Shown here in pieces: positions 1-64,000 of a stretch of DNA of 64,000 nucleotides (within the stretch, counting starts at the first letter, position 1; each line of letters opens with the position of its first letter). Source of the DNA: Arthrobacter roseus (GTDB lineage: Bacteria > Actinomycetota > Actinomycetes > Actinomycetales > Micrococcaceae); NCBI RefSeq assembly GCF_016907875.1, contig NZ_JAFBCU010000001.1, positions 1,054,001 to 1,118,000 of the forward strand, written 5' to 3'. The position numbers and the translations under genes were made by a program. Under the pieces are notes generated by a model. The model was given only the letters and a program-made list of their open reading frames with translations. It ran no database searches and was not told the origin of the DNA.

Positions 1-626
1 ACCCGGGCGAAGTACTCGGCTTCAGCCTGCTGCGAGTCGCGGAACAGCGGCCGGAACGGTGAGCCGATTTCGTAGAAGGCCGGCGGCATAAAGGGGGTCA
101 TGACGGCGTCGAGTGCCCCGCGCTCGAGCATGTCCATCATCGGTTCGTCATTCTCAGTTGCAGCGACATTGGCCGGCACGGAGATGGAACCTATTCGGTC
201 CATCACCGGATGATCGGCGGTCAGCGCGCCGACGCGCCATTCGGCCTCTGTAATGCCAACGCCTGCTTCACGCAGTACTGCTCGGGTCCAGGTGTTGCCG
301 CTGTCACCCCACCCGGTGAGACCTATTCTTTTACTGCACAGCGCTTCGGCGGAGTCCAGCGGGCTGTCCGCGCGGGTGATGATGCAGCGGTGCCGGAAAC
401 CCCGCATCACGAAGAGAGGAAGAGCGATGACACGGTCATCGCCTGCTGCCCGGGCCTGAACATACCGGCTGAATGAGGTCTCGGCGACATCCAAGTCCGT
501 CTCGGTCCACAGATCTGGCGTCAGGTCGCGGCGATCGAGCGTGTAGGGCTCACTTCCGGTCACGTCGCGCAGTGCAATGGGATTCAGATGATCCCAGTGC
601 CGTGCTGCCATTCGGATGGTGTCCAT
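1..626 (-). CDS. 4,5-dihydroxyphthalate decarboxylase-like (PBP2-fold) protein, 3' end outside window
   Basis: The minus-strand frame is open from an ATG at 626 to the window edge (about 208 codons). GAAAGG lies upstream of the ATG. The translation has the features of the Pht5/4,5-dihydroxyphthalate decarboxylase family, which has a type-2 periplasmic-binding-protein fold: an early D-L-T-P-D-L segment, then DVAETSFSRYVQARA, then a basic RGFRHRCII stretch and a GWGDSGNTWTRAVL segment. No signal peptide is visible, so a cytoplasmic enzyme is more likely than a transporter binding protein. Members either decarboxylate dihydroxyphthalate-type acids or are of unknown function; the substrate here cannot be told. 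A 29-bp box 93 bp upstream (719-747) matches one in front of the amidohydrolase gene, suggesting shared regulation. Confidence 0.6.
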   Translation of the reverse strand, partial: MDTIRMAARHWDHLNPIALRDVTGSEPYTLDRRDLTPDLWTETDLDVAETSFSRYVQARAAGDDRVIALPLFVMRGFRHRCIITRADSPLDSAEALCSKRIGLTGWGDSGNTWTRAVLREAGVGITEAEWRVGALTADHPVMDRIGSISVPANVAATENDEPMMDMLERGALDAVMTPFMPPAFYEIGSPFRPLFRDSQQAEAEYFAR

Positions 627-718
627 AGGGCTGTGCCTTTCGAGGCGATGCAGTTGCGCCGTCGCAATGGTGGTCGAATCTGTGTTTCAACCAGAGTATG
701 TTCAGCTGGCAGTGATTT

Positions 719-747
719 ACAATACATTCTATTGTTACTGATCATAA
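719..747. promoter_or_regulatory. Putative operator box A (pairs with 3691-3719)
   Basis: The pattern ACAATAC-N6-TTGTTACTGATCATAA is seen here, and the same layout at 3691-3719 with only one difference in its first T and one T/C change in the long half. It lies 93 bp upstream of the gene starting at 626. The second copy lies 100 bp upstream of the amidohydrolase start and 19 bp before the MocR-type regulator. That regulator is the likely binding protein (inference). Confidence 0.5.
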
Positions 748-982
748 AAGTCATTATTGGTGTTCCTGGGCATCCATTTGAGATTTCTGTTGGGAACGCG
801 TAAGCGCACGCAGAATTGCAGCCCAGGACGGAGGGCAAAATAACCCTGAGTTCGTCTATGCGAGTCGGTCGTGGAACTTTGCTGACAAGCAGTTAACGGG
901 GTTGGCCACAGGGCGATACACGGTGTGGCGCCCGAGGGAACCCTGTCACCGCAGATCTCGACGAGTAGATCTCTGGGCCTCG

Positions 983-1366
983 GACCGGACGGTGGCGCGG
1001 ATGCCTTGGGACATGTGCTTCAGCCCTCAGGCCTGCGCCAAGGTCACCGAGGGATTCCAGCACGAGGACCGTCGTGCCCAGTTCGCCGGGCTATCCGAGA
1101 AGGTGGCCGAACACATGACGACAGGTCAGCCGGTGGTCTCTGTCAAAGCTAAACAGAAGGAACTCGTCCGCGCCTGGCGAATCGAACGTACCAAACTCAT
1201 CGCAGGCTTGGTCCGGATTACCAGAACTATCGGCCCGGAGGTTCAGTCCGCCTTGGACACAGAAGTGTGCCCCGCTGGGCTCATGTACACGGCCAAAGAC
1301 GGCGAGGCGCTGCGCATGACATGTAATGACTTCCACTCGGAATGGAAATACGCCATGCTGCCGTAA
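983..1366 (+). pseudogene. Remnant of an ISAzo13-family transposase
   Basis: A frame open from 902 encodes pieces that match ISAzo13 transposases from memory of the family: DRTVARM, a KVTEGFQHEDRRAQF stretch, GQPVVSVKAKQKELV, and a C-terminal FHSEWKYAMLP that corresponds to the usual FHGEWNYT. The first catalytic Asp of the family's SVDTKK motif is replaced (SVKAKQ), and roughly 200 residues between the two conserved parts are gone. The product cannot be active. The DNA upstream (749-982) shows no convincing intact gene. Confidence 0.55.
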
Positions 1367-1387
1367 ACTAAACCGTAACGCTCCGAT

Positions 1388-2335
1388 TTAGTTGTTCGCC
1401 GTCCCGTGCGCGAACTTCCGTACGCCAGCCTTGCTGGACTCATCCACCAGCAGGGTAAAAACGTCCGGGCGTGAGTAATGACCAACTGAGTCGAAATCGA
1501 ACTTTCCCTCTGCGATTTCGTTCATATCCAACTTGGCAACCAGGACACCCTCGCGCCCGCGCAACGGCCCGGCTAAGACCTCGCCCAGCCGAGAGGCGAT
1601 GACGCTGCCACCGTTGATCAAGACGGTTTCTGGATCATCACCTTGGACGGGATGGACATCGTTGGGCAGATCATGACGGGTGAGGAACTGGTTAGCGCTG
1701 ATAACAAAACACCGGCCTTCTAACGCCACGTGCGTCATTGTTGAATGCCAAGCGTCTCGATCGTCAACGGTGGGAGCGCACCAAATGTTCACACCTTTCG
1801 AATACATCGCCTGTCGGAACAGCGGCATGTAATTTTCCCAGCAGATCGCAGCTCCCAGTGTGCCGAAGCCGGCATCAACCACCGGCATCGTGGACCCGTC
1901 TCCTTGCCCCCACAAATACCGCTCGGCGGCAGTCGGCATGAGTTTGCGGTGTGTTGACACCAAACCGTCCGCAGGCGTGAAGAACAGTGCCGAACAGTAG
2001 AGTGTTCCGCCGTCGCGCTCGATGACACCTACCACTAGGTGAAGTCCGTGTTCAGCCGAAAGTTCGCTCAATCTCTCAGTTTCCGGCCCTGAAACATCAA
2101 CGGCGCTTTCCCAATAGCGGCGGAACTCCTTCCGACCTTCGGCGGTGCGGGAGCCCACGGAAATGCCGAACTCCATCCCTTTCGGGTAGCCGCCGAAGAA
2201 GGCCTCGGGCAGTACGGCTAGCTCCGCACCCTGCGATGCGGCTTCGCCAATCAGCCGCTCGGCCTTGGCCAGCGTGGCCGACTTGTCGAAGAGCACGGAG
2301 CCAGCCTGGATGGCAGCGACGGTAACGGTAGTCAT
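1388..2335 (-). CDS. Nitrilase (carbon-nitrogen hydrolase, aliphatic/arylacetonitrilase type)
   Basis: 315 aa, a normal nitrilase length. The catalytic triad is visible: Glu in LPEAFFGGYPKG (about residue 44), Lys in HRKLMPTAAERYLWGQGDG (about 130) and Cys in GAAICWENYMPL (about 164). The GGYPKG and ERYLWGQGDGS segments are typical of true nitrilases (nitrile to carboxylate plus ammonia) rather than amidases. It lies 17 bp downstream of the M20 amidohydrolase in the same direction, so the two are probably co-transcribed. AAGGAA precedes the ATG. With an amidohydrolase of the indole-acetyl-amino-acid/hippurate group next door, aromatic acetonitriles such as indole-acetonitrile are plausible substrates, but that is inference. 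Confidence 0.85.
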   Translation of the reverse strand: MTTVTVAAIQAGSVLFDKSATLAKAERLIGEAASQGAELAVLPEAFFGGYPKGMEFGISVGSRTAEGRKEFRRYWESAVDVSGPETERLSELSAEHGLHLVVGVIERDGGTLYCSALFFTPADGLVSTHRKLMPTAAERYLWGQGDGSTMPVVDAGFGTLGAAICWENYMPLFRQAMYSKGVNIWCAPTVDDRDAWHSTMTHVALEGRCFVISANQFLTRHDLPNDVHPVQGDDPETVLINGGSVIASRLGEVLAGPLRGREGVLVAKLDMNEIAEGKFDFDSVGHYSRPDVFTLLVDESSKAGVRKFAHGTANN

Positions 2336-2352
2336 GTTTAGTGGGATTCCTT

Positions 2353-3591
2353 TCAGTGAGTCGGAGTCTGAGCGGCAAGATGAAGCCGGCGCTGAGCGAG
2401 GGTAGCCAGGAAGAGCGCATGGTCCGGCAGGATGCGGTCATCATAGACCGCTCGGGCGGAGTGCAGTGGCGCCCATTCGTTCGGGTCGATATCCGGCGAC
2501 CCCGCACCGAGGTGTCCGTATGCGCCCGGCACCTCCATTAGCACCCGAGAGAAGTCTTCGGAACCAGCCTTGGGGTGGGGGAGCGTTTCAAAGCGGTTCT
2601 CGCCAAAGAGGCTCCCGGCGGTCGCTGCCCAGAAGTCGGCATGTTCGGCATTGTTGATCGTTGCAGGGAGCTTGCGCTCAAATTTAACCTCCGCCCTCAG
2701 CTGGTGAGCCTGCGCGATCCCCTCTATTAGCCGGGGTAGGTCCTTCTCCAGCTGGTCCTCAGCCGCCGGGCTGAAACAACGGATTCCGGCCTGAAAGGCG
2801 GCGTTGTCCGGAACAATATTGGCTGTGTTGCCACCGTGGAAAGAGCCCACCGTAAGCACCACGGGGTCGAACGCATTGAACCGGCGTGTGATGAATGTTT
2901 GCATCGACCCGATGAGTTCAGCGGCTAATTGGATAGGGTCCAGGGTCTGGTAAGGCCTGGAGCCATGTCCCCCGCGGCCGTGGATGGTCACATCGAGCTG
3001 ACAGAAGGAAGCCATATACGACCCAGCTCGAGTCGTGAACAATCCAGCGGGAGCGTCAGATGCCATGTGGACGCCATAGGCACCGACAGGCCGTGAGCCC
3101 GCTGCGTCCAGCACTCCCTCGTCAATCATGACCTGGGCGCCATTGTGGCCTTCCTCGCCGGGCTGAAACATAAAAATCACGTCACCGTCGAGCTGCTCCC
3201 GCACTCCGGCAAGCACTTTGGCGGCTCCGACAAGGCCTGCCGTGTGCATGTCGTGTCCGCATGCGTGCATAGCCCCATTGCGGGATGCAAATGATAACCC
3301 CGTCTGTTCAACTATCGGAAGCGCATCCATGTCTCCGCGCAGGAGCACGACTGGTGGCCCCCCACGAGCCGCAGATGCGGCGCCACCGCGTAGGATGGCA
3401 ACCACCGACGTCGCATTCTGACCTGTGGTGATTTCAAGATCAAGTCCCCGCAGCGCCTCAAGAACCCTTCCCTGGGTCTTCGGTAGGTCGAGACCAACTT
3501 CGGGATCCTTGTGCAGCTCTCGGCGCAGTTCCACTAGGTCGGACTTCGCACTGCTTGCTATTGATTGCTGCATAGTTGCCACGGGTTTCAT
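2353..3591 (-). CDS. M20 family metal-dependent amidohydrolase (hippurate / IAA-amino acid hydrolase type)
   Basis: Start taken at 3591 (MKPVATMQQ), preceded by AGAAGGAA; the frame is open further to 3717 but that would run over the operator box. 412 aa. It has the M20D pattern: GDMDALP, the metal-binding HACGHDMHTA, PGEEGHNGA, and a late PGAYGHLGAG. Enzymes of this group cleave N-acyl amino acids or conjugates such as hippurate, N-acetyl amino acids and auxin-amino acid amides, using two divalent metals. First gene of a two-gene operon with the nitrilase and divergent from the MocR-type regulator at 3738, which is its likely regulator. Confidence 0.85.
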   Translation of the reverse strand: MKPVATMQQSIASSAKSDLVELRRELHKDPEVGLDLPKTQGRVLEALRGLDLEITTGQNATSVVAILRGGAASAARGGPPVVLLRGDMDALPIVEQTGLSFASRNGAMHACGHDMHTAGLVGAAKVLAGVREQLDGDVIFMFQPGEEGHNGAQVMIDEGVLDAAGSRPVGAYGVHMASDAPAGLFTTRAGSYMASFCQLDVTIHGRGGHGSRPYQTLDPIQLAAELIGSMQTFITRRFNAFDPVVLTVGSFHGGNTANIVPDNAAFQAGIRCFSPAAEDQLEKDLPRLIEGIAQAHQLRAEVKFERKLPATINNAEHADFWAATAGSLFGENRFETLPHPKAGSEDFSRVLMEVPGAYGHLGAGSPDIDPNEWAPLHSARAVYDDRILPDHALFLATLAQRRLHLAAQTPTH

Positions 3592-3690
3592 TGACCATTC
3601 CTTCTGAAGTGGGCCGTCAGCTGAAGTGGAGCTCCGCGCAAACTTTGCCCTGATCTCCCCATTGAGGTTACGTTCAGTTGCGTTCAGAAT

Positions 3691-3719
3691 ACAATACTGA
3701 TAAATGTTACTGACCATAA
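3691..3719. promoter_or_regulatory. Putative operator box B for the MocR-type regulator
   Basis: ACAATAC-N6-ATGTTACTGACCATAA lies in the 146-bp divergent region between the amidohydrolase (start 3591, minus) and the regulator (start 3738, plus). Inside it ACTGAT and ACTGAC form a direct repeat, the kind of arrangement MocR-type proteins often bind. It matches box A at 719-747. Confidence 0.5.
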
Positions 3720-3737
3720 TCTACAAAAGAGGTCTTC

Positions 3738-5096
3738 GTGAATTCTGCCACCGACGCCGTGGAACCGGCACAAGTTTCGGCAGCATGGCTGTGTGAGCAA
3801 TTTACTGAAGCCTCGGCAGGCGGAATCGCGTCTACGCTGAGCCGGTTAATCCGATCCGGCGCCATTGAAGGGGGCAGTTATTTGCCGACGGTCCGGGCGT
3901 TGGCAGCCCGATTGGGCGTCAGCCCAGCGACGGTTTCAGCGGCGTGGAGTATCCTCCGGAAACAACGAATTATTGAAGGCTCTGGCCGACAAGGCACTTG
4001 GGTGCTGAATAAACCTACCCGGTTAGCGCCAGCGAGGTACGAGAATATCCGCCAATACTGGCACGGCGGGGTGCTGGACTTGACGCTTGCGGCGCCCGAT
4101 CCCTCACTTTTGCCCGATGCAGTTTATGCAATGCAGCAGGCACAGCAAGATCCGGAACTAAATTACTATGAACGCCTCCGTATAGTCCCTCGACTGCAGC
4201 GCGCCGCCGAAGCTTCATGGCCCTGGGCGCCGGAAGCCTGGCTGGCAGTAAACGGCGGCTATGAAGGGCTACTCCTGCTGCTCAGCTCCTGCGTCGTGCC
4301 GGGGGACTATGTGGCGGTAGCAGATCCCTCCGCGCCGCGGATCCTCGATATTCTCGAACATGTCGGAGCTCGCGTCCTACCCGTGGCCACGGATGTCGAT
4401 GGCCCGAGACCGGACAGTCTGAAACAGGCCCTGCGGATGCAGCCAGTCGCATTTATCTATGAACCTAGCGTGAGCTCGCGCACCGGTGATTCAGTCCGTG
4501 CCGAACGCCGCGACCAGCTGGCCGCCGTGTTACGCGAGCCCAAGCTGCTCATCATTGAAGACGACGGCCTCGGCGAGCTTGCGTCTGCACCATATTGCGG
4601 ACTTGGCCCTGTCTACCCAGGGCAGACGGTGCTCGTGCGAAGCTATTCAAAGTCCCACGGGCCAGATCTTCGTCTGGGGATAGTCGGCGGATCCGCCGAC
4701 GCCATTAAGCGCGCTTGGGACATCCGTCAGTTCGGCGCGGGCTGGACCAGCCGTCTGCTCCAGAATGCACTTGCCTGGATGCTTGAAGACCCTCAGACAA
4801 AAAGCCAGATCGCCAAGGCAAGACACAAATACGACGAACGCCGTAAGATGATGACCGACCTCTTGGCGCAGCGCGGGATCGACGCGCACAGCAACGACGG
4901 CTTGAGCCTCTGGGTACCGGTGCTCAGCGAGCAGCAGGCCCTGCTTGTGCTTGCCTCACACGGCATAGCAGCTCTCGGCGGGGCGGGCAGCACTGTCCGC
5001 TCGCACGCTCCAATGGTCCGCCTTAGCATCGGCAGAGAGCTCGAGCACCCGGAACGAATTGCAGACTTTTACTCCATGGCGGCCCGTGCGAGTTAA
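3738..5096 (+). CDS. MocR-type (GntR/aminotransferase) transcriptional regulator
   Basis: 452 aa with a GTG start preceded by AGAGG. The N-terminal ~85 residues are a GntR winged helix (SYLPTVRALAARLGVSPATVSAAW). The rest is a fold-type I aminotransferase domain with FIYEPSVSSRTG, IIEDDGLGEL (the PLP-binding Asp region) and the PLP lysine in SYSKSHGPDLRLG. Such proteins sense an amino acid, amine or PLP adduct and regulate divergent genes. The position next to the amidohydrolase/nitrilase operon and the two shared boxes suggest it controls that operon and the gene at 1-626. Confidence 0.9.
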   Translation: MNSATDAVEPAQVSAAWLCEQFTEASAGGIASTLSRLIRSGAIEGGSYLPTVRALAARLGVSPATVSAAWSILRKQRIIEGSGRQGTWVLNKPTRLAPARYENIRQYWHGGVLDLTLAAPDPSLLPDAVYAMQQAQQDPELNYYERLRIVPRLQRAAEASWPWAPEAWLAVNGGYEGLLLLLSSCVVPGDYVAVADPSAPRILDILEHVGARVLPVATDVDGPRPDSLKQALRMQPVAFIYEPSVSSRTGDSVRAERRDQLAAVLREPKLLIIEDDGLGELASAPYCGLGPVYPGQTVLVRSYSKSHGPDLRLGIVGGSADAIKRAWDIRQFGAGWTSRLLQNALAWMLEDPQTKSQIAKARHKYDERRKMMTDLLAQRGIDAHSNDGLSLWVPVLSEQQALLVLASHGIAALGGAGSTVRSHAPMVRLSIGRELEHPERIADFYSMAARAS

Positions 5097-5188
5097 CGTT
5101 ACTGGCTGACTGCAGGACTGAAGTTCATTGCGCGTCTTAACCGGGCCCCGCGCTTTTCTGCATCGCCACGGCCGCGACGAACGCACTA

Positions 5189-6321
5189 GTGTAGCGTGTC
5201 GCTAATTCCATCTGGTTTGGTTGACTGGAAGAATTGGGTGCATGGCCAACCATGCAAAACCCCTGCCGTTGCGTGAGGGTGACCGGGAAATCCTTGAATC
5301 AATGACCCGCAGAAAGTCCATTGGTGCCTCGGTAGCCTTGCGGGCACGCACGGTGTTGCTGGCTGCCGGCGGGCTTTCCAATGTCCAGATCGGCGATGTC
5401 ACTGGATTCAGCGATCCCACGGTCCGGCGATGGCGCAGACGCTATGAAGAAATCGGGATCGAGGGCCTGAATGATGTCCAGCGGCCGGGAAAGCCGCGGG
5501 AAATCGACGAACTCGCGCTCATTGCCGACACGCTGGCCAACGACGGCAAACCGCCGGCGGAGCTGGGGATCTTGCATTGGTCCGCCCGGATCATGGCCGA
5601 GCGCCAGGGAATTTCTTTTTCCTCCGTCGGCCGGATCTGGCGCCGGTGGAGAATCCAACCGCACCGGATCGAGACATTTAAGTTCCCCACCGACCCCGCG
5701 TTGGAGGCCAAACTGCGGGACGTGGTCGGTCTGTACCTGTCCCCACCGGAAAACGCGGTGGTGGTGAGCGTCGATGAGAAGACCCAGATTCAGGCCCTGT
5801 CCCGCACGCAGGCAGAGCAGCCGTTGTTCCCGACACACCCGCTGCAGCAAAGTCACGATTACAAGCGCAATGGCACCACCACCTTGTTCGCCGCCCTGGA
5901 TGTCCTGACCGGCAAGCTCAGCGCCAATGCGTTCTACCAAAAGCGTACGAACGTCGAGTTCGTTGACTTCCTGAACCAGGTCGCTGACGCCCATCCGGAC
6001 GTCGAACTGCATGTCATTTGCGATAATTACGGCACCCACAAACACCAGAATGTGAAGGACTGGTTGGCGGCGAACCCGCGGGTGTCGATGCACTTCACCC
6101 CGACCAGCTGTTCCTGGTTGAACATGGTGGAGATCTTCTTCGGGATCATCACCCGCCAATGCCTCAAGCGAGGAACCTTCTCCTCGGTGGCCGACCTCCA
6201 AGACGCGATGGAACGCTACATCGAGAACTACAACAAGGACGCAAAGCCGTTCACCTGGACCAAATCAGCGGAGTATCTACTGGGCAAGATGAAACGGAAA
6301 CAAATAATTAACACGGAACAC
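5189..6321 (+). mobile_element. IS630-family insertion sequence, apparently intact
   Basis: Terminal inverted repeats are GTGTAGCGTGT (5189-5199) and ACACGGAACAC (6311-6321), pairing at 9 of 11 positions. Both ends are flanked by the dinucleotide TA (5187-5188 and 6322-6323), which is the target duplicated by IS630-type elements. Total length is 1133 bp with one transposase gene. It lies between the MocR gene and a truncated permease gene. Confidence 0.75.
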
Positions 6322-6324
6322 TAG
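5242..6324 (+). CDS. IS630 family transposase
   Basis: About 360 aa from the ATG at 5242 (a TTG at 5221 would add seven residues). N-terminal helix-turn-helix (LSNVQIGDVTGFSDPTVRRWRRRY) with a second HTH near ISFSSVGRIWRRW, then the DDE domain: Asp in VVSVDEKTQIQAL, Asp in VICDNYGTHK and Glu in SWLNMVEIFFGI. No frameshift is seen, so it may be active. Its TAG stop is completed outside the element by the flanking target TA plus the next G. Confidence 0.92.
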   Translation: MANHAKPLPLREGDREILESMTRRKSIGASVALRARTVLLAAGGLSNVQIGDVTGFSDPTVRRWRRRYEEIGIEGLNDVQRPGKPREIDELALIADTLANDGKPPAELGILHWSARIMAERQGISFSSVGRIWRRWRIQPHRIETFKFPTDPALEAKLRDVVGLYLSPPENAVVVSVDEKTQIQALSRTQAEQPLFPTHPLQQSHDYKRNGTTTLFAALDVLTGKLSANAFYQKRTNVEFVDFLNQVADAHPDVELHVICDNYGTHKHQNVKDWLAANPRVSMHFTPTSCSWLNMVEIFFGIITRQCLKRGTFSSVADLQDAMERYIENYNKDAKPFTWTKSAEYLLGKMKRKQIINTEH

Positions 6325-6600
6325 GTATTTGTCCCTGGGACGTTGTGGACACGTTCGATGGGTGACTACCCTCCGATGCCGGAGCCCAAACTGGTTCCTC
6401 GGGCCGTCGGCGCCGGACTGCGTGCACCTCCCGCGGCGGATGCCGGATGACTATTGACGGCGACCGCCACTTTCGATAGCGTTCACTTTGCGATCGTCAA
6501 AAATAAGCAATATTAAATGCGATGGTCGGTCAATGCGGGAACAGCCGAATAGAACCGGAGCAAGCCGATAGCGGATAAAGCAAATCATCTGCAGGACATC
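6325..6600. other. Intergenic stretch between the IS element and truncated permease
   Basis: 276 bp with no convincing gene. A short plus-strand frame (6376-6450) reads like a possible C-terminal scrap but has no recognisable family. The last 100 bp are AT-richer and may hold the permease promoter. Confidence 0.3.
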
Positions 6601-7053
6601 ATGGAGCAGGAGAAGGGGCTCAAGCGGAGCCTGACGACCGGGCAAATGGCGATGATTGCCATCGGCGGTGCGATCGGTACGGGCTTGTTCCTGGGCAGCG
6701 GACTCGCGATCGGCCTGGCGGGACCGAGCGTCATCATCAGCTACGCGGTCGGTGCCGTCATCGCCTTGATTCTGATGGGGTGTCTGTCCGAGATGACCGT
6801 TGCCCACCCGACCACTGGTTCGTTTGGCGCCTACGCCCAACGCTATATGAACCCCTGGGCCGGGTTCACCGTGCGGTACTCCTACTGGTTCGCGATCATC
6901 TGCGCCATCGGAACCGAGGTCACAGCCATCTCGGTTTACATGAAGTTCTGGTTCCCCAGCGTCCCCGCATTCGTGTGGGTGCTGCTGTTCGCCGGTGTGC
7001 TGCTCGGCGTGAATGCGACGAGCGTCCGCTTGTTTGGGACCGTCGAGTACTGA
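6601..7053 (+). pseudogene. Truncated APC-family amino-acid permease
   Basis: The 150-residue product begins like a normal APC/AAT permease (GLKRSLTTGQMAMIAIGGAIGTGLFLGSG, then SYAVGAVIALILMGCLSEM) and covers about four membrane segments. It stops at GTVEY followed by TGA, where family members continue with EYWFA and another ~300 residues. The DNA after the stop does not resume the permease and instead is the promoter region of the next operon. A frame-ending mutation plus loss of the 3' two-thirds is the simplest reading. A transport function is very unlikely. Confidence 0.75.
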
Positions 7054-7134
7054 TTCGAAGGTACAGGACCCAATCCGGTTCATTTTTCCCAACCTGTTGC
7101 AGAGGTGGTATCCTCAGCCAATATTGCACAAATA

Positions 7135-7146
7135 TGACGACCGTAA
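7135..7146. promoter_or_regulatory. Shared motif TGACGACCGTAA, copy 1
   Basis: TGACGACCGTAA lies 62 bp before the cyclase-family gene. An identical 12-mer lies upstream of the ABC binding-protein gene (26293-26304), and a variant TTGCGACCGCAA lies in the RidA/FAH divergent region (14936-14947). Candidate operator of a common regulator, possibly the PaaX-type protein encoded at 13488. Confidence 0.4.
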
Positions 7147-7165
7147 CATTGATCGATACTCACTC

Positions 7166-7181
7166 CGAGGGATCACCCTCG
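7166..7181. promoter_or_regulatory. Palindrome in the leader of the cyclase operon
   Basis: CGAGGG-ATCA-CCCTCG is a perfect 6-bp inverted repeat with a 4-base spacer, ending 27 bp upstream of the ATG at 7209. It may be an operator or an mRNA leader hairpin. Confidence 0.35.
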
Positions 7182-7208
7182 ATTGTCATTCGAGTCATGG
7201 GAGATTTG

Positions 7209-7982
7209 ATGAATTCTGTAGAAGAAGTTCTTGCGTCGCTTTCCACCGGTGAGGTCGAGGTCCTTGACTTGACGGCTCCACTTTCGCGCGAAACCCCGTC
7301 CTTGGTGTTGCCCGAACCGTTCGTCAATCTCATTGACTTCAGGATCGAGGAGGTCTCTGCTTACAACGAGCCGGGTCCGTTCTGGAAGCATCACAACATC
7401 CACACGGGCGAGCACGTAGGTACGCACCTTGATGCTCCTATCCACTGGATCAGTGGACGCGAAGGCAAGGATGTCTCGCAGCTGGATCTGGGCCGATTGG
7501 TTGGGCCTGTCGTGGTGTTGGACTTTAGCGCTGAAGCAACCGCTGATCCGGACTTCTTGATCGACGTGGACCACATGACGTCCTGGCAAGAAAAACATGG
7601 AAAATTCCCGGCCAATTCGTGGTTGCTCTTTCGTACAGGGTGGGAGAAGTACTCCCACGACAAACAGGCCTTCTTGAATCTGGATGATGAGGGCTCTCAT
7701 ACGCCTGGCTTCACGGCTGCGTGCGCCAAGTGGATTGCCGAGGAACTGGATATCTCCGGCATTGGGGTGGAAACCGTGGGCATCGACGCCGGCAACGCCG
7801 CAACGCTTGACCCGCCTTTCCCGATGCACTATTTCCTGCTGGGAGCCGATAAATACGGAATAACCTCGCTAAGAAATCTAGACAAGCTGCCTGCAAATGG
7901 CGCGATGATCGTTGTAGCGCCACTTCCCATTGTCGGGGGCACAGGCTCGCCCACCCGGGTGCTGGCCATAGTCCCAAGGTAG
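7209..7982 (+). CDS. Cyclase-family metal hydrolase (isatin hydrolase / kynurenine formamidase-like)
   Basis: 257 aa from the ATG at 7209, chosen because GGGAG sits 6-7 bases before it; the frame is open upstream and another ATG lies at 7197. The metal-binding signature HVGTHLDAPIHW (about residue 72) identifies the cyclase/KynB/isatin hydrolase fold, a Mn- or Zn-dependent amide hydrolase. Family members open isatin to isatinate or hydrolyse N-formylkynurenine; arylformamidases of the KynB type are usually near 210 aa, so this longer protein fits isatin-hydrolase-type cyclases somewhat better. It is followed after 58 bp by a ThDP enzyme and then a kynureninase-like protein, which places it in the supply of 2-aminobenzoyl compounds (inference). 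Confidence 0.8.
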   Translation: MNSVEEVLASLSTGEVEVLDLTAPLSRETPSLVLPEPFVNLIDFRIEEVSAYNEPGPFWKHHNIHTGEHVGTHLDAPIHWISGREGKDVSQLDLGRLVGPVVVLDFSAEATADPDFLIDVDHMTSWQEKHGKFPANSWLLFRTGWEKYSHDKQAFLNLDDEGSHTPGFTAACAKWIAEELDISGIGVETVGIDAGNAATLDPPFPMHYFLLGADKYGITSLRNLDKLPANGAMIVVAPLPIVGGTGSPTRVLAIVPR

Positions 7983-8040
7983 GTCGTGCAGTGAGGGCGG
8001 AGCCCGTCCCAAGGCAACTACAATCTGTTAGGAAATACTC

Positions 8041-9699
8041 ATGAATGTCGCGGAGATCGTAGGGAAAACGCTCGCCACACTTGGGGCTGGTTACTGCTTT
8101 GGTGTCGTGGGGTCCGGAAATTTTGTCGTCACCAACGCGCTCGTGAAAAACGGAGTTCCCTTTACTGCGGCCCGGCACGAAGGCGGAGCGGCGAGCATGG
8201 CGGATGCATACTCACGCGTCAGCGGCAAGGTTGCGCTCGTCTCGGTTCACCAGGGCTGTGGACTGACCAATGCCGGGACGGGCATTGGAGAGGCTGCAAA
8301 GTCTCGTACCCCGATGATCGTCCTTGCGGCCGAGGCTGCGCCTTCTGCCGTGTACTCAAACTTCGCTATGGACCAGGATGGTTTCGCCGCATCCGTCTAT
8401 GCTGTGCCTGAGCGTGTGCACTCGGCTGAATCCGCGATTGCGGATACGATTCGTGCCTACCGCCGCGCAACAAACGAACGCCGGACTGTGGTTTTGAATT
8501 TACCGCTGAACATTCAGGGACTGGAAGTGACTGAGGATCCGGAAGCCGCTCCTTTAGGTGTTGCCGCGGTTGAACCGATCCGGCCATCGCCCGGTTCCGT
8601 TGAAGCGCTGGCCAACTTGTTGGCAGGCGCACAACGTCCGGTATTTGTTGCCGGCCGCGGCGGCCGCGGCGCCAAGGAAGAAATCTTGGCACTAGCACGC
8701 CATACCGGCGCGCTGGTTGCCACTTCTGCTGTGGCTAAGGGGTTGTTTAACGAGGACGAATTCGACCTGGGTATTTCTGGTGGCTTCAGCTCGCCGTTGG
8801 CCGCTGAATTGATCACCGATGCGGACTTGATTGTAGGTTTCGGTTGCGCGTTGAACATGTGGACCATGCGCCAAGGGAGCTTGATCGGCCAAGACACCAA
8901 GGTCGTCCAGATTGACCTTGAAGTGCAGGCTCTCGGGGCCAACCGGGCCATTGATTTGGGAGTGGTGGGGGACTCGGCGCAGTGTGCAACGGACGTCCTT
9001 GAGGCCCTCTCCACGGAGAACGGCCAAGCTCGTGAGGGCTACCGTAATGCGTCAGTGGCCGAACGCATTAGTCAGTCCATCCATTGGCAGCAAGTTGGCT
9101 TCCAAGACCTGTCCGACGGTCGGTATATCGATCCGCGTGTTCTTACCAAGCAGCTGGACGAGATGCTGCCGACCGAACGGATTGTCAGCGTGGATTCTGG
9201 CAACTTCATGGGATACCCAAGTCAGTTCCTTTCGGTGCCTGACGAGTTCGGCTTCTGCTTTACGCAGGCCTTCCAATCGATCGGGCTTGGTCTTCCGAGC
9301 GCCATTGGAGCGGCACTGGCAAGGCCGGATAGGTTGCCGGTGTTAGGCACCGGGGACGGGGGATTCCATATGGCCATTGCGGAACTCGATACAGCAGTCC
9401 GACTGGGACTGCCATTGGTGTGCATCGTCTATAACGACGCCGCATACGGTGCTGAGGTATACCACTTTGAGGAGGACGTGCCGCAGGATGATCTCGGCAT
9501 AGTGTCATTTCCCGATACCGACTTCGCGGCACTGGGACGTGGCTTCGGAGCCGATGGGATAACAGTTCGCGATGTGGCAGACCTGGAACACGTACGCGAG
9601 TGGCTTTCTACAGCACCCAGCCGGCCGCTAGTCATAGATGCCAAGATAGCTTCTGACGGCGGTTCCTGGTGGTTGGCCGAGGCATTTAGAGGCCACTAG
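8041..9699 (+). CDS. Thiamine-diphosphate-dependent enzyme, acetolactate synthase / benzoylformate decarboxylase superfamily
   Basis: 552 aa, TAGGAAA before the ATG. Three-domain layout: N-terminal pyrimidine domain with the catalytic Glu in AARHEGGAASMADAY (about residue 47), a middle domain with PVFVAGRGGRGAKEE, and the C-terminal ThDP/Mg motif GTGDGGFHMAIAELDTA ending in NDAAYG. Substrate is not evident from the sequence. Because it follows an isatin-hydrolase-like gene, decarboxylation of isatinate (2-aminophenylglyoxylate, a benzoylformate analogue) is an attractive but unproven role; a generic 2-oxoacid decarboxylase or carboligase is the alternative. Confidence 0.8.
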   Translation: MNVAEIVGKTLATLGAGYCFGVVGSGNFVVTNALVKNGVPFTAARHEGGAASMADAYSRVSGKVALVSVHQGCGLTNAGTGIGEAAKSRTPMIVLAAEAAPSAVYSNFAMDQDGFAASVYAVPERVHSAESAIADTIRAYRRATNERRTVVLNLPLNIQGLEVTEDPEAAPLGVAAVEPIRPSPGSVEALANLLAGAQRPVFVAGRGGRGAKEEILALARHTGALVATSAVAKGLFNEDEFDLGISGGFSSPLAAELITDADLIVGFGCALNMWTMRQGSLIGQDTKVVQIDLEVQALGANRAIDLGVVGDSAQCATDVLEALSTENGQAREGYRNASVAERISQSIHWQQVGFQDLSDGRYIDPRVLTKQLDEMLPTERIVSVDSGNFMGYPSQFLSVPDEFGFCFTQAFQSIGLGLPSAIGAALARPDRLPVLGTGDGGFHMAIAELDTAVRLGLPLVCIVYNDAAYGAEVYHFEEDVPQDDLGIVSFPDTDFAALGRGFGADGITVRDVADLEHVREWLSTAPSRPLVIDAKIASDGGSWWLAEAFRGH

Positions 9700-9784
9700 A
9701 GTCATTCTCGGTCACCGGCTCCCAAAGGAGCGTTCGCCTCAACGTTGATGCCTAATAGGTCCGAGATGACCATCGCGAATGCTC

Positions 9785-9813
9785 CCTTGGGGCCATTCCG
9801 CAGCGCCCCAAGG
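9785..9813. terminator. Hairpin after the ThDP gene
   Basis: CCTTGGGGC and GCCCCAAGG pair perfectly around an 11-base loop, 85 bp after the ThDP stop codon. There is no T-run, so it may attenuate rather than end transcription. The rest of 9700-9943 has no clear gene. Confidence 0.4.
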
Positions 9814-9908
9814 CGTCCTGTCGGAGTGGCTGAAACAGCGAAAATGCCACCATGCCTGCCTCCCGTGAGCGTCAGAAGACGGGCGTATTTATTGGCCCTT
9901 CATAGTCA

Positions 9909-9937
9909 TTGACCGCACTATATTCGCCGTATATGGT
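9909..9937 (+). promoter_or_regulatory. Promoter for a leaderless kynureninase-like mRNA
   Basis: TTGACC (9909-9914), a 17-bp spacer and TATGGT (9932-9937) form a sigma-70-type promoter. The ATG at 9944 begins 6 bases after the -10 box and no Shine-Dalgarno sequence precedes it, so transcription probably starts at or next to the start codon. Confidence 0.5.
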
Positions 9938-9943
9938 GTCCTT

Positions 9944-11125
9944 ATGTCGACGATAAATTTTGCTACAGACGCTGCCCCTGACTTTGATCCAACCCAGTTC
10001 CGGCGGGACTTTCCCCCGCTGTCCAACATGACGCATCTGGCTAGCTGTAGTCAGGGGGCGTTGTCCACGCAAGTGTCTTACAGCTTGCTCGAGATCGTCG
10101 GCTCGCTACAGACCTCTGCGGCTCCTTGGGACGTGTGGGTCGGTAAGGTAGAGCAGGCACGCGCCGACTTCGCGCGGCTCATCAATGCGGACCCAAGTGA
10201 GATTGCGATTGTTAATTCTGCCTCCGAGGGGGCATACCAAGTTGTCTCTAGCTTCGCTTGGACCAGTCGGACCGGCATTGTCACTTCTGCAGTGGAATTC
10301 CCTTCCGTCGGCCATGTGCTCCGCGCCCAGCAAGCACAGGGTGCCACCATCAAGATGGTTTCCGACCGCTCCGACGCCTTGGAGGTTCCGGCGTGGGAAA
10401 AGCTGATTGACGAGTCCACGGCCTTGGTTTCCGCACCGCTGGTGAGCTACCACGACGGCGCCCGGCCGCCGCTAGCCGAGATCACCGAATTAGCACACAA
10501 AGCCGGTGCTCGCATGTTTGTTGACGCTTATCAGGGCGCGGGCGTTGTTCCCATTGATGTAAAAGCCATGGACTGTGACTATCTGGTAGCCGGCTCGCTG
10601 AAATACATGCTTGGTCTCGCGGGAGTCGCGTTCCTCTATGTGAAGGACGGCATCGATTCGGAGCGGGCGGCGGAGCTGACTGGCTGGTTTGGCCGCGTCA
10701 ATCCGTTCGCGTTCGACCCGGAGCTAGTCGACTACCCGACGGATGCTCGACGGTTTGAAGTCGGAACTCCTGCCATCCCCGCCGTTTACGCTGCCATCGC
10801 CGGCATGGGGCTGTTGCTGCGGGTGGACCAGGCTGCTGGTTTTGCACACGTTCTGCGACTTGGGGACAGACTGGCTGCTGGAGCGGCCGAACATGGATTT
10901 AAGGTCAGCCGTTCCGACAATAGCGAGCGTCACGGACCGCAAGTGGCGATCTTTGCCGACGACCCGAACGAGTTGGGTGCGTGGCTGAACGAACGTGGCA
11001 TCATGACGGCCCCTCGCGGTGAACTTCTGCGTATGTCCCTGCACTACTACACCACGGACGCCGACATTGACACAGCTATCGCTGCGCTTGCGGAATACCG
11101 TTCGGTTGAGGGAGGGCGCGGTTGA
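9944..11125 (+). CDS. Class V PLP-dependent enzyme, kynureninase / cysteine desulfurase-like
   Basis: 393 aa. Fold-type I, class V features: NSASEGAYQVVSSF (PLP phosphate region), SYHDGARPPLAEI, DAYQGAGVVPIDV (PLP Asp), and the Schiff-base Lys in AGSLKYMLGLAGVAFLYV; the C-terminus has PRGELLRMSLHYYTT. The family includes kynureninase, cysteine desulfurases, selenocysteine lyase-like proteins and epimerases. Neighbouring aromatic-acid genes favour a kynureninase-type cleavage giving anthranilate, but catalytic specificity cannot be read from the sequence. It is separately promoted from the ThDP gene and is followed by a decayed copy of its own 3' end. Confidence 0.75.
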   Translation: MSTINFATDAAPDFDPTQFRRDFPPLSNMTHLASCSQGALSTQVSYSLLEIVGSLQTSAAPWDVWVGKVEQARADFARLINADPSEIAIVNSASEGAYQVVSSFAWTSRTGIVTSAVEFPSVGHVLRAQQAQGATIKMVSDRSDALEVPAWEKLIDESTALVSAPLVSYHDGARPPLAEITELAHKAGARMFVDAYQGAGVVPIDVKAMDCDYLVAGSLKYMLGLAGVAFLYVKDGIDSERAAELTGWFGRVNPFAFDPELVDYPTDARRFEVGTPAIPAVYAAIAGMGLLLRVDQAAGFAHVLRLGDRLAAGAAEHGFKVSRSDNSERHGPQVAIFADDPNELGAWLNERGIMTAPRGELLRMSLHYYTTDADIDTAIAALAEYRSVEGGRG

Positions 11126-11177
11126 GTCGGATGCCGAAGCGGCAGGGCCCATCAGTGCGGAACATGAGGGTCCATAA

Positions 11178-11309
11178 GCCGCTCTGAGGCTTGAAGATCT
11201 CGACGAAGTCGCAGCCACACCAACTGAGGATCGCATCGTTACTGCGCTGCGTCATGACCTTCTTCGTATGTCCATGCACTACTACAACAACGGCGCCGAC
11301 ATCCAATAA
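11178..11309 (+). pseudogene. 3' remnant of a second class V PLP enzyme gene
   Basis: The frame from 11178 ends RHDLLRMSMHYYNNGADIQ-stop, matching the end of the gene just upstream (RGELLRMSLHYYTTDADID), and DRIVTAL matches RGIMTAP. An in-frame TAA at 11175-11177 precedes it and there is no start codon. This looks like the tail of a tandem paralogue lost by deletion, lying 52 bp after the intact gene. Confidence 0.7.
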
Positions 11310-11350
11310 GCGCTTAGTTGCCTTCGAAAACTGATTTAAGGATTACCACC

Positions 11351-12814
11351 ATGGGTGAAGTGGATACCAAACTAGAGTTCTTCGGCGGGCGCGCTGCTGT
11401 GCTTATTGCGCCGATTATTTTCATCGCTATCGCTACGTACAATCTTGCGTTTTTGCATGTTTATGAAATGACGGCCCTCGTAGCTGGTGGCCTTGTAGGA
11501 CTTATCATCAACGCCTTTTTTGCTCGTTCTTACGGTACGTACTGGAAGGCAGTAATGAGGGGCGTGGGGTCGCCGGGGGCGGCGAGCCTTATTCTGATTT
11601 TGCTGGTGGTGAGCCTGATCTCTTCGCTGCTGAGCGTCACAGGTGTTTCTGGAGGATTTATTTGGCTCGCCAACCTCGTAGGTATCGGAGGTGTGTGGTT
11701 CGTTCCCATCACCTTTGTGCTCGCGGGCTTGATGGCTGTATCAACGGGTACGTCGCTAGGCACTCTGTTCGCCATTTTTCCCATCTTTTACCCTGCGGGT
11801 GTGGCCCTGGGCGCTAGCCCCGTGCTGATGGCAGGCGCGATTCTGTCAGGTGCGCTATTCGGCGATAATATGGCCCCTATTTCAGACTCAACCATTGTTT
11901 CGGCGATGACTCAGCGGTATCGAAACAAAGAAGGATCGGCTCAGGTCGGCGATATTGTAAGAACCCGCTTTCGCTATGCGAGTGCTGCCGCAGTAATCGC
12001 CTTCCTGCTCTTCGCAGGATTTAGTCTCGCGTCAGGTGGAGCGAGCGGCGCGGTCGATGCTGCGGCTGCCGAAGGGAGTCCGCGTAGCCTGTTTATGCTG
12101 ATCGCGATTGCCGTGCTCATCGTGGTCGCCATCTGGAAACGAGATATTTTCTTGGCCGTATCAGTTGGTCTCGTAGTGGGGGTCATAACAGGGTTGTTGT
12201 CCGGGGCCCTCACCTGGTCGCAGATTATCTCTGCAGGTGAAGCCAATAGCGCTGGTGGCTTCATGGCATCCGGAATTCTCGGCATGCTACCGCTGATCGG
12301 CATCAGTATTGTCGTGTTTGCCATCATAGGAACGTTCCAAGAATCTGGCTTGTTCGTAGTGATCATCAGATGGCTACAGGGTCATGGGCTGACTGGTTCA
12401 CCGATGAAAGCGGAACTATCCATCTTCACGGGTTCGATTGTTACGACAGGCCTCTTCGCCAGCGTCAACGGTCCCGCAATGCTGCTGTTCGGGCCGGTTG
12501 TCGACGAAGTGGGCGCCGCGGCCAAACTCCACCCAAACCGGCGCTCAAATGTGATGGACTGCGGAGCGCTGGGTCTGGGGTCAGTGATGCCGGTTATCTC
12601 TACGTTCCTGCTAATTTCCAGTCAGCTGACACAAGGTTCAGGTGAGACACTTTCCGCACTCGCAGTATTCGGTGTCGCCTTCTATCCACTGGCGTTGACC
12701 GTGGTCATGTTGATCGCCATTGTTACTGGTTGGGGTCGTACCTTCGAAGGTCCAAAGGGTGAAGAGCTCCGCGGCCGAACAGCACAGGCGGCCGGAGTCA
12801 CTGACCTACCATAA
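11351..12814 (+). CDS. NhaC-family membrane carrier
   Basis: About 487 aa from the ATG at 11351, with AAGGA at 9 bases; a TTG at 11318 would add 11 residues. Ten or more membrane segments. The NhaC signature is clear: TGTSLGTLFAIFPIFYP, then AGAILSGALFGDNMAPISDSTIVSA. NhaC members are Na+/H+ antiporters, but related carriers exchange organic acids or amino acids. Placed behind the kynureninase-like gene and before thioesterase and PaaX-type genes, it may move a substrate or product of the pathway; plain sodium/proton exchange is equally possible. Confidence 0.85.
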   Translation: MGEVDTKLEFFGGRAAVLIAPIIFIAIATYNLAFLHVYEMTALVAGGLVGLIINAFFARSYGTYWKAVMRGVGSPGAASLILILLVVSLISSLLSVTGVSGGFIWLANLVGIGGVWFVPITFVLAGLMAVSTGTSLGTLFAIFPIFYPAGVALGASPVLMAGAILSGALFGDNMAPISDSTIVSAMTQRYRNKEGSAQVGDIVRTRFRYASAAAVIAFLLFAGFSLASGGASGAVDAAAAEGSPRSLFMLIAIAVLIVVAIWKRDIFLAVSVGLVVGVITGLLSGALTWSQIISAGEANSAGGFMASGILGMLPLIGISIVVFAIIGTFQESGLFVVIIRWLQGHGLTGSPMKAELSIFTGSIVTTGLFASVNGPAMLLFGPVVDEVGAAAKLHPNRRSNVMDCGALGLGSVMPVISTFLLISSQLTQGSGETLSALAVFGVAFYPLALTVVMLIAIVTGWGRTFEGPKGEELRGRTAQAAGVTDLP

Positions 12815-12821
12815 TGGTGAA

Positions 12822-12849
12822 GGTGTGGTGGTCTGCGGACCACCACACC
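12822..12849 (+). terminator. Strong hairpin after the NhaC gene
   Basis: GGTGTGGTGGTC-TGCG-GACCACCACACC, a perfect 12-bp stem with a 4-base loop, 8 bp after the stop codon. No T-tract follows. The following 220 bp to the next start hold nothing recognisable. Confidence 0.75.
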
Positions 12850-13068
12850 GGAGCTGTAGCCCATGGGTACTCCAGGGCTGGGCTAGCGGCCTCTTGGCAT
12901 TTTCGGGCAGATCGATTGATGTGGAGGAGGAGCCCAGGGGCAGTCGAGTGTTCTTCAACGTCTCTCGACTCTTGTACGAGCGATTTGAACCGGTTCTCAC
13001 CCACGCTGTTAGAACGGCTAGATTGGTTCCAGCTGATCATTGCCGATCCGTCCCTGAAGGAGTAGCCC

Positions 13069-13491
13069 ATGGGGGAGAACCCCAGCCCATCCACGTCCAT
13101 TAGCCGGCACGTGGAGTGGGTAGATACTGATGCTTCCGGCCACCATCACAATTCCGCCGTCGTGCGTTGGGTGGAGATCGCCGAAGCGCAGCTGATTCGT
13201 GAGCTCGGTGTGAGCGGCTATTTTCCGGTGTCGCCTCGAGTTCAGCATGTGGTGAACTTCCGCGATGCCCTCTGGTTTGAACAGGAAATCACGGCCACTA
13301 TCTGGGTCGAGCGAATGGGCAACACCTCGCTCACCTTCGGGTTCGAAATCACGGGCCACTCCTGCGACAAGTCCGACGGCGGACTGGCGGCCGATGGCAC
13401 GATCACCGTCGTCCACGTACCCGACGGGAACAAGCGTTCTGCGCCTTGGCCCCAAGCCATCAGCCATGCCCTGAGCGGCGCCAAAGAATGA
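13069..13491 (+). CDS. Hotdog-fold acyl-CoA thioesterase (4-hydroxybenzoyl-CoA thioesterase type)
   Basis: 140 aa; AAGGAG lies 7 bases before the ATG. The 4HBT signature is near the start: HVEWVDTDASGHHHNSAVVRWVEIAE, with the active-site Asp in the VDTDASGH segment. Members hydrolyse aryl- or acyl-CoA thioesters. It overlaps the PaaX-type regulator by four bases (ATGA), so the two are translated together. A role in releasing CoA from a hydroxylated anthraniloyl- or salicyloyl-CoA fits the neighbourhood. Confidence 0.85.
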   Translation: MGENPSPSTSISRHVEWVDTDASGHHHNSAVVRWVEIAEAQLIRELGVSGYFPVSPRVQHVVNFRDALWFEQEITATIWVERMGNTSLTFGFEITGHSCDKSDGGLAADGTITVVHVPDGNKRSAPWPQAISHALSGAKE

Positions 13492-14393
13492 ACGACCAAG
13501 AAGCAGCGAGCCAAACATCCGGAGACGGCATTCCCAACCCCATCGTTCGGCACCAGCAGCTGATCGTCACGCTCTTTGGCCTGTATTGCCGGAACCCGGG
13601 CAATAGCCTGCCCGTGGCTTCCCTGGTGAGCCTGCTCGGAGACCTGGGTTATGACGCTCCGGGAGTACGCTCGGCCGTGTCCAGGCTCAAGGCCAAAGGA
13701 GTACTGCGCAGCACCCGCGTCGAGGGAATCGCGGCCTACAAGCTTTCAGAATCCCAGCAAACAGTGTTCGCCGAAGGCGACCAACGCATCTTTGCTGAAC
13801 AACGTGAAGACGGAGACCATGACTGGTTGCTCGCATTGTTCTCTGTTCCCGAAGCCCAACGGCACCTGAGACACCGGCTGCGCACTATCCTCGCGGCTCT
13901 GGGCTTCGGCACAGTGACCCCTGGCGTGTGGATTGCGTCGTCGGGCATCGTCGATCGAGCCCGTGCCAGCCTTGCGGCCCACGAGCTCGATCAGTTTGTG
14001 GAATTCTTCCGCGGAGATTACCTCTTTGACGGCGATGTCCGCGCCAAGGTGGCCACCTGGTGGAACCTGGAGGCGATCGACGAGCTCATTGGGGAGTTCC
14101 TCGAGGTCTATAGCGGCGCTGACACGGCATGGGCCCAGCGGCTGGGTGGAGATCCCGAGGTGCGGGAGAGCACCGCCGACGAGGAAGCCTGTCGCGACGC
14201 TTTCCGTTACTACGTTCCCATGCTGACCCTCTGGCGCCGGCTACCGTACCGCGACCCGAACCTGCCACTCGACTATCTACCCGAGTGGTGGCGTGAGCCC
14301 GAGGCGCGGCGGGTATTTGGTCGTACCTACCAGATCATCGCACCGCTGGCCGAGCGTCACGCCTCTGACGTCATCGACCGCTACCGCTCGTAA
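13488..14393 (+). CDS. PaaX-family transcriptional repressor
   Basis: 301 aa from the ATG that overlaps the thioesterase stop. N-terminal winged helix (VRHQQLIVTLFGLYC ... LVSLLGDLGYDAPGVRSAVSRLKAKGVL) followed by the PaaX middle and C-terminal domains (DWLLALFSVPEAQRHLRHRLRTIL; YVPMLTLWRRLPYRDPNLPLDYLP). PaaX proteins respond to phenylacetyl-CoA and relatives respond to other aryl-CoA esters. No phenylacetate genes are present, so the effector here is likely an aryl-CoA intermediate of the adjacent operon. Confidence 0.9.
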   Translation: MNDQEAASQTSGDGIPNPIVRHQQLIVTLFGLYCRNPGNSLPVASLVSLLGDLGYDAPGVRSAVSRLKAKGVLRSTRVEGIAAYKLSESQQTVFAEGDQRIFAEQREDGDHDWLLALFSVPEAQRHLRHRLRTILAALGFGTVTPGVWIASSGIVDRARASLAAHELDQFVEFFRGDYLFDGDVRAKVATWWNLEAIDELIGEFLEVYSGADTAWAQRLGGDPEVRESTADEEACRDAFRYYVPMLTLWRRLPYRDPNLPLDYLPEWWREPEARRVFGRTYQIIAPLAERHASDVIDRYRS

Positions 14394-14445
14394 ACGACAA
14401 TCTCCGGACCCGCCGCGGCTCGACGCCGGCGCCAAGGGTAGCTAG

Positions 14446-14862
14446 CTACGCCTCGGTGATGACGGCGACGCCCTGAATTTCAATCAAGGCTTCCTTCTGC
14501 CACAGCCGTGAGACACCAATGCCTGCCAATGATGGGTACTCGGATCCGGCCATGTCCCGCCAGAGACGACCAATTTCGCGGCCGTTGGCCATGTAGTCGT
14601 CAACATCGGTCAAGTAGATGGTCACGTTGACCAGGTCCTGCGGACGTCCGCCTGCCTCCTGCAGCGTGACCAGCACGTTCGTGAAAGCCTGCCGGAACTG
14701 CTCCACAATGCCGCCCGGAACAATGTTCATGTCCTTGTCCAGAGCAGTCTGGCCGCCGAGGTAGACGGTGTTCCCGGCGAGGATCCCGTGGGCATAGCCG
14801 GACGGCTTGGGAAGCGATGCGGGGTTGATGGTGCGGTTCTTGCTAGTGGACTGATCGGTCAT
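14446..14862 (-). CDS. RidA/YjgF/UK114-family protein
   Basis: 138 aa. Family features: GYAHGILAGNTVYLGGQTALD near the N-terminus, FTNVLVTLQEAGGRPQDLVNVTIYLTD in the middle, and a C-terminal LIEIQGVAVI. The Arg that binds carboxylates in active RidA would be expected just before the last segment (GVSRLWQ has one in reach). RidA proteins hydrolyse reactive enamines/imines to ketones and ammonia. It is divergent from the FAH-cupin-thioesterase-ligase-monooxygenase operon, so deamination of an imine formed from a 2-amino aromatic during ring cleavage is a reasonable role (inference). Confidence 0.88.
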   Translation of the reverse strand: MTDQSTSKNRTINPASLPKPSGYAHGILAGNTVYLGGQTALDKDMNIVPGGIVEQFRQAFTNVLVTLQEAGGRPQDLVNVTIYLTDVDDYMANGREIGRLWRDMAGSEYPSLAGIGVSRLWQKEALIEIQGVAVITEA

Positions 14863-14929
14863 GTCCCCTCCTCAGTAGAAAATTTAGAATGTGGCCTGTT
14901 GCACATCCTTACCTTCGTGCTAAATTGAT

Positions 14930-14962
14930 CATATGTTGCGACCGCAAAAATGTCGACATATG
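14930..14962. promoter_or_regulatory. Inverted-repeat operator between RidA and the aryl-CoA operon
   Basis: CATATGT (14930-14936) and ACATATG (14956-14962) are exact inverted repeats; extending inward, TTGCGAC and GTCG also nearly pair. The shared motif variant TTGCGACCGCAA (14936-14947) sits inside. It lies 22 bp before the FAH gene and 67 bp before RidA, a good position to control both. Confidence 0.5.
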
Positions 14963-14984
14963 AGTCTCGAGTGAAGGAGTTCCG

Positions 14985-15884
14985 ATGAAGCTGGCCACCC
15001 TGCGAACTAGCAAGGGAACCACTGCCGCCGTCGTGGTTGACTCCGGGTTCCTGCCCCTGGAAGCTGACGACGCTGGGGCGTTGCTTGCTCAGGTCAATTG
15101 GCGGGAAACAGTCGAGGCCGCCCTGGACACCATGGCTGCTGGCCATGGTGCCGGGGTTGTCGCGGAAGCAGAGGCAGACCTCGCTCCTGCCGTCACTCGG
15201 CCCGGCAAAGTCGTCTGCTGTGGATTGAACTACACGGAGCACATCCTGGAAATGGGCCGCGAACTGCCGGAATATCCCACGCTGTTCGCCAAGTTCGCCG
15301 ACTCCCTCACCGGAGCGAACGATCGCATTACGGTTCAGGGCAGCGACCGGGTGGACTGGGAGGCAGAGCTCGCCGTCGTCGTCGGAAAAGAACTGCACCA
15401 TGCCAATGAAGCGGAGGCGGCAGAAGCCATCGCCGGCTATTGCGTGGCCAACGACGTCTCCATGCGTGACTGGCAAAACCGCACCCTGCAGTGGCTTCAG
15501 GGCAAGGCCTTCGACGACAGCACACCGCTAGGGCCAGTCATCGTCACCGCCGACGAATTTGAGGCCAACCCAAACTTCAGTCTGCGCGGCTACGTCAACG
15601 GCGAGCTGGTCCAATCCGGTGAGACATCAACCCTGGTGTTCGGCCCCGCGAGCCTGCTGGCCTATATCTCAACCTTTGCCACCCTACGTCCCGGCGACGT
15701 CGTGCTCACCGGCACGCCAGGCGGCGTCGGATCCGGCATGAAGCCCCCGCGCTTCCTGGCCGACGGCGACGTCCTCACCACCGAAATTGACGGTCTTGGC
15801 CGTCTTGAAAACACGATCACCCTGATTCCGGCAGCGGCCACCTCGTCGCAGCCAGCATCTGAACGTCAAGGAGAACCACGATGA
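14985..15884 (+). CDS. Fumarylacetoacetate hydrolase family protein (acylpyruvate hydrolase)
   Basis: 299 aa; GAAGGAG before the ATG. The FAH C-terminal domain starts near residue 75 (GKVVCCGLNYTEHILEMG). Metal ligands are in DWEAELAVVVGK and VANDVSMRDWQNR; the end has VVLTGTPGGVGSGMKP. Such enzymes cleave fumarylpyruvate, acylpyruvates or 5-carboxymethyl-2-oxohexenedioate-type products of aromatic ring fission. First gene of a five-gene operon; the stop overlaps the cupin start by four bases. Confidence 0.88.
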   Translation: MKLATLRTSKGTTAAVVVDSGFLPLEADDAGALLAQVNWRETVEAALDTMAAGHGAGVVAEAEADLAPAVTRPGKVVCCGLNYTEHILEMGRELPEYPTLFAKFADSLTGANDRITVQGSDRVDWEAELAVVVGKELHHANEAEAAEAIAGYCVANDVSMRDWQNRTLQWLQGKAFDDSTPLGPVIVTADEFEANPNFSLRGYVNGELVQSGETSTLVFGPASLLAYISTFATLRPGDVVLTGTPGGVGSGMKPPRFLADGDVLTTEIDGLGRLENTITLIPAAATSSQPASERQGEPR

Positions 15885-16360
15885 GCACCACGCACGAGTA
15901 CATCCTGGAAGGCGACAACAGCCAATACGCCAACGAGCAGGGCAAAGTTGTCCCCGTGGTGACCTATAGCGGCGAGGAAGACACCAACACCGCCCAGTCC
16001 GGTGACTGCGTCCGCGTCTCCGGTGTATCAATCCAGCACACCCCGGCCACGAAGATCTGGTTCGGCCAGGTCTCCAACGTGCCCGGCTACCGGTCCCTGC
16101 CACACCACCACGCCGAAGCCGAAACCGGCGGTTACGTTCTGCGCGGCCACGGACGCATCTACTTCGGTGAGAACTACTCCGAATACCTGGACATGAAAGC
16201 AGGGGACTGGGTCTTCGTTCCGCCCTTCATGCATCACGTGGAAGCCAACATGTCAGTCACCGAGGAACTGGTCTGGCTGACTGCCCGTACCCCGGAAAAC
16301 CTTGTGGTCAACCTGGACGATGTTCCGGATGAAATCCTCGCCGACTACCGGAGGGTCTGA
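15881..16360 (+). CDS. Small single-domain cupin, candidate ring-cleavage dioxygenase
   Basis: 159 aa. Cupin motif 1 is PGYRSLPHHHAEAETGGYVLRG (three His and a Glu as possible metal ligands) and motif 2 is GDWVFVPPFMHHVEAN with another His. Only one cupin domain is present, unlike the ~350-aa two-cupin gentisate 1,2-dioxygenases. Its place between an acylpyruvate hydrolase and a thioesterase is where a gentisate-type dioxygenase would be expected. It could instead be a non-catalytic or regulatory cupin. Confidence 0.7.
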   Translation: MSTTHEYILEGDNSQYANEQGKVVPVVTYSGEEDTNTAQSGDCVRVSGVSIQHTPATKIWFGQVSNVPGYRSLPHHHAEAETGGYVLRGHGRIYFGENYSEYLDMKAGDWVFVPPFMHHVEANMSVTEELVWLTARTPENLVVNLDDVPDEILADYRRV

Positions 16361-16362
16361 CC

Positions 16363-17265
16363 TTGAACAGCACAGACGCAACCTCCATCCTTGCTCCCGA
16401 CACCGCCCAGACCTTTCTGCGAGCGATCGAGCTCACCCCTGTCGATGGGCCAGCGGACAGCTCCTTTGAGGCAACCACGCAGTATGTTCCCTGGCCGAAG
16501 GCCTACGGCGGAGACATGGTTGCCCAGGCCACGGCGGCCATGCAGGCCACCGTTGGCACCGACCGGGCGCTGCACTCGATGCACAGTTACTTCATGCGCC
16601 CGGTCAATATCGGCGCTCCCGTTCGCTACGACGTCGAGGTACTGCGCGATGGCCGCGGCTACTCAACCCGCAGCGTGCGAGGCATCCAGAACGGCAAAAC
16701 CGCGTTTACGGCACTGGGCTCTTTCCATGTTCCTGAGGACGGCCCGGAATTTCAGCAGCCGGCGCCTGAGGCTGTGGATCCTGAGTCACTACGCACCGCG
16801 GCGGAAGCCCTTGAGGGAGCCACCGGGGCAGCCAGCGACTATTGGGCCCACGGGCGCAGCTTCGACATGCGCCACATCCCTGATCCCCTCTACCTCACCT
16901 CTGACGCTGGATCGGTGCCCGCACAGGCTGTATGGGTCAAGGCTTTCGACGCTCTGCCGGATGCCGCCGATGCCAAGGCCACCGCTGACCTGCACCGCAC
17001 CGCGCTGACCTACGTGTGCGACTACACGATCCTCGAGACGCTGCTTCGGGTGCGGGGCCTGAACTGGTCCAGCCCAGGCCTGGCCACCGCCAGCCTGGAC
17101 CACGCCATGTGGTTCCACCGGGACGGCCGGGCCGACGACTGGATTCTCTACGCCCAGGACGCCGTGTCCGTGCAAAACAACCGTGGTCTGGCCATGGGGC
17201 GATTCTTCGACCGCTCCGGACGCCTGCTCGCCACCGTTGCTCAAGAAGGCATGATCCGGGGCTAG
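16363..17265 (+). CDS. Acyl-CoA thioesterase II (TesB-type)
   Basis: 300 aa with a TTG start placed 8 bases after GGAGG. Double-hotdog features: YVPWPKAYGGDMVAQATAAMQATV near residue 40, HSMHSYFMRPVNIGAPVRYDVEVLRDGRGYSTRSVRGIQNG, and a C-terminal half with TASLDHAMWFHRDGRADDWILYAQDAVSVQNNRGLAMGRFFD. TesB enzymes release free acids from CoA esters. Inside an aryl-CoA operon it probably frees the hydroxylated aromatic acid for the dioxygenase. Confidence 0.88.
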   Translation: MNSTDATSILAPDTAQTFLRAIELTPVDGPADSSFEATTQYVPWPKAYGGDMVAQATAAMQATVGTDRALHSMHSYFMRPVNIGAPVRYDVEVLRDGRGYSTRSVRGIQNGKTAFTALGSFHVPEDGPEFQQPAPEAVDPESLRTAAEALEGATGAASDYWAHGRSFDMRHIPDPLYLTSDAGSVPAQAVWVKAFDALPDAADAKATADLHRTALTYVCDYTILETLLRVRGLNWSSPGLATASLDHAMWFHRDGRADDWILYAQDAVSVQNNRGLAMGRFFDRSGRLLATVAQEGMIRG

Positions 17266-17307
17266 CTCGCACCCCACTACCCCCGCCCACCCGCGAAAGG
17301 AACGGCC

Positions 17308-18966
17308 ATGCACCTCACGCCATCGGCCCACGTGGACACATTCACGCGCGACCATCTTCCCCCTGTCGAGTTATGGCCCACGCTGGAATTCACTCTGCCG
17401 GAGCTGCAATATCCGGACAGACTCAATGCCGCCACAGCGCTCATCGACAAGCCCACCGCCACGTTCGGTGGAGAGCGACCAGCTCTTCACACGCCCGACG
17501 GCGAGGTATGGAGTTACGCGCAACTGCTCGAGCGCTCCAACCAGGTGGCCCGGGTACTCACCGAGGACCACGGCATTGTCCCCGGCAACCGCGTGCTGCT
17601 GCGCGGGCCGAACAACCCCTGGCTGGTGGCTTCCTGGCTCGGTGTTCTGAAGACCGGGGCAGTTGTTGTCACCACGATGCCGATGCTACGTTCCACCGAA
17701 GTAGCCACGCTCGTGCGCCTGACCCGGCCAGTACTGGCGATCACGGACCATCGTTTCGCCGCCGAGATGGATGTGGCTGCCAATGAGTCCGACCTGCCAG
17801 TGCTGCGCTACGGCGCCGGTAACCCGGAGGATCTGGAGTCGCTGGCTGCGAACAAGCCCGGAACGTTCGACGACGTCGCAACAGCAGCCGACGACGTCGC
17901 GCTTTTGGCTCCCACCTCCGGGACCACCGGGGTTCCGAAGGTCACCATGCACTTCCACCGCGATGTGCTGGCTAACGCGGACACCTTTGCCCGCCACATT
18001 CTTACCCCGACTCCGGACGACGTTTTTGCCGGATCGCCGCCCCTGGCTTTCACCTTCGGGCTCGGCGGACTCGTGGTCTTCCCGCTCTACTTCGGGGCCT
18101 CGGCTCTATTGACCGAGCGCGCAGGCCCGGTGGAACTGGCCGAACGCGCCGCCGAAGCCGGTGCCACCGTGCTCTTCACCGCGCCTACCGCGTACCGGGC
18201 CATCATCAAAGAGGGCCGCGCCGACCTACTCTCCCGTCTGCGGCTCGGTGTCTCTGCCGGGGAGAACCTGCCCAAGGAAACCTGGGAAGCCGTCGAGAAG
18301 GCCTCCGGGCTGCGGTTGGTCAACGGCATCGGTGCCACCGAGATGCTGCACGTATTCATCTCCGCGGCTGGGGATGACATCCGGCCCGGCGCCGTCGGCG
18401 TTCCCGTTCCAGGATTCCGTGCCACCATCCTCGATTACGAGGGCGCCGAAGTCCCCGATGGAGTTGCCGGACGGCTAGCCATTATCGGCCCAGTCGGTTG
18501 CCGCTACCTCGATGACGAGCGCCAGCACAACTACGTCTGCAACGGCTGGAACGTTACCGGCGATACCTTCCTGCGCGACGCCGAGGGTTACTACGTCTAC
18601 CAGGCGCGGTCGGACAACATGATCGTTTCCTCTGGTTACAACATCGGGGCGCCCGAAGTGGAGGCCGCCATTGAACAGCATGAGGATGTGCTGGAGAACG
18701 CCGTCGTCGCCCGCCCCGATGAGGAGCGCGGCAGCGTGGTCTGCGCGTTCATCGTCCTGCGCGAAGGCGTTGTAGGCGACGCAGCCAAACGCAAGGAAAT
18801 CCAGGACTTTGTGAAATCCCGCATTGCACCCTACAAATATCCGCGGGACGTGCGCTTTGTCGACGAACTGCCCCGCAACCCCAGCGGCAAACTGCAGCAC
18901 TTTCGCCTGCGCGAGAAGCTGCAGACCACTGCTGACACTGAACTCACCGGCGCGGACCAGGCTTAG
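17308..18966 (+). CDS. AMP-forming aryl-CoA ligase (2-aminobenzoate/benzoate-CoA ligase type)
   Basis: 552 aa; AAAGGAA before the ATG. ANL-superfamily motifs: TSGTTGVPK (ATP P-loop, about residue 210), NGIGATEMLHVFIS, the hinge YQARSDNMIVSSGYNIGAPEVE and the acyl-transfer Lys in NPSGKLQH. The GPNNPWLVASWLGVLKTGAVVV and AEAGATVLFTAPTAYRAI segments are characteristic of benzoate/2-aminobenzoate-CoA ligases. It should activate the free aromatic acid for the monooxygenase encoded next. Anthranilate is favoured by the context, salicylate cannot be excluded. Confidence 0.85.
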   Translation: MHLTPSAHVDTFTRDHLPPVELWPTLEFTLPELQYPDRLNAATALIDKPTATFGGERPALHTPDGEVWSYAQLLERSNQVARVLTEDHGIVPGNRVLLRGPNNPWLVASWLGVLKTGAVVVTTMPMLRSTEVATLVRLTRPVLAITDHRFAAEMDVAANESDLPVLRYGAGNPEDLESLAANKPGTFDDVATAADDVALLAPTSGTTGVPKVTMHFHRDVLANADTFARHILTPTPDDVFAGSPPLAFTFGLGGLVVFPLYFGASALLTERAGPVELAERAAEAGATVLFTAPTAYRAIIKEGRADLLSRLRLGVSAGENLPKETWEAVEKASGLRLVNGIGATEMLHVFISAAGDDIRPGAVGVPVPGFRATILDYEGAEVPDGVAGRLAIIGPVGCRYLDDERQHNYVCNGWNVTGDTFLRDAEGYYVYQARSDNMIVSSGYNIGAPEVEAAIEQHEDVLENAVVARPDEERGSVVCAFIVLREGVVGDAAKRKEIQDFVKSRIAPYKYPRDVRFVDELPRNPSGKLQHFRLREKLQTTADTELTGADQA

Positions 18967-18981
18967 AAAGGAAATAGTGGC

Positions 18982-21360
18982 ATGAAGATTGCAATTGTAG
19001 GAGGGGGCCCCGGCGGGCTCTACTTCGCCGCGCTGATGAAACAACTGGACTCCTCGCACGAGATCACCCTCTGGGAACGGAACGCTGCCACAGATACGTT
19101 CGGTTTCGGCGTCGTGTTCTCTGACGAAACCCTGGGCGGGATTGGCAACGCTGACCCGGTGGTTGCCGAATACATGTCGCGGCGGTTCGCCCGCTGGGCG
19201 GACATTGACATCCACTATCGAGGTGAGATGCTGACCGTCGGTGGTCAGGGCTTTGCCGCCATGAACCGTAAAGAACTGCTCCAGCTGCTCCAGCAGCGCA
19301 CCGTGGAACTCGGCGTCGACGTCCGCTTCTCCTCGATCGCCCCGCCGATTGAGGAATTGGAGGCTGAGTACGATCTGGTCCTGGCCTCCGACGGCGCCAA
19401 CTCCGCGATCCGGGCCGCCTACGCCGAGGACTTCTGCCCCACCCTGGATGTACGACCCAACAAGTTCATGTGGCTGGGTACCGACCAGGTATTCGAGGCC
19501 TTCAAGTTCTTCGTCAAGGACACCGAATACGGGACCATGCAGGTCCACGGCTACCCGTACTCAGAAACCGGGTCCACATTCATCGTCGAAATGCACGAGG
19601 ACGTCTGGCGGGCCGCTGGCTTTGACTCCACAGCAGACACAGCTTTCCCGCCGGGCGTATCCGATGAACAGGCCGTAGAGAAAATTCGCGGCCTCCTGTC
19701 CGAAGAGTTGGGTGGCTATGAGGTGCTGGCCAACAACTCAAAGTGGCTGAACTTCACCACCGTCCGCAATAAGAGCTGGCGCAAAGGAAATGTGGTGCTG
19801 CTAGGCGACGCCGCACACACCGCGCACTTCTCCATCGGTTCCGGGACCAAATTGGCCATGGAAGATGCGTTGGCCCTCGCCGCGTGCCTGCATGAGCACC
19901 CCAACCAGGAAACGGCACTGGAGGCGTACGAGACCGAGCGGCGCCCCGTCGTCGAATCTACCCAGCGTGCCGCCCAAGCCTCTCTGGAGTGGTTCGAATC
20001 GATCGGCCAGTACGGGGAACAGGACCCCGTGCAGTTTGCCTTCAACCTCCTGACCCGCTCGCGCCGCATCACTCAGGAGAACCTCCGTCTTCGCGACCCA
20101 GAATTTGCTCACCGGGTGGAAGAGCACTTCGCGACCAGTCAGGGCTTGGACCAGGTGATTCCTGCCATGTTCCAGCCGCACGACATCGGCGGCCTTACGC
20201 TCAAGAACCGCATTGTGGTCTCCCCGATGGACATGTACTCAGCGGTCGACGGCGTCCCCACGGACTTCCACCTGGTTCACCTCGGGTCCAAAGCCCTGGG
20301 TGGAGCTGGCCTGGTCATGACCGAAATGGTGTGCGTCTCACCCGAAGGACGGATTACTCCGGGCTGTAGCGGGCTGTATAACGATGAGCAGCGCGAGGCA
20401 TGGCGCCGTGTGGCCGACTTTGTGCACACGCGTTCCGGCGCAAAGCTTGGCATGCAGCTGGGCCACTCCGGACGCAAGGGATCTACTCGGCTGATGTGGG
20501 AGGGCATTGACCAGCCCCTCCTGGAAAACAACTGGGAAACCATTGCCCCCTCGGCGATGCCCTACGCGCCGGACAACGCTGCACCCAAGGTCATCGACAG
20601 GTCCGATATGGACCAGGTGGTGGCCGACTTTGTCGACGCCGCCAAACGGGCCGACGACGCCGGGGTGGACCTACTGGAGATCCACGCAGCCCACGGCTAC
20701 CTTCTTTCCTCGTTCATCTCTCCGCTGTCCAACCAGCGAACCGATGAATACGGCGGCACCCTGGAAAACCGGCTGCGCTTTCCACTCGAGGTGTTCGACG
20801 CCGTTCGCGCCGTCTGGCCCGCCAGCAAACCAATGACGGTGCGCATTTCTGCCACCGACTGGGTTGAGGGTGGAAATACTGCCGACGACGCCGTCGAAGT
20901 GTCCCGTGCTTTCATTGAGCACGGCGCAGCTGGTATTGACGTCTCCACCGGCCAGGTAGCTTCAGAGGAAAAACCGGCTTTTGGACGCAGCTACCAGACA
21001 CCGTTCGCGGACCGCATCCGCCAGGAAGTCGCAGCCCCGGCGGGAGCAAGCGTCATTGCGGTGGGAGCAATTTCCACTTTCGATGACGCCAATTCGATCT
21101 TGCTGGCCGGGCGCGCTGATCTGATCGCGCTGGGCCGCACGCATCTCTACGATCCGCAGTGGACCCTACACGCAGCGGCCGAGCAGGAGTATCAGGGCGA
21201 CGGCGCCGACTGGGTGGAGCAATTCCGTGCCGGCCGGCGCAAGCCACCGAGCGCGCGCACCGACGCAGTGAGACCGCGGTTGTCCTTGCTGCGCGAGGCC
21301 GATTCAGAAGACGACCCGCACCTGCGCTGGCGTCCGAAGGCCGCAGCCGAAGCCAAGTAG
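18982..21360 (+). CDS. FAD monooxygenase / Old Yellow Enzyme fusion (2-aminobenzoyl-CoA monooxygenase/reductase or salicylyl-CoA 5-hydroxylase)
   Basis: 792 aa. Residues 1-390 are a group A flavin monooxygenase: AIVGGGPGGLYFAALMK (FAD GxGxxG), and GDAAHTAHFSIGSGTKLAMEDA. Residues ~395-760 are an Old Yellow Enzyme barrel: MFQPHDIGGLTLKNRIVVSPM, QLGHSGRKGS, EIHAAHGYLLSSFISPLSN, NQRTDEYGGTLENR. This domain order is that of the known 2-aminobenzoyl-CoA monooxygenase/reductase of Azoarcus and of proteins named bifunctional salicylyl-CoA 5-hydroxylase. It hydroxylates C5 of the aryl-CoA; the reductase half can dearomatise the product. Last gene of the operon, followed by a strong terminator. Confidence 0.9.
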   Translation: MKIAIVGGGPGGLYFAALMKQLDSSHEITLWERNAATDTFGFGVVFSDETLGGIGNADPVVAEYMSRRFARWADIDIHYRGEMLTVGGQGFAAMNRKELLQLLQQRTVELGVDVRFSSIAPPIEELEAEYDLVLASDGANSAIRAAYAEDFCPTLDVRPNKFMWLGTDQVFEAFKFFVKDTEYGTMQVHGYPYSETGSTFIVEMHEDVWRAAGFDSTADTAFPPGVSDEQAVEKIRGLLSEELGGYEVLANNSKWLNFTTVRNKSWRKGNVVLLGDAAHTAHFSIGSGTKLAMEDALALAACLHEHPNQETALEAYETERRPVVESTQRAAQASLEWFESIGQYGEQDPVQFAFNLLTRSRRITQENLRLRDPEFAHRVEEHFATSQGLDQVIPAMFQPHDIGGLTLKNRIVVSPMDMYSAVDGVPTDFHLVHLGSKALGGAGLVMTEMVCVSPEGRITPGCSGLYNDEQREAWRRVADFVHTRSGAKLGMQLGHSGRKGSTRLMWEGIDQPLLENNWETIAPSAMPYAPDNAAPKVIDRSDMDQVVADFVDAAKRADDAGVDLLEIHAAHGYLLSSFISPLSNQRTDEYGGTLENRLRFPLEVFDAVRAVWPASKPMTVRISATDWVEGGNTADDAVEVSRAFIEHGAAGIDVSTGQVASEEKPAFGRSYQTPFADRIRQEVAAPAGASVIAVGAISTFDDANSILLAGRADLIALGRTHLYDPQWTLHAAAEQEYQGDGADWVEQFRAGRRKPPSARTDAVRPRLSLLREADSEDDPHLRWRPKAAAEAK

Positions 21361-21372
21361 CGACAGACATAA

Positions 21373-21400
21373 AGGGATCCCCACCGCGGCGGGGATCCCT
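21373..21400. terminator. Terminator between the aryl-CoA operon and the ABC operon
   Basis: AGGGATCCCC and GGGGATCCCT form a perfect 10-bp stem with an 8-base loop, followed by CCTTGTGTGT. It starts 13 bp after the monooxygenase stop and serves two convergent operons. Confidence 0.8.
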
Positions 21401-21449
21401 CCTTGTGTGTCAAGCGTCCGACGTCGAACGCGGCGGTTGGAGCGTGAGC

Positions 21450-22160
21450 TCAGCCCACGCCCAAAAGGCTATGCGCAAGCTGTTCATCCTGCCGGAATTC
21501 GGTCACAGTGCTCTCGTGGACAATCTCGCCCTTGCGCATGATCGCCAGGCGGTCCGACACCGTGAAGGCCAAGTGGAGGTTCTGCTCCACAATCAGAATG
21601 GCCATCCCGGTCTTGGCTAGGTCAAGGATGATATCTCCCACCTGTTCAACCACCCTGGGCGCAAGGCCGTCGGAGGGCTCGTCGAGGAGCATGAGCCGTG
21701 GCGAGCCCAGCAGCGCCCGGCCAATGGCGAGCATTTGCTGTTCTCCACCGGAGAGCTGTGAACCCAGGTTTGTCCGACGTTCCCTGAGCCGTGGCATCAG
21801 GTCATAGACCCGTTCAACGGTCCAATCTCCAGAACGCTTGCGCAGCGCTATCTCCAGGTTCTCCTCTACGGTCAGCGGCGCAAAAACGCGCCTCCCCTGA
21901 GGCACAATTCCCACTCCGGCATGCGACACCACATGCGGCGCCTTGGCGGTGACGTCTTTGCCATCCACCCGAACGTGGCCGTCCATGGCAGTCACCATCC
22001 CCATGATGGTTTCAATAAGCGTGGTCTTACCGGCGCCGTTGCGCCCCAAAAGGGCCACCGCCTCGCCAGCACCGACCGACAGTGACACTCCGTCCAACAC
22101 TCGGCTACCGGCATAGCCGGAGACCAGGTCCTCGACCTCGAGCAGCGGCCGGCCGGTCAT
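21450..22160 (-). CDS. livF: Branched-chain-type ABC transporter ATPase (LivF)
   Basis: 236 aa. Walker A GRNGAGKTT, signature LSGGEQQMLAIGRAL and Walker B LMLLDEPSDGLAP are intact; GIVPQGRRVFAPLTVEENL is the typical LivF Q-loop. Last gene of the five-gene importer operon (binding protein, LivH, LivM, LivG, LivF); its start overlaps the LivG stop by four bases. HAAT-family importers of this kind carry amino acids but also benzoate- and phenyl-type acids; the location beside the anthranilate-type operon suggests an aromatic substrate. Confidence 0.92.
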   Translation of the reverse strand: MTGRPLLEVEDLVSGYAGSRVLDGVSLSVGAGEAVALLGRNGAGKTTLIETIMGMVTAMDGHVRVDGKDVTAKAPHVVSHAGVGIVPQGRRVFAPLTVEENLEIALRKRSGDWTVERVYDLMPRLRERRTNLGSQLSGGEQQMLAIGRALLGSPRLMLLDEPSDGLAPRVVEQVGDIILDLAKTGMAILIVEQNLHLAFTVSDRLAIMRKGEIVHESTVTEFRQDEQLAHSLLGVG

Positions 22161-22945
22161 GATGCCGTCCCGAAGAGAGCCTCGGTACTGGTACTACCCA
22201 AATAGGCTTCCTGGACGGCTTCGTTGGTGCGCACTTCCTCTGGCGTCCCATCAGCGATGAGCCGTCCGGCCGCCAGCACGCTGACGCGCTCGGCCAGGCG
22301 GAAGACAATATCTAGATCATGCTCGACGACGACCACGGTGACCTTTCTTGGTAGTGATTCCACGATCTCAGCGAAGCGGTTGGTCTCGGCCACGGACATT
22401 CCTGCTGTCGGCTCATCGAAAAGGACCAACCGAGGCTCACAGGCCAGAACCATGGCCACCTCGACCTGGCGCCGCTCGCCGTGGGAAAGCGTGCCGCACA
22501 GCGAGGAGGGCCGGTCCAGGAGTCCCACACTCTCCAAATGGGTCATGGCGGCATCGGTCACCGCACGGTCCGCGCGTCGGCTTGGCCAGGGCCGCTTTGG
22601 CTGGCTCGTGGTTCGCTCCACCGCGAGGCGGACATTGTCCAGCACGTTCATGTCGAGGAAGAGGCTGGAGTGCTGGAAAGTGCGCACCAGTCCGCTTCGT
22701 GCTCGGCCCGCCTCGCTCAGCCCCGTGACGTCCTGCCCATTGAAGAAAATTTGCCCGCTGGTGGGACGAAGACGCCCGGCGAGTACCCCGAAGAGCGTGG
22801 ACTTGCCCGCACCATTGGGGCCAATGAGCGCGTGGCGTGCGCCCTCATTCACCCGCAACGTGACTCCGTCCACGGCCGTGAGCGAGCCGAAGGACAATGT
22901 GAGATCGCGGATATCGAGTATCGCGTTATCCGATGTGTTCGTCAT
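22157..22945 (-). CDS. livG: Branched-chain-type ABC transporter ATPase (LivG)
   Basis: 262 aa. Walker [10 protein letters not shown], signature LSHGERRQVEVAMVLACEPRLVLFDEPTAGMSVAET with Walker B included. The extended signature region and the C-terminal AYLGSTS are typical of LivG. Overlaps LivM and LivF by four bases each, so all are translationally coupled. Confidence 0.92.
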   Translation of the reverse strand: MTNTSDNAILDIRDLTLSFGSLTAVDGVTLRVNEGARHALIGPNGAGKSTLFGVLAGRLRPTSGQIFFNGQDVTGLSEAGRARSGLVRTFQHSSLFLDMNVLDNVRLAVERTTSQPKRPWPSRRADRAVTDAAMTHLESVGLLDRPSSLCGTLSHGERRQVEVAMVLACEPRLVLFDEPTAGMSVAETNRFAEIVESLPRKVTVVVVEHDLDIVFRLAERVSVLAAGRLIADGTPEEVRTNEAVQEAYLGSTSTEALFGTAS

Positions 22946-23967
22946 GATTCACTCGACTTTCGTCGCAGAGCGCGCCATTTGATGCCCGCCACGCCCCTGG
23001 GTAGGAGATAAACCGCAACAACAAAGACAACCCCGAGCAGAAGTGTGCCGCGGCCCTCAATGTAGCCGCCCAACCAGTCGCGGACAAAGATGACCAGCCC
23101 GGCGCCAATGACCGGCCCCCACAGGCTCCCGGCACCGCCGAGAACAACACTGAGGAGTGCAAACGCGGCCATATCGAAGCCCAGATCGCCGGGCGAAATG
23201 AACTGTGTTTGAGCGACCCAGGCCGTCCCGGCAGCCCCCGCGACGCCGCCGGCGATGGTGTAGGCGATGAGCTTGATTGAGTAGGTGTTCTGCCCCAGAG
23301 CTCGCAGCCGGAGTTCACCGTCTCGTACCCCGCGCATCGAGCGGCCCAGGGGCGAGCGATTGACGATTGTCGCAGCAACGAAGCCAATGACGAACACCGC
23401 CAGAACCCACCAGTAGATGTAACCGGGCACGATCAGAGGTTCGCCGCCGGGGAGCACACTGACCGGCGGGATTCCTGCCAGGCCATTACTCGCGCCGACC
23501 ACGCTGAGAGAGCCCACACTGATATGAGCCAGTTCGCCGATGGCAAGGGTGATCATGAGGAACACGATGCCCGCTGTCCGAACGGCGACGGCGCCGGTCA
23601 CCAACGCAAGCGCCGCTCCTGCCAGCGTGCCCACGGCCAACTGAACCAGCCCACTGCCGGAGACATGGATTCCGACCAGGCCCGCGGTGTAAGCACCGGC
23701 ACCAAAGTAGGCCACCTGGCCAAGAGTTGGCATGCCCATCACCCCCGTGAGCAGATCGACGCTGACCACGAGCAAACCGAAGGCCAGTGCCCGCCCTGCG
23801 AGGCTGAGTGGATACGGCGCCAGGACGAACGGCAGCGCCACCAGGACCACGAGGATGATCACGGCCACCGCCAGCCGCAGCATCGGGTGCTGCGCACTGG
23901 GGTGCAATAGTTTTTGTGTTCCTAACCGTCCAGCGGTCATGCCCGAGACCGTGTTTGTCGCGCTCAT
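22942..23967 (-). CDS. livM: Branched-chain-type ABC transporter permease (LivM)
   Basis: 341 aa with about nine hydrophobic segments. LivM features: GLLVVSVDLLTGVMGMPTLGQVAYFGAGAYTAGL, NGLAGIP, a cytoplasmic SPLGRSMRGVRDGELRLRALGQN loop (EAA-type) and GGAGSLWGPVIGAG. ATGA overlap with the LivH stop. Confidence 0.92.
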   Translation of the reverse strand: MSATNTVSGMTAGRLGTQKLLHPSAQHPMLRLAVAVIILVVLVALPFVLAPYPLSLAGRALAFGLLVVSVDLLTGVMGMPTLGQVAYFGAGAYTAGLVGIHVSGSGLVQLAVGTLAGAALALVTGAVAVRTAGIVFLMITLAIGELAHISVGSLSVVGASNGLAGIPPVSVLPGGEPLIVPGYIYWWVLAVFVIGFVAATIVNRSPLGRSMRGVRDGELRLRALGQNTYSIKLIAYTIAGGVAGAAGTAWVAQTQFISPGDLGFDMAAFALLSVVLGGAGSLWGPVIGAGLVIFVRDWLGGYIEGRGTLLLGVVFVVAVYLLPRGVAGIKWRALRRKSSES

Positions 23968-24848
23968 GTGTGCGCTCCCTTTCGTGCTGGAAGTAAGCCC
24001 TGCGGCCGGAACAGGAGAACCGCCGCCAGTGCTGCGAAGAGCAGGAAGGATGCGAACTCGTTGACCATGGACACGCCAATAGTTTGTACTTGCCCCACCA
24101 CGAGGGCACCGAGCAACGCTCCGCGCAGGGACCCGAGGCCACCGATGACCACGATGACGAGAGCGAGCAGGAGAATCTGATTATCCAGCCCGGGCTGAGC
24201 GCCCAGGATGGGTGCGGCGAGCAGGCCGCCGACCGCGGCCAATGCAGCGCCGCCGCCGAAGACGAGGGCAAGCACCACCTTGGTACGAATCCCAATGGCC
24301 TCGACCATGGCTCGGTCCGCAACCGTGGCCCGAACAATGGCTCCGGCACGGGTGCGTTCCAGAATGATGTAAAGCAGGATCGCCACAACAATGCCTGCGG
24401 CGACCATGGCAAGCCGGTACACCGGGTAAGGATTTCCTAGCATTGACACCGTGCTGGACAAGAATTCCGGCACGGGCACAGAACGTACGTCTGCGCCGAA
24501 CATTTCCTGAAGAAGCTCAGCAATGATCAGCGCCATGCCTAGGGTGAGCAGAGCTTGCCTGAGGTGGTTCCGCACCGGAGAGACCATCGCCGCCAGTATG
24601 CCGCCAGAGGCGAAGCCCACACCGGCGGCGATAGCTATCGCCAGAAGGAACATGCCTGTCGAGGGAGCGGCGCCGTACAGCGCCACCCCCACGTAGGCAC
24701 CCATCAACGACACAGCCCCGTGCGCCAGATTCAACACATCCATCGTCCCAAAGACCAGTGACAGCCCGACGGCGATGAGGAACAGTACTGAACCTAACGC
24801 CAAGCCGTTGAGGATGGTTGCGGTGTTCGCATCGAACCATGCCAGCAT
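23964..24848 (-). CDS. livH: Branched-chain-type ABC transporter permease (LivH)
   Basis: 294 aa from an ATG at 24848 (MLAWFDANTATILNGL), chosen because GAAGG precedes it and it leaves a 13-bp gap to the binding-protein gene; the frame is open to 24890. LivH features: GLSLVFGTMDVLNLAHGAVSLMGAYVG, RTRAGAIVRATVADRAMVEAIGI, and GGLGSLRGALLGALVVG. Confidence 0.92.
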   Translation of the reverse strand: MLAWFDANTATILNGLALGSVLFLIAVGLSLVFGTMDVLNLAHGAVSLMGAYVGVALYGAAPSTGMFLLAIAIAAGVGFASGGILAAMVSPVRNHLRQALLTLGMALIIAELLQEMFGADVRSVPVPEFLSSTVSMLGNPYPVYRLAMVAAGIVVAILLYIILERTRAGAIVRATVADRAMVEAIGIRTKVVLALVFGGGAALAAVGGLLAAPILGAQPGLDNQILLLALVIVVIGGLGSLRGALLGALVVGQVQTIGVSMVNEFASFLLFAALAAVLLFRPQGLLPARKGAHT

Positions 24849-24861
24849 TTTAGATTGCCCT

Positions 24862-26085
24862 TCAGTCCTGGAGCTCGCGGAGAACCACATTCGCGAGCTT
24901 GCCGTCTACGTCCTGCACCTCGCGAAGGTAATAATTCTGCTCCGGGTCATGGTTCTCGTCGAAGCTCCACGGACCGCGCGGGCTATTGGTGAACTCCCCG
25001 ACCTCCGACAGTGCCTCGGCGATCCCCGGTCCATCGGCTGACTTGGTCGATTCCAACGCGGCCTCGATCGCAGCTGCCGCGTCATAGGCCTGCATGGCAT
25101 ACACGGTGGGGACCTCGTCATAGGCTGCCTTGTAGTCCTCGACGAATTTGTTATTGACCTCGGAGTCAATCAAGTGGCTGTAGTTCAGCGAGGTTTGGAT
25201 GCCGAGTGCGGCTTTGCCCTGAGCCTCCAGCACATCGCCTTCTACAATGAATCCGTTGCCATAGAGCTGAGCCTCTTTTGCCAAACCGAAGGTGGAGTAC
25301 TGCTGGACAAAGTTTGCCGCTTCCGAGCCTGCATAGAAGGCGAAGACGGCTGACGCCCCGGAGGCACGGATCTTGCTGAGGTAGGGCTGCCAATCGCTCG
25401 TTGTACCGAAGGGCGTGAAGGTCTCACCGGCGACCTTGCCGCCAGCGGCCTCGAACTCCTCCCGGAACCCGTCAACGTGCTCTTGTCCGGCGGCGTAGTC
25501 GGCGGCAATGAGGTAAACGGAACCATCTCCGACCTCCTCCGCGACGTGCTTGCCGATGGCGCCGCTGACCGCGCTGTTGCGGTACGAGGTGCGCCAAATG
25601 TAGGGGGAGGGCTCAGCAGTGATGTCATCCGCGCCAGCATTGGCAATGATGAGCGGTACCTCGGCCTGCACAAAAATGTCCCGCACTCCCAGCGCGGTTG
25701 CGGAGCTGACGATCCCGGTGACGACGTCGGCCTTTTCCTGCTTGATGAGACGTGAGACAGCTGGGATGGCTGTCTGGGGGCCCTCACCAGTGTCACCACT
25801 GACCACCTTGATGTCGTAGCCGCTGAGCTTGTTATCTGCCTGGTCCAGGTAGAGCTCGAAGCCCTGCGTCATGTCCTCGCCCAGACCTGCGTACACGCCA
25901 GATTGGGGGACAGCCAGGCCAACAGTCACGGTATCGCTGGAGCCGGTTGCCCCGCCGTCGCCGCCCTCGCCGTCGTCGGTACCAAGGCTCCCGCCACCGC
26001 AGGCGGTGAGCATCATGAGTGAGCCAGCTAATAGGGCGGTGGTGCGGCGTGCCGCGCGGCCACCCCGGAAGAAGGTTTCAGACAT
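24862..26085 (-). CDS. ABC transporter substrate-binding lipoprotein (amino-acid/aromatic-acid type)
   Basis: 407 aa from the ATG at 26085, preceded by AGAAGGGA; upstream codons in the same frame are not credible. The N-terminus MSETFFRGGRAARRTT then a hydrophobic stretch ending LTAC is a lipoprotein signal. The mature part is a type I periplasmic-binding fold: VGLAVPQSGVYAGLGEDMTQGFELYLD, VDVVTGIVSSATALGVRD, and YAMQAYDAAAAIEAALESTKSADG. First gene of the importer operon. The promoter region carries the motif shared with the cyclase operon (26293-26304), supporting co-regulation with aromatic breakdown. Confidence 0.9.
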   Translation of the reverse strand: MSETFFRGGRAARRTTALLAGSLMMLTACGGGSLGTDDGEGGDGGATGSSDTVTVGLAVPQSGVYAGLGEDMTQGFELYLDQADNKLSGYDIKVVSGDTGEGPQTAIPAVSRLIKQEKADVVTGIVSSATALGVRDIFVQAEVPLIIANAGADDITAEPSPYIWRTSYRNSAVSGAIGKHVAEEVGDGSVYLIAADYAAGQEHVDGFREEFEAAGGKVAGETFTPFGTTSDWQPYLSKIRASGASAVFAFYAGSEAANFVQQYSTFGLAKEAQLYGNGFIVEGDVLEAQGKAALGIQTSLNYSHLIDSEVNNKFVEDYKAAYDEVPTVYAMQAYDAAAAIEAALESTKSADGPGIAEALSEVGEFTNSPRGPWSFDENHDPEQNYYLREVQDVDGKLANVVLRELQD

Positions 26086-26292
26086 TTTTACATCCCTTCT
26101 GGGCACACAAAGCGCGTGCGTTTGGGTGAATGAGATCTCGCCGAGGAACCTTTGAGGGCTGCTGCGCCGAGTGCACGCTGGTTCACGGTGTTGTACTTCC
26201 CCAACCGCGTGCCATGCATTTTTGCCCTCGTCCTCATTGATGGGTCTTACGCAGATCAGCATCGCACAATCGAAGACGGTATACAACGGTAT

Positions 26293-26304
26293 TGACGACC
26301 GTAA
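26293..26304. promoter_or_regulatory. Shared motif TGACGACCGTAA, copy 3
   Basis: Identical to 7135-7146. On the opposite strand ACGGTCGTCAATACCGT forms an inverted repeat (ACGGT/ACCGT). It lies about 210 bp before the binding-protein ATG, in a 383-bp region without a gene (26086-26468) that holds this site and the hairpin at 26372. Confidence 0.4.
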
Positions 26305-26371
26305 TCAAACAGTGATACCCACCGAGGGCAGCGGTGTGGGCATCCCTGTGCCGGTTAGATCGCAAACGAAA

Positions 26372-26403
26372 ACACCACCACACCCTTGAGGATGTGGTGG
26401 TGT
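26372..26403 (-). terminator. Hairpin after the MarR-type gene
   Basis: ACACCACCACA and TGTGGTGGTGT form a perfect 11-bp stem with a 10-base loop, 65 bp after the end of the minus-strand regulator gene. Its stem resembles the hairpin at 12822-12849. Confidence 0.65.
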
Positions 26404-26468
26404 CGGTGGGGATGGTGGGGCTAGAGGCCGCGTGCTACGGAATGGGCTGCCGCTTATTTGTCTCCCGC

Positions 26469-26891
26469 TTATTTGTCACCCCAACCAAGGTTCCTTGCCA
26501 TCCGTTCGAGGACGGCAACAGTCGTCTCATAGTCCGCGTGAGTGACGCCCTCGGTAACTTGGGCCCGATTCTCTGCGACCACTTCACTGAGGACGGCCAT
26601 ACTGTTGCGGCCGAGTTCTTCCAGCGAGTACGTGCCATCAGATTGAGAGACCCAGCCGCTTTCGGTCAGTTCTTCCAGGTGCTCGGGAATGGTTTCTCCG
26701 CCCGGCAAACTGAGGAACGGCTCGAGCTCGGACTCCAACTCCGCTACCGTCGTCGGCCTCTCCGCCAACAGGTTCAGGAGCTGCCACTGCCGGCGAGTCA
26801 CGCCGTGCTCCTCCAACATGGACTCAAACCTCGAATCCACGAGTCCATCAACGAGCTTCAGCCAAAAACCAATAGGTCGATTGTGTTCCAT
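26469..26891 (-). CDS. MarR-type winged-helix regulator
   Basis: 140 aa. The wHTH core is VTRRQWQLLNLLAERPTTVAELESEL ... IPEHLEELTESGWVSQSDGTYSLEELGR, the layout of MarR proteins; flanking helices would form the dimer interface. An inverted repeat TTGTGT-N6-ACACAA (26881-26898) covers its own start codon, a good autoregulatory operator. The promoter/start region is duplicated exactly at 27667-27727. Ligand unknown. Confidence 0.8.
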   Translation of the reverse strand: MEHNRPIGFWLKLVDGLVDSRFESMLEEHGVTRRQWQLLNLLAERPTTVAELESELEPFLSLPGGETIPEHLEELTESGWVSQSDGTYSLEELGRNSMAVLSEVVAENRAQVTEGVTHADYETTVAVLERMARNLGWGDK

Positions 26892-26920
26892 GACACAACC
26901 CTACAAGGGACTGTTGTTCC
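26860..26920. repeat. 61-bp perfect direct repeat, copy 1 (regulator promoter and start)
   Basis: Identical over 61 bp to 27667-27727. It contains the first 11 codons of the MarR-type gene, its start codon, the TTGTGT/ACACAA palindrome and about 29 bp of upstream DNA. Confidence 0.9.
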
Positions 26921-26935
26921 TCAGACGCGTTACCG

Positions 26936-27649
26936 CTATCCCAAGGCGCCCATGAGTTGCTGGAAGGTGCTTCGATTACCCGTGTGCCCGTTGCTCGTCA
27001 TGGAATGAATCATGGCCCTGGTTAGCCACTCTTCGGGCAGCCAATCTCGTCCGATCAGTTGAGGGTGAGTAGGGCTGCACGTCGAGGCCCAGAGTAGGAA
27101 GACCAGTTCTGCCCAGTCTGAATTGAGCACCCACGACACGGGGCCCGTCGCCGATTGTCCCTGAATGTTCAATGACGAAGGGCCAGCGAGCGACGCCAAA
27201 TGGACGCTCGAGAAGTCCCAAGCGAGGATTGCGTGTGGAGTATGCATGTAAAACCCGTAGTTACCCACGTTCAACGTACCCTGATCAATTTGCATCCACT
27301 GTGGCTGGGCCATAGCCCGTGCTCTTGAACGGCGGGAAGCATTTCCCATGGCTCGTACTGCCGCGAAACCGACCATAGCCGGAAGTGCTCCCCGGCCAAC
27401 GGCAACGAAAGAGCTCGAGTTGTGCATGTAGTAGCCGTCTTCAGGGGCTCGCCACTCAAGAAGTTTGAAGGGTCCGTGAGCAAAGATCCTTTCGTCGGTG
27501 CCGCCAAACTGCATCGAGAACGGAACTGCTTTTGGAACGCGCAAATGCAGTTGCCCGCGCTTGAGTAGAACACCTATTTCCGCCGTAGCCCAAAGGGCGT
27601 CGTCCCTGGCCGTCCAGTCTTCATTGTCGGATTGTTTCTTATTTCTCAT
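26936..27649 (-). CDS. Hypothetical protein
   Basis: 237 aa from an ATG at 27649 (MRNKKQSDNEDW); the frame extends to 28090 but upstream codons overlap the neighbouring gene. I do not recognise a family. The protein is soluble-looking with one hydrophobic stretch (ALPAMVGFAAVRAMG) and Trp/His-rich segments (NVGNYGFYMHTPHAILAWDF, DWAELVFLLWAST). No Shine-Dalgarno precedes the ATG. It follows a 14-codon leader frame made by the duplicated MarR start, whose TGA ends four bases before this ATG, so translation may be coupled. Confidence 0.55.
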   Translation of the reverse strand: MRNKKQSDNEDWTARDDALWATAEIGVLLKRGQLHLRVPKAVPFSMQFGGTDERIFAHGPFKLLEWRAPEDGYYMHNSSSFVAVGRGALPAMVGFAAVRAMGNASRRSRARAMAQPQWMQIDQGTLNVGNYGFYMHTPHAILAWDFSSVHLASLAGPSSLNIQGQSATGPVSWVLNSDWAELVFLLWASTCSPTHPQLIGRDWLPEEWLTRAMIHSMTSNGHTGNRSTFQQLMGALG

Positions 27650-27653
27650 GGAG

Positions 27654-27698
27654 TCAACGTTGCCCAAGCCAAAAACCAATAGGTCGATTGTGTTCCAT
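27654..27698 (-). CDS. 14-codon leader ORF created by the duplicated regulator start
   Basis: MEHNRPIGFWL, the first 11 residues of the MarR-type protein, followed by GQR and TGA. The stop is at 27656-27654 and the ATG of the hypothetical gene starts at 27649. Too short to be a functional protein; a translational leader is more likely. Confidence 0.45.
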   Translation of the reverse strand: MEHNRPIGFWLGQR

Positions 27699-27727
27699 GA
27701 CACAACCCTACAAGGGACTGTTGTTCC
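27667..27727. repeat. 61-bp perfect direct repeat, copy 2
   Basis: Exact copy of 26860-26920, including the palindrome TTGTGT-N6-ACACAA (27688-27705), now placed upstream of the hypothetical gene at 26936-27649. Confidence 0.9.
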
Positions 27728-27811
27728 CCCGAGCTTGTTGCCCCTCGACGTCGGCCGCAACCATGGCAATACTGGACAGTGTCGCCAATCCATCCGGCGA
27801 ACGGAGGGGCC

Positions 27812-28564
27812 ATGAACCTGAACAGAGACGAACAGGCACGCAAAATGCAGCGGGCCGCAGAGTATCGTGCCGCGCGGAAAGCCGGCTGGGAGCCCGACGG
27901 CGAGGCAACCACTCCTGGTCCGGCGTCGCACTATGTGGGTGACGTTGCCGCCAAAGCTGAGGTCGCCGTTCAGGAGGCACAGGCCAGCGGGGCATTCGAC
28001 AACCTCGAATACGCCGGTAAACCCCTTCCGGAACTGACCCGGAGTCTGGACCCGGATTGGTGGGTCAAAGGGCTCATCGAGCGTGAACAACTCACAGGTC
28101 TTGCGCCGGCACCGTTCCTGCTGCGCAAAGAAGACGCCGAACTCGACGAACTCCTGGACAAGCAGTACTCAGAGGCGAGAGTCCGCGAAACCCTCGAAGA
28201 GTTCAACGCGCGCGTCATCGAAGCCCGCCGACAGCTACTGGGTGGCCCACCCGTGGTGACCAAGCTGCGCGACCTTGAGCAGGAACTCATCCGCTGGCGG
28301 GAAAGACGCGCAGCGCGCAACGCTGCAACCAGCCCGCCCGACCAAAAGAGCCCGGAACGTCGTCGCCCCTGGTGGCGGCGTCGTGCGTCGTGTGTAAACA
28401 ACAGGACCGCACGGAACCTGTCCCACTTTGAGCCGGCCGTCCGGCGAGTCGCGTCGCTGACTAGGGCAGATGCCCGCCCACGGATCCAAAGTGGGACGGA
28501 CGCCGTGGCCACAGACAATGGGACAATTGAGGAGTATAGTTTACGTGTAAACAACTCTGAGTGA
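27812..28564 (+). CDS. DUF1992 (DnaJ homologue subfamily C member 28-like domain) protein with an altered C-terminus
   Basis: 250 aa from the ATG at 27812 (GGAGGGG at 3-9 bases). Residues ~30-110 carry the DUF1992 pattern (KAEVAVQEAQASGAFDNLEYAGKPLP ... DPDWWVKGLIEREQL). A coiled, charged region follows (RETLEEFNARVIEARRQL; DLEQELIRWRERRAARN). From about residue 195 the sequence comes from an inserted ~100-bp repeat (28404-28505). An 11-bp direct repeat GTGTAAACAAC at 28392 and 28545 brackets 153 bp; removing it restores an in-frame end VNNSE. Function of DUF1992 is unknown. Confidence 0.8.
   Translation: MNLNRDEQARKMQRAAEYRAARKAGWEPDGEATTPGPASHYVGDVAAKAEVAVQEAQASGAFDNLEYAGKPLPELTRSLDPDWWVKGLIEREQLTGLAPAPFLLRKEDAELDELLDKQYSEARVRETLEEFNARVIEARRQLLGGPPVVTKLRDLEQELIRWRERRAARNAATSPPDQKSPERRRPWWRRRASCVNNRTARNLSHFEPAVRRVASLTRADARPRIQSGTDAVATDNGTIEEYSLRVNNSE
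28404..28505. repeat. ~100-bp inverted-repeat element, copy 1
   Basis: Core GTCCCACTTT ... CAAAGTGGGAC (28420-28497, 78 bp) with a central GGGC-AGAT-GCCC hairpin. About 85% like the copy at 28913-29012. Lies within the DUF1992 frame. No coding capacity of its own: a MITE-like or structured element. Confidence 0.75.
28539..28552. promoter_or_regulatory. Palindromic operator of the antitoxin gene
   Basis: GTTTAC-GT-GTAAAC, perfect 6-bp arms, overlaps TATAGT (a -10 candidate at 28535) and lies 20 bp before the antitoxin ATG. Autoregulation by the ribbon-helix-helix antitoxin is usual in this class. Confidence 0.55.
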
Positions 28565-28572
28565 GGTGCATG

Positions 28573-28794
28573 ATGACTGTTGCTGTGAGATTGACGGTTG
28601 AACAGCAAGACCGACTCGACGCTCTGGCCGCACGAACAGGGCGGTCCAGGTCGTTTTACGTCAAGGAGGCAATCGAGCAACATCTGGATGAGCTCGAAGA
28701 GCGGTACTGGGCCGACGAGGTTGTTGCGCGGTACGAAGCCTCCGACAAAAAGACCAGACCATGGAATGACGTCAAGGCAGAACCGGATCTGTGA
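28573..28794 (+). CDS. RelB/ParD-type ribbon-helix-helix antitoxin
   Basis: 73 aa from the ATG at 28573 (GAGG six bases before). N-terminal RHH fold: MTVAVRLTVEQQDRLDALAARTGRSRSFYVKEAIEQHLDELEERYWADEVV, with a charged C-terminal toxin-binding tail. Its stop overlaps the toxin GTG (GTGA). Because the toxin gene is truncated it is probably an orphan antitoxin. Confidence 0.85.
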   Translation: MTVAVRLTVEQQDRLDALAARTGRSRSFYVKEAIEQHLDELEERYWADEVVARYEASDKKTRPWNDVKAEPDL

Positions 28795-28967
28795 TTCCAT
28801 GGCAGTTCGAAACAACAGCCGACTTTGACAAGGATCTGAAGAAGCTCGATAAACCCGTGCGACGACGAGTTGTGGCTACCCTGGATGACATTCTTACTTT
28901 GAACGATCCTCGGGACCACGGAACCTGTCCCACTTTCAGGCTGCCATCCGGCAAGTCGCGCCGCTGA
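28791..28967 (+). pseudogene. RelE-type toxin truncated by a repeat element
   Basis: GTG start; VIPWQFETTADFDKDLKKLDKPVRRRVVATLDDI and LNDPRDHG match the first half of RelE/ParE toxins. From HG onward the frame reads into repeat copy 2 (28913) and stops at 28967 after 58 residues; RelE proteins are ~85-95 aa and need the C-terminal strands with the catalytic Arg/Tyr. No toxin tail is found after the element. Confidence 0.8.
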
Positions 28968-29012
28968 CTAGGGCTAATGCCCGCCAGCAGATCCAAAGTG
29001 GGACGGACGCCG
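28913..29012. repeat. ~100-bp inverted-repeat element, copy 2
   Basis: GTCCCACTTT ... CAAAGTGGGAC at 28927-29004 with the central GGGC-TAAT-GCCC hairpin. Stem bases are kept while the loop differs from copy 1. It interrupts the RelE-type toxin gene. Confidence 0.75.
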
Positions 29013-29121
29013 CGGAAGTCGGCGGCCAAGGGCTCCCACTCGACATCGCCGAGCGGTCCGCTCCTGGGAACCGCGAGTTCAAGCGCGCGGCACAGCGGGG
29101 GCCCCGACACTGGAGCAAGAC

Positions 29122-31662
29122 CTACCCAAGCCGCTGCTTGAGATACTTGGCCGTCGCGCCCGTTTTCGATGCGGCAATGTCCGACGGCGTCCCCTCGGCC
29201 ATGAGGCGTCCGCCCGCGTCGCCACCTGAGGGCCCCAGGTCGATGACCCAATCCGCTGCCACAATAACGTCCATGTCGTGCTCCACCACAACCACGGTGT
29301 TGCCCGCATCCACCAACCGGTTCAGCTGTTTGAGTAGCAACACCACATCGGCAGGGTGAAGTCCCGTGGTGGGTTCATCGAGCAAATACAGGGTGTGTCC
29401 GCGCCGGGCACGCTGCAGTTCGGTAGCCAGCTTGATGCGCTGCGCTTCACCGCCGGAAAGCTCCGTCGCAGGCTGTCCGAGCCGCAGGTAGCCGAGCCCG
29501 ACTTCGCGCAGTGTTTCCAGACTCCGAGCAGCGGCCGGGACGTCGGCCAAAAAGGTAGCGGCGTCCTCAACACTTAGGGCCAGCACGTCCGCAATAGACT
29601 TCTCGCGGTACGTGATCTGCAGGGTTTCCTCGTTGTAACGGGAGCCGTGGCAGGTAGGGCATCGGCCGTAACTGCCGGGCAGGAACAGCAGCTCAACGGC
29701 CACGAAGCCTTCACCCAAACAGGTCTCGCAGCGTCCACCGGCAACGTTGAAGGAGAACCGCCCGGCGCCATAGCCGCGCGCCCTGGCCTCATCCGTGCCA
29801 GCGAAAACCTTGCGCACGGCGTCGAACAATCCCGTATACGTGGCCAGGTTGGACCGGGGTGTGCGCCCGATCGGCTTCTGGTCCACCCGCACCAAACGGT
29901 CAATACTGTCCAAGCCCTCAACACTGTTGACGGCGGTCACGTCCACGTCGTCCGAAGCCGCAGAGGGGTCGGAATCCGCGCCGCCCGCAGCAGAGTCGGT
30001 GACGTCGGGCGTGGTTTCGATGAGGGAGGGAACATGACGGCCAACGACATCGGGCAGCACATGGCTGACCAGTGTGGACTTCCCGGAACCAGACACGCCG
30101 GTGACGGCGGTCAGCACGCACAGCGGGACGTCGACGTCGAGCCCCTGCAGATTGTGCCGGGTGATGCCGGTGAGACGAAGCCAGTTTTGTGGCGACCTGA
30201 GCGTACGTTCAGGCTCGGAGTGCGCCGCATCCGGGAACAGGAACGGCCTGGTCGCCGAAGCGGATACCTCCGCCAATCCGGCAACCGGCCCACTGTAGAG
30301 AACGCAGCCGCCACCGGTACCAGCGCCTGGGCCGACGTCGACAATCCAATCCGCCCGCGCCACAACGTCCATGTTGTGCTCCACCACGAAAACTGAGTTC
30401 CCGGACACCTTGAGCTGATCCAGCACGGCGAGCAGCGGTTCCGCATCCGCGGGGTGCAGGCCAGCGGAGGGCTCGTCCAGCACATAGATCACGCCGAAAA
30501 GCCCCGACCTCAGCTGGGTGGCAATGCGCAGCCGCTGCATTTCGCCGGGGGAGAGGGTGGGAGTGGCACGGCCCAGACCCAGGTAGCCCAGGCCAAGTTC
30601 CAGCAGCACCTCAATGCGCTGCAGTAGATCGCGCGCGATGGCCGCGGCCACGTCGGTTCCCTCACCGGAGGAAGCCGATGCCCACGCGGTCTCCGTCTCG
30701 ACCAGCTCAGCCGTGGGACGCAGAATATCCGCGAGGTCGGTCATGGAAAGCTGGTTGAGCTCAGTAATGGTGCGCCCGGCGAAGGTGACGGCCATAGCCT
30801 CCGGTTTGAGCCCGTTCCCTCCACAAACGGGGCACGGACCTGAGTGCATGTAGGCAAGGGCTTTGTTGCGCAGATTCTGGCTCTTGGTATCGGCCAGAGT
30901 GTGCAGGACGTTGGCCTTTGCGCTCCAGAATCGGCCCTTATACGGTTTGGCGATTCTGTCCCGCTGCGGCGTGACCTCAACAACGGGCTGCTCATCAGAG
31001 AACAGGATCCAGTCCCGGTCCTTCTGCGGCAGCTCCTGCCAGGGGAGGTCGATGTCGTAACCGAGAGTGGCGACAATGTCGCGCAGGTTCTTTCCTTGCC
31101 ACGCACCCGGCCAGGACGCAATGGCCCCCTCCCGGATCGTGAGCGTTGGATCGGGAACGAGTGAGGACTCGGTGACGGTATGCGCCGTGCCCGTCCCATG
31201 GCATTCCGGGCAGGCGCCCATCGCTGTATTGGGAGAGAAGGAGTCTGATTCCAGCCTTCCTTCAGCATCCTCTGGGTAGGTTCCGGCCCGCGAATACAGC
31301 ATGCGCAGCGAGTTGGAGAGCGTGGTCACCGTACCCACGGTTGAGCGGGAACTGGGCGTTCCCCGGCGCTGTTGAAGGGCGACGGCGGGTGGTAGTCCGC
31401 CAACATATTCCACCTTGGGCGTGTGCCCCTGTTGGATCAGGCGCCGCGCGTAGGGCGCCACCGACTCCAGGAACCGACGCTGAGCCTCGGCAAAAATGGT
31501 GCCGAAAGCCAGCGACGATTTCCCGGAGCCAGACACCCCGGTAAAGGCGACTATCGCATCCCTGGGGACGTCGACGTCGACGTCGCGCAGGTTGTTTTCA
31601 CTGGCGCCGCGGACCTGGACAAAACCGTCCTTGACCTTGGACTGATTTTTTTGGGAAGGCAT
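29122..31662 (-). CDS. UvrA-like ABC ATPase (UvrA paralogue)
   Basis: 846 aa, about 100 residues shorter than housekeeping UvrA. Two ABC modules: Walker A FTGVSGSGKSSLAFGTIFAEAQRRF near the N-terminus and AVTGVSGSGKST in the second half; signatures TLSPGEMQRLRIATQL and ELSGGEAQRIKLATEL. Zinc-type Cys pairs are present (CPECHGTG, CPVCGGNG, CETCLGEG, CPTCHG). The early part lacks the long UvrB-binding insertion. Such UvrA2-type paralogues are linked to DNA-damage or drug tolerance. Neighbour genes do not narrow the role. Confidence 0.88.
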   Translation of the reverse strand: MPSQKNQSKVKDGFVQVRGASENNLRDVDVDVPRDAIVAFTGVSGSGKSSLAFGTIFAEAQRRFLESVAPYARRLIQQGHTPKVEYVGGLPPAVALQQRRGTPSSRSTVGTVTTLSNSLRMLYSRAGTYPEDAEGRLESDSFSPNTAMGACPECHGTGTAHTVTESSLVPDPTLTIREGAIASWPGAWQGKNLRDIVATLGYDIDLPWQELPQKDRDWILFSDEQPVVEVTPQRDRIAKPYKGRFWSAKANVLHTLADTKSQNLRNKALAYMHSGPCPVCGGNGLKPEAMAVTFAGRTITELNQLSMTDLADILRPTAELVETETAWASASSGEGTDVAAAIARDLLQRIEVLLELGLGYLGLGRATPTLSPGEMQRLRIATQLRSGLFGVIYVLDEPSAGLHPADAEPLLAVLDQLKVSGNSVFVVEHNMDVVARADWIVDVGPGAGTGGGCVLYSGPVAGLAEVSASATRPFLFPDAAHSEPERTLRSPQNWLRLTGITRHNLQGLDVDVPLCVLTAVTGVSGSGKSTLVSHVLPDVVGRHVPSLIETTPDVTDSAAGGADSDPSAASDDVDVTAVNSVEGLDSIDRLVRVDQKPIGRTPRSNLATYTGLFDAVRKVFAGTDEARARGYGAGRFSFNVAGGRCETCLGEGFVAVELLFLPGSYGRCPTCHGSRYNEETLQITYREKSIADVLALSVEDAATFLADVPAAARSLETLREVGLGYLRLGQPATELSGGEAQRIKLATELQRARRGHTLYLLDEPTTGLHPADVVLLLKQLNRLVDAGNTVVVVEHDMDVIVAADWVIDLGPSGGDAGGRLMAEGTPSDIAASKTGATAKYLKQRLG

Positions 31663-31716
31663 CCCTCCAGTCTAGTTGTGACCTATGGTGTTGCGCTCTC
31701 CGACCGCGCCGGCTGC

Positions 31717-32931
31717 TCAGGCTGCCAGGTAGCCGTTGGGATTCAGGACGTACTTCGTGGCCGCTCCGGCGTCGAACTCCGCGTAACCGCGAGGCGCGTC
31801 CTCGAGGCCGATTGCCTTGGCATTGACGTTCTTTCCAATACTCACCCTGTCATGCAGGATGGCTTGCATCAGCTGCCGGTTGTACTTCATCACGGGACAT
31901 TGGCCGGTGGTGAACGACAGCGATTTCGCCCAACCAGTACCCAGACTCAAAGACAGCGAACCCTTCTGGGCGGACTCATCCTCCGCGCCCGGATCACCAG
32001 TGACGTACAGACCCGGAATCCCCAGCCGGCCGCCTGCGGCAGTAATGTCCATCAGCGAATTCAGCACGGTCGCGGGGGCCTCTTTCGCATCCGCGCCGTG
32101 TCCCTTGGCCTCAAAACCGACTGCATCCACACCGCAGTCCACCTCCGGGACTCCGAGGAGCTGCTCAATCTGATCCTTCGGGTCTCCCTGTGAAACATCA
32201 ACCGTCTCGCAACCAAAGCTGCGTGCCTGCTTGAGCCGGTCCTCGTTCATATCGCCGACAATGACGACGGCGGCGCCCAGCAATTGCGCGGCCGTTGCCG
32301 CAGCCAGCCCCACCGGGCCTGCCCCGGCGATATAAACAGTAGAACCCGGCCCGACTCCCGCCGTGTAAGCACCATGGAAACCAGTAGGGAAGATGTCAGA
32401 GAGCATGGTCAGGTCCATGATCTTCTCCAGGGCCTGATCCTTGTCCGGGAATTTCAGTGCATTCCAATCCGCATAGGGCACCAGCACGTACTCGGCCTGC
32501 CCGCCGATCCAACCACCCATATCCACGTAACCGTAGGCGCCACCGGGCTGAACAGGATTGACGTTCAGGCAAATACCGGTCTTCTGCTCCTTGCAGTTCT
32601 TGCAGCGGCCGCAGGAGATGTTGAAGGGAACAGAAACCATGTCTCCCTTCTTGATGAATTCCACGTCACGGCCAACCTCAACCACCTCTCCGGTGATCTC
32701 GTGGCCCAGAATGAGGTTCTTTGGCGCATTGGTGCGACCCCGGACCATATGTTGATCCGAGCCGCAGATGTTCGTGGCCACGGTTTTCAGGATGACGCCG
32801 TGATTCACCTGGCGGCCGACGTTGTCCGGGTGGACTCCCGGACCGTCCTTGAGTTCGAAAGTGGGGTAGTCGATGTCGATGACCTCGACCTTCCCGGTTC
32901 CCTTGTACGCAACTGCTCTGTTCCCGGACAT
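31717..32931 (-). CDS. fdhA: Glutathione-independent formaldehyde dehydrogenase (zinc alcohol dehydrogenase family)
   Basis: 404 aa. Zn-ADH features: NICGSDQHMVRG, the catalytic-zinc LGHEITGEVVEVG, the structural-zinc Cys cluster CGRCKNCKEQKTGIC, and NAD-binding VYIAGAGPVGLAAATAAQLLGA. The long PGGAYGYVDMGGWIGGQAEYVLVPYAD insertion is typical of the glutathione-independent formaldehyde dehydrogenase/dismutase group. It oxidises formaldehyde to formate with bound NAD. Confidence 0.92.
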   Translation of the reverse strand: MSGNRAVAYKGTGKVEVIDIDYPTFELKDGPGVHPDNVGRQVNHGVILKTVATNICGSDQHMVRGRTNAPKNLILGHEITGEVVEVGRDVEFIKKGDMVSVPFNISCGRCKNCKEQKTGICLNVNPVQPGGAYGYVDMGGWIGGQAEYVLVPYADWNALKFPDKDQALEKIMDLTMLSDIFPTGFHGAYTAGVGPGSTVYIAGAGPVGLAAATAAQLLGAAVVIVGDMNEDRLKQARSFGCETVDVSQGDPKDQIEQLLGVPEVDCGVDAVGFEAKGHGADAKEAPATVLNSLMDITAAGGRLGIPGLYVTGDPGAEDESAQKGSLSLSLGTGWAKSLSFTTGQCPVMKYNRQLMQAILHDRVSIGKNVNAKAIGLEDAPRGYAEFDAGAATKYVLNPNGYLAA

Positions 32932-33176
32932 CGGTATGCCTTTCAGTTTCAGTTGATCCCGGCCGGATAACCGGGGCCGTTACTCAAAGTCTGACTCCGC
33001 CCAGGACACTCCAGAAGGAATAGCCACGGGTGGGTAGGGCTTGCCCTCACGCTACACCGAAGCTTCATGATTGTGTATGGAAATTCTTTGGATAACCGCG
33101 CTCCTTGTAAGACTGTTCCCGGCAAAAGAAATTGCGGTGAGGCCACACACCTGAACACCAATGAGATGGAGCGAGC

Positions 33177-34043
33177 ATGAATTTCCTTGCCCGAACAATG
33201 GGTACTGTCCTGGCCTACTCCCTGCTGCACCCCAAACGCAGGAAGCCCCACAGAAGTCCTTCTGACTTCGCCGTCGAGATATGGGACAGAAAAACGGTGC
33301 CAACCTCGGATGGCAAAAAGCTCAGCTGCTGGTTGCTGCACGGCGAACCGCAGAAACTGGCCGTCGTAGGGCACGGAATCGGGCTCTCAAAGTCGGCGTC
33401 GCTCGGCCAGGCCGCGTACTTGAATTCGCAGGGTTTCACGGTTCTCATGTTCGATCACCGCAACCACGGCGAATCGTCCTTGGACTTCAACGCCATGGAC
33501 ATGGCACGCAGATTCACGCTCGACGTCGAATCCTGCGTCTCATGGCTCCGAACCAACGCCGGTGAACCGGATGCCAAGATGGTGGTCTTTGGCTACTCCT
33601 TTTCAACGTTCCCCAGCGTGTACTCAGCCTCGCGAGGGCTGGTGGACATCGACGCCGTCGTCTGTGACAGTGGCCCCGGGCTGACTCTTGAGTCACTTTT
33701 CCAGGGGTTCATGAAGGCCGGCAAGTTCCCCCGAATCCCTGGCTTCACGTCTCCATCCTCGGAAGCGGCGCTCAAAGAATCTACTGCGGCAGCGGCGGTC
33801 AAAATGCTGGGGGCAACGTGGCCACCCCCTCCGAACGCAGGGTTGATGTCTACCATCCCCATGATGTTCATCTCAGGAGCCTCAGACGTCGTGATTGAGC
33901 CGCAGGAGGTTCAGGCGCTCGCGGACCACTACCCGAACGTGCAGGTCGCCGTACTTGAGGGAGCGCACCTGGGTGCTTTCAAGGAGAGCAAGGACGCTTA
34001 CCGTCAGACACTGTCGCAGTTCCTACAGGCGGTCAACGCGTGA
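33177..34043 (+). CDS. Alpha/beta hydrolase
   Basis: 288 aa; GGAGCGAGC before the ATG. Alpha/beta hydrolase core with VLMFDHRNHGESS, nucleophile Ser in VVFGYSFST, an acid in FISGASDVVIEP and His in EGAHLGAF. The N-terminus (MNFLARTMGTVLAYSLLHPKRR) is a possible membrane anchor. Substrate unknown. It overlaps the next gene by four bases (GTGA) and is divergent from fdhA. Confidence 0.85.
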   Translation: MNFLARTMGTVLAYSLLHPKRRKPHRSPSDFAVEIWDRKTVPTSDGKKLSCWLLHGEPQKLAVVGHGIGLSKSASLGQAAYLNSQGFTVLMFDHRNHGESSLDFNAMDMARRFTLDVESCVSWLRTNAGEPDAKMVVFGYSFSTFPSVYSASRGLVDIDAVVCDSGPGLTLESLFQGFMKAGKFPRIPGFTSPSSEAALKESTAAAAVKMLGATWPPPPNAGLMSTIPMMFISGASDVVIEPQEVQALADHYPNVQVAVLEGAHLGAFKESKDAYRQTLSQFLQAVNA

Positions 34044-34603
34044 CAACTAGTTCGCGGGATTCCCTTCCGCGGCGAGCTCCCTGGTGGTGGTACCCGGACG
34101 CATCCTCTGAGGGCCCTACTCCGCGGGAATTCGAGGTTGTTAGCCCGGGGCAGCACTGGGTCAGGGCCATCGACGTCGAGGCGACGCCAGAGGGTCTGTT
34201 CGCCTGGGTTACACAACTACGCAGGGCGCCCTACAGCTACGACTGGATCGATAATTTCGGCCGGCGCAGTCCACAATCTCTTGACCGCAGCATGGTCAAC
34301 GTTTCCGTTGGCGACTCCGTCATGACCATTTTCACGGTCATCGCGGTGGAGCCTGGAACGTCGATGACCGTCAAAATGAAGGCGGGACGGCCAACCTCAC
34401 TCTTTGGTTCACTGACGGTGCACTACGAGGTCGAAGCCAGGGGAGGGAAGTCCCGTCTCATCGTGGAGATGGTTGTTCCGCAGTCTCCAGGACCGCTGAA
34501 AACAATGCGGCGCTACGTACTCGCGTGGGGTGACCTCCTCATGATGCGCAAGCAGTTGAAGGAGCTGAAGCGGCTCGCGGAGTCGACTGCGCTCTTGAGT
34601 TGA
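34040..34603 (+). CDS. SRPBCC-type hypothetical protein
   Basis: 187 aa, GTG start overlapping the hydrolase stop. The pattern RAIDVEATPEGLFAWVTQLRRAPYSYDWIDNFGRRSPQ and a later GSLTVHYEVEARGGKSRLIVEMV resembles SRPBCC/polyketide-cyclase-like lipid- or ligand-binding proteins. Likely works with the adjacent hydrolase; no catalytic role can be stated. Confidence 0.65.
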   Translation: MTTSSRDSLPRRAPWWWYPDASSEGPTPREFEVVSPGQHWVRAIDVEATPEGLFAWVTQLRRAPYSYDWIDNFGRRSPQSLDRSMVNVSVGDSVMTIFTVIAVEPGTSMTVKMKAGRPTSLFGSLTVHYEVEARGGKSRLIVEMVVPQSPGPLKTMRRYVLAWGDLLMMRKQLKELKRLAESTALLS

Positions 34604-34635
34604 GCTGAGCTGACGCAGCCGACGCCGGTCACACG

Positions 34636-35499
34636 CTACGCGGCAGCCTCCAGCTCCTCGTAGGTTGCATCGTCGATCACTACGTCCAACGCGCCCATGT
34701 TATCTTCCAGATGCTCCACGGAGCTGGTCCCCGGGATCGGCATGATGACGGGAGACCGGCGCAGCAACCAGGCCAGGGCCACCTGCGACGTCGTCGCACC
34801 GAGCCGTTTCGCGGCGGCGTCCAGCGGGCCACCTGGCTGAGCAAGTTCACCCGCGGAGATCGGCGCCCAGGGGATGAACCCAATGCCGTTTTCGGTGGCG
34901 TAGCTCAGCACGTCTTCGGACTTACGGTCCGTCAGGTTATAGCGGTTCTGAACAGTAGACACGGTGAAGAACTTTTCGGCGTGCTTCAGCTGCTCCACGC
35001 TGACTTCGGACAGGCCAAGTGCTTTAACCTTGCCCTCCTGCTGCAGATCGCGCAGAACGGAGAACTGTTCCTCGGCGTCGACCTTGGGATCAACGCGGTG
35101 GAGCTGCAGAAGGTCCAGCGAATCAACTTTGAGTTTGCGCAGGCTCAATTCTGTCTGCTGCCGCAGATACTCGGCGCGGCCCACCGGAACCCAGTCGCCC
35201 GGCCCGGTGCGCGTGAAACCCACCTTCGTTGCAATCCGCAGACCGTCTTTGTACGGATGGAGCGCCTCAGCAATGATTTCCTCGCTGATATTGGGGCCAT
35301 AGGAATCCGCGGTGTCGATGAAATCGACACCCAACTCGACGGCGCGGCGGAGCACCTTGATGGCCCCGGCCCTGTCCTTGGGCTCGCCCCACACTCCCTC
35401 GCCGACAATGCGCATGGCGCCGAATCCGAGCCGGTGCACCTCGCCCAGGTCCTTGAGAGTGATGGTCGCGGGGGCAGTTGCTGTGTTGTCTTCGCTCAT
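34636..35499 (-). CDS. Aldo/keto reductase
   Basis: 287 aa. AKR catalytic residues are seen: Asp and Tyr in DFIDTADSYGPNISEEII, Lys in LRIATKVGF, and the His region LDLLQLHRVDP. NADPH-binding end RRSPVIMPIPGTSSVEHLEDN. Reduces aldehydes or ketones; substrate not evident. Confidence 0.9.
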   Translation of the reverse strand: MSEDNTATAPATITLKDLGEVHRLGFGAMRIVGEGVWGEPKDRAGAIKVLRRAVELGVDFIDTADSYGPNISEEIIAEALHPYKDGLRIATKVGFTRTGPGDWVPVGRAEYLRQQTELSLRKLKVDSLDLLQLHRVDPKVDAEEQFSVLRDLQQEGKVKALGLSEVSVEQLKHAEKFFTVSTVQNRYNLTDRKSEDVLSYATENGIGFIPWAPISAGELAQPGGPLDAAAKRLGATTSQVALAWLLRRSPVIMPIPGTSSVEHLEDNMGALDVVIDDATYEELEAAA

Positions 35500-35655
35500 G
35501 GTGGCCGTAACCGCGGTCTCATTGGAGTTATTCCGCCGTCATCTCTCACCCTTCGCCTCTCACCCCACGGCGCGAGATCGGGGTTTGCCGCCGAGGTCAC
35601 CCCCTGCATGGGATATTTCGTCGGCACGGGGTGACGTCGGCCAGACGGTGCCGCG

Positions 35656-37293
35656 CTACCTCACCGTGACCTGCCCGCCGTCGACGTCCCACCGCGAATC
35701 CAGCCGGACATTCTCAAGCAGCCTGCGGTCGTGGGTGACCAGTAACAGTGTGCCCGAGTACTCCTCAAGCGCCTCCTCCAGCTGCTCGATGGCGGGCAGA
35801 TCCAGGTGGTTGGTCGGCTCGTCAAGAACCAGCAGATTTACCCCGCGCGCCTGCAACAGGGCCAGCCCTGCACGAGTGCGCTCGCCGGGAGAGAGGCGGC
35901 CCACCAGTGACCTCACCTGATCGGCCTTCAATCCGAACTTCGCCAGCAGCGTTCGTACCTCTGCTTGCGCCAAGTCAGGCACCGCAGCCTCGAAGGCCGA
36001 CGCCAGATCCTGGCCCTCGGCCAGCTGCCCACGCGCCTGGTCAATCTCGCCCACGGCCACATTGGCACCCAGCGCGGCGCCGCCGTCGTCCGGGGCCTGA
36101 TGCCCTAAAAGCAGCCGCAGCAGTGTGGACTTACCAGCACCATTTGGCCCCGTGATACCCACGCGCTCGCCGGCATTGACCTGCAACGACACGGGTCCCA
36201 GCGTGAAATCTCCCTGCCGGGCCAGAGCACCGTTCAACGTCGCTACAACCGAGCTCGAACGCGGAGCACTGCCGATCGTGAACTGCAGCTGCCATTCCTT
36301 CCGCGGCTCCTCCACCTCATCCAGCCGGGCAATCCGGGACTCCATCTGCCGCACCTTCTGCGCCTGCTTCTCGGAAGACTCGGCGCTGGCCTTGCGGCGG
36401 ATCTTGTCATTGTCCGGGCTCTTCTTCATCGCGTTCCGCACGCCCTGGGAACTCCACTCACGCTGCGTCTGCGCTCGCGATACCAGATCCTGCTTCTTGT
36501 CCGCGAACTCCTCATAGGCCTCCCGGGCATGGCGTTTCGCCACGGCACGCTCCTCCAGGAAAGCGTCGTACCCGCCGTCGTACACGTCCACCTTGTTCTG
36601 GACCAGGTCCAACTCCACCACGGTTGTCACACAGCGGGACAGGAACTCGCGGTCATGCGAGACCAGCACAGCGCCGCCGCGCAGGTTCCGCATGAACCCT
36701 TCCAGCCTGGCCAGTCCATCCAGATCCAGGTCATTGGTTGGCTCATCCAGAAGCACGACGTCGAACCGGCTCAGCAGGAGCGCAGCCAGGGCCACGCGGG
36801 CCAACTGTCCGCCCGAAAGGCCGGTCACTTCCGTGCCGGGATCAATGCCGGGGGCGACGTTGGCCAGTACCGCCGGCAGACGATCCTCCAGATCGGCGGC
36901 ACCGGAAGCGAGCCAGTGATCCAGCGATGCGGCATAGTGGTCTTCGGCCATTTTGGTTCCGGACGCCAGGTCTTCCGCAGTGGCCTCCATGGCCGCGGTA
37001 GCCGCCGTCGAACCCGTACGACGCGCAATGTATTCGCCGACCGTTTCGCCGGGAATGCGCTCGTGTTCCTGCGGAAGCCAGCCGACAAAGGCGTCTCTGG
37101 GAGAAGCCATCACCGAACCGGCAAGCGGTTCATCCACGCCAGCGAGCAGCCGAAGTAGCGTCGTTTTCCCGGCACCGTTAGCGCCGACCACCCCAACGAC
37201 GTCGCCGGGGGCAACAGTGAGATTGAGGTTGGCGAAGAGCGTGCGGTGGGCATGGCCGCCAGAGAGAGCCTTGGCCACGAGAGTTGCAGTCAT
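35656..37293 (-). CDS. ABC-F family ATPase
   Basis: 545 aa with two ABC domains and no membrane segments. Walker [10 protein letters not shown] and GPNGAGKST; signatures [12 protein letters not shown] and [12 protein letters not shown]; Walker [14 protein letters not shown] and [13 protein letters not shown]. The basic linker [24 protein letters not shown] is the P-site tRNA-interacting motif region. ABC-F proteins act on ribosomes, in translation control or in protection from ribosome-targeting antibiotics; which applies is not clear. Confidence 0.9.
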
Positions 37294-37421
37294 TGGACCA
37301 GTTTAGGAGAAGCAGCTGCCGTCCCGAATCCAGCAACATTGACATCAAGTCGGCGCAGAATTGCGGTGTGTCGTGGCAACACTCCCAGAGGGCCGGTTCA
37401 AAGTTGCTGGTTAAGGGACGG

Positions 37422-39170
37422 CTACCCGCGGGGGATGTTGCGGATGTTGCTGCGCGCCATACTCACGGCTTCGCCGGCCCCCCGGTTGAGCACCACCTTT
37501 GACATGGCGGAGGCGAAGCCCATCACTTGTCCGCCGGAGATCTTTGGCGGAATGGAAAGGGCATTGGGGTCCGTGATGAGTTCCACCAAGGCCGGCCCCT
37601 TGTGTGCAAAAGCCTTCCGATAGGCCTTCTCGATGTTTCTGGGATCCGTGACGCGTTCGGCGTGGAAGCCCATGGCGGTCGCGACGGCGGCGTAGTTGGT
37701 GTCCGGGACGTCCACGGCAAAATCGGGAAGCCCATCCACCAGCATCTCGAGTTTGACCATGCCCAGCGTCGAGTTGTTGAACAGCACAATGGTGAGCGGC
37801 AGTTTGTAGGCGGCGGCCGTGATCATTTCGCCGAGCAGCATCGACAGCCCACCATCACCGGAAACCGACACAACCTGCCGTTTGGGGTAGGCCAGCTGGG
37901 CGCCGATGGCCTGGGGGAGCGCGTTGGCCATGGAACCGTGGAGGTAGGAGCCAATCAGCCTGCGGCTACCCAATGGGTTGATGTAGCGGGCCGTCCACAC
38001 ATTGCACATACCGGTATCCGCCGTAAAAATGGCGTCATCATCCGCCACCTGATCTAGTAGCGATGCCGCGTATTCAGGATGGATGGGCGTGAGCTTCTCG
38101 GCCTTGCGCGTGTAGGCGCCCACGGCCTTGTTCATCAGCCGATCGTGCTTCTTGAGTATCTGATCCAGGAACCGGGTGCTCTTCTTCGCCTTGATCAAAG
38201 GCATGAGCGCAGCGAGCGTTGGCAGCACATCGCCGTGAACGGCAACGTCCACGTCTGTTCGCCGGCCAAGGACCGCAGGGTCCCTGTCCACCTGTGCCGT
38301 GCGGGTAGAGGGGAGGAACTGGTCGTACGGGAAGTCGGTGCCCAGCAGGATTAGCAGGTCCGCGTCCTCGATGCCTTCCGCGGCGGCGCCATAGCCCAGT
38401 AGCCCGGTCATGCCGATGTCGTACGGGTTCTTGTACTGAATGAAGTCCTTGCCGCGCAATGAGTGACCAATGGGCGCTGAGATCTTCTCCGCCAGCGCGA
38501 TCACCTCATCATGGGCGCCCTTCACGCCATAGCCAGCGAAGATAGCGACCTTTCCAGCGTCGTTGATGGCGTCGGCGAGTTCCTGGAGGCTCTCCGGTGC
38601 CGGCGTCACACTTCCCTGGGTAACGGGGGAGTACAGCGGCGAGTCCGCTTCTGCGTCCAGGTTCGCTATGTCACCGGGCAGGGTCACGACGGCGACGCCG
38701 CCCCGTCCGACAGCGTGGCGCATGGCACTGTTGACAACGCGCGGGGCCTGTTCAGCGGTGCTGACCATCTCGGAGTAAACGGAGCACTCATTGAAGAGAC
38801 GGTCCGGGTGGGTTTCCTGAAAGAAGCCGCTGCCGATCTGCTTACTGGGGATGTGGGAGGCGATGGCCAGTACCGGCGCTCCGGAGCGATTGGCGTCATA
38901 GAGCCCATTGATCAGGTGGAGGTTTCCCGGACCGCACGAACCTGCACAGACGGCGAGTTCCCCGGTGAGTTGTGCTTCTGCCGAGGCAGCGAAGGCTGCA
39001 GCTTCCTCGTGCCGGACATGCACCCAGTCGATGCCGCCCTTGCGTGATCCACCGGAGCGTCTGACGGCGTCGACTATTGGATTGAGGCTGTCGCCGACAA
39101 TGCCGTAGATGCGGCGGACGCCTGCGCTGTGTAGTTGTTCAATCAGCTGGGTGGCGAGTTCCTTGGCCAT
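37422..39170 (-). CDS. poxB: Pyruvate:quinone oxidoreductase / pyruvate oxidase (ThDP)
   Basis: 582 aa. ThDP enzyme with catalytic Glu in HVRHEEAAAFAASAEAQL, FAD/domain 2 segment GYGVKGAHDEVIALAEK, and ThDP/Mg motif VSGDGGLSMLLGEMITAA ending NNSTLGMVKLE. SKQIGSGFFQETHPDRLFNECSVYSE is diagnostic of PoxB. It decarboxylates pyruvate to acetate and passes electrons to quinone at the membrane. Confidence 0.92.
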   Translation of the reverse strand: MAKELATQLIEQLHSAGVRRIYGIVGDSLNPIVDAVRRSGGSRKGGIDWVHVRHEEAAAFAASAEAQLTGELAVCAGSCGPGNLHLINGLYDANRSGAPVLAIASHIPSKQIGSGFFQETHPDRLFNECSVYSEMVSTAEQAPRVVNSAMRHAVGRGGVAVVTLPGDIANLDAEADSPLYSPVTQGSVTPAPESLQELADAINDAGKVAIFAGYGVKGAHDEVIALAEKISAPIGHSLRGKDFIQYKNPYDIGMTGLLGYGAAAEGIEDADLLILLGTDFPYDQFLPSTRTAQVDRDPAVLGRRTDVDVAVHGDVLPTLAALMPLIKAKKSTRFLDQILKKHDRLMNKAVGAYTRKAEKLTPIHPEYAASLLDQVADDDAIFTADTGMCNVWTARYINPLGSRRLIGSYLHGSMANALPQAIGAQLAYPKRQVVSVSGDGGLSMLLGEMITAAAYKLPLTIVLFNNSTLGMVKLEMLVDGLPDFAVDVPDTNYAAVATAMGFHAERVTDPRNIEKAYRKAFAHKGPALVELITDPNALSIPPKISGGQVMGFASAMSKVVLNRGAGEAVSMARSNIRNIPRG

Positions 39171-39278
39171 GTTTGAGGCTCCTGACCTGTCGAGGGAAGG
39201 GCAGCATGCTTAGGGCGTGTTGCCGTCAGTCTAGCCCGACGGTGCCGGGCCCGTTTTGTCTTCTTTGATAGTGCGCCG

Positions 39279-39638
39279 TTACAGCCGCACGTACGCCCAC
39301 GTTTGCCACTGGCGTTGCGCCAAGTGCGCCACCGCAGCAGGCACCGACACGACGCCGGGGAGTAAGTCGGACGGATTTATCTCGGAGGTCCTCATGCTGT
39401 TTCCGCAACCAACAACAGCTATCCCACCCTCGATCGTTGCGCCGATAACCTCGGCCATAGCGCTGTTGTGAGCCAGGAGCGCCACGGCAGGGCCTTGAAC
39501 GACGACTTCTATTGCAGCTTCAGGCATCGCGACGAGCGCATTCTGGGCGCTTCGGAAAGCTGGCGCTAGTTTCTCTTCATCCGCGGCTCCGAAATAATGA
39601 ATGAGTAGACCCTGCCCGGCAACTGATTTCGAATTCAA
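39279..39638 (-). CDS. DsrE-family small protein
   Basis: 119 aa. DsrE-like pattern: LLIHYFGAADEEKLAPAFRSAQNALVAMPEAAIEVVVQGPAVALL, and a late NSMRTSEINPSDLLPGVVSVPAAVAHLAQRQWQTWAYVRL (a typical end). Related proteins take part in sulfur relay, but here no catalytic Cys pair is apparent beyond one Cys in GCGNSM. Three bases downstream of the DUF2945-type gene on the same strand. Confidence 0.75.
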   Translation of the reverse strand: MNSKSVAGQGLLIHYFGAADEEKLAPAFRSAQNALVAMPEAAIEVVVQGPAVALLAHNSAMAEVIGATIEGGIAVVGCGNSMRTSEINPSDLLPGVVSVPAAVAHLAQRQWQTWAYVRL

Positions 39639-39641
39639 CGC

Positions 39642-39851
39642 CTAACTGGCCTTACTCAGAGCTGAGCCCTTGTGCATCGCCAAGTGATCGGTCTTATCGC
39701 TCTTGATCTCATATTGCGGTTCATCCTCGCTGCAGCGACGAGTGCGGCCCTTGAACTCGGTGTCTTTGGTATAGACCTTGGTGATGGTCCCCTCGACGTG
39801 GCCAGCCTCGGAGTTCCACCGGACGTGGTCGCCAACCTTGAAGTTACTCAA
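39642..39851 (-). CDS. DUF2945 (tudor-like) small protein
   Basis: 69 aa from a TTG at 39851, chosen because GAGGAG lies six bases before it; upstream frame is not credible. FKVGDHVRWNSEAGHVEGTITKVYTKDTEFKGRTRRCSEDEPQYEIKSDKTDHLAMHKGSAL is the full DUF2945 domain. Function unknown, often found with stress genes. Confidence 0.85.
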   Translation of the reverse strand: MSNFKVGDHVRWNSEAGHVEGTITKVYTKDTEFKGRTRRCSEDEPQYEIKSDKTDHLAMHKGSALSKAS

Positions 39852-39948
39852 CTGCTGCTCCTCTACATCGTGAAGTGCTCGTGGGAACAGTCTTGCACTG
39901 CGCCGAGCCACAGACCAGACTCGTGCTATCTAGAGTTAGGAATTCACG

Positions 39949-40293
39949 ATGACGTTTTCGGTGCCGCTACCGTCTGATTTGCGGGCTGAGGGCTTGCACC
40001 TACGGGCGCTGGAGGACACTGGCTGGCGCCTAGAGTACGACCTCAGTCGTGTTCCAGACGTGCCCCGCTGGACTTTTTATCCCGTGGACATCGATGAGGA
40101 AACCGCTCGTCGTCGGATTGTCCGCAGCAAGGAGCGGGATCGGGAGCGTGTGACAGCCAGATACGCGGTGATTGTCGACGGCGTTGCGCTGGGGACGGCG
40201 GGTATGGCGTGCGTGGAAGACGCAGAACCCGAAGTGCTTTACGTGTTGTCGCCCAAGGGCGGGATTTCAGCGCGCAGGATCGTCGTCGGGTAG
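39949..40293 (+). pseudogene. Truncated GNAT acetyltransferase
   Basis: 114 aa. LHLRALEDTGWRLEYDLSRVPDVPRWTFYP and YAVIVDGVALGTAGMACV match the first part of GNAT enzymes. After EVLYVLSPKG, where the acetyl-CoA loop (RGRG-like) should follow, the frame runs to ISARRIVVG and stops. The CoA-binding half is missing, so activity is unlikely. Confidence 0.6.
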
Positions 40294-40359
40294 TCAACGG
40301 CGCGAGGCGGTTGTGCTGAACCGCTGGATCTGCAAAGCCTCAGAAGGCCGAGCCGGCGA

Positions 40360-40965
40360 TCAGCCGACGATTCGCTTGGCCCGATGAACCGCGTTGCTCA
40401 GTTTTGATTGCATGGCGTTCCTGGACATGGCTTGCCTTCCTACCCCGGGTGCATCGAGGACGGTGGCACGCGGTACACGGCCACCAAGGTGGCTCGTTTT
40501 CCAGGCCTGCTGTACGTCGGCGCTACTCAGGATGACAACTTCTAGTCGCGGCAGTAACCGAAGTACTGGTCCGAGCGCCTTGATGCCCGCCATTTTATCG
40601 CCGGCGGTTGCTTTCCCCTCGACAAAGTAGGGAATCATATTCCACATGAGGACGCCATCGCACAGTCCCGCTTCGTTGCGCTCGTGCCAGCACCGCTCCG
40701 CTGCATTGTCCGGGTTATCCACGGAAACGAACCCCGTGCCATCGGATGCGACGACGGCGGCAGGGGGCTGATCCAGGAGCCACAAGACACGAGCCTGGTC
40801 ACCGGCGTCGGCTGGATCGAAGTTGGGGATGGAAACTGAACGAGTGGAAGCATAGTCCGCTCTCCACTCCTCCAGGCTCTGAATGTGGGGGGCTGTTTCC
40901 AGCATTGACCGGCGATTAGCTAGCTCGTCTTCGGATTTCAGGCTTTGGGGAATCGTTGCAAACAT
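40360..40965 (-). CDS. Uracil-DNA-glycosylase-like protein
   Basis: 201 aa. IPNFDPADAGDQARVLWLLDQPP ... VDNPDNAAERCWHERNEAGLCDGVLMWNMIPYFVE resembles UDG-fold proteins (N-P-D-N and W-N-x-x-P segments). Substrate and activity unknown; many members of this branch are annotated only as hypothetical. Confidence 0.6.
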   Translation of the reverse strand: MFATIPQSLKSEDELANRRSMLETAPHIQSLEEWRADYASTRSVSIPNFDPADAGDQARVLWLLDQPPAAVVASDGTGFVSVDNPDNAAERCWHERNEAGLCDGVLMWNMIPYFVEGKATAGDKMAGIKALGPVLRLLPRLEVVILSSADVQQAWKTSHLGGRVPRATVLDAPGVGRQAMSRNAMQSKLSNAVHRAKRIVG

Positions 40966-41316
40966 ATATTCAACACTACCCCGGCTGCGTTATCAGACAA
41001 TTTCGTAGGGCGGAAGACTCGGGCGTGAACGAGACAGAAATTCTGCGGTGCCCGATCGCGGTTCAGCCATGAATCCAGTCTAGGAGTATCGGTCTGCAGC
41101 CCGTGGGCGGCAACAGAACCCGATTTTGTCGGGCAGATCACGGACCTTCTGGTGCCACGCGGGCACTTGATCTGCACGATAGGCGGGGTTCCGGGCGGGT
41201 GGGGCCCTTGATCTGCACGATAGGAGGGGTTCCGGACGGGTGGTCACCCGCATAGGTGCTCAACGTCACCGCCACGTCCTATAGTTGTCGATCATCGAAC
41301 GAAGGACGGAACTGTC
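40966..41316. other. Intergenic stretch with a 41-bp tandem repeat
   Basis: No gene is supported in these 351 bp. The right part holds the repeat at 41167-41243; the left part holds only the presumed promoter of the minus-strand UDG-like gene. Confidence 0.5.
41167..41243. repeat. Two-copy tandem repeat, 41-bp period
   Basis: A 36-bp unit beginning TTGATCTGCACGATAGG and ending CGGGTGG occurs at 41167-41202 and 41208-41243 with two base changes and a 5-bp spacer. A partial related stretch (GCAGATCACGG) lies upstream at 41133. Confidence 0.8.
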
Positions 41317-41776
41317 ATGGTTAAGGTAGTGCTGTTTCATCATATTCAGGGGCTCACGCGGCACGGTCGGGTTTTCGGAAACCATGGAACGCGGAGTCCA
41401 GCTGGCAGCTGAGCTACCGGACGACGTCGTCTACGCGGGCTTTTCGCTGGGGGTGATGCCCGCGCAGCAATTGGCGCAGACCAGTCCGGGTGCGCAAGGC
41501 GCACTCCTTTTTCATGCGTGCGCTCCGACCAGTGAATTCGGCACTTGGCCAGAAGGAATGCCGGCGCAGATCCACGGGATGAACGCGGATCCGTTTTTCG
41601 CCGACGGGGGAGACATTGACGCCGCCAGAGCGCTCGCGGCGGAGGAATCGAACGTCGAGTTGTTCGTGTATCCGGGAAATCAGCACCTTTTTGCAGACAG
41701 CTCGCTGGCAGTTTACAACAAAGAGGCAGCGGACCTCGTGAAGCAGCGAATCCTGGCCTTCCTCGATAACCTGTAG
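41317..41776 (+). pseudogene. Dienelactone hydrolase-family gene with deletion and frameshift
   Basis: The ATG at 41317 (GAAGGACGG upstream) starts MVKVVLFHHIQGLT, the normal N-terminus. The rest of the protein (MERGVQLAAELPDDVVYAGFSLGVMPAQQLAQ ... NQHLFADSS) continues in another frame from 41384. About 40-50 residues expected between the two parts are missing. The core GFSLG and a NQHLF His region remain, but the product would be broken. Confidence 0.7.
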
Positions 41777-41791
41777 ATCCGCGACATCGGT

Positions 41792-42334
41792 CTAGTCAGA
41801 TGAACGGTGCAGGACAAAAATCCCACCATATGCGGGCTGATCAGCTCGCTGCTTGTCGCTGTCGGTGTAGTCGCTCAACACCTGGTGGATGCGGCCTACG
41901 ACGTCTTTGAGGTCTTCCTCAGAAAGATGCAGTACAAAGCGCGAAAGGCTCGCGAGCGCGTCCGGTCCAGCGTTGTTCAGCTCTTCCCGAAACGCCTCGA
42001 CCGGCGCGAGTGGCCCGCCAGAGTTGGCCTTACCGAGGGCGCCCCTGAGATTCCAAGACCGTCCCGTGGACCGGTAGGGTTTCTCCAGGGCCCCGCTGTC
42101 TCCCTTGCGGATGTCGGCGGGTTCAAGGAAGCCTGTAGCGAGCAACTGCCGTACGTGGTAAAGCACCGTGCCTGGATCCTGCTCCAGGCGGTCGGCGAGT
42201 TGCTTGTTGGTGAGTTCGTGGAGTCCGCACAGGCGCAGGATGCGCAGACGCAGTGGATGCGACAGGGCCTTGATCTCCTGGGCGTTCGCAGTGGGGTTGC
42301 GGATCGCTGCGTCCTTCGGTTCCTTAGCCGTCAT
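41792..42334 (-). CDS. ArsR-type winged-helix regulator
   Basis: 180 aa. wHTH: IKALSHPLRLRILRLCGLHELTNKQLADRLEQDPGTVLYHVRQLLATGFLEP. A C-terminal ~100-residue region (RFVLHLSEEDLKDVVGRIHQVLSDYTD) is larger than in simple metal sensors and no Cys metal site is visible. Divergent from the MFS gene at 42408 and probably regulates it. Confidence 0.88.
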   Translation of the reverse strand: MTAKEPKDAAIRNPTANAQEIKALSHPLRLRILRLCGLHELTNKQLADRLEQDPGTVLYHVRQLLATGFLEPADIRKGDSGALEKPYRSTGRSWNLRGALGKANSGGPLAPVEAFREELNNAGPDALASLSRFVLHLSEEDLKDVVGRIHQVLSDYTDSDKQRADQPAYGGIFVLHRSSD

Positions 42335-42351
42335 GCAGCCAAGCGTACGCT

Positions 42352-42388
42352 GATTTACTGAATTCCATCACCTTGAAAATACTAAATC
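42352..42388. promoter_or_regulatory. Candidate operator between ArsR-type and MFS genes
   Basis: GATTTA (42352-42357) and TAAATC (42383-42388) are inverted repeats within the 73-bp AT-rich divergent region. Confidence 0.3.
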
Positions 42389-42407
42389 ACTGTGCAAAGG
42401 TTCATTT

Positions 42408-43658
42408 ATGACACATAGCGCTGCACGGGCAGCAGTCCAGACTCGTGAGCCTCTCGGGACCCCCTATTGGAAACTGTGGTCGGCTTCCGGGCTATCCAAC
42501 CTCGCCGATGGCGTCTTCAAGATCGCGCTGCCGCTGATGGCCATTCAGCTCACCCAGTCGCCCACGCTGATTGCCGGCTTGTCCTTCGTGGCATCGCTTC
42601 CGTGGCTGCTCTTTGCGTTGACTGCCGGCGCAATAGCTGACCGGCTGGACCGGCGGAAGATCATGCTGGTGGCCAATCTCAGTCGCGCAGTGCTGCCAGC
42701 GCTACTGATGGCGGTGATCCTGCTGGATCTCGGCTCTCTCTGGGCCCTCTACGTTGTCGCGCTGATGGTGGGTGTGGCCGAAACGCTCTATGACACGTCC
42801 GCACAGTCGATCCTGCCGCAGGTGGTACACCGGGACCAGCTGTCGCGCGCCAACGGCAGGCTCTACGCCGTCGAGCTCACCACCAACCAATTCGTAGGCC
42901 CGCCGCTGGGAGGACTGCTGGTGGCTACCGGCGTCGTTGCAGGCCTTGCAGTACCAGCCGCCCTGTGGCTTGCAGCGGTCGGCGCCCTGTTCCTGGTTCC
43001 GGGGTCTTTCCGCATAGAGCGGATGGAGAAGACCACGCTGCGGTACGACATTGCAGAGGGGCTACGTTTCCTCTGGAACCAGAAGGTCCTGCGCACCTTG
43101 GCGGTGATGACGGGGACCATCAACTTCGCCACCAGCGCGGCGTTTGCCGTATTTGTACTTTTTGCCGTCGGGTCGACGTCGGTCATGAAACTCTCCGAGG
43201 TGGGTTTCGGCGTGCTCTTGACGACCACCGCGATTGGCGCCCTGGTCGGCTCGTTCATGGCCGAATGGGCAGAGAAAAAGCTCGGCCGGTCAAAGTCACT
43301 GGGGCTCGCGATTGCCAGTGGAGGATTGTTTGTGGGGGCGCCAGCCTTGACCGATAATCCGTACATCCTTGGCGCCTTCTTCTTTGTGGGCGGCGTGCTG
43401 ATTGTCCTCTGGAACGTGATCACCGTATCGCTTCGTCAACGTATCGCGCCGGCTCGTCTGTTGGGCAGGGTCAACAGTGCCTACCGGCTGCTGGCCTGGG
43501 GCACCATGCCATTGGGAGCAGCCGCCGGAGGGCTCCTGGCCCAGTGGCTGGGGCTGCAAGCCATGTTTGGGATCATGGGCGTGCTGACGCTGGCACTGCT
43601 CGGGTTGATGCCCCTCCTCACGGACAAGGCGATTGACGCGGCCGACGTCGAATCCTAG
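42408..43658 (+). CDS. MFS transporter (EntS/MefA-like drug efflux type)
   Basis: 416 aa, twelve likely membrane segments. GAIADRLDRRKIMLVANLSRA is the MFS loop 2-3 motif; SILPQVVHRDQLSRANGRLYAVELTTNQFVGPPLGGLL and RQRIAPARLLGRVNSAYRLLAWGTMPLGA are typical of the MFS_3 group that exports macrolides, siderophores and similar compounds. Divergent from an ArsR-type regulator. Three 7-bp GGACGGT units overlap its stop codon region (43658-43678). Confidence 0.88.
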   Translation: MTHSAARAAVQTREPLGTPYWKLWSASGLSNLADGVFKIALPLMAIQLTQSPTLIAGLSFVASLPWLLFALTAGAIADRLDRRKIMLVANLSRAVLPALLMAVILLDLGSLWALYVVALMVGVAETLYDTSAQSILPQVVHRDQLSRANGRLYAVELTTNQFVGPPLGGLLVATGVVAGLAVPAALWLAAVGALFLVPGSFRIERMEKTTLRYDIAEGLRFLWNQKVLRTLAVMTGTINFATSAAFAVFVLFAVGSTSVMKLSEVGFGVLLTTTAIGALVGSFMAEWAEKKLGRSKSLGLAIASGGLFVGAPALTDNPYILGAFFFVGGVLIVLWNVITVSLRQRIAPARLLGRVNSAYRLLAWGTMPLGAAAGGLLAQWLGLQAMFGIMGVLTLALLGLMPLLTDKAIDAADVES

Positions 43659-43685
43659 GACGGTGGACGGTGGACGGTGGCGGGG

Positions 43686-45158
43686 CTAACGACCCGCCTT
43701 GGAGCGCCGGGCCGCGAGTTTAGCGGCCAGATGTTCTTCGGCGTCGGGCCCTGGCTGAACGCCGGCAGGAACTCTGAAGAAGAAGACGGCACCCAGTACC
43801 CACCACAGACCAAAGAGCAGCCATGGCGCCGGGTCCAGAGATGCGGGCATGCCGGGCAGGTAAAGGGCTGTCAGGCCAAGGCAGAGGACGGCCGCGAGGA
43901 CCCCGATAATCAATCCACCGTTTCCGTTTCCACCGATGCGCAGCGGCCGGTCCATGTCGGGCTCGCGGCGGCGGAGAATCAGGAACGCAACAGCAACCAG
44001 GAAGTACGCGATGACAATACTTGGTGAGCCTGAATCCACGAGCCAACCGAGCATTGCCTCGCCAAAGAACGGAGCCAGGATGGACAGCGCACCGATGAAC
44101 ACTACAGCGTTGGCTGGTGTTCTGAAGCGCGGATTTAGCTTCCCGAACCAGGCTGGTAGCATTCGCGAGCGCCCCATCGCGTAGACCAGACGGGACGCGC
44201 CGATGAGGAATGAGTTCCACGAGGTCAAGATGCCGGCAAGCCCGCCGGCAACCAGCACTTTGGCCATGATGTCTGTTCCCCAGAGCATGCTCATGGCGTC
44301 GGCCGTGGCGAGGTCGGCGCCGGCGAGCCCCGCTACATCCATCGATGACGCGGTGGTGATGACCACCATGATGTACCAGAGGGCCGCCAAGATGACTGAG
44401 ACCACCACCAGCTTGCCCACCTGCCGTGCCGGGATCTTGACTTCCTCCGCGGACTGCGGAATGACGTCGAATCCCACGAACAGGAACGGTACGACGACGA
44501 GGACCGCTATGAAGCCAGCGAAGCCGCCGCTGAACAATGGCTCGAAGTTAGCTGCTTCGCCGCCCACAAATGATCCGGTGACGAGAAGCGCACCGATGAC
44601 AAGGAGGAAGATGACGGCGAAGGTCTGGGCGGCACTTGCTAATCGGATGCCGAGGATATTCAGCACGGTCAAGAGCACGGCGGCCCCTGCTCCCACCAGC
44701 GCCCAGCTCAAATAGACTTCGGAGCCGGCAATCTCCCAGAGCCTTACTTGCTTTAGACTGGGAAACAAGTACAGCGCGGTACGCGGCAGGGCCACGGCCT
44801 CGAACGCGACAATGGTGATGTACCCACCGGTAATCGCCCAGGAGCAGATGAAAGCCCAACGCGCACCCATGGCTCGCATGACGTAGTTGTGTTCCCCTCC
44901 GGCCAGGGGCATGGCCGAGACGAGTTCTGAGTAGGTGAGACCAACAAGGGCCATGATCACCCCGCCTGCGACAAAAGCTCCGACGGCGCCAAACGTTCCC
45001 GCCGATTCCAGCCAACCCCCGGTGAGGACTACCCAGCCAAAGCCGATCATTGCGCCGAAACCTATTGCAAGGGTGTCCCAACTGCCCAGCGCTTTGATCA
45101 GAGAAGTGTCCTGCTCACCAGAAACCCTTGGACCGGCTTCACTTTTGCGTTGGGACAT
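43686..45158 (-). CDS. APC-superfamily amino-acid/amine permease
   Basis: 490 aa from the ATG at 45158, with AAGGAGAAGGA before it; the longer upstream frame is rejected. Twelve-segment APC fold: SLIKALGSWDTLAIGFGAMIGFGWVVLTGGWLE, GAFVAGGVIMALVGLTYSELVSAMPLAGGEHNY, and VPFLFVGFDVIPQSAEEVKIPARQVG. Substrate not predictable. Confidence 0.88.
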   Translation of the reverse strand: MSQRKSEAGPRVSGEQDTSLIKALGSWDTLAIGFGAMIGFGWVVLTGGWLESAGTFGAVGAFVAGGVIMALVGLTYSELVSAMPLAGGEHNYVMRAMGARWAFICSWAITGGYITIVAFEAVALPRTALYLFPSLKQVRLWEIAGSEVYLSWALVGAGAAVLLTVLNILGIRLASAAQTFAVIFLLVIGALLVTGSFVGGEAANFEPLFSGGFAGFIAVLVVVPFLFVGFDVIPQSAEEVKIPARQVGKLVVVSVILAALWYIMVVITTASSMDVAGLAGADLATADAMSMLWGTDIMAKVLVAGGLAGILTSWNSFLIGASRLVYAMGRSRMLPAWFGKLNPRFRTPANAVVFIGALSILAPFFGEAMLGWLVDSGSPSIVIAYFLVAVAFLILRRREPDMDRPLRIGGNGNGGLIIGVLAAVLCLGLTALYLPGMPASLDPAPWLLFGLWWVLGAVFFFRVPAGVQPGPDAEEHLAAKLAARRSKAGR

Positions 45159-45385
45159 GTCCTTCTCCTTGCTCACGGTGGTGGTGGTGTGAAGCCTACT
45201 CGTGAGGTAGCTCACGCGCGAGAGGCCGAGCACGAGCAAGGCCATATTCCACTGGTTGGTTTGTTGTTCAACGTGCCGTCGTGACCCGTTGGTACCCCAT
45301 TGTCGGAGGGGTAACTCCGGGCTTCTAGGGTCGGACACGTCGCGCAAAAAAGCGCGGCACGGAATCTCAACTCTTGGAGATACTA

Positions 45386-48300
45386 GTGTCTGAAAAAGAT
45401 CAGCGATCCCACCGCGGGCGTGCCTGCCTCGCGGTGGTCGCCGGAACGGGCCTTCTACTGACATCTCTGCCGGCCATTGCCCATGCGGAAACTGTCGTGG
45501 AATCCAACACCTCAGTGCCCGACGACGTCCCCAACCTTCCCAGTGCCGCAAGCCTCGTTACGGAAACCACCATTGAAGCCGAAACCCTCACAGGTTCTGT
45601 CAAGGATTCCACAGCCAAGGTCTCCACCGCCGGCCAGTTGGGCAACATCGGATTCTCAGGCGATGAGCGTTTCGTCATTGGCACTGAGAAGGAGCCTGCC
45701 AAGGTGGGGCAGAGCGTCACAGCGAGTTTCGACGTAGCGGCAGCGGGAACTTACGCACTGGCTATCGACTCCCTGACAAGTCCAGAAATGGGGGCGTACG
45801 ACGTGGCGATCAACGGTCAGAGGATCGGTTCCTTCGACGGTTACGGGGCCACGACGAAGGCAACTGCCCAGTTATCGCTTGGGTCCGCGGAGCTCACAGC
45901 CGGTGCCAACACCGTGACGTTCACGGTCACTGGGCAGCATGCAGATGCGAGTGCGGCCAAGGCGTCCATCGACGTGATGCACCTGTCCCCGCAGGTCACA
46001 AAAGCCGTGATCTTCCCTGGTGAGGAAGCCGTCGTCAAAGGTACACAGAAGATCAGCGCTGCCGGTCCGGCTACTGGCGCCGTTAGCGTTGACGGGGGCC
46101 CTGCCACAGAGGTTCCGCGGAACCTCGGCACCGGGTCCGTGGGCCTGGTATTCGACAGCTCCGATTTTCAGGGCAAAACGTTCCCCAACTACGTGGAGGT
46201 GGGCGGTGAGCAGATCATCGTGAACAACACCGCCCGCACGGTTGGCGGCCAGTACACGCGTACATCCGCAACCATTCCCGCAGCGCTGTTGACGCCCGGC
46301 GAGAACACCATCCGTATCGCAGCAGGGGGATCTCCGGCGAATTGTGGAATCAACTTCGACGATTTCGGTTTGAAGAACGTCGCGTTGCAGTTGGGATCTG
46401 GCAAGGTGTTGGATGACAACGCTCAAACCGGCATGGTCGCCATCGGGGATGGTAGCTGCGGCTCCAACACCTCGATCCCCAAGCACCACGACTACACCTT
46501 CACCCTCCCCGGTGAAGGAACGGGCATCAACTGGGATCTGGACACCACGAAGCTTACCGACGGCCAGCACACGCTGTCAGTGAAGACCGACGGCGGTGGT
46601 GCTGTGTCCAGCCGCATCACGGTGGACAACACCGCGCCGGTCATCGACTCCGTGTCGTTCTCAGAAGGTGAACTGCTCAAAGGTGCCAAACGGCTGGACG
46701 TCAAGGTAACCGACGCCGTCACCAAGGTGGACATCACTGCTGAACTGGATGGCGAATCGGTTGAGCCCGGTTCCGTGCTGGACAGCGACGCGCTGTACCT
46801 GGGCTCGCACGAACTCGTGGTGACAGCAACGGACGCCGCGAATAACACGACGTCGCACACCATCACCTTCAACTCCGTACCTGAGCGCCCGGTGATTGAC
46901 GGCGAAGGGTTCCCGCTGGACGGGGCCACCGGCATCAGCACCCGGCCCACCCTGCGCAGTACATGGATGGACCCCACCCGTGAGGACATCACCGTGGACT
47001 TCCACGAAGCTCGGCTGAGCGCGCCGTCGTCAGTGATAAACGGTGAGGCAGAGGATCCGGAAAGCGTGAACCCCGGCACTGAAACTACCAAGGCCGGGGC
47101 GGCGAAAACCGTGGACGGGAAGTTCGTCGATAGCGTTTCCTCGTCGAAAGTTCCGTACCAGCAGTTTGATCTACCGGTAGCGGGAAAATCGGGTGAATAT
47201 CTGGAGGCCCGCTGGGACGGTGTGATTGATCCGGAGCGCGACGCCGTCCTGCTTGCGTGGAACATGGCGGACAAGGCGTGGGAGGAGATTGGTCGCGAGC
47301 AGGGCCAGCCCGAGGGCAATACGACGGTGCGCGGCACGGTGTCCCGTGATTTTGTTGACACCGGTTCGAATAGTGTCCACCTCATGGTCAAGGGTGCGGA
47401 CCCATTCCGTATGGTGGCCTCAGATCAGCCGGACAAGGCGTTCAAGGATCCATCGAACTACGCGTTCGCCATGTCATGGATGACGGACACACAGTACCTC
47501 AGCGAGGGGGCAACGGATCCCGGCGAGGACAACCAGGTGCCGTACCAGAACGCGTTTGCGGGCATGACGAGCTGGATCGTGGACAACGCAGAGAAGCGCA
47601 AGATCGCCTACAGCGCGCACACCGGTGACATTGCGGAGAACTGGAACAACGGCGATGGCACCAATGAGGAGCAACAGGCGCAGGCGACCCGCGAGTTTGA
47701 GTTCGCTAGTACTCAGATGAAGAAGCTGGACGACGCTGGCATTCCCAACGGCGTGCTGCCCGGTAACCACGACAACCTTCGTGGTGCGAACGCCGATCTG
47801 TACAACACCTACTTCGGTGCCTCCCGCTACGAGGCACTATCGCGGACCACGGACGCACCCTTCTATGGCGATAACCAAGGAGCAGGCGATGACAACACTA
47901 ACCACTACGATCTGTTCACCGAGGGCGGCCAGGACTTCATCGCGCTCTACCTTGGCTACAACGTGAACCAGACCGAGATGGACTGGGCCAACCGGATCTT
48001 GAAGGCTAACAAGGGGCGCAACGCGATCCTGCTGACTCACGACTATCTCAAGCCGAGCCAGAAACCGGACGGCAGCGACGCCCCGCACACCGACGAGGGC
48101 GAACGCCTCTTCAAGAATGTTGTGGCGCCCAACGAGAACGTTTTCCTTGTCCTGGCCGGCCACACCCACGGCAATGGCCTGAACATCAAGAAAGATGTCG
48201 GCGTGAAGAACCGCAACGTTGTGGAGATGCTCGCAGACCGCCAGTTCTTCCAGATCGACGGCGAGCGGCGTGCCGGTTTTCTCCGGCTGCTGCAGTTCGA

Positions 48301-48757
48301 CACGGACCGCGCAGAGCTGTCAGTCAACACGTACTCGCCTTACCTGGACAATCACAATGCCATTGAATTCGATACCCAGGCCGGGCGCGACTACACGGAA
48401 TCCGTTGATGAATTTACAGTTCCCATAGATCTGAATTCGCGGACGACAGCGTTCCGCACCGACGCACTTCAGCTCGCCACGGAAGTTCCTCGCGCTATCG
48501 GCTCGGATGCAGTGCAGACAGGTGAGGAAGCAACGACACAGTGGAAGGGTCTATCGCCCAATACCCGTTATGGCTGGTTCACACGGGCCTCGGATCAGGA
48601 CACTGGCACGCAGGTTTCACCGGTATTCACGTTCACCACGGGCGAGCGTGGGAATGGCGGAAAAGACGGCGGCAAGGACCAGTCGCGTCCGGGAATGGAC
48701 GATCCCCGCTACAAGAACACGAAAGAACGCTTCCGCGTAGCCTCGCAGGACGGCTAG
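45386..48757 (+). CDS. Large secreted multidomain metallophosphoesterase
   Basis: 1123 aa from a GTG at 45386 (GGAG at 7 bases); a TTG at 45374 is the alternative. Signal peptide: basic start, VVAGTGLLLTSLPAIAHA, cleavage before ET. Residues ~45-200 look like a carbohydrate-binding module (IEAETLTG, INGQRIGSF); ~210-400 a second beta module; ~400-520 Ig-like repeats; ~690-950 a calcineurin-like phosphoesterase with SWMTDTQY, HTGDIAENW, LPGNHDNLRG, LLTHDYL and AGHTHGNG. The C-terminus is charged with no LPXTG or membrane anchor. Probably an extracellular phosphatase or nuclease-type enzyme bound to sugars; substrate unknown. Confidence 0.88.
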   Translation: MSEKDQRSHRGRACLAVVAGTGLLLTSLPAIAHAETVVESNTSVPDDVPNLPSAASLVTETTIEAETLTGSVKDSTAKVSTAGQLGNIGFSGDERFVIGTEKEPAKVGQSVTASFDVAAAGTYALAIDSLTSPEMGAYDVAINGQRIGSFDGYGATTKATAQLSLGSAELTAGANTVTFTVTGQHADASAAKASIDVMHLSPQVTKAVIFPGEEAVVKGTQKISAAGPATGAVSVDGGPATEVPRNLGTGSVGLVFDSSDFQGKTFPNYVEVGGEQIIVNNTARTVGGQYTRTSATIPAALLTPGENTIRIAAGGSPANCGINFDDFGLKNVALQLGSGKVLDDNAQTGMVAIGDGSCGSNTSIPKHHDYTFTLPGEGTGINWDLDTTKLTDGQHTLSVKTDGGGAVSSRITVDNTAPVIDSVSFSEGELLKGAKRLDVKVTDAVTKVDITAELDGESVEPGSVLDSDALYLGSHELVVTATDAANNTTSHTITFNSVPERPVIDGEGFPLDGATGISTRPTLRSTWMDPTREDITVDFHEARLSAPSSVINGEAEDPESVNPGTETTKAGAAKTVDGKFVDSVSSSKVPYQQFDLPVAGKSGEYLEARWDGVIDPERDAVLLAWNMADKAWEEIGREQGQPEGNTTVRGTVSRDFVDTGSNSVHLMVKGADPFRMVASDQPDKAFKDPSNYAFAMSWMTDTQYLSEGATDPGEDNQVPYQNAFAGMTSWIVDNAEKRKIAYSAHTGDIAENWNNGDGTNEEQQAQATREFEFASTQMKKLDDAGIPNGVLPGNHDNLRGANADLYNTYFGASRYEALSRTTDAPFYGDNQGAGDDNTNHYDLFTEGGQDFIALYLGYNVNQTEMDWANRILKANKGRNAILLTHDYLKPSQKPDGSDAPHTDEGERLFKNVVAPNENVFLVLAGHTHGNGLNIKKDVGVKNRNVVEMLADRQFFQIDGERRAGFLRLLQFDTDRAELSVNTYSPYLDNHNAIEFDTQAGRDYTESVDEFTVPIDLNSRTTAFRTDALQLATEVPRAIGSDAVQTGEEATTQWKGLSPNTRYGWFTRASDQDTGTQVSPVFTFTTGERGNGGKDGGKDQSRPGMDDPRYKNTKERFRVASQDG

Positions 48758-48773
48758 GAAGAAGCGACTCACA

Positions 48774-48810
48774 AAAGCGCCTGGCCGAGCACCACTTGGC
48801 CAGGCGCTTT
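48774..48810. terminator. Bidirectional terminator
   Basis: AAAGCGCCTGGCC and GGCCAGGCGCTTT pair perfectly (13 bp, 11-base loop); A-run on one side and T-run on the other allow termination in both directions between convergent genes. Confidence 0.9.
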
Positions 48811-48847
48811 CGCGCGTTGACGGGTCGACGGCAGCCAGGCCGAGCAA

Positions 48848-50089
48848 TCAGGGCGCCACGAACTCGCCCTGCACCACCCGTCCCAGCAGTTCGGTAAGCA
48901 GATCGACGCCGGCGAGCATGTCCTCATCGCTGGTCAGCTCGCGCTCGTTGTGTGAGATCCCATCTACGCTGGGGACAAAGAGCATGATCGTTGGCACCAT
49001 GTCCTTCATATTGGTGGAGTCATGGCCCGCCAGAGTGCGAACCACTCCATGGGAGAGTCCGAGTGCATCGGCGCTCGCCGCGGCCAGAGTCATGCCCGCT
49101 TCGTCGTAGGCTTTGGCCGCCCAGATGTGTTCGGCTCCGCGCTCGATTCGCACGTTCGCAGAGGCTTCGATGGCGGCAACCCGGCGATGCAGTTCGGCAT
49201 CCGCGGCGGCGAGGACTTCGGGGTCCGTTGATCGGAGATCCACGAGCAGGTTGACGCGGCTGGCAACGACGACGGGGGAGTTGGGGAACACGGTGAATTC
49301 ACCGCAGGACGTGATGACCATGTGCTCTTCCGTGCTGAACTGGTGGGCAATATCTCGCGCGGCAACCACCAGTTCCGCGGCGCCGAGCAGGGCATCATGG
49401 CGGTCCGCGATCACCGTGGCGCCGGTGTGCGCCTGCTCTCCGTGAACTATGAATTCGTACTTGTTGGCACCCCACGTGGATTCGACGAGACCAATGCTCA
49501 GTCCGTTGTCCTCCAGCGAGCGGCCCTGTTCAATATGAATTTCCAGGTACGCCGCGACGTCGAGCCGGTAATCGCCCCGGGTTCCCAGGGCGTTCAACGC
49601 AGTCTCCACCGTGACCCCGTTCGGGTCTGTGGTTTCCAACGCCTGCTGGGCAGGGATCTTCCCCGTAAATACTGAGCTGCCCATCATGGACGGCTTGAAC
49701 CGACAGCCCTCCTCATTGAACCAGTTGATGACGACGATGTTGAACGCCGGTTCCGCGCCTCCGGAATTCAACAAATCCCGAAGACGAAGGGCGGCATGTG
49801 CCCCGGCCAACACGCCGTAGGCACCGTCGAAACGGCCGCCCAGAGGCTGTGAATCCAGGTGCGACCCAACGGCTATATACGGCGCACCGGGCACTGTCTC
49901 CAGCAGTGCAAACTGATTCCCGACGTCGTCGTAATGGACCTCGAAGCCGTGGCCTTCCACCAGTCCGCGGAACCAGTGGCGGGTCTGGCCGTCAGCGATC
50001 GTTCCGGCCTGCCGGTCCACACCGCCACCGGCGGTTGCACCGATAGCGCTCATGGAGCGGAAATCTGAGAGGAAGTTCGGCGTGCTCAT
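48848..50089 (-). CDS. M20 hydantoinase/N-carbamoylase-family amidase
   Basis: 413 aa. Family residues: GSHLDSQPLGGRFDGAYGVL, INWFNEEGCRF, LEIHIEQGRSLED, a His near VHGEQAHTGAT and PSVDGISHNERE. Members are N-carbamoyl-L-amino-acid hydrolases, beta-ureidopropionases or allantoate amidohydrolases. Third gene in a four-gene operon with an amidohydrolase and ThDP enzyme, order transporter - ThDP - amidohydrolase - this gene; ATGA overlap with the gene before it. Ureido-compound breakdown is likely. Confidence 0.88.
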   Translation of the reverse strand: MSTPNFLSDFRSMSAIGATAGGGVDRQAGTIADGQTRHWFRGLVEGHGFEVHYDDVGNQFALLETVPGAPYIAVGSHLDSQPLGGRFDGAYGVLAGAHAALRLRDLLNSGGAEPAFNIVVINWFNEEGCRFKPSMMGSSVFTGKIPAQQALETTDPNGVTVETALNALGTRGDYRLDVAAYLEIHIEQGRSLEDNGLSIGLVESTWGANKYEFIVHGEQAHTGATVIADRHDALLGAAELVVAARDIAHQFSTEEHMVITSCGEFTVFPNSPVVVASRVNLLVDLRSTDPEVLAAADAELHRRVAAIEASANVRIERGAEHIWAAKAYDEAGMTLAAASADALGLSHGVVRTLAGHDSTNMKDMVPTIMLFVPSVDGISHNERELTSDEDMLAGVDLLTELLGRVVQGEFVAP

Positions 50090-51744
50090 TCTGGTACTCC
50101 GTTGGTAGCGCGGTAGGTGAACTGGCCTCCCATGATGGTGGCGACGACGTCGAGGTCGGCAATATTGGAAGCCGTCAGCGGGTCACCGGACAGAATCGCG
50201 AAGTCCGCCAGCTTCCCACACTCCAGAGTGCCCTTCTCAGCGAGCAGCCCGGTCGCTTGAGCGGCCCACTCGGTGTACGTGCGCAGCGCCTCCTCGGGGG
50301 TGAGTCCTTCGCTGGGATCTCCCAGAACCGCGCCGTCGTCGGTGGTTCGGTCAACCCAGGACTGCAGGGCGCGTCGAACGTTGTTATCCGCCACGGGAAG
50401 ATCCGAGCTGCCAGCGACGGTGATGCCAGCGTCCACCAGAGACCGCCCGCGGTAGAGCCACGAAACACGGTCGGGACCGACCAACTCAATGAACTGATCA
50501 CCGAGCGGCCCAATGAAGGCGGCCTGAGGCGCGACGGCGATCCCCGCCCGGGCAACCGGCTCCAGCTGGTCCGGCCGTGCGATGCCGAAGTGCTCGATCC
50601 TGTTCGGCAGGGCATTGAGTCCGTATCGATCCTGGCAACCGGTAATAATGTCTGTGGCGAGATCGATCGCCGCGTCGCCGATAGCATGCAGTGCAATCGG
50701 CCAGCCCGCCCTATAGGCCGCGTCCACCCGATCGCGGAAGTTCTGCGGGTTGCCCAACAGGTAACCGCTGTTGTGGGGGTGACCGCAATAGTCCTCCGTA
50801 ACAGCCGCGGTTTTGCCCAGCAGGGAACCATCGAGGAAGACCTTCGCCGGGCCCAGAGACAACCATTCGTTCCCGAATCCACTGGGCAGGCCGAGGTCGA
50901 ATCCGAGTCCCTCTCCCCGGCCATGCATATCGGCTTCGTTTCCATGGATGGGCCGCAGGGCATCGAGCGCGGGCATGAGTTGCGCCCGGCAATGCAACCG
51001 ACCGTCGGCCTGTGCGGTTTGGTACGCCTGCAGCTCTATGGGGCTGTGGCCAATCCAACCACCGCCGATTCCGGCTTCGGTGAAGCTTGTGATGCCCTCG
51101 GCGGCGTACCGGGTGGTGGCGTCGTCGAGCGCTGTCACAATCTGCTCCGTGGAGTAAGGAAGCAGGAGGTTCTGCACTAGTGACTGCGCGGCCTCCTCAA
51201 TGATTCCCGTCGGTTGGCCGTCGGCGTCGCGCAGCACGGCCCCGCCTTCCGGGTCCTCAAATCCCGGCTCAAAGACGCCGGCCAGACGCAGCGTGGCCGT
51301 GTTCGTGATGGACAGGTGACCAGAAACATGACGCAAATACAGGGGCCGGTCACCAGTGATGGCATCCAACCTGTCGATACTCGGAAACTTTCCACCGTGG
51401 TTCTTGTGATTGAACCCCGTTCCCTTGATCCATGCGCCCGGCTCATCGTGGAGCCGTTCAACTTCGGCCTCCAGCCGTGTGTACAGCTCGTCGAGTCCAC
51501 GGGCAGTGTCCAGATCGACGGCGCTCAGACCAAGCCCCCACCACGTGGTGTGGCAGTGGGCGTCAATGAAACCGGGAACCACGGTGGCACCGTTCAGGTG
51601 TTCAACCTGGTGAGCTGAGCACCCCTCGAGGTCCTGATCAAAGCCCACGATCCGGCCATTGAGCACACCGACGCTGCGAGCAGTGGGGTGCTCCCGGTCC
51701 ATCGTGAGGATATTGGCGTCCTTGAGGATCAGGTCCAGTTTCAT
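50086..51744 (-). CDS. YtcJ-like metal-dependent amidohydrolase
   Basis: 552 aa. Amidohydrolase superfamily, imidazolonepropionase/YtcJ branch: VVPGFIDAHCHTTWWG (metal His pair), GTGFNHKNHGGKFPSIDRLDAITGDRPLYLRHVSGH, and LHAIGDAAIDLATD, then SSDLPVADNN. Cytoplasmic. Overlaps both neighbours by four bases. Probably opens a ring or removes an amide for the following carbamoylase; substrate unknown. Confidence 0.85.
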   Translation of the reverse strand: MKLDLILKDANILTMDREHPTARSVGVLNGRIVGFDQDLEGCSAHQVEHLNGATVVPGFIDAHCHTTWWGLGLSAVDLDTARGLDELYTRLEAEVERLHDEPGAWIKGTGFNHKNHGGKFPSIDRLDAITGDRPLYLRHVSGHLSITNTATLRLAGVFEPGFEDPEGGAVLRDADGQPTGIIEEAAQSLVQNLLLPYSTEQIVTALDDATTRYAAEGITSFTEAGIGGGWIGHSPIELQAYQTAQADGRLHCRAQLMPALDALRPIHGNEADMHGRGEGLGFDLGLPSGFGNEWLSLGPAKVFLDGSLLGKTAAVTEDYCGHPHNSGYLLGNPQNFRDRVDAAYRAGWPIALHAIGDAAIDLATDIITGCQDRYGLNALPNRIEHFGIARPDQLEPVARAGIAVAPQAAFIGPLGDQFIELVGPDRVSWLYRGRSLVDAGITVAGSSDLPVADNNVRRALQSWVDRTTDDGAVLGDPSEGLTPEEALRTYTEWAAQATGLLAEKGTLECGKLADFAILSGDPLTASNIADLDVVATIMGGQFTYRATNGVPE

Positions 51745-53381
51745 GCGGTTACCCCCTGATCGATGGTATTGGCGGACGACGGCGGCAGGATCTCCGGGTC
51801 GAGGAGGATATGCAGCAACGATGGCACCCCGCTGGCGAGTGCCCGCAGGAGCGCAGCTTCGACGTCGGCCGTTGCCTCCACCGTCTCGCCGTGGCCTCCG
51901 AAGGACCGCATGAGTGCAGCGAAATTCGGGTTGGTGGCCGCTGTACCGGAGGGTCGTCCCGGGTAGTGGAGGCGCTGGTGGGCAGCGATAGTGGCGTAGA
52001 TTCCGTTATCGACGACGACGATCAGCGGTGCTGTCCCGTAGGCAAAGGCAGCGGTAATTTCTTGTGGGTTCATCAGGAAATCGCCATCACCACAAATGGC
52101 GACGGACTGCCGCTGCGGAAAGATCAGGGAGGCGGCGACGACGGCCGGAACCCCAGCGCCCATGGCCCCGTTTCGTGATCCCACGAGTGAATGGGGAACG
52201 TTGTGGCTGAGGTAGCGGTGTCCCCACAGCGTCGCGTTGCCCGCGCCATAGGTGACGACCCGCTCTTCGGGAACCACCCGGTCCATGATCTGGAACGCTA
52301 CGGTGAGGTCCATCGGCCCGTCGTTTGTCCCGGTGGTTGCGTAACGTTGCTGGTCGTGCGCAAGTTGCGTCATCCACTGAGCGTCGCGGTCCCCGTGAAT
52401 CGAGTCGGCGGACGGGAGCGCTGCCACGAACGACGCCGGCGTGGCAACGATCTGCAGGTCGATCCGGCCAGCGTGCATCACGGCATCTGGGTCTGGAAGC
52501 ACCAGGATCGTTTCGACGTCGAAACCGCGCGTATAGCTATCGCTCATCACATCCGACCGCCCACAGCCGATGAACAACAGCAGGTCAGCTTCATCCAACT
52601 GCGCGGCAAGGGTGTCTGCCCGCCCATACCCGAGCCAGCCGGCCCACGCCGTCGAGTCTTGAGGAACGGCGTCGTGCGCTCGCCAGTCAGAAGCCACAGG
52701 AATGTGCGAGGCTTCGGCCCATCGCATTAGCCGTGAGCCGGCGTCGCCGTCCCAACCGTCACCGCCGACGATCACCAATGGTTTCTTCGCCTCGGCCAAA
52801 CGCGTGGCGGCGTCCTGGACCAGCGTGTCTGCAACAGCGACCGGGGCAACCGGGAGAGGAGCCACCGGCTCGGCATCGGTCATGCGGCGCAGCACATCTT
52901 CGGGGAGCCCAACGACCACGGGACCGGGCCGGCCGGACGCGGCTGTGCGCATCGCATCGGCAACCACCTCGGCGGCACGGTGTTCGTCGTCGAGCATCAG
53001 TACCTTCTTGGCCGTGGTCCCAAACCAGCCTGAAAGGTTGAATTCCTGAAAGGAATCCCTACCCCGGTCCGCCACCGGAATCAGTCCCACAAAGAGGACG
53101 ATCGCCGTCGCATCCTGCCAGGCAGTGTGAACGGAAATCATGGCGTTCGCGGCGCCGGGACCACGCGTCACCATGGCGATGCCAGGGGTTCCCGTCAGCC
53201 GCCCCTCGGCCAGAGCCATGAACCCGGCGCCACCCTCGTGACGGGCAACAACCGTTTCGATGGGCGAGTCATACAAGCCGTCAAGAACGTCCAGAAAGCT
53301 TTCTCCAGGAACCGAATAGACACGCAGGACGCCGTGCGCTTCAAGTTCCCGGACGATCAGATGGCCAGCAGACTGCGGCAT
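51741..53381 (-). CDS. Thiamine-diphosphate-dependent enzyme (acetolactate synthase/benzoylformate decarboxylase-like)
   Basis: 546 aa. Catalytic Glu in VARHEGGAGFMALAEGRL, GDGWDGDAGSRLMRWAE in the middle domain, and ThDP motif ICGDGDFLMNPQEITAA ending DNGIYATIAAHQRL. Coupled by ATGA to the amidohydrolase. Third ThDP enzyme of this superfamily in the window, clearly distinct from those at 8041 and 37422. A 2-oxoacid decarboxylase or carboligase role in the operon's pathway is likely. Confidence 0.82.
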   Translation of the reverse strand: MPQSAGHLIVRELEAHGVLRVYSVPGESFLDVLDGLYDSPIETVVARHEGGAGFMALAEGRLTGTPGIAMVTRGPGAANAMISVHTAWQDATAIVLFVGLIPVADRGRDSFQEFNLSGWFGTTAKKVLMLDDEHRAAEVVADAMRTAASGRPGPVVVGLPEDVLRRMTDAEPVAPLPVAPVAVADTLVQDAATRLAEAKKPLVIVGGDGWDGDAGSRLMRWAEASHIPVASDWRAHDAVPQDSTAWAGWLGYGRADTLAAQLDEADLLLFIGCGRSDVMSDSYTRGFDVETILVLPDPDAVMHAGRIDLQIVATPASFVAALPSADSIHGDRDAQWMTQLAHDQQRYATTGTNDGPMDLTVAFQIMDRVVPEERVVTYGAGNATLWGHRYLSHNVPHSLVGSRNGAMGAGVPAVVAASLIFPQRQSVAICGDGDFLMNPQEITAAFAYGTAPLIVVVDNGIYATIAAHQRLHYPGRPSGTAATNPNFAALMRSFGGHGETVEATADVEAALLRALASGVPSLLHILLDPEILPPSSANTIDQGVTA

Positions 53382-53407
53382 GGAATCTCCTCTACTTACG
53401 AAAATTG

Positions 53408-54760
53408 TCAGTGCTTGAAATCGGGTAGGTCAACGCTCATACGCGGTGCGATGACGCCGGCAACAGCGGTAAATAGGGAGAGGAACACCAGAATGGCAGC
53501 TGCGGGCCACCAATGGTCTCCCGCCGCAGCAACCAGCGCGATGGCCAGCAGGGGAATGAACCCGCTCACCATGCCGGCAACGTTCTGGGCAAAGCCCACA
53601 CCGGTGTACCGGGTGGACGCGGGGAAGAGGCCGGTGAGGACTGTGCCGGACGCAGCATACGGGAAGGACAGGGTGGCGACGGCGAGGGTCATAGCGAGCA
53701 CTACCACTACCGGATTGCGGCTCTCCAGCAGCATGAACGCGGGGACGGCCACCGCTGCGGAGAGGAGCCCGCCGTAGATGATGACCTTGCTCGCACCGAA
53801 GCGTTCGGCCAGTCTGCCACCGGTGATGAGTACAGGAATTTCGACGACGGCGGCCACCAGAGTACCGAAGAGCATCAGAGAGGCACTGTGGCCCAGAACT
53901 GTGGTGCCGTAGTACACCACGAAGGCGGTCACCAGGTAGAAGCCGCCGACACCGAGCAGAGCCGCAGCCATACCAACGATGATGTGCTTCCAACTATCCC
54001 GCAGTACGGTCCTGATGGGGGTAGGTTCCGTTTCACCTGACTCCATCAGTTCCTTGAACACTGGCGATTCATCCAACCGCGATCGGATGTACAGGGCCAC
54101 GAGCAGCATGGGGAACGCGGCAAGGAACGGGATCCTCCAGCCAAAGGAGCTGAAGTTCTCCTGTGAGAAGTACAGGGTCATCAGGAAAAATCCACCCGAG
54201 GACAGGATGGTGCCGATCGGGGATCCGATCTGGGGCAGGGCCGCGTACCGTGCACGCCGTTTAAGCGGAGCATTCTCGACAACGATGGTCATGGCGCCAG
54301 ACCATTCACCGCCCACAAACAGGCCCTGGAAGATGCGAAGCAGCACCAGCAGAATCGGTGCCGCTATGCCGATGGCCCCGTAATCGGGCAGGAGGCCGAT
54401 CAGCCCAGTGACTGCACCAATGCCGACGATGGTGATCAGGAGCGTCTTCCTCCGGCCGATTCTGTCGCCCATGGCACCGAAGAACATGCCCCCGAGCGGG
54501 CGGGCAACGAGCCCGACGCCGAACGTGGCGAAGGAGGCCATCGCTGCTGCTGTTGGGTCGTCGTTAATGAAGTAGTGGACGTTGAAGATCAGTGCCGCTG
54601 CTGCGCTGAACAGGAAGAAGTCATACCATTCCATCGCAGTGCCCACGAGGGCGCCGACGGCAACCTTGGTGGCTTCTTTGTCTGAGAGGGTACGGGTTGT
54701 CCCGGCCTCTATAGTGCCGCTGTTCTGGTGCGGCCGGGTGCTCGCGTCGTGGTTACTCAT
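53408..54760 (-). CDS. MHS-family MFS metabolite:H+ symporter
   Basis: 450 aa from an ATG at 54760 with GGAGG before it. Shikimate/alpha-ketoglutarate-symporter features: GTAMEWYDFFLFSAAAALIF, FATFGVGLVARPLGGMFFGAMGDRIGRRKTLL, LRIFQGLFVGGEWSGAMTIVVENAP and RRARYAALPQIGSPIG. Imports organic acids with protons. Upstream-most gene of the amidohydrolase operon, so it probably brings in that operon's substrate. Confidence 0.9.
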   Translation of the reverse strand: MSNHDASTRPHQNSGTIEAGTTRTLSDKEATKVAVGALVGTAMEWYDFFLFSAAAALIFNVHYFINDDPTAAAMASFATFGVGLVARPLGGMFFGAMGDRIGRRKTLLITIVGIGAVTGLIGLLPDYGAIGIAAPILLVLLRIFQGLFVGGEWSGAMTIVVENAPLKRRARYAALPQIGSPIGTILSSGGFFLMTLYFSQENFSSFGWRIPFLAAFPMLLVALYIRSRLDESPVFKELMESGETEPTPIRTVLRDSWKHIIVGMAAALLGVGGFYLVTAFVVYYGTTVLGHSASLMLFGTLVAAVVEIPVLITGGRLAERFGASKVIIYGGLLSAAVAVPAFMLLESRNPVVVVLAMTLAVATLSFPYAASGTVLTGLFPASTRYTGVGFAQNVAGMVSGFIPLLAIALVAAAGDHWWPAAAILVFLSLFTAVAGVIAPRMSVDLPDFKH

Positions 54761-54879
54761 GGTGCCTCCGCGTGGGGGACGGCCGGGCCAAAACGATCCG
54801 GACCGTGGGACCATTCCATCATGACAAAGTGACGCGGGTCACGGGGTGTGAAAAGAAAACGAAAAACACCCTCATTTTG

Positions 54880-54906
54880 GGCAAATGCACATAAAGTAGG
54901 CAAATG
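54880..54906 (+). promoter_or_regulatory. Promoter and repeat in front of the PucR-type gene
   Basis: GGCAAATG occurs at 54880-54887 and again at 54899-54906 (19-bp period). A TANNNT -10 box, TAAAGT, is at 54892-54897, six bases before the ATG at 54904, so the mRNA is probably leaderless. CATTT-N5-AAATG at 54873-54887 is a possible operator. Confidence 0.4.
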
Positions 54907-56088
54907 ACTCCACTTTCTGGCGTAACCAACAGTTGTTTGGCTCAATCTGAGGACGCGCGCTGGCATCAACTGCTCAACGGGCTCGACGTTGCCGAGCTCA
55001 CCGAGACATTCCTCGAACGTGTGCTGACCGTGGCGGACTACAGCGACGCGATCCTGCCCGTCAACGAGATCCGTCGCACTGGGACGGCTTCATTCAGTGC
55101 GCTGATCGACCGGCTGCACGGACCTCACGGTCCGACGCAGACGCAGAGCCCCGGCTTCGATCAAGCCGCGGATGTCGGCGTCTCCAGGGCCCGCGCCAAC
55201 ATTCCCATCGAATCACTGATGACCGCCATCCGCCTGGACTTCTCCATTCTCTGGGCTGAACTGACCGCACTGGCCGATCCTGGGGACGCCGCCCTCCTGG
55301 TGGACCACGCCGAACAGGTATGGCTCGTCGTCGACTCCTACGCCAGTCAGACCCAAGCCGCCTACGTTGCCGAACGGCAGCGCATGCTCACCGAAGCGTC
55401 CTCCATCCGGCAGGGCTATGTCGCGGCCATCTTCGGGCAGGAACAATCGGGGCCGGACATGCTGGCGCGGATTGCTGAAGGGATCGGGATCGACGTCGAC
55501 TCACCACTGGGAGTCGCCGTCGCCCTCGGGGACGTGGCGCCGGCCCTCCGCGTTGCCGTCGCGCTCGCTGCCCGCAGCGGCAACGAGCCGTTGACGCACC
55601 CGCTCGGAGACGGCCTGGTGGCTTTCTGGGTTGCTGATCAGAGTCCGGGGTCTTCCGGGCAGAAGACAGTCGCGGCCATGCGTCACCTGAGGTGCGGGTT
55701 GGTGGAGCGCACGGAAGGTTTGGCATCGCTGGCTGCTGCGGCGAGGTTCGCGCGGGAGCTTGCAGGCCTACTGGAGGAGCGGGATGAGGGCGCGCTGACC
55801 CTTGAGCGGTCGTGGACCCGGATTGCTCGGCTACGTCTGGCCGACGCCGGCATGCCGGTTGTTGCCGACGTCGAGCGCGCGCTGGCGGGCTGCGGCCGTA
55901 CCGAGCGGGACCGTCTTGTTGACGCGGTGCGCGCGTACCTCGCCACGGGCAGCGTCAGTGAGTCCGCGCAACAGCTGTACTGCCATCGCAACACCCTCAT
56001 GAACAGGCTGCGCCGCTTTACTGAAGTGACGGGAATCGACCCGACCATTCCTGCGCAAGCGGCGCGGCTGGTGGTTGCTTGGTTCTAA
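54904..56088 (+). CDS. PucR/CdaR-type transcriptional regulator
   Basis: 394 aa. The C-terminal PucR helix-turn-helix is clear: LVDAVRAYLATGSVSESAQQLYCHRNTLMNRLRRFTEVTGIDP. The middle has a GGDEF-like CdaR sensor region (GVAVALGDVAPALRVAVALA). Divergent from the MHS transporter operon (144 bp apart), which it likely controls; PucR relatives govern purine/ureide use in Gram-positives. Confidence 0.9.
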   Translation: MTPLSGVTNSCLAQSEDARWHQLLNGLDVAELTETFLERVLTVADYSDAILPVNEIRRTGTASFSALIDRLHGPHGPTQTQSPGFDQAADVGVSRARANIPIESLMTAIRLDFSILWAELTALADPGDAALLVDHAEQVWLVVDSYASQTQAAYVAERQRMLTEASSIRQGYVAAIFGQEQSGPDMLARIAEGIGIDVDSPLGVAVALGDVAPALRVAVALAARSGNEPLTHPLGDGLVAFWVADQSPGSSGQKTVAAMRHLRCGLVERTEGLASLAAAARFARELAGLLEERDEGALTLERSWTRIARLRLADAGMPVVADVERALAGCGRTERDRLVDAVRAYLATGSVSESAQQLYCHRNTLMNRLRRFTEVTGIDPTIPAQAARLVVAWF

Positions 56089-56187
56089 GCGGTGCCTAGT
56101 GTTCAGTGCTGCCTACGGCTGCCAGGTCATGAGCACGACGACGACCACCAGGAGGAGGTTTAGCACCGGGGCATCGCCGATATCGAA

Positions 56188-56248
56188 ATCGACTACGCAG
56201 TAGTTGCTCTTCTCACGTCGTGAAAACCGCATCTACTGCACAGTCGAT
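56188..56248. repeat. 61-bp palindromic repeat, copy 1
   Basis: Begins ATCGACT and ends AGTCGAT; 53 of 61 bases match copy 2 at 57128-57188. Here the left arm has diverged so pairing with CGCATCTACTGCA is imperfect. Confidence 0.85.
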
Positions 56249-56267
56249 CCAGCGGTACGGAAAATAC

Positions 56268-56296
56268 TTGACAAAGTGGAAAGTACTTTCTAGGTT
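56268..56296 (+). promoter_or_regulatory. Promoter with internal palindromic operator
   Basis: TTGACA (56268-56273), 17-bp spacer, TAGGTT (56291-56296). The perfect palindrome GAAAGTACTTTC (56279-56290) fills the spacer, so its ligand would block RNA polymerase. The winged-helix protein at 56770 is the likely binder. Confidence 0.7.
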
Positions 56297-56338
56297 TGAG
56301 GTAAGAACAACCGAACCACAAGAATAAGGAGCAGGACC

Positions 56339-56773
56339 ATGAATGAGTCGATGAGTGCGGAGAACGCCAGAGGAATGCTCCAACAGGCGGACCAACTCGG
56401 TGCTTCAGCTCGAACGGGAGCAGGCTGGCCGCAGATCACCATGTTGTTGGGGATAGGGGCCATTTCATCCTTGAGCCTGATTAGCTTCGGCTTGGCGGCG
56501 CGTATCTCGGATGCAGCGGTAACGGTTCCCCTGATCGCGATGATGATCTGGCTCGGCATCTTCATGGCAACCGGCCTGTTCTTCGGCAGAAGTGTCAAGA
56601 AGGGGTTCGGGCCGCGATGGATCACCTATATCGCTATCTGGGGCGTCCTCTGGGTGTTGAGTGTCTCGCTTGGAGGGTTCGTCTTCCAGGACCAGATGTG
56701 GTTCTACGTACTGTGCGCCGCACTGATTGCCGTGGTCACAACAGCCTGCTCCTGGTATGAGGCCCGGCGATGA
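56339..56773 (+). CDS. Small four-helix membrane protein
   Basis: 144 aa. After a soluble ~30-residue start (QQADQLGASARTGAGWPQ) there are four hydrophobic segments: MLLGIGAISSLSLISFGLA, VTVPLIAMMIWLGIFMATGL, YIAIWGVLWVLSVSLGGFV and FYVLCAALIAVVTTAC. Overlaps the winged-helix gene by four bases. Such membrane protein/winged-helix pairs are common in actinobacteria; function unknown. Confidence 0.75.
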   Translation: MNESMSAENARGMLQQADQLGASARTGAGWPQITMLLGIGAISSLSLISFGLAARISDAAVTVPLIAMMIWLGIFMATGLFFGRSVKKGFGPRWITYIAIWGVLWVLSVSLGGFVFQDQMWFYVLCAALIAVVTTACSWYEARR

Positions 56774-57105
56774 GCACTCACAACAGACCAGCCCCCGTGC
56801 ATCCGCGGCATCAACTGAACAACGTCCTCATGCATCCGGTGCGGTTCTCCATCATGGCGGCATTGGCACATACCGAAACAGACTTTCGTACCCTGCGGGA
56901 TCATCTGCAGGTCAGCGATTCCGTGCTGAGCAAGCAGGCCACAGCCCTTGAAGCTGCTCTGCTCATAAAAATCCGAAAGGGTTACATCGGCAAGCGCCCC
57001 CGGACGTGGCTGCGCACAACGCCGGAGGGGGACAGTGCTTGGACCAGTCACCTTGCGGCGCTCCGGGAAATCGCGGGCGCCGACGCGCTACCCCCGGGCC
57101 TCTAG
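56770..57105 (+). CDS. Winged-helix DNA-binding protein (HTH_34 type)
   Basis: 111 aa. NNVLMHPVRFSIMAALAHTETDFRTLRDHLQVSDSVLSKQATALEAALLIKIRKGYIGKRPRTWLRTTPEG is a complete winged helix. Second gene of a two-gene operon and presumably its autorepressor through GAAAGTACTTTC at 56279. Confidence 0.88.
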   Translation: MSTHNRPAPVHPRHQLNNVLMHPVRFSIMAALAHTETDFRTLRDHLQVSDSVLSKQATALEAALLIKIRKGYIGKRPRTWLRTTPEGDSAWTSHLAALREIAGADALPPGL

Positions 57106-57127
57106 CCTCCGCCCTAGCCACCACCTC

Positions 57128-57188
57128 ATCGACTCTGCAGTAGATGCTCTTCTCATGCCTCGAAAACCGCATCTACTGCAGAGTCGAT
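57128..57188. repeat. 61-bp palindromic repeat, copy 2
   Basis: ATCGACTCTGCAGTAGATGC (57128-57147) and GCATCTACTGCAGAGTCGAT (57169-57188) are perfect 20-bp inverted arms with a 21-base loop. It also supplies the last codons and the TAG of the DUF1697 gene. Copy 1 is at 56188. Confidence 0.9.
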
Positions 57189-57694
57189 GCGGACGCAGCG
57201 AGTTTCGTCAACGTGTTGATGTTGCGGACGGTCATGGGACCCGCGGCGCGGGGGAGCGCAAACTTCGACTGCCCCATTCCGTCCGGGTAGTGAGTGTAGA
57301 TTTCGCGTCTGCCCGCGACCACCTCTTCATGACCGGGGGTTCGGATGCCTTCCAGGATAGTTGAATCCACGGGTGTCCCGCTGAGCGCAACACCAACTCT
57401 GGCTCCGGGTGCGTCCGGAAACGGATTCGCATCAACAATGTGGCGTAGCTCTTCTGCGGAGCGGATGACTACGTCAACGGGTGTGCCCAGATGGGCGGCC
57501 AGCGCATCTTCGAGCAGTACCCGGATTTCTTCCTCAGGAAGGTCCGAAGAAAATAACAGGTTCCCGCTCTGGATATATGTCCGCACATCCTGAAAGCCGA
57601 TGGTCGTAGCGATCTCACGCAGCTCGGCCATGGGCAGTTTTCCCGTGCCGCCCACGTTCACTGCGCGCAGTATCGCCACCCAGGGGTGGTTCAC
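57173..57694 (-). CDS. DUF1697 protein
   Basis: 173 aa. DUF1697 pattern: WVAILRAVNVGGTGKLPMAELREIATTIGFQDVRTYIQSGNLLFSS, VVIRSAEEL, ANPFP, and YPDGMGQSKFALPR ... MTVRNINTLTKL. The C-terminal STLQ and the stop lie in the palindromic repeat, so the natural end has been replaced. Start overlaps the next upstream gene by four bases. Function unknown. Confidence 0.88.
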   Translation of the reverse strand: MNHPWVAILRAVNVGGTGKLPMAELREIATTIGFQDVRTYIQSGNLLFSSDLPEEEIRVLLEDALAAHLGTPVDVVIRSAEELRHIVDANPFPDAPGARVGVALSGTPVDSTILEGIRTPGHEEVVAGRREIYTHYPDGMGQSKFALPRAAGPMTVRNINTLTKLAASASTLQ

Positions 57695-58143
57695 GCTTCC
57701 TTCGGCGGCAACGCTTCGTGGTGCCGCCGTCCATGGGTGCGGCGGTCTTCTTTCATCTCCGCTTCGAACAGATGCCGCTTCCCATCGGCGAGCTGATGAC
57801 GCGCAGCTTTCTCCGCGGCTTTGAACTCCGCGTAGTAGCCGTCGTCATAATCTTCAACCATCTGGAAAGTCCAGCGGCCGTGGATGACGTTGCGGCCCAC
57901 GATGTCTTGCTGCAGTGTGTCAGCTAGCTCGTGGTGCCCCGCTTCGCGGAAGAGATCCACCGCCTCGCCGAGGGCCAGGTCAGCCATCCCGGTCAGCCGA
58001 TGGAAGCCGTATAAGTAGCCGCGTGCGTGTTCCACCGTTTCGAGCGCTTCGGAGAGTTTACCCAGAGCCTCGACGGATCTATCGGTCAGCGCGGCTGGAC
58101 GCTGGTGTTCGGCGTCGGGCCCGTCTTCTGAAAAAGTTGCCAT
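57691..58143 (-). CDS. Conserved hypothetical protein
   Basis: 150 aa, helical and charged: ALTDRSVEALGKLSEALETVEHARGYLYGFHRLTGMADLALGEAVDLF, then WTFQMVEDYDDGYYAEFKAAEKAARHQLADGKRHLFEAEMKEDRR. I do not know its function; it looks like an actinobacterial conserved protein. ATGA coupling to DUF1697. Confidence 0.65.
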   Translation of the reverse strand: MATFSEDGPDAEHQRPAALTDRSVEALGKLSEALETVEHARGYLYGFHRLTGMADLALGEAVDLFREAGHHELADTLQQDIVGRNVIHGRWTFQMVEDYDDGYYAEFKAAEKAARHQLADGKRHLFEAEMKEDRRTHGRRHHEALPPKEA

Positions 58144-58153
58144 GCATCAAACA

Positions 58154-59008
58154 CTAGGCGTTCGGAACAACATTCTGAATAGGTCCCTGCAGATGGCCGT
58201 CGACGGCTCGTACCGGCACAGTCCGGTGGATGGCGCGGCGGTCTGCCATGCGAACAACCAACCACCCGTAGGCACCCAGAGTCAGTACTGATACGAGGAG
58301 CGCGATTGGCTGCACGGTGGTGGCGTTGACGTCCGCGAGTCCCACGGAGCCGAGAAGGAAAATTGTCACATTGTTGATCACATGGGCGGCGATCGCCGCT
58401 TCAAGGCCGCCCGTCCGCCAGGTGATCCAGCCCGCGAAAATGGCGAAAAGTGCGATGTCGATTTGTCCGAGCGGCTCATACGCGTGGCCAAGGACAAACA
58501 GGGGGACAGGCAGCAAAATCGCAAAGGCAGGATGCTTCAGCCATCCACCGATGGTCTGCATCAGGTACCCCCGAAATACGTACTCCTCGGCGGTCGCTTG
58601 GATGGGCACCAGTAGCAACGTCATGATCAACAGTGGCAGGAAGGTCCCGGCATCGAAGCCTGGAGCTGAGAGTTCCTCCCCAGCACCCGAGGGCAGCATC
58701 AGCGTGAGGCCGAAACTGAGACCGTAGATCACGACGGCGAGGCCTCCACACCGCATCAACCATTTCCAGCGAAGCCTGCCGACAACGGAGGACAGGGTAC
58801 CGAGCGGACGTGGACCCGTGATGAGGGTCGCGAGGATGATCGACGGAAGCATGAGGATCACGGAGACCATGGCGAACCCGAAGGTCAACGGATCGCTGAG
58901 ATCCAGTTCTGCCATGCGCTCCAGAGCGGAAAGCCCTTCGCCTGTGGTGAAGGCAATGGCCAGCAGTGTGCCGATGAGCAGAAGGGTGAAGGCCAAGAAG
59001 AATGTCAC
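58154..59008 (-). CDS. CPBP-family intramembrane metalloprotease
   Basis: At least 284 aa from a GTG at 59008, with several membrane helices. CPBP/ABI motifs: ATAEEYVFRGYLMQ (EExxxR), FVLGHAY and AIAAHVINN. The same frame continues open upstream to 59137 and encodes TPYHRAARSWPGYRWWKPLLTAA, which looks like a true CPBP N-terminus. No ATG/GTG/TTG lies there, so the real start may be a rare codon such as CTG at 59122. Confidence 0.8.
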   Translation of the reverse strand: MTFFLAFTLLLIGTLLAIAFTTGEGLSALERMAELDLSDPLTFGFAMVSVILMLPSIILATLITGPRPLGTLSSVVGRLRWKWLMRCGGLAVVIYGLSFGLTLMLPSGAGEELSAPGFDAGTFLPLLIMTLLLVPIQATAEEYVFRGYLMQTIGGWLKHPAFAILLPVPLFVLGHAYEPLGQIDIALFAIFAGWITWRTGGLEAAIAAHVINNVTIFLLGSVGLADVNATTVQPIALLVSVLTLGAYGWLVVRMADRRAIHRTVPVRAVDGHLQGPIQNVVPNA

Positions 59009-59137
59009 GGCCAGCGCAGCGGTGAGTAGCGGTTTCCACCAGCGGTAGCCGGGCCAGGACCTGGCGGCGCGGTGATACGGGGTGGCCGAGACAGCGGCGA
59101 TGTCCGTGGATTCCGTTTTCAGTTCAGGTCCTTGTCC

Positions 59138-60559
59138 TCATGAGGGGGGCGGATCAGGGTGTACTTTTTCGTGGGGGTGGCTCGGCGACTGCTTTCTTTG
59201 TCGACGCAGGAGAAACAGGGCAACGAGACCAATGAGCAGCACCACCGCGACGGCGATGGTGCCCCACACCAACAACGCTTTGGCGTTTTCCCCATTGGCG
59301 TCCGCCAGCGGGAAAGCGTAGACGTTGGAGTCTTGGCTACCCACGATGACCGAGTTGTTGACGATGATCGGACCGGCCGGTGCCAGTTTACCCTCGAGCT
59401 GATGGGACCCCTGCTCTTCGCCGCTTTCTGCGCTGAGGCCATGGATTTCGCCGTCGGTGTTGCCGAAGTACACCACACCGTCTTTGGCTACCGGTGCGCC
59501 TTTGACGGTGCCAGAGTCGAACTGCCACAGCCTTTCGCCAGTCATCAGGTCGTAGGAGTAGAAAGTTTTAGTGGTGGGGCTGCCCACAAAAACGTTGCTG
59601 TTATAGATCATTGGTGCCCCGGACTTGTTGTTCGGTTTGGGTTTCCCCTTGCCCAGGGTGTCTTTCCACAGGACGCTGCCGTCAGAAGTGTTGACGCCGT
59701 AGATCGTGTGCGTGAACTCGCCTTCCTCCCGGTTCTGGTCTTCCGGCACGGCTTCAATGGCCGTGGTGACCAGCACGCTGTCGTGCACCGCCGGTGGAAC
59801 ATCGTCCATGCCGTAGAGCGTCTCTGGAAAGTCGGATTGCCAGAGGATCTTGTTGGATCCGGTGTCATAGGCGGTGATGCTGAAGCCGGGCGGCGGATGC
59901 CCTGCGCCGAAGTACAAGATTCCGTCTTTGAGAGCGGGGGAGGACATGCTCACCGCGGAACCGATGTCGGTCCGGCTCTGCTCCTTACCGGTTTCAGGGT
60001 CGATTTGGTACAGGTTGTGGTCACCGGTGACCACATAAACGGACCCGTTGGCGAATGCGGGTGTCGGCATCACCTCGCCGTCGGTCTTGAAGTCCCAGAT
60101 GATGCGGCCGGTTTCTGCCTCTAGTGCCAGAACACCGCTCTCTCCCGTGCCGCGGAACTTCTTGTTCTCCTGGGGGAAACGGTTGCCGTACCCAACAAAG
60201 ACCGTCCCGTCCCGGTAGATCATCTCCGAATGTACCCAGTTGGGCGCCTGGTTGTGCCAGATTTCCTCGCCCGTCGTCAGATCGAACGCAAAAAGGTCAC
60301 CCGAATCGTGATTTCCCACGAAGAGCCGGTTTCCAACCACAACAGGTGTAGCACGCACCTGATCGTTCGTTGCGTACGTGACCTCGCCAAGATCTTTCAA
60401 TGCGGTATTGACGACGACGGCGTTCTTATCTGCGCTCAACCGGTACTGTGTCCATTCCTGCGACGACGACGACGGCGACGGCAGCGGCGCGCTAATGATG
60501 GTGGCCGGTGCGAAAACCATCAGCAGGGCCAGAATCACAGACGCGGTTCGTTTGATCAT
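59138..60559 (-). CDS. Secreted/membrane-anchored PQQ-type beta-propeller protein
   Basis: 473 aa. N-terminal signal (KRTASVILALLMVFAPATIISA), then about eight PQQ/BamB-like blades with repeats such as VLALEAETGRIIWDFKT, LYQIDPETGKEQ, YSYDLMTGERLWQFDSG. A C-terminal helix (LLVWGTIAVAVVLLIGLVALFLL) and basic tail anchor it with the propeller outside. Ligand and role unknown; no PQQ-enzyme catalytic residues were identified. Confidence 0.85.
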   Translation of the reverse strand: MIKRTASVILALLMVFAPATIISAPLPSPSSSSQEWTQYRLSADKNAVVVNTALKDLGEVTYATNDQVRATPVVVGNRLFVGNHDSGDLFAFDLTTGEEIWHNQAPNWVHSEMIYRDGTVFVGYGNRFPQENKKFRGTGESGVLALEAETGRIIWDFKTDGEVMPTPAFANGSVYVVTGDHNLYQIDPETGKEQSRTDIGSAVSMSSPALKDGILYFGAGHPPPGFSITAYDTGSNKILWQSDFPETLYGMDDVPPAVHDSVLVTTAIEAVPEDQNREEGEFTHTIYGVNTSDGSVLWKDTLGKGKPKPNNKSGAPMIYNSNVFVGSPTTKTFYSYDLMTGERLWQFDSGTVKGAPVAKDGVVYFGNTDGEIHGLSAESGEEQGSHQLEGKLAPAGPIIVNNSVIVGSQDSNVYAFPLADANGENAKALLVWGTIAVAVVLLIGLVALFLLRRQRKQSPSHPHEKVHPDPPPS

Positions 60560-60563
60560 GAGA

Positions 60564-60980
60564 CTATTTTTTGGACTTCTTATGCTTGCGGTTAAAGATC
60601 AAAGCGAGGGCGATGGCCGCCATCCAGGAGTCCTTCGCTACGGCAATCCCGTCCTGAGAAGGGCGGATGCCGTCTTCCTCGGTCAGTTCTGGTGTCTTGA
60701 AGTACATGGTCAGCAGTCCACCGGAGAACGCTGCGAGCGCGAGCCCCGCGAGCCTGCTGGGCACAAATGGTGCCAGCAGCATGGCACCGACCGTTATTTC
60801 CGCCGCACTGAGCGCCTTGCCAAATTTCTCCGGTTCCAGCTTGCCTGCCTGGGGGAATGCGTTGCTGGCCATGCCTTGTAGATATCCGGCGGTGTCCTTG
60901 TCGAGGTTCAGCTTCGAGACCCCCGAGTTGAGGATGAATGCGCCGGTGGCCAGTCGGAGTGGGAGGTGGGATAGCTTCAT
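60564..60980 (-). CDS. DoxX-like membrane protein
   Basis: 138 aa from the ATG at 60980 (GAAGGGAAC before it); the upstream frame is not credible. [58 protein letters not shown] and [10 protein letters not shown] give four membrane helices as in DoxX proteins. Four bases from the propeller gene start, so likely co-transcribed. Confidence 0.8.
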
Positions 60981-61169
60981 GGTGTTCCCTTCGGTTTTAG
61001 GAGAATTCCCTTCGAGCGTACGTTCCTGGTGCAGGTTGGTCCAGCGCCTGTGAAAAGGTTCCGTTCGATAGTTTCCCGACTTGCCGGTTGTTGTACACCA
61101 AGAATTTACCGTGCTCTGGTTGTATGTGACGTACAGAGTGCCAGAAGACCAGCTATCGAGAAGGTCACC

Positions 61170-62072
61170 ATGGAATACCGGACGGCCGAGCATCCACGGT
61201 CGCAGCATTTTCTTCTTCACATGTCCGATACTCATTTGCTCGCAGGAGCTGCGCCGTTGTACGGCGCAGTGGACAGCGAGGCAAGGCTGCGGCGCATCTT
61301 TGAGGAGCTAGAGGCTTCCGGGGTCCATCCGGAAGCCATTTTGTTCACCGGCGACCTTGCGGACAAGGGCGAGCCGGAAGCCTACGCAAAACTTCGTTCT
61401 ATCGTTGAGCCTGCGGCCCTGAAGCTCGGGGCGCAGGTCATCTGGGCCATGGGGAATCACGACGACCGCAGTGCCTTCCGTGTTGGGCTGCTGGATGAGA
61501 GGGCCAGCACAGGTCCTATTGACAGGACGTATTGGGTGGGGGGCCTTCGCGTTATCACCCTTGATTCCACGGTTCCAGGCCATCATCACGGTCATCTCTC
61601 CGGTGCGCAGCTGTCGTGGCTGGCCACCGAGCTGGCCATGCCGGCTCCCATGGGCACCATTCTGGCGCTGCACCATCCTCCGGTGCCGAGTGTTCAGGAT
61701 CTGGCTGTCCTCGTGGAGCTGCGAGATCAGGCCAGCTTGGCCGACGTCGTGCGGGGAACCGATGTTCGTGGCATTTTGGCTGGCCATCTCCACTATTCGA
61801 CGTCGGCCACATTTGCCGGTATTCCGGTGTCAGTTGCCTCAGCCACCTGCTACACGCAGGATCTCACGTACGACGCCGGCGGCACCCGAGGTCAGGACGG
61901 CGCCCAGTCTTACAATCTGGTGCATGTTTACCCAGAAACCATTGTCCATTCTGTGGTGTCAGTTGGTTCTTATGGAACAGTGGGCACTGCCGTGAGCCGC
62001 GAGGAGACTCAGCGGCGCCTGGAGGCGCACGGTGTGCGAATTCCAGGTGCATCCGTGCTGATACCGGTTTAG
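61170..62072 (+). CDS. CpdA-like metallophosphoesterase
   Basis: 300 aa from the ATG at 61170 (GAAGG before it). Calcineurin-like metal motifs: [38 protein letters not shown] and [12 protein letters not shown]. This is the class III cyclic nucleotide phosphodiesterase/Icc arrangement; likely hydrolyses cAMP or another phosphodiester in the cytoplasm. Confidence 0.88.
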
Positions 62073-62073
62073 A

Positions 62074-63681
62074 CTATTTTTCCCAGGGAGCTTTGAGCGG
62101 GAAATACTTCTCCAGGAAATCCGTCACGAGATGAGCCCGTTCCTCCGCGGCAACCTCCGGAAAGCTGCCGTCATTGAGGCAGAAGCAGTCGCGGTGCCGC
62201 TTTGCCAAAAGCTTCCGCAGACTCTTGAGCCCCGAGTAAGTGGTGGTGTCCACATAGCCCACCTTCGCTGATTCCTGGGTGACTGCCCTGCCTGTGAGCA
62301 GTGCGTAGTAGTGGTACAGCGAATTGGTGACCGAGATGTTGTCTTTGGCACGGAAGCGCGAGGCCGCCGTGGAAGCAAACTCGGCTGCGAACTCTTCTTC
62401 CATCTCCAGCAGCACGCTCTTGCGCAGAGGAGCGGCGCAGTGCTCCAGATGGCGCGTGGTGATCCGGCCGAACCTCTCGTGCAGTAGACGGCGATTAACG
62501 CGGGCCGCGTTTTCAAAGCCGCTCCGTTCGGCGTCATTGTCGCCAAGCCCAATGCGCGTCTCTGCCTGAATGAACTTGGTGATTCCGCCGGGGGAGAAAA
62601 ACAATCCGGGGCTGACGGGCCGGCCAAAGAACATGTCGTCGTTGGAGTAGAGGAAATGCTCGGATAATCCGGGAATATGCTGCAGCTGACTCTCGACGGC
62701 CTGCGAGTTATGCGTGGGCAGCACCGATGAATCTCGGAAGTGCTCTTCGGAGGGCACCAGAGTCACTGCTGGATGGTCGGCGAGCCAGTCCGGCCGAGCG
62801 GAATCGGTGGCAATGAAAATGCGCCGGATCCACGGAGCGAACATGTACACCGAACGTAGCGCGTATTTGAGTTCGTTGATCTGGCGGAAACGCGCCTCGT
62901 TGTCGTCTCCCTCGCCCACGATGACGCCCTGCATGCGTGCTGCCCGTGCTGCCTGATACTCCGGGGAGCTTCCATCAACCCACGAGAACACCATGTCGAT
63001 GTCGAAGTCGATGTCTGTTGCATGGTCCGCGAACATGTTGTCGATCGTTGGCCACGTGAGGCCGTGGCGCTCTACGGTTCCCCGGACCATTTCCGAGGCA
63101 TCAATCGAGCGGCGCGTCAGCGAATTTTCCATGGGCAGGATCATCAGCTCACCGGCCCGCTCCCAGAACTCCACCTGTACCCCCGCAGATGGGCCGTAGA
63201 CCAGTTCACCAAAGGGCTCAATCCGTGGCCGAAATAATCTGAAGATGCGTGCCATGCCACTTCGTGAGAAGATTCCGTCGGCCACCAAGCGGGTGGAACG
63301 GCCCTTGGTGTCCACGGTCCGGACGTAGAACGGCTCGTTGGCGCAGGCCGTGACGAGCGCGTCGCGGAACGCATCTGATTCCTGAAGGTCAACCGCGATG
63401 ACGGGACGCGCATCGTTGCCGCGGACCAGAAGGTAGCCGATTCCGGCGTTGTCGAGGACGGTGCGGATGAACAGCAGATCCTCCACCATGGCATCGTTCG
63501 GTGTCAGGTCACGATTGATGAGGGCAAAACGGCCTTTGACCAGCATCAGGTCACTGCGACTGCGGAACCGTTGTTCCGCTGCGCTGGACACTGTCTCGAA
63601 AGCCTCTTGCTCTGGCCCTGGTTCCGGGGCTCCAAAGTAGGCGTCCTGCTGCGCGACTGAGTTCGTGATGGATGCCTCCAA
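62074..63681 (-). CDS. Stealth-family sugar-phosphate transferase
   Basis: About 535 aa. Stealth conserved regions in order: CR1 DMVFSWVDGSSPEYQ, CR2 RFRQINELKYALRSVYMFAPW ... LYSNDDMFFGRP, CR3 ENAARVNRRLLHERFGR, CR4 DNISVTNSLYHYYALLTGR. These enzymes transfer sugar-1-phosphate in cell-surface polysaccharide synthesis. Start is uncertain: TTG at 63681 is used, while GGAGG suits an ATC at 63669; the frame is open to 63798 across a palindrome. Confidence 0.85.
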   Translation of the reverse strand: MEASITNSVAQQDAYFGAPEPGPEQEAFETVSSAAEQRFRSRSDLMLVKGRFALINRDLTPNDAMVEDLLFIRTVLDNAGIGYLLVRGNDARPVIAVDLQESDAFRDALVTACANEPFYVRTVDTKGRSTRLVADGIFSRSGMARIFRLFRPRIEPFGELVYGPSAGVQVEFWERAGELMILPMENSLTRRSIDASEMVRGTVERHGLTWPTIDNMFADHATDIDFDIDMVFSWVDGSSPEYQAARAARMQGVIVGEGDDNEARFRQINELKYALRSVYMFAPWIRRIFIATDSARPDWLADHPAVTLVPSEEHFRDSSVLPTHNSQAVESQLQHIPGLSEHFLYSNDDMFFGRPVSPGLFFSPGGITKFIQAETRIGLGDNDAERSGFENAARVNRRLLHERFGRITTRHLEHCAAPLRKSVLLEMEEEFAAEFASTAASRFRAKDNISVTNSLYHYYALLTGRAVTQESAKVGYVDTTTYSGLKSLRKLLAKRHRDCFCLNDGSFPEVAAEERAHLVTDFLEKYFPLKAPWEK

Positions 63682-63749
63682 AATATGTGGGTGTACGTCC
63701 TTCCAATGGTAAAGGCACGCGCAAAATCCTGGGCTGCGCCAACACACAG

Positions 63750-63811
63750 ACGCGTGGCCCAAGTGCAGGTGCGTGGTGCGGAAACCACGTACCTGCACCT
63801 AGGCCACGCGT
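63750..63811. terminator. 62-bp long imperfect palindrome
   Basis: ACGCGTGGCC/GGCCACGCGT, GTGCAGGT/ACCTGCAC and CGTGGT/ACCACG pair in order around a 6-base loop (24 bp paired, two small internal mismatches). Lies between the Stealth gene and the upstream DUF2382 gene. Could terminate the DUF2382 gene or be a dispersed palindrome. Confidence 0.6.
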
Positions 63812-63840
63812 TTGCGTAGGCTAAGCGCCGCCGGCCTAGG

Positions 63841-64000
63841 TCAGCGGCGGTCTCTGCCGTCGTCGTCCACGCCCTCTGCTTCGATCCTTTCCTTGCGAAC
63901 TTCCTCGTTGACGTGCGCTTCATCGGTCACGGTTTCCTTGTCCAAGCGCACTCGCTCCGCGGGGACAGTCTCCTTTTCCACCACGGGGCGTTCCTCGTTC
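63841..64000 (-). CDS. DUF2382 (YsnF/AvaK-type) stress protein, 5' part outside window
   Basis: Last 52 codons: EERPVVEKETVPAERVRLDKETVTDEAHVNEEVRKERIEAEG, then an acidic end and TGA at 63841. This is the C-terminal half of a DUF2382 domain, found in proteins often fused to PRC-barrels and linked to stress. The start lies beyond the window. Confidence 0.8.
   Translation of the reverse strand, partial: NEERPVVEKETVPAERVRLDKETVTDEAHVNEEVRKERIEAEGVDDDGRDRR

Follow-up and report, generated by a model that had tools for sequence, protein, structure and literature searches.

On the minus strand of the window (the whole stretch of 64,000 nucleotides of Arthrobacter roseus DNA analysed here), a gene encoding a 237-residue protein of an unannotated family, called X below, is preceded by an exact copy of the start region of another gene, which encodes a putative regulator. 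The initial annotation read this as the capture of a regulated promoter, with translational coupling between a short leader and X. How did X come to lie there, and is it now expressed from, and controlled through, the duplicated sequence?

Results

A duplicated gene start brackets a lone gene

Positions 26860-26920 are identical to 27667-27727 over 61 bp, with a start-to-start spacing of 807, so that the exact duplication reported in the initial annotation is confirmed. It is the longest exact direct repeat within the window; no exact 61-bp repeat is expected by chance (computed), and the sequence occurs in two copies, with none further, in the complete single-contig genome of 3,076,990 bp. 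Each copy comprises 29 nt upstream of the ATG of the MarR-like gene, ten codons and another 2 nt; the "first 11 codons" originally assigned to the repeat were thus near enough, if not its exact extent. The palindrome TTGTGT-N6-ACACAA, also pointed out initially, is found in both copies. Reading leftwards (minus strand), the order is the start of a DNJC28-like gene, copy 2, a 746-bp insert, copy 1 and the remainder of the MarR-like gene, with the following features (G001 is the genome of the sister species compared below):

27812 to 28564, plus strand: divergent DNJC28-like gene, originally adjacent to the MarR-like gene (sister comparison)
27667 to 27727, minus strand: copy 2 of the repeat, now in front of X, with the original upstream flank (DNJC28 side) kept (flank compared with G001)
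27705 to 27710, minus strand: -10 box TAGGGT of the putative leaderless promoter, 6 nt before the leader ATG (conservation of TANNNT in relatives)
27688 to 27705, no strand assigned: palindrome TTGTGT-N6-ACACAA of copy 2, possible operator (sequence)
27654 to 27698, minus strand: 14-codon leader ORF (MEHNRPIGFWLGQR) plus TGA (sequence)
26921 to 27666, minus strand: inserted 746-bp fragment, lying between the copies and missing from G001
26936 to 27649, minus strand: X, 237 aa, unannotated family, predicted PH-like fold (family searches, structure prediction)
26860 to 26920, minus strand: copy 1 of the repeat, with the original downstream flank (body of the MarR-like gene) kept (flank compared with G001)
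26898 to 26903, minus strand: -10 box TAGGGT of the putative rebuilt promoter of the MarR-like gene (conservation of TANNNT in relatives)
26881 to 26898, no strand assigned: palindrome TTGTGT-N6-ACACAA of copy 1, possible operator (sequence)
26469 to 26891, minus strand: MarR-like winged-helix gene, 140 aa (below-cut-off winged-helix matches)
26371 to 26404, minus strand: strong intrinsic-terminator-like hairpin (z -5.1), 3' of the MarR-like gene

X is the sole gene of the 746-bp insert, which consists of 17 nt, the 714 nt of X including its TAG stop codon, and 15 nt; gene and family searches found no known transposase or integrase in it. Between the end of X and the ATG of the MarR-like gene lie 44 nt, and the two genes are probably on one common message. 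The hairpin at 26404-26371, followed by T-rich sequence, closes the X/regulator unit and is likely the end of its transcript. The regulator had been described as "MarR-type". Winged-helix models do match it, but every one of them beneath its curated cut-off (MarR_2 with 22.9 bits against 27, HTH_27 with 20.9 against 22.2). Because these and related winged-helix models are reached only in this way, we call the protein MarR-like.

The DNJC28 side of the locus holds a separate, 99-nt direct repeat (28410-28508 and 28917-29015; 88% identical, two copies in the genome). It has inverted ends (CCTGTCCCACTTTG / CAAAGTGGGACGG), its first copy sits between 11-bp direct repeats GTGTAAACAAC (28392 and 28545), and it has the look of a small non-autonomous element that duplicated its target. 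The C-terminal end of the DNJC28-like protein (28340-28564) appears lengthened by the first copy, the sister protein ending ...RRWWRRRRS. At 28561-28940 a ribbon-helix-helix antitoxin-like gene (77 aa) is followed by an apparent toxin frame shortened by the second copy; this segment is matched by a sister sequence (L058 of G001, 843-1280), to whose second half positions 39641-39862 of the window are 82% identical.

X is found at unrelated sites in other genomes

Among 197 genomes of the family, X occurs in 16 and the regulator in 92, at different places. The neighbourhoods of X are not common to different genera, and a search for one shared across other genera found none. Ten relatives of X (from Arthrobacter, Citricoccus, Micrococcus, Nostocoides and others) align over most of their length, with the invariant residues kept in the X of the window; towards the nearest relative dN is 0.28 and dS is saturated. 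By these measures X is intact, and its family is under purifying selection. X has no significant match in Pfam, NCBIfam, PHROG or PADLOC, and nothing suggests a restriction-modification role for it. A match to ERG2_Sigma1R was weak, far below the cut-off, and was rejected. Searches for phage, plasmid and viral matches to X found none beyond three distant matches of streptomycete-type plasmids.

The AlphaFold2 model of X (pLDDT 78) has strands at residues 55-67 and 117-177 and a helix at 180-191; the stretch that separates the first two strands (~71-115) is partly hydrophobic and poorly predicted. Its best match in a second structural comparison is the Ran-binding PH-like domain 2y8f_B (VIA Z 10.6, rmsd 3.1 over 98 residues), and the best Foldseek E value is 1.2e-3. 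The PH-like superfold is defined by a seven-stranded barrel capped by a C-terminal helix, and the model of X resembles a PH-like barrel with a capping helix, a tentative fold that says nothing of function.

No direct repeats of at least 14 nt bracket X in 15 other X loci; among ten further X loci, four have isolated 14-16-nt matches 3.3-4.9 kb apart, which we took as chance. One other event can be read from the genomes of two related species in another genus, G114, which has X (L051, 7704-8429), and G055 (L084), which is without X at the same site, the flanks being 86-88% identical. There X arrived as a bare gene in place of ~57 bp of intergenic sequence and left no target duplication. With replacement in G114 and duplication in the window, the two events left different scars and have none in common. 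A search of 121 genomes for the empty counterpart of the G163 site found none with both flanks. GC3 of X, at 0.62, is below that of its two direct neighbours (0.68) and of other genes nearby (0.71-0.77); together with the patchy positions, this fits horizontal gain of a lone gene.

A sister species has the site without X

The initial annotation had suggested a comparison with relatives, and it is this comparison that dates the repeat. In the sister species, one other species of the genus (with one genome per species, the empty site is one between species, not strains), the DNJC28-like gene adjoins the MarR-like gene, with a single copy of the repeat sequence and no X; the regulator protein is 68% identical between the two. 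As judged by their flanks, copy 2 of the window carries the flank of the divergent gene and copy 1 runs into the body of the regulator. The sister differs at 8 of the 61 positions, and at all eight both copies show the state of the window; the duplication therefore postdates the separation of the two species.

The repeat, the empty site in the sister and the unrelated sites of X in relatives are matters of observation. As to the history behind them, we consider it probable that a bare 746-bp X fragment entered the MarR-like gene at codon 11 once the species had split, duplicating 61 bp of target, and that this left X behind the promoter. A fragment with little besides X would have inserted at codon 11, the 61 bp of target would have been duplicated around it, and the regulator would have been rebuilt intact downstream while X was placed behind the original promoter. 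The regulator gene came out whole because the duplicated block holds the putative leaderless promoter (see below), the start codon and the first ten codons, and X lies behind the original promoter region because copy 2 keeps the original upstream flank. The duplication itself may have come about through a staggered break that was filled in and then end-joined, or through a circle bearing the 61 bp and a single crossover. The host encodes Ku, so that end joining at a staggered break would be possible.

Taken by itself, the circle amounts to a different history, a Campbell-type integration in which X lay on a small circle already bearing the 61-bp regulator sequence and entered by a single crossover, with no target duplication as such. 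The product would look identical, and insertion of circles has been proposed to explain how Arabidopsis genes with genic direct repeats on either side were transposed (PMC2869330). It requires, however, a donor in which X already stood beside this regulator start, and X and the regulator are adjacent nowhere else among the 197 genomes of the family; nor did contig searches find a plasmid, phage or viral contig that carries X beside the regulator start. We consider this history improbable. Far less credence goes to an old arrangement, in which the common ancestor already had X between the two copies and recombination between these repeats later removed X from the sister. Such a deletion would recreate the arrangement of the sister exactly, but ancestral copies would need gene conversion, as the two are identical and yet differ from the sister at 8 of 61 positions, and X is absent beside the regulator in all other genera examined.

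Insertion of a bare fragment could also be thought of as one instance of something general, namely that a dedicated, undescribed process, which is no transposon, phage or plasmid, moves each X gene bare and on its own, with the 61-bp duplication as one of its products. If true, this would make X a minimal mobile gene of the Micrococcaceae; we think it very improbable. A mobile-element origin of the repeat was rejected, as there is no third genomic copy, X matches no phage, plasmid or virus beyond the three distant plasmid hits, and no direct repeats of at least 14 nt bracket it in the 15 other loci. An assembly artefact is hardly credible: 61 bp is a possible k-mer overlap length, but the genome is a single contig with a completeness of 99.99%, X is unique in it, with its frame intact and the family-invariant residues kept, and an overlap artefact does not make a unique gene with the overlap on either side.

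A putative leaderless promoter in the duplicated block

Transcripts from leaderless promoters have the start codon as their 5' end; the main determinant of these promoters in M. tuberculosis is TANNNT, and no -35 consensus was found (PMC3898074). Among relatives of the regulator, TANNNT precedes the start codon at a spacing of exactly 6 nt in 28 of 29; for all ATGs of these sequences the corresponding figure is 2.3%, although any spacing of 5-8 was accepted there. Both copies of the repeat in the window read TAGGGT-TGTGTC-ATG. Judging by this conservation, the duplicated block has a leaderless promoter, whose transcript would be expected to start at the start codon of the leader, and the presence of the pattern in both copies suggests that the 61 bp probably suffice to start both transcription and translation. 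Of the regulated-promoter duplication proposed at the outset, the promoter part thus held, while its leaderless nature had been missed. A search for sigma-70 promoters with an E. coli-type consensus found none around the locus. The MarR-like gene has a leaderless-type promoter with a spacing of exactly 6 in nearly all Micrococcaceae genomes examined (L007-L034); one group of these has in common a TTGAC ~8-9 nt upstream of the -10 box, perhaps an operator.

X probably depends on the captured promoter

The relatives of X normally have leaderless-type starts as well, with TANNNT 5-7 nt before the start codon in 11 of 12; this box is absent for the X of the window. Because of this, the lack of a Shine-Dalgarno sequence before the ATG of X, correctly described in the initial annotation, is uninformative, and the apparent loss of the gene's own TANNNT box is the better evidence of dependence on a captured promoter. 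What stands in its place is degenerate (AACGTT at a spacing of 6 or CAACGT at a spacing of 7, compared with TAACGT-N6-ATG in the relative at L036), and the insertion junction lies just a few bases upstream. Thus, X probably depends on the promoter of copy 2. Capture is further supported by the sister site without X and by the original upstream flank of copy 2.

The degenerate -10 of X might still be working. A remnant of the leaderless promoter that belonged to X, now joined to new upstream sequence, would then drive its expression, and the leader ORF would play no part, an alternative that concerns expression only. It draws on the relatives of X, such as that at L036, which have a leaderless-type promoter at exactly this place, and on M. 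tuberculosis, where TANNNT is found at 73% of primary starts and about a quarter do without (PMC3898074). However, it is the first T of the box that is missing, kept in 11 of 12 relatives, and a complete TANNNT box with the right spacing lies ~49 nt upstream in the same direction. We regard a residual promoter as unlikely, though not negligible.

With transcription from copy 2, which we prefer, the transcript would start at the leader ATG, ribosomes would read the 14 codons and then restart at the ATG of X, and the message would continue through the regulator gene to the terminator at 26404-26371. As first proposed, the ATG of the second copy opens 14 codons (27698-27654), whose TGA ends four nt before the ATG of X at 27649 (TGA-CTCC-ATG). 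Stop/start geometry such as this favours reinitiation (review PMC12548453), and translational coupling from the leader to X is plausible. The close spacing is not evidence of selection or design, because any phase would give coupling or fusion; the other two frames across the junction end in a TGA that overlaps the ATG of X (CCATGAG) or run into an in-frame fusion. The spacing is nearly forced, dictated by the start sequence of X. RNA structure hiding the start of X was not found, the fold of the start region being no stronger than those of shuffles.

Possible control by the regulator

The initial annotation also placed X under the MarR-like protein. MarR-type genes are commonly autoregulated, and the regulator may repress the X message through the palindrome at the start site, a step weaker than those proposed for the transcript and the leader. 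In the loci analysed, 23% of 80-nt stretches around an ATG contain a 6+6 palindrome with a spacer of up to 12, so that the palindrome by itself is not significant. Visual inspection of the aligned regulator starts does not show it in other genera, and it is conserved only in the sister. There, a run of 37 identical bases common to both species spans the palindrome (p 0.006, column shuffling) and exceeds the expectation from local identity; the same run also covers the -10 box and the first codons, and half of the palindrome is coding in the sister. That the MarR-like protein regulates X is, in our estimation, a little short of an even chance.

Discussion

The locus may show a step of regulatory rewiring in a fresh state, in which a foreign gene gained, through one insertion, an upstream ORF and a promoter that looks complete. 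The host regulator was left intact because the duplicated stretch happened to span the promoter and the start codon. Leaderless promoters would ease such capture, because a few tens of bp carry what the start of both transcription and translation needs.

In its promoters the locus resembles actinobacterial leaderless genes, which have TANNNT 6 nt before the start codon (PMC3898074). A MarR-type gene, crtR of Corynebacterium glutamicum, is reported to be leaderless, as the regulator here probably is, and negatively autoregulated (PMC5401885); the protein and the operator are different ones, and autoregulation in our case is a candidate only. Leaderless upstream ORFs, as a review recounts them, can be short and deliver ribosomes to the next gene (Shell et al. 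2015, via PMC12548453), which would be the role of the leader; unlike those, it was born by duplicating the first codons of another gene. The same review outlines how mycobacterial MIRUs, as mobile sequences at a start codon, couple a short ORF to the gene behind (PMC12548453). MIRUs, in its account, are repeated sequences, and the gene coupled to them is that of the host at the site of insertion, whereas X is unique, came to lie within a start region and would itself be the gene that is coupled.

As regards the movement of the gene, transposed genes of Arabidopsis are likewise single genes at new sites, with non-transposon direct repeats that match the empty target (PMC2869330). Those are eukaryotic, and their authors prefer an origin in tandem duplications from which circles were excised and then reinserted; of this there is no sign here. 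The closer likeness is to insertions with long target duplication, reported from Helicobacter pylori and frequent with restriction-modification genes, whose duplications are summarized as lengthy and of no fixed size, on the order of 100 bp (Nobusato et al. 2000, Gene 259:99, via PMC1643837, PMC3874152, PMC3031569). The pattern is defined by a direct repeat of the target of tens to hundreds of bp and by no known transposase or integrase, restriction-modification cargo being typical and not structural. The event described here matches this pattern: a transposase-free gene inside another gene, a direct repeat derived from the target, and the empty site of a close relative. It differs from the Helicobacter pylori cases, as these are summarized, in its host, an actinobacterium, in its cargo, a single gene whose family is unannotated, and in that the duplicated stretch comprises promoter and start codon, so that both genes keep a promoter. 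The route of gene movement is itself known; the new details are the cargo and a start-region target whose duplication leaves a promoter before both genes. They widen the range of insertions with long target duplication to cargo other than restriction-modification genes and to hosts other than Helicobacter.
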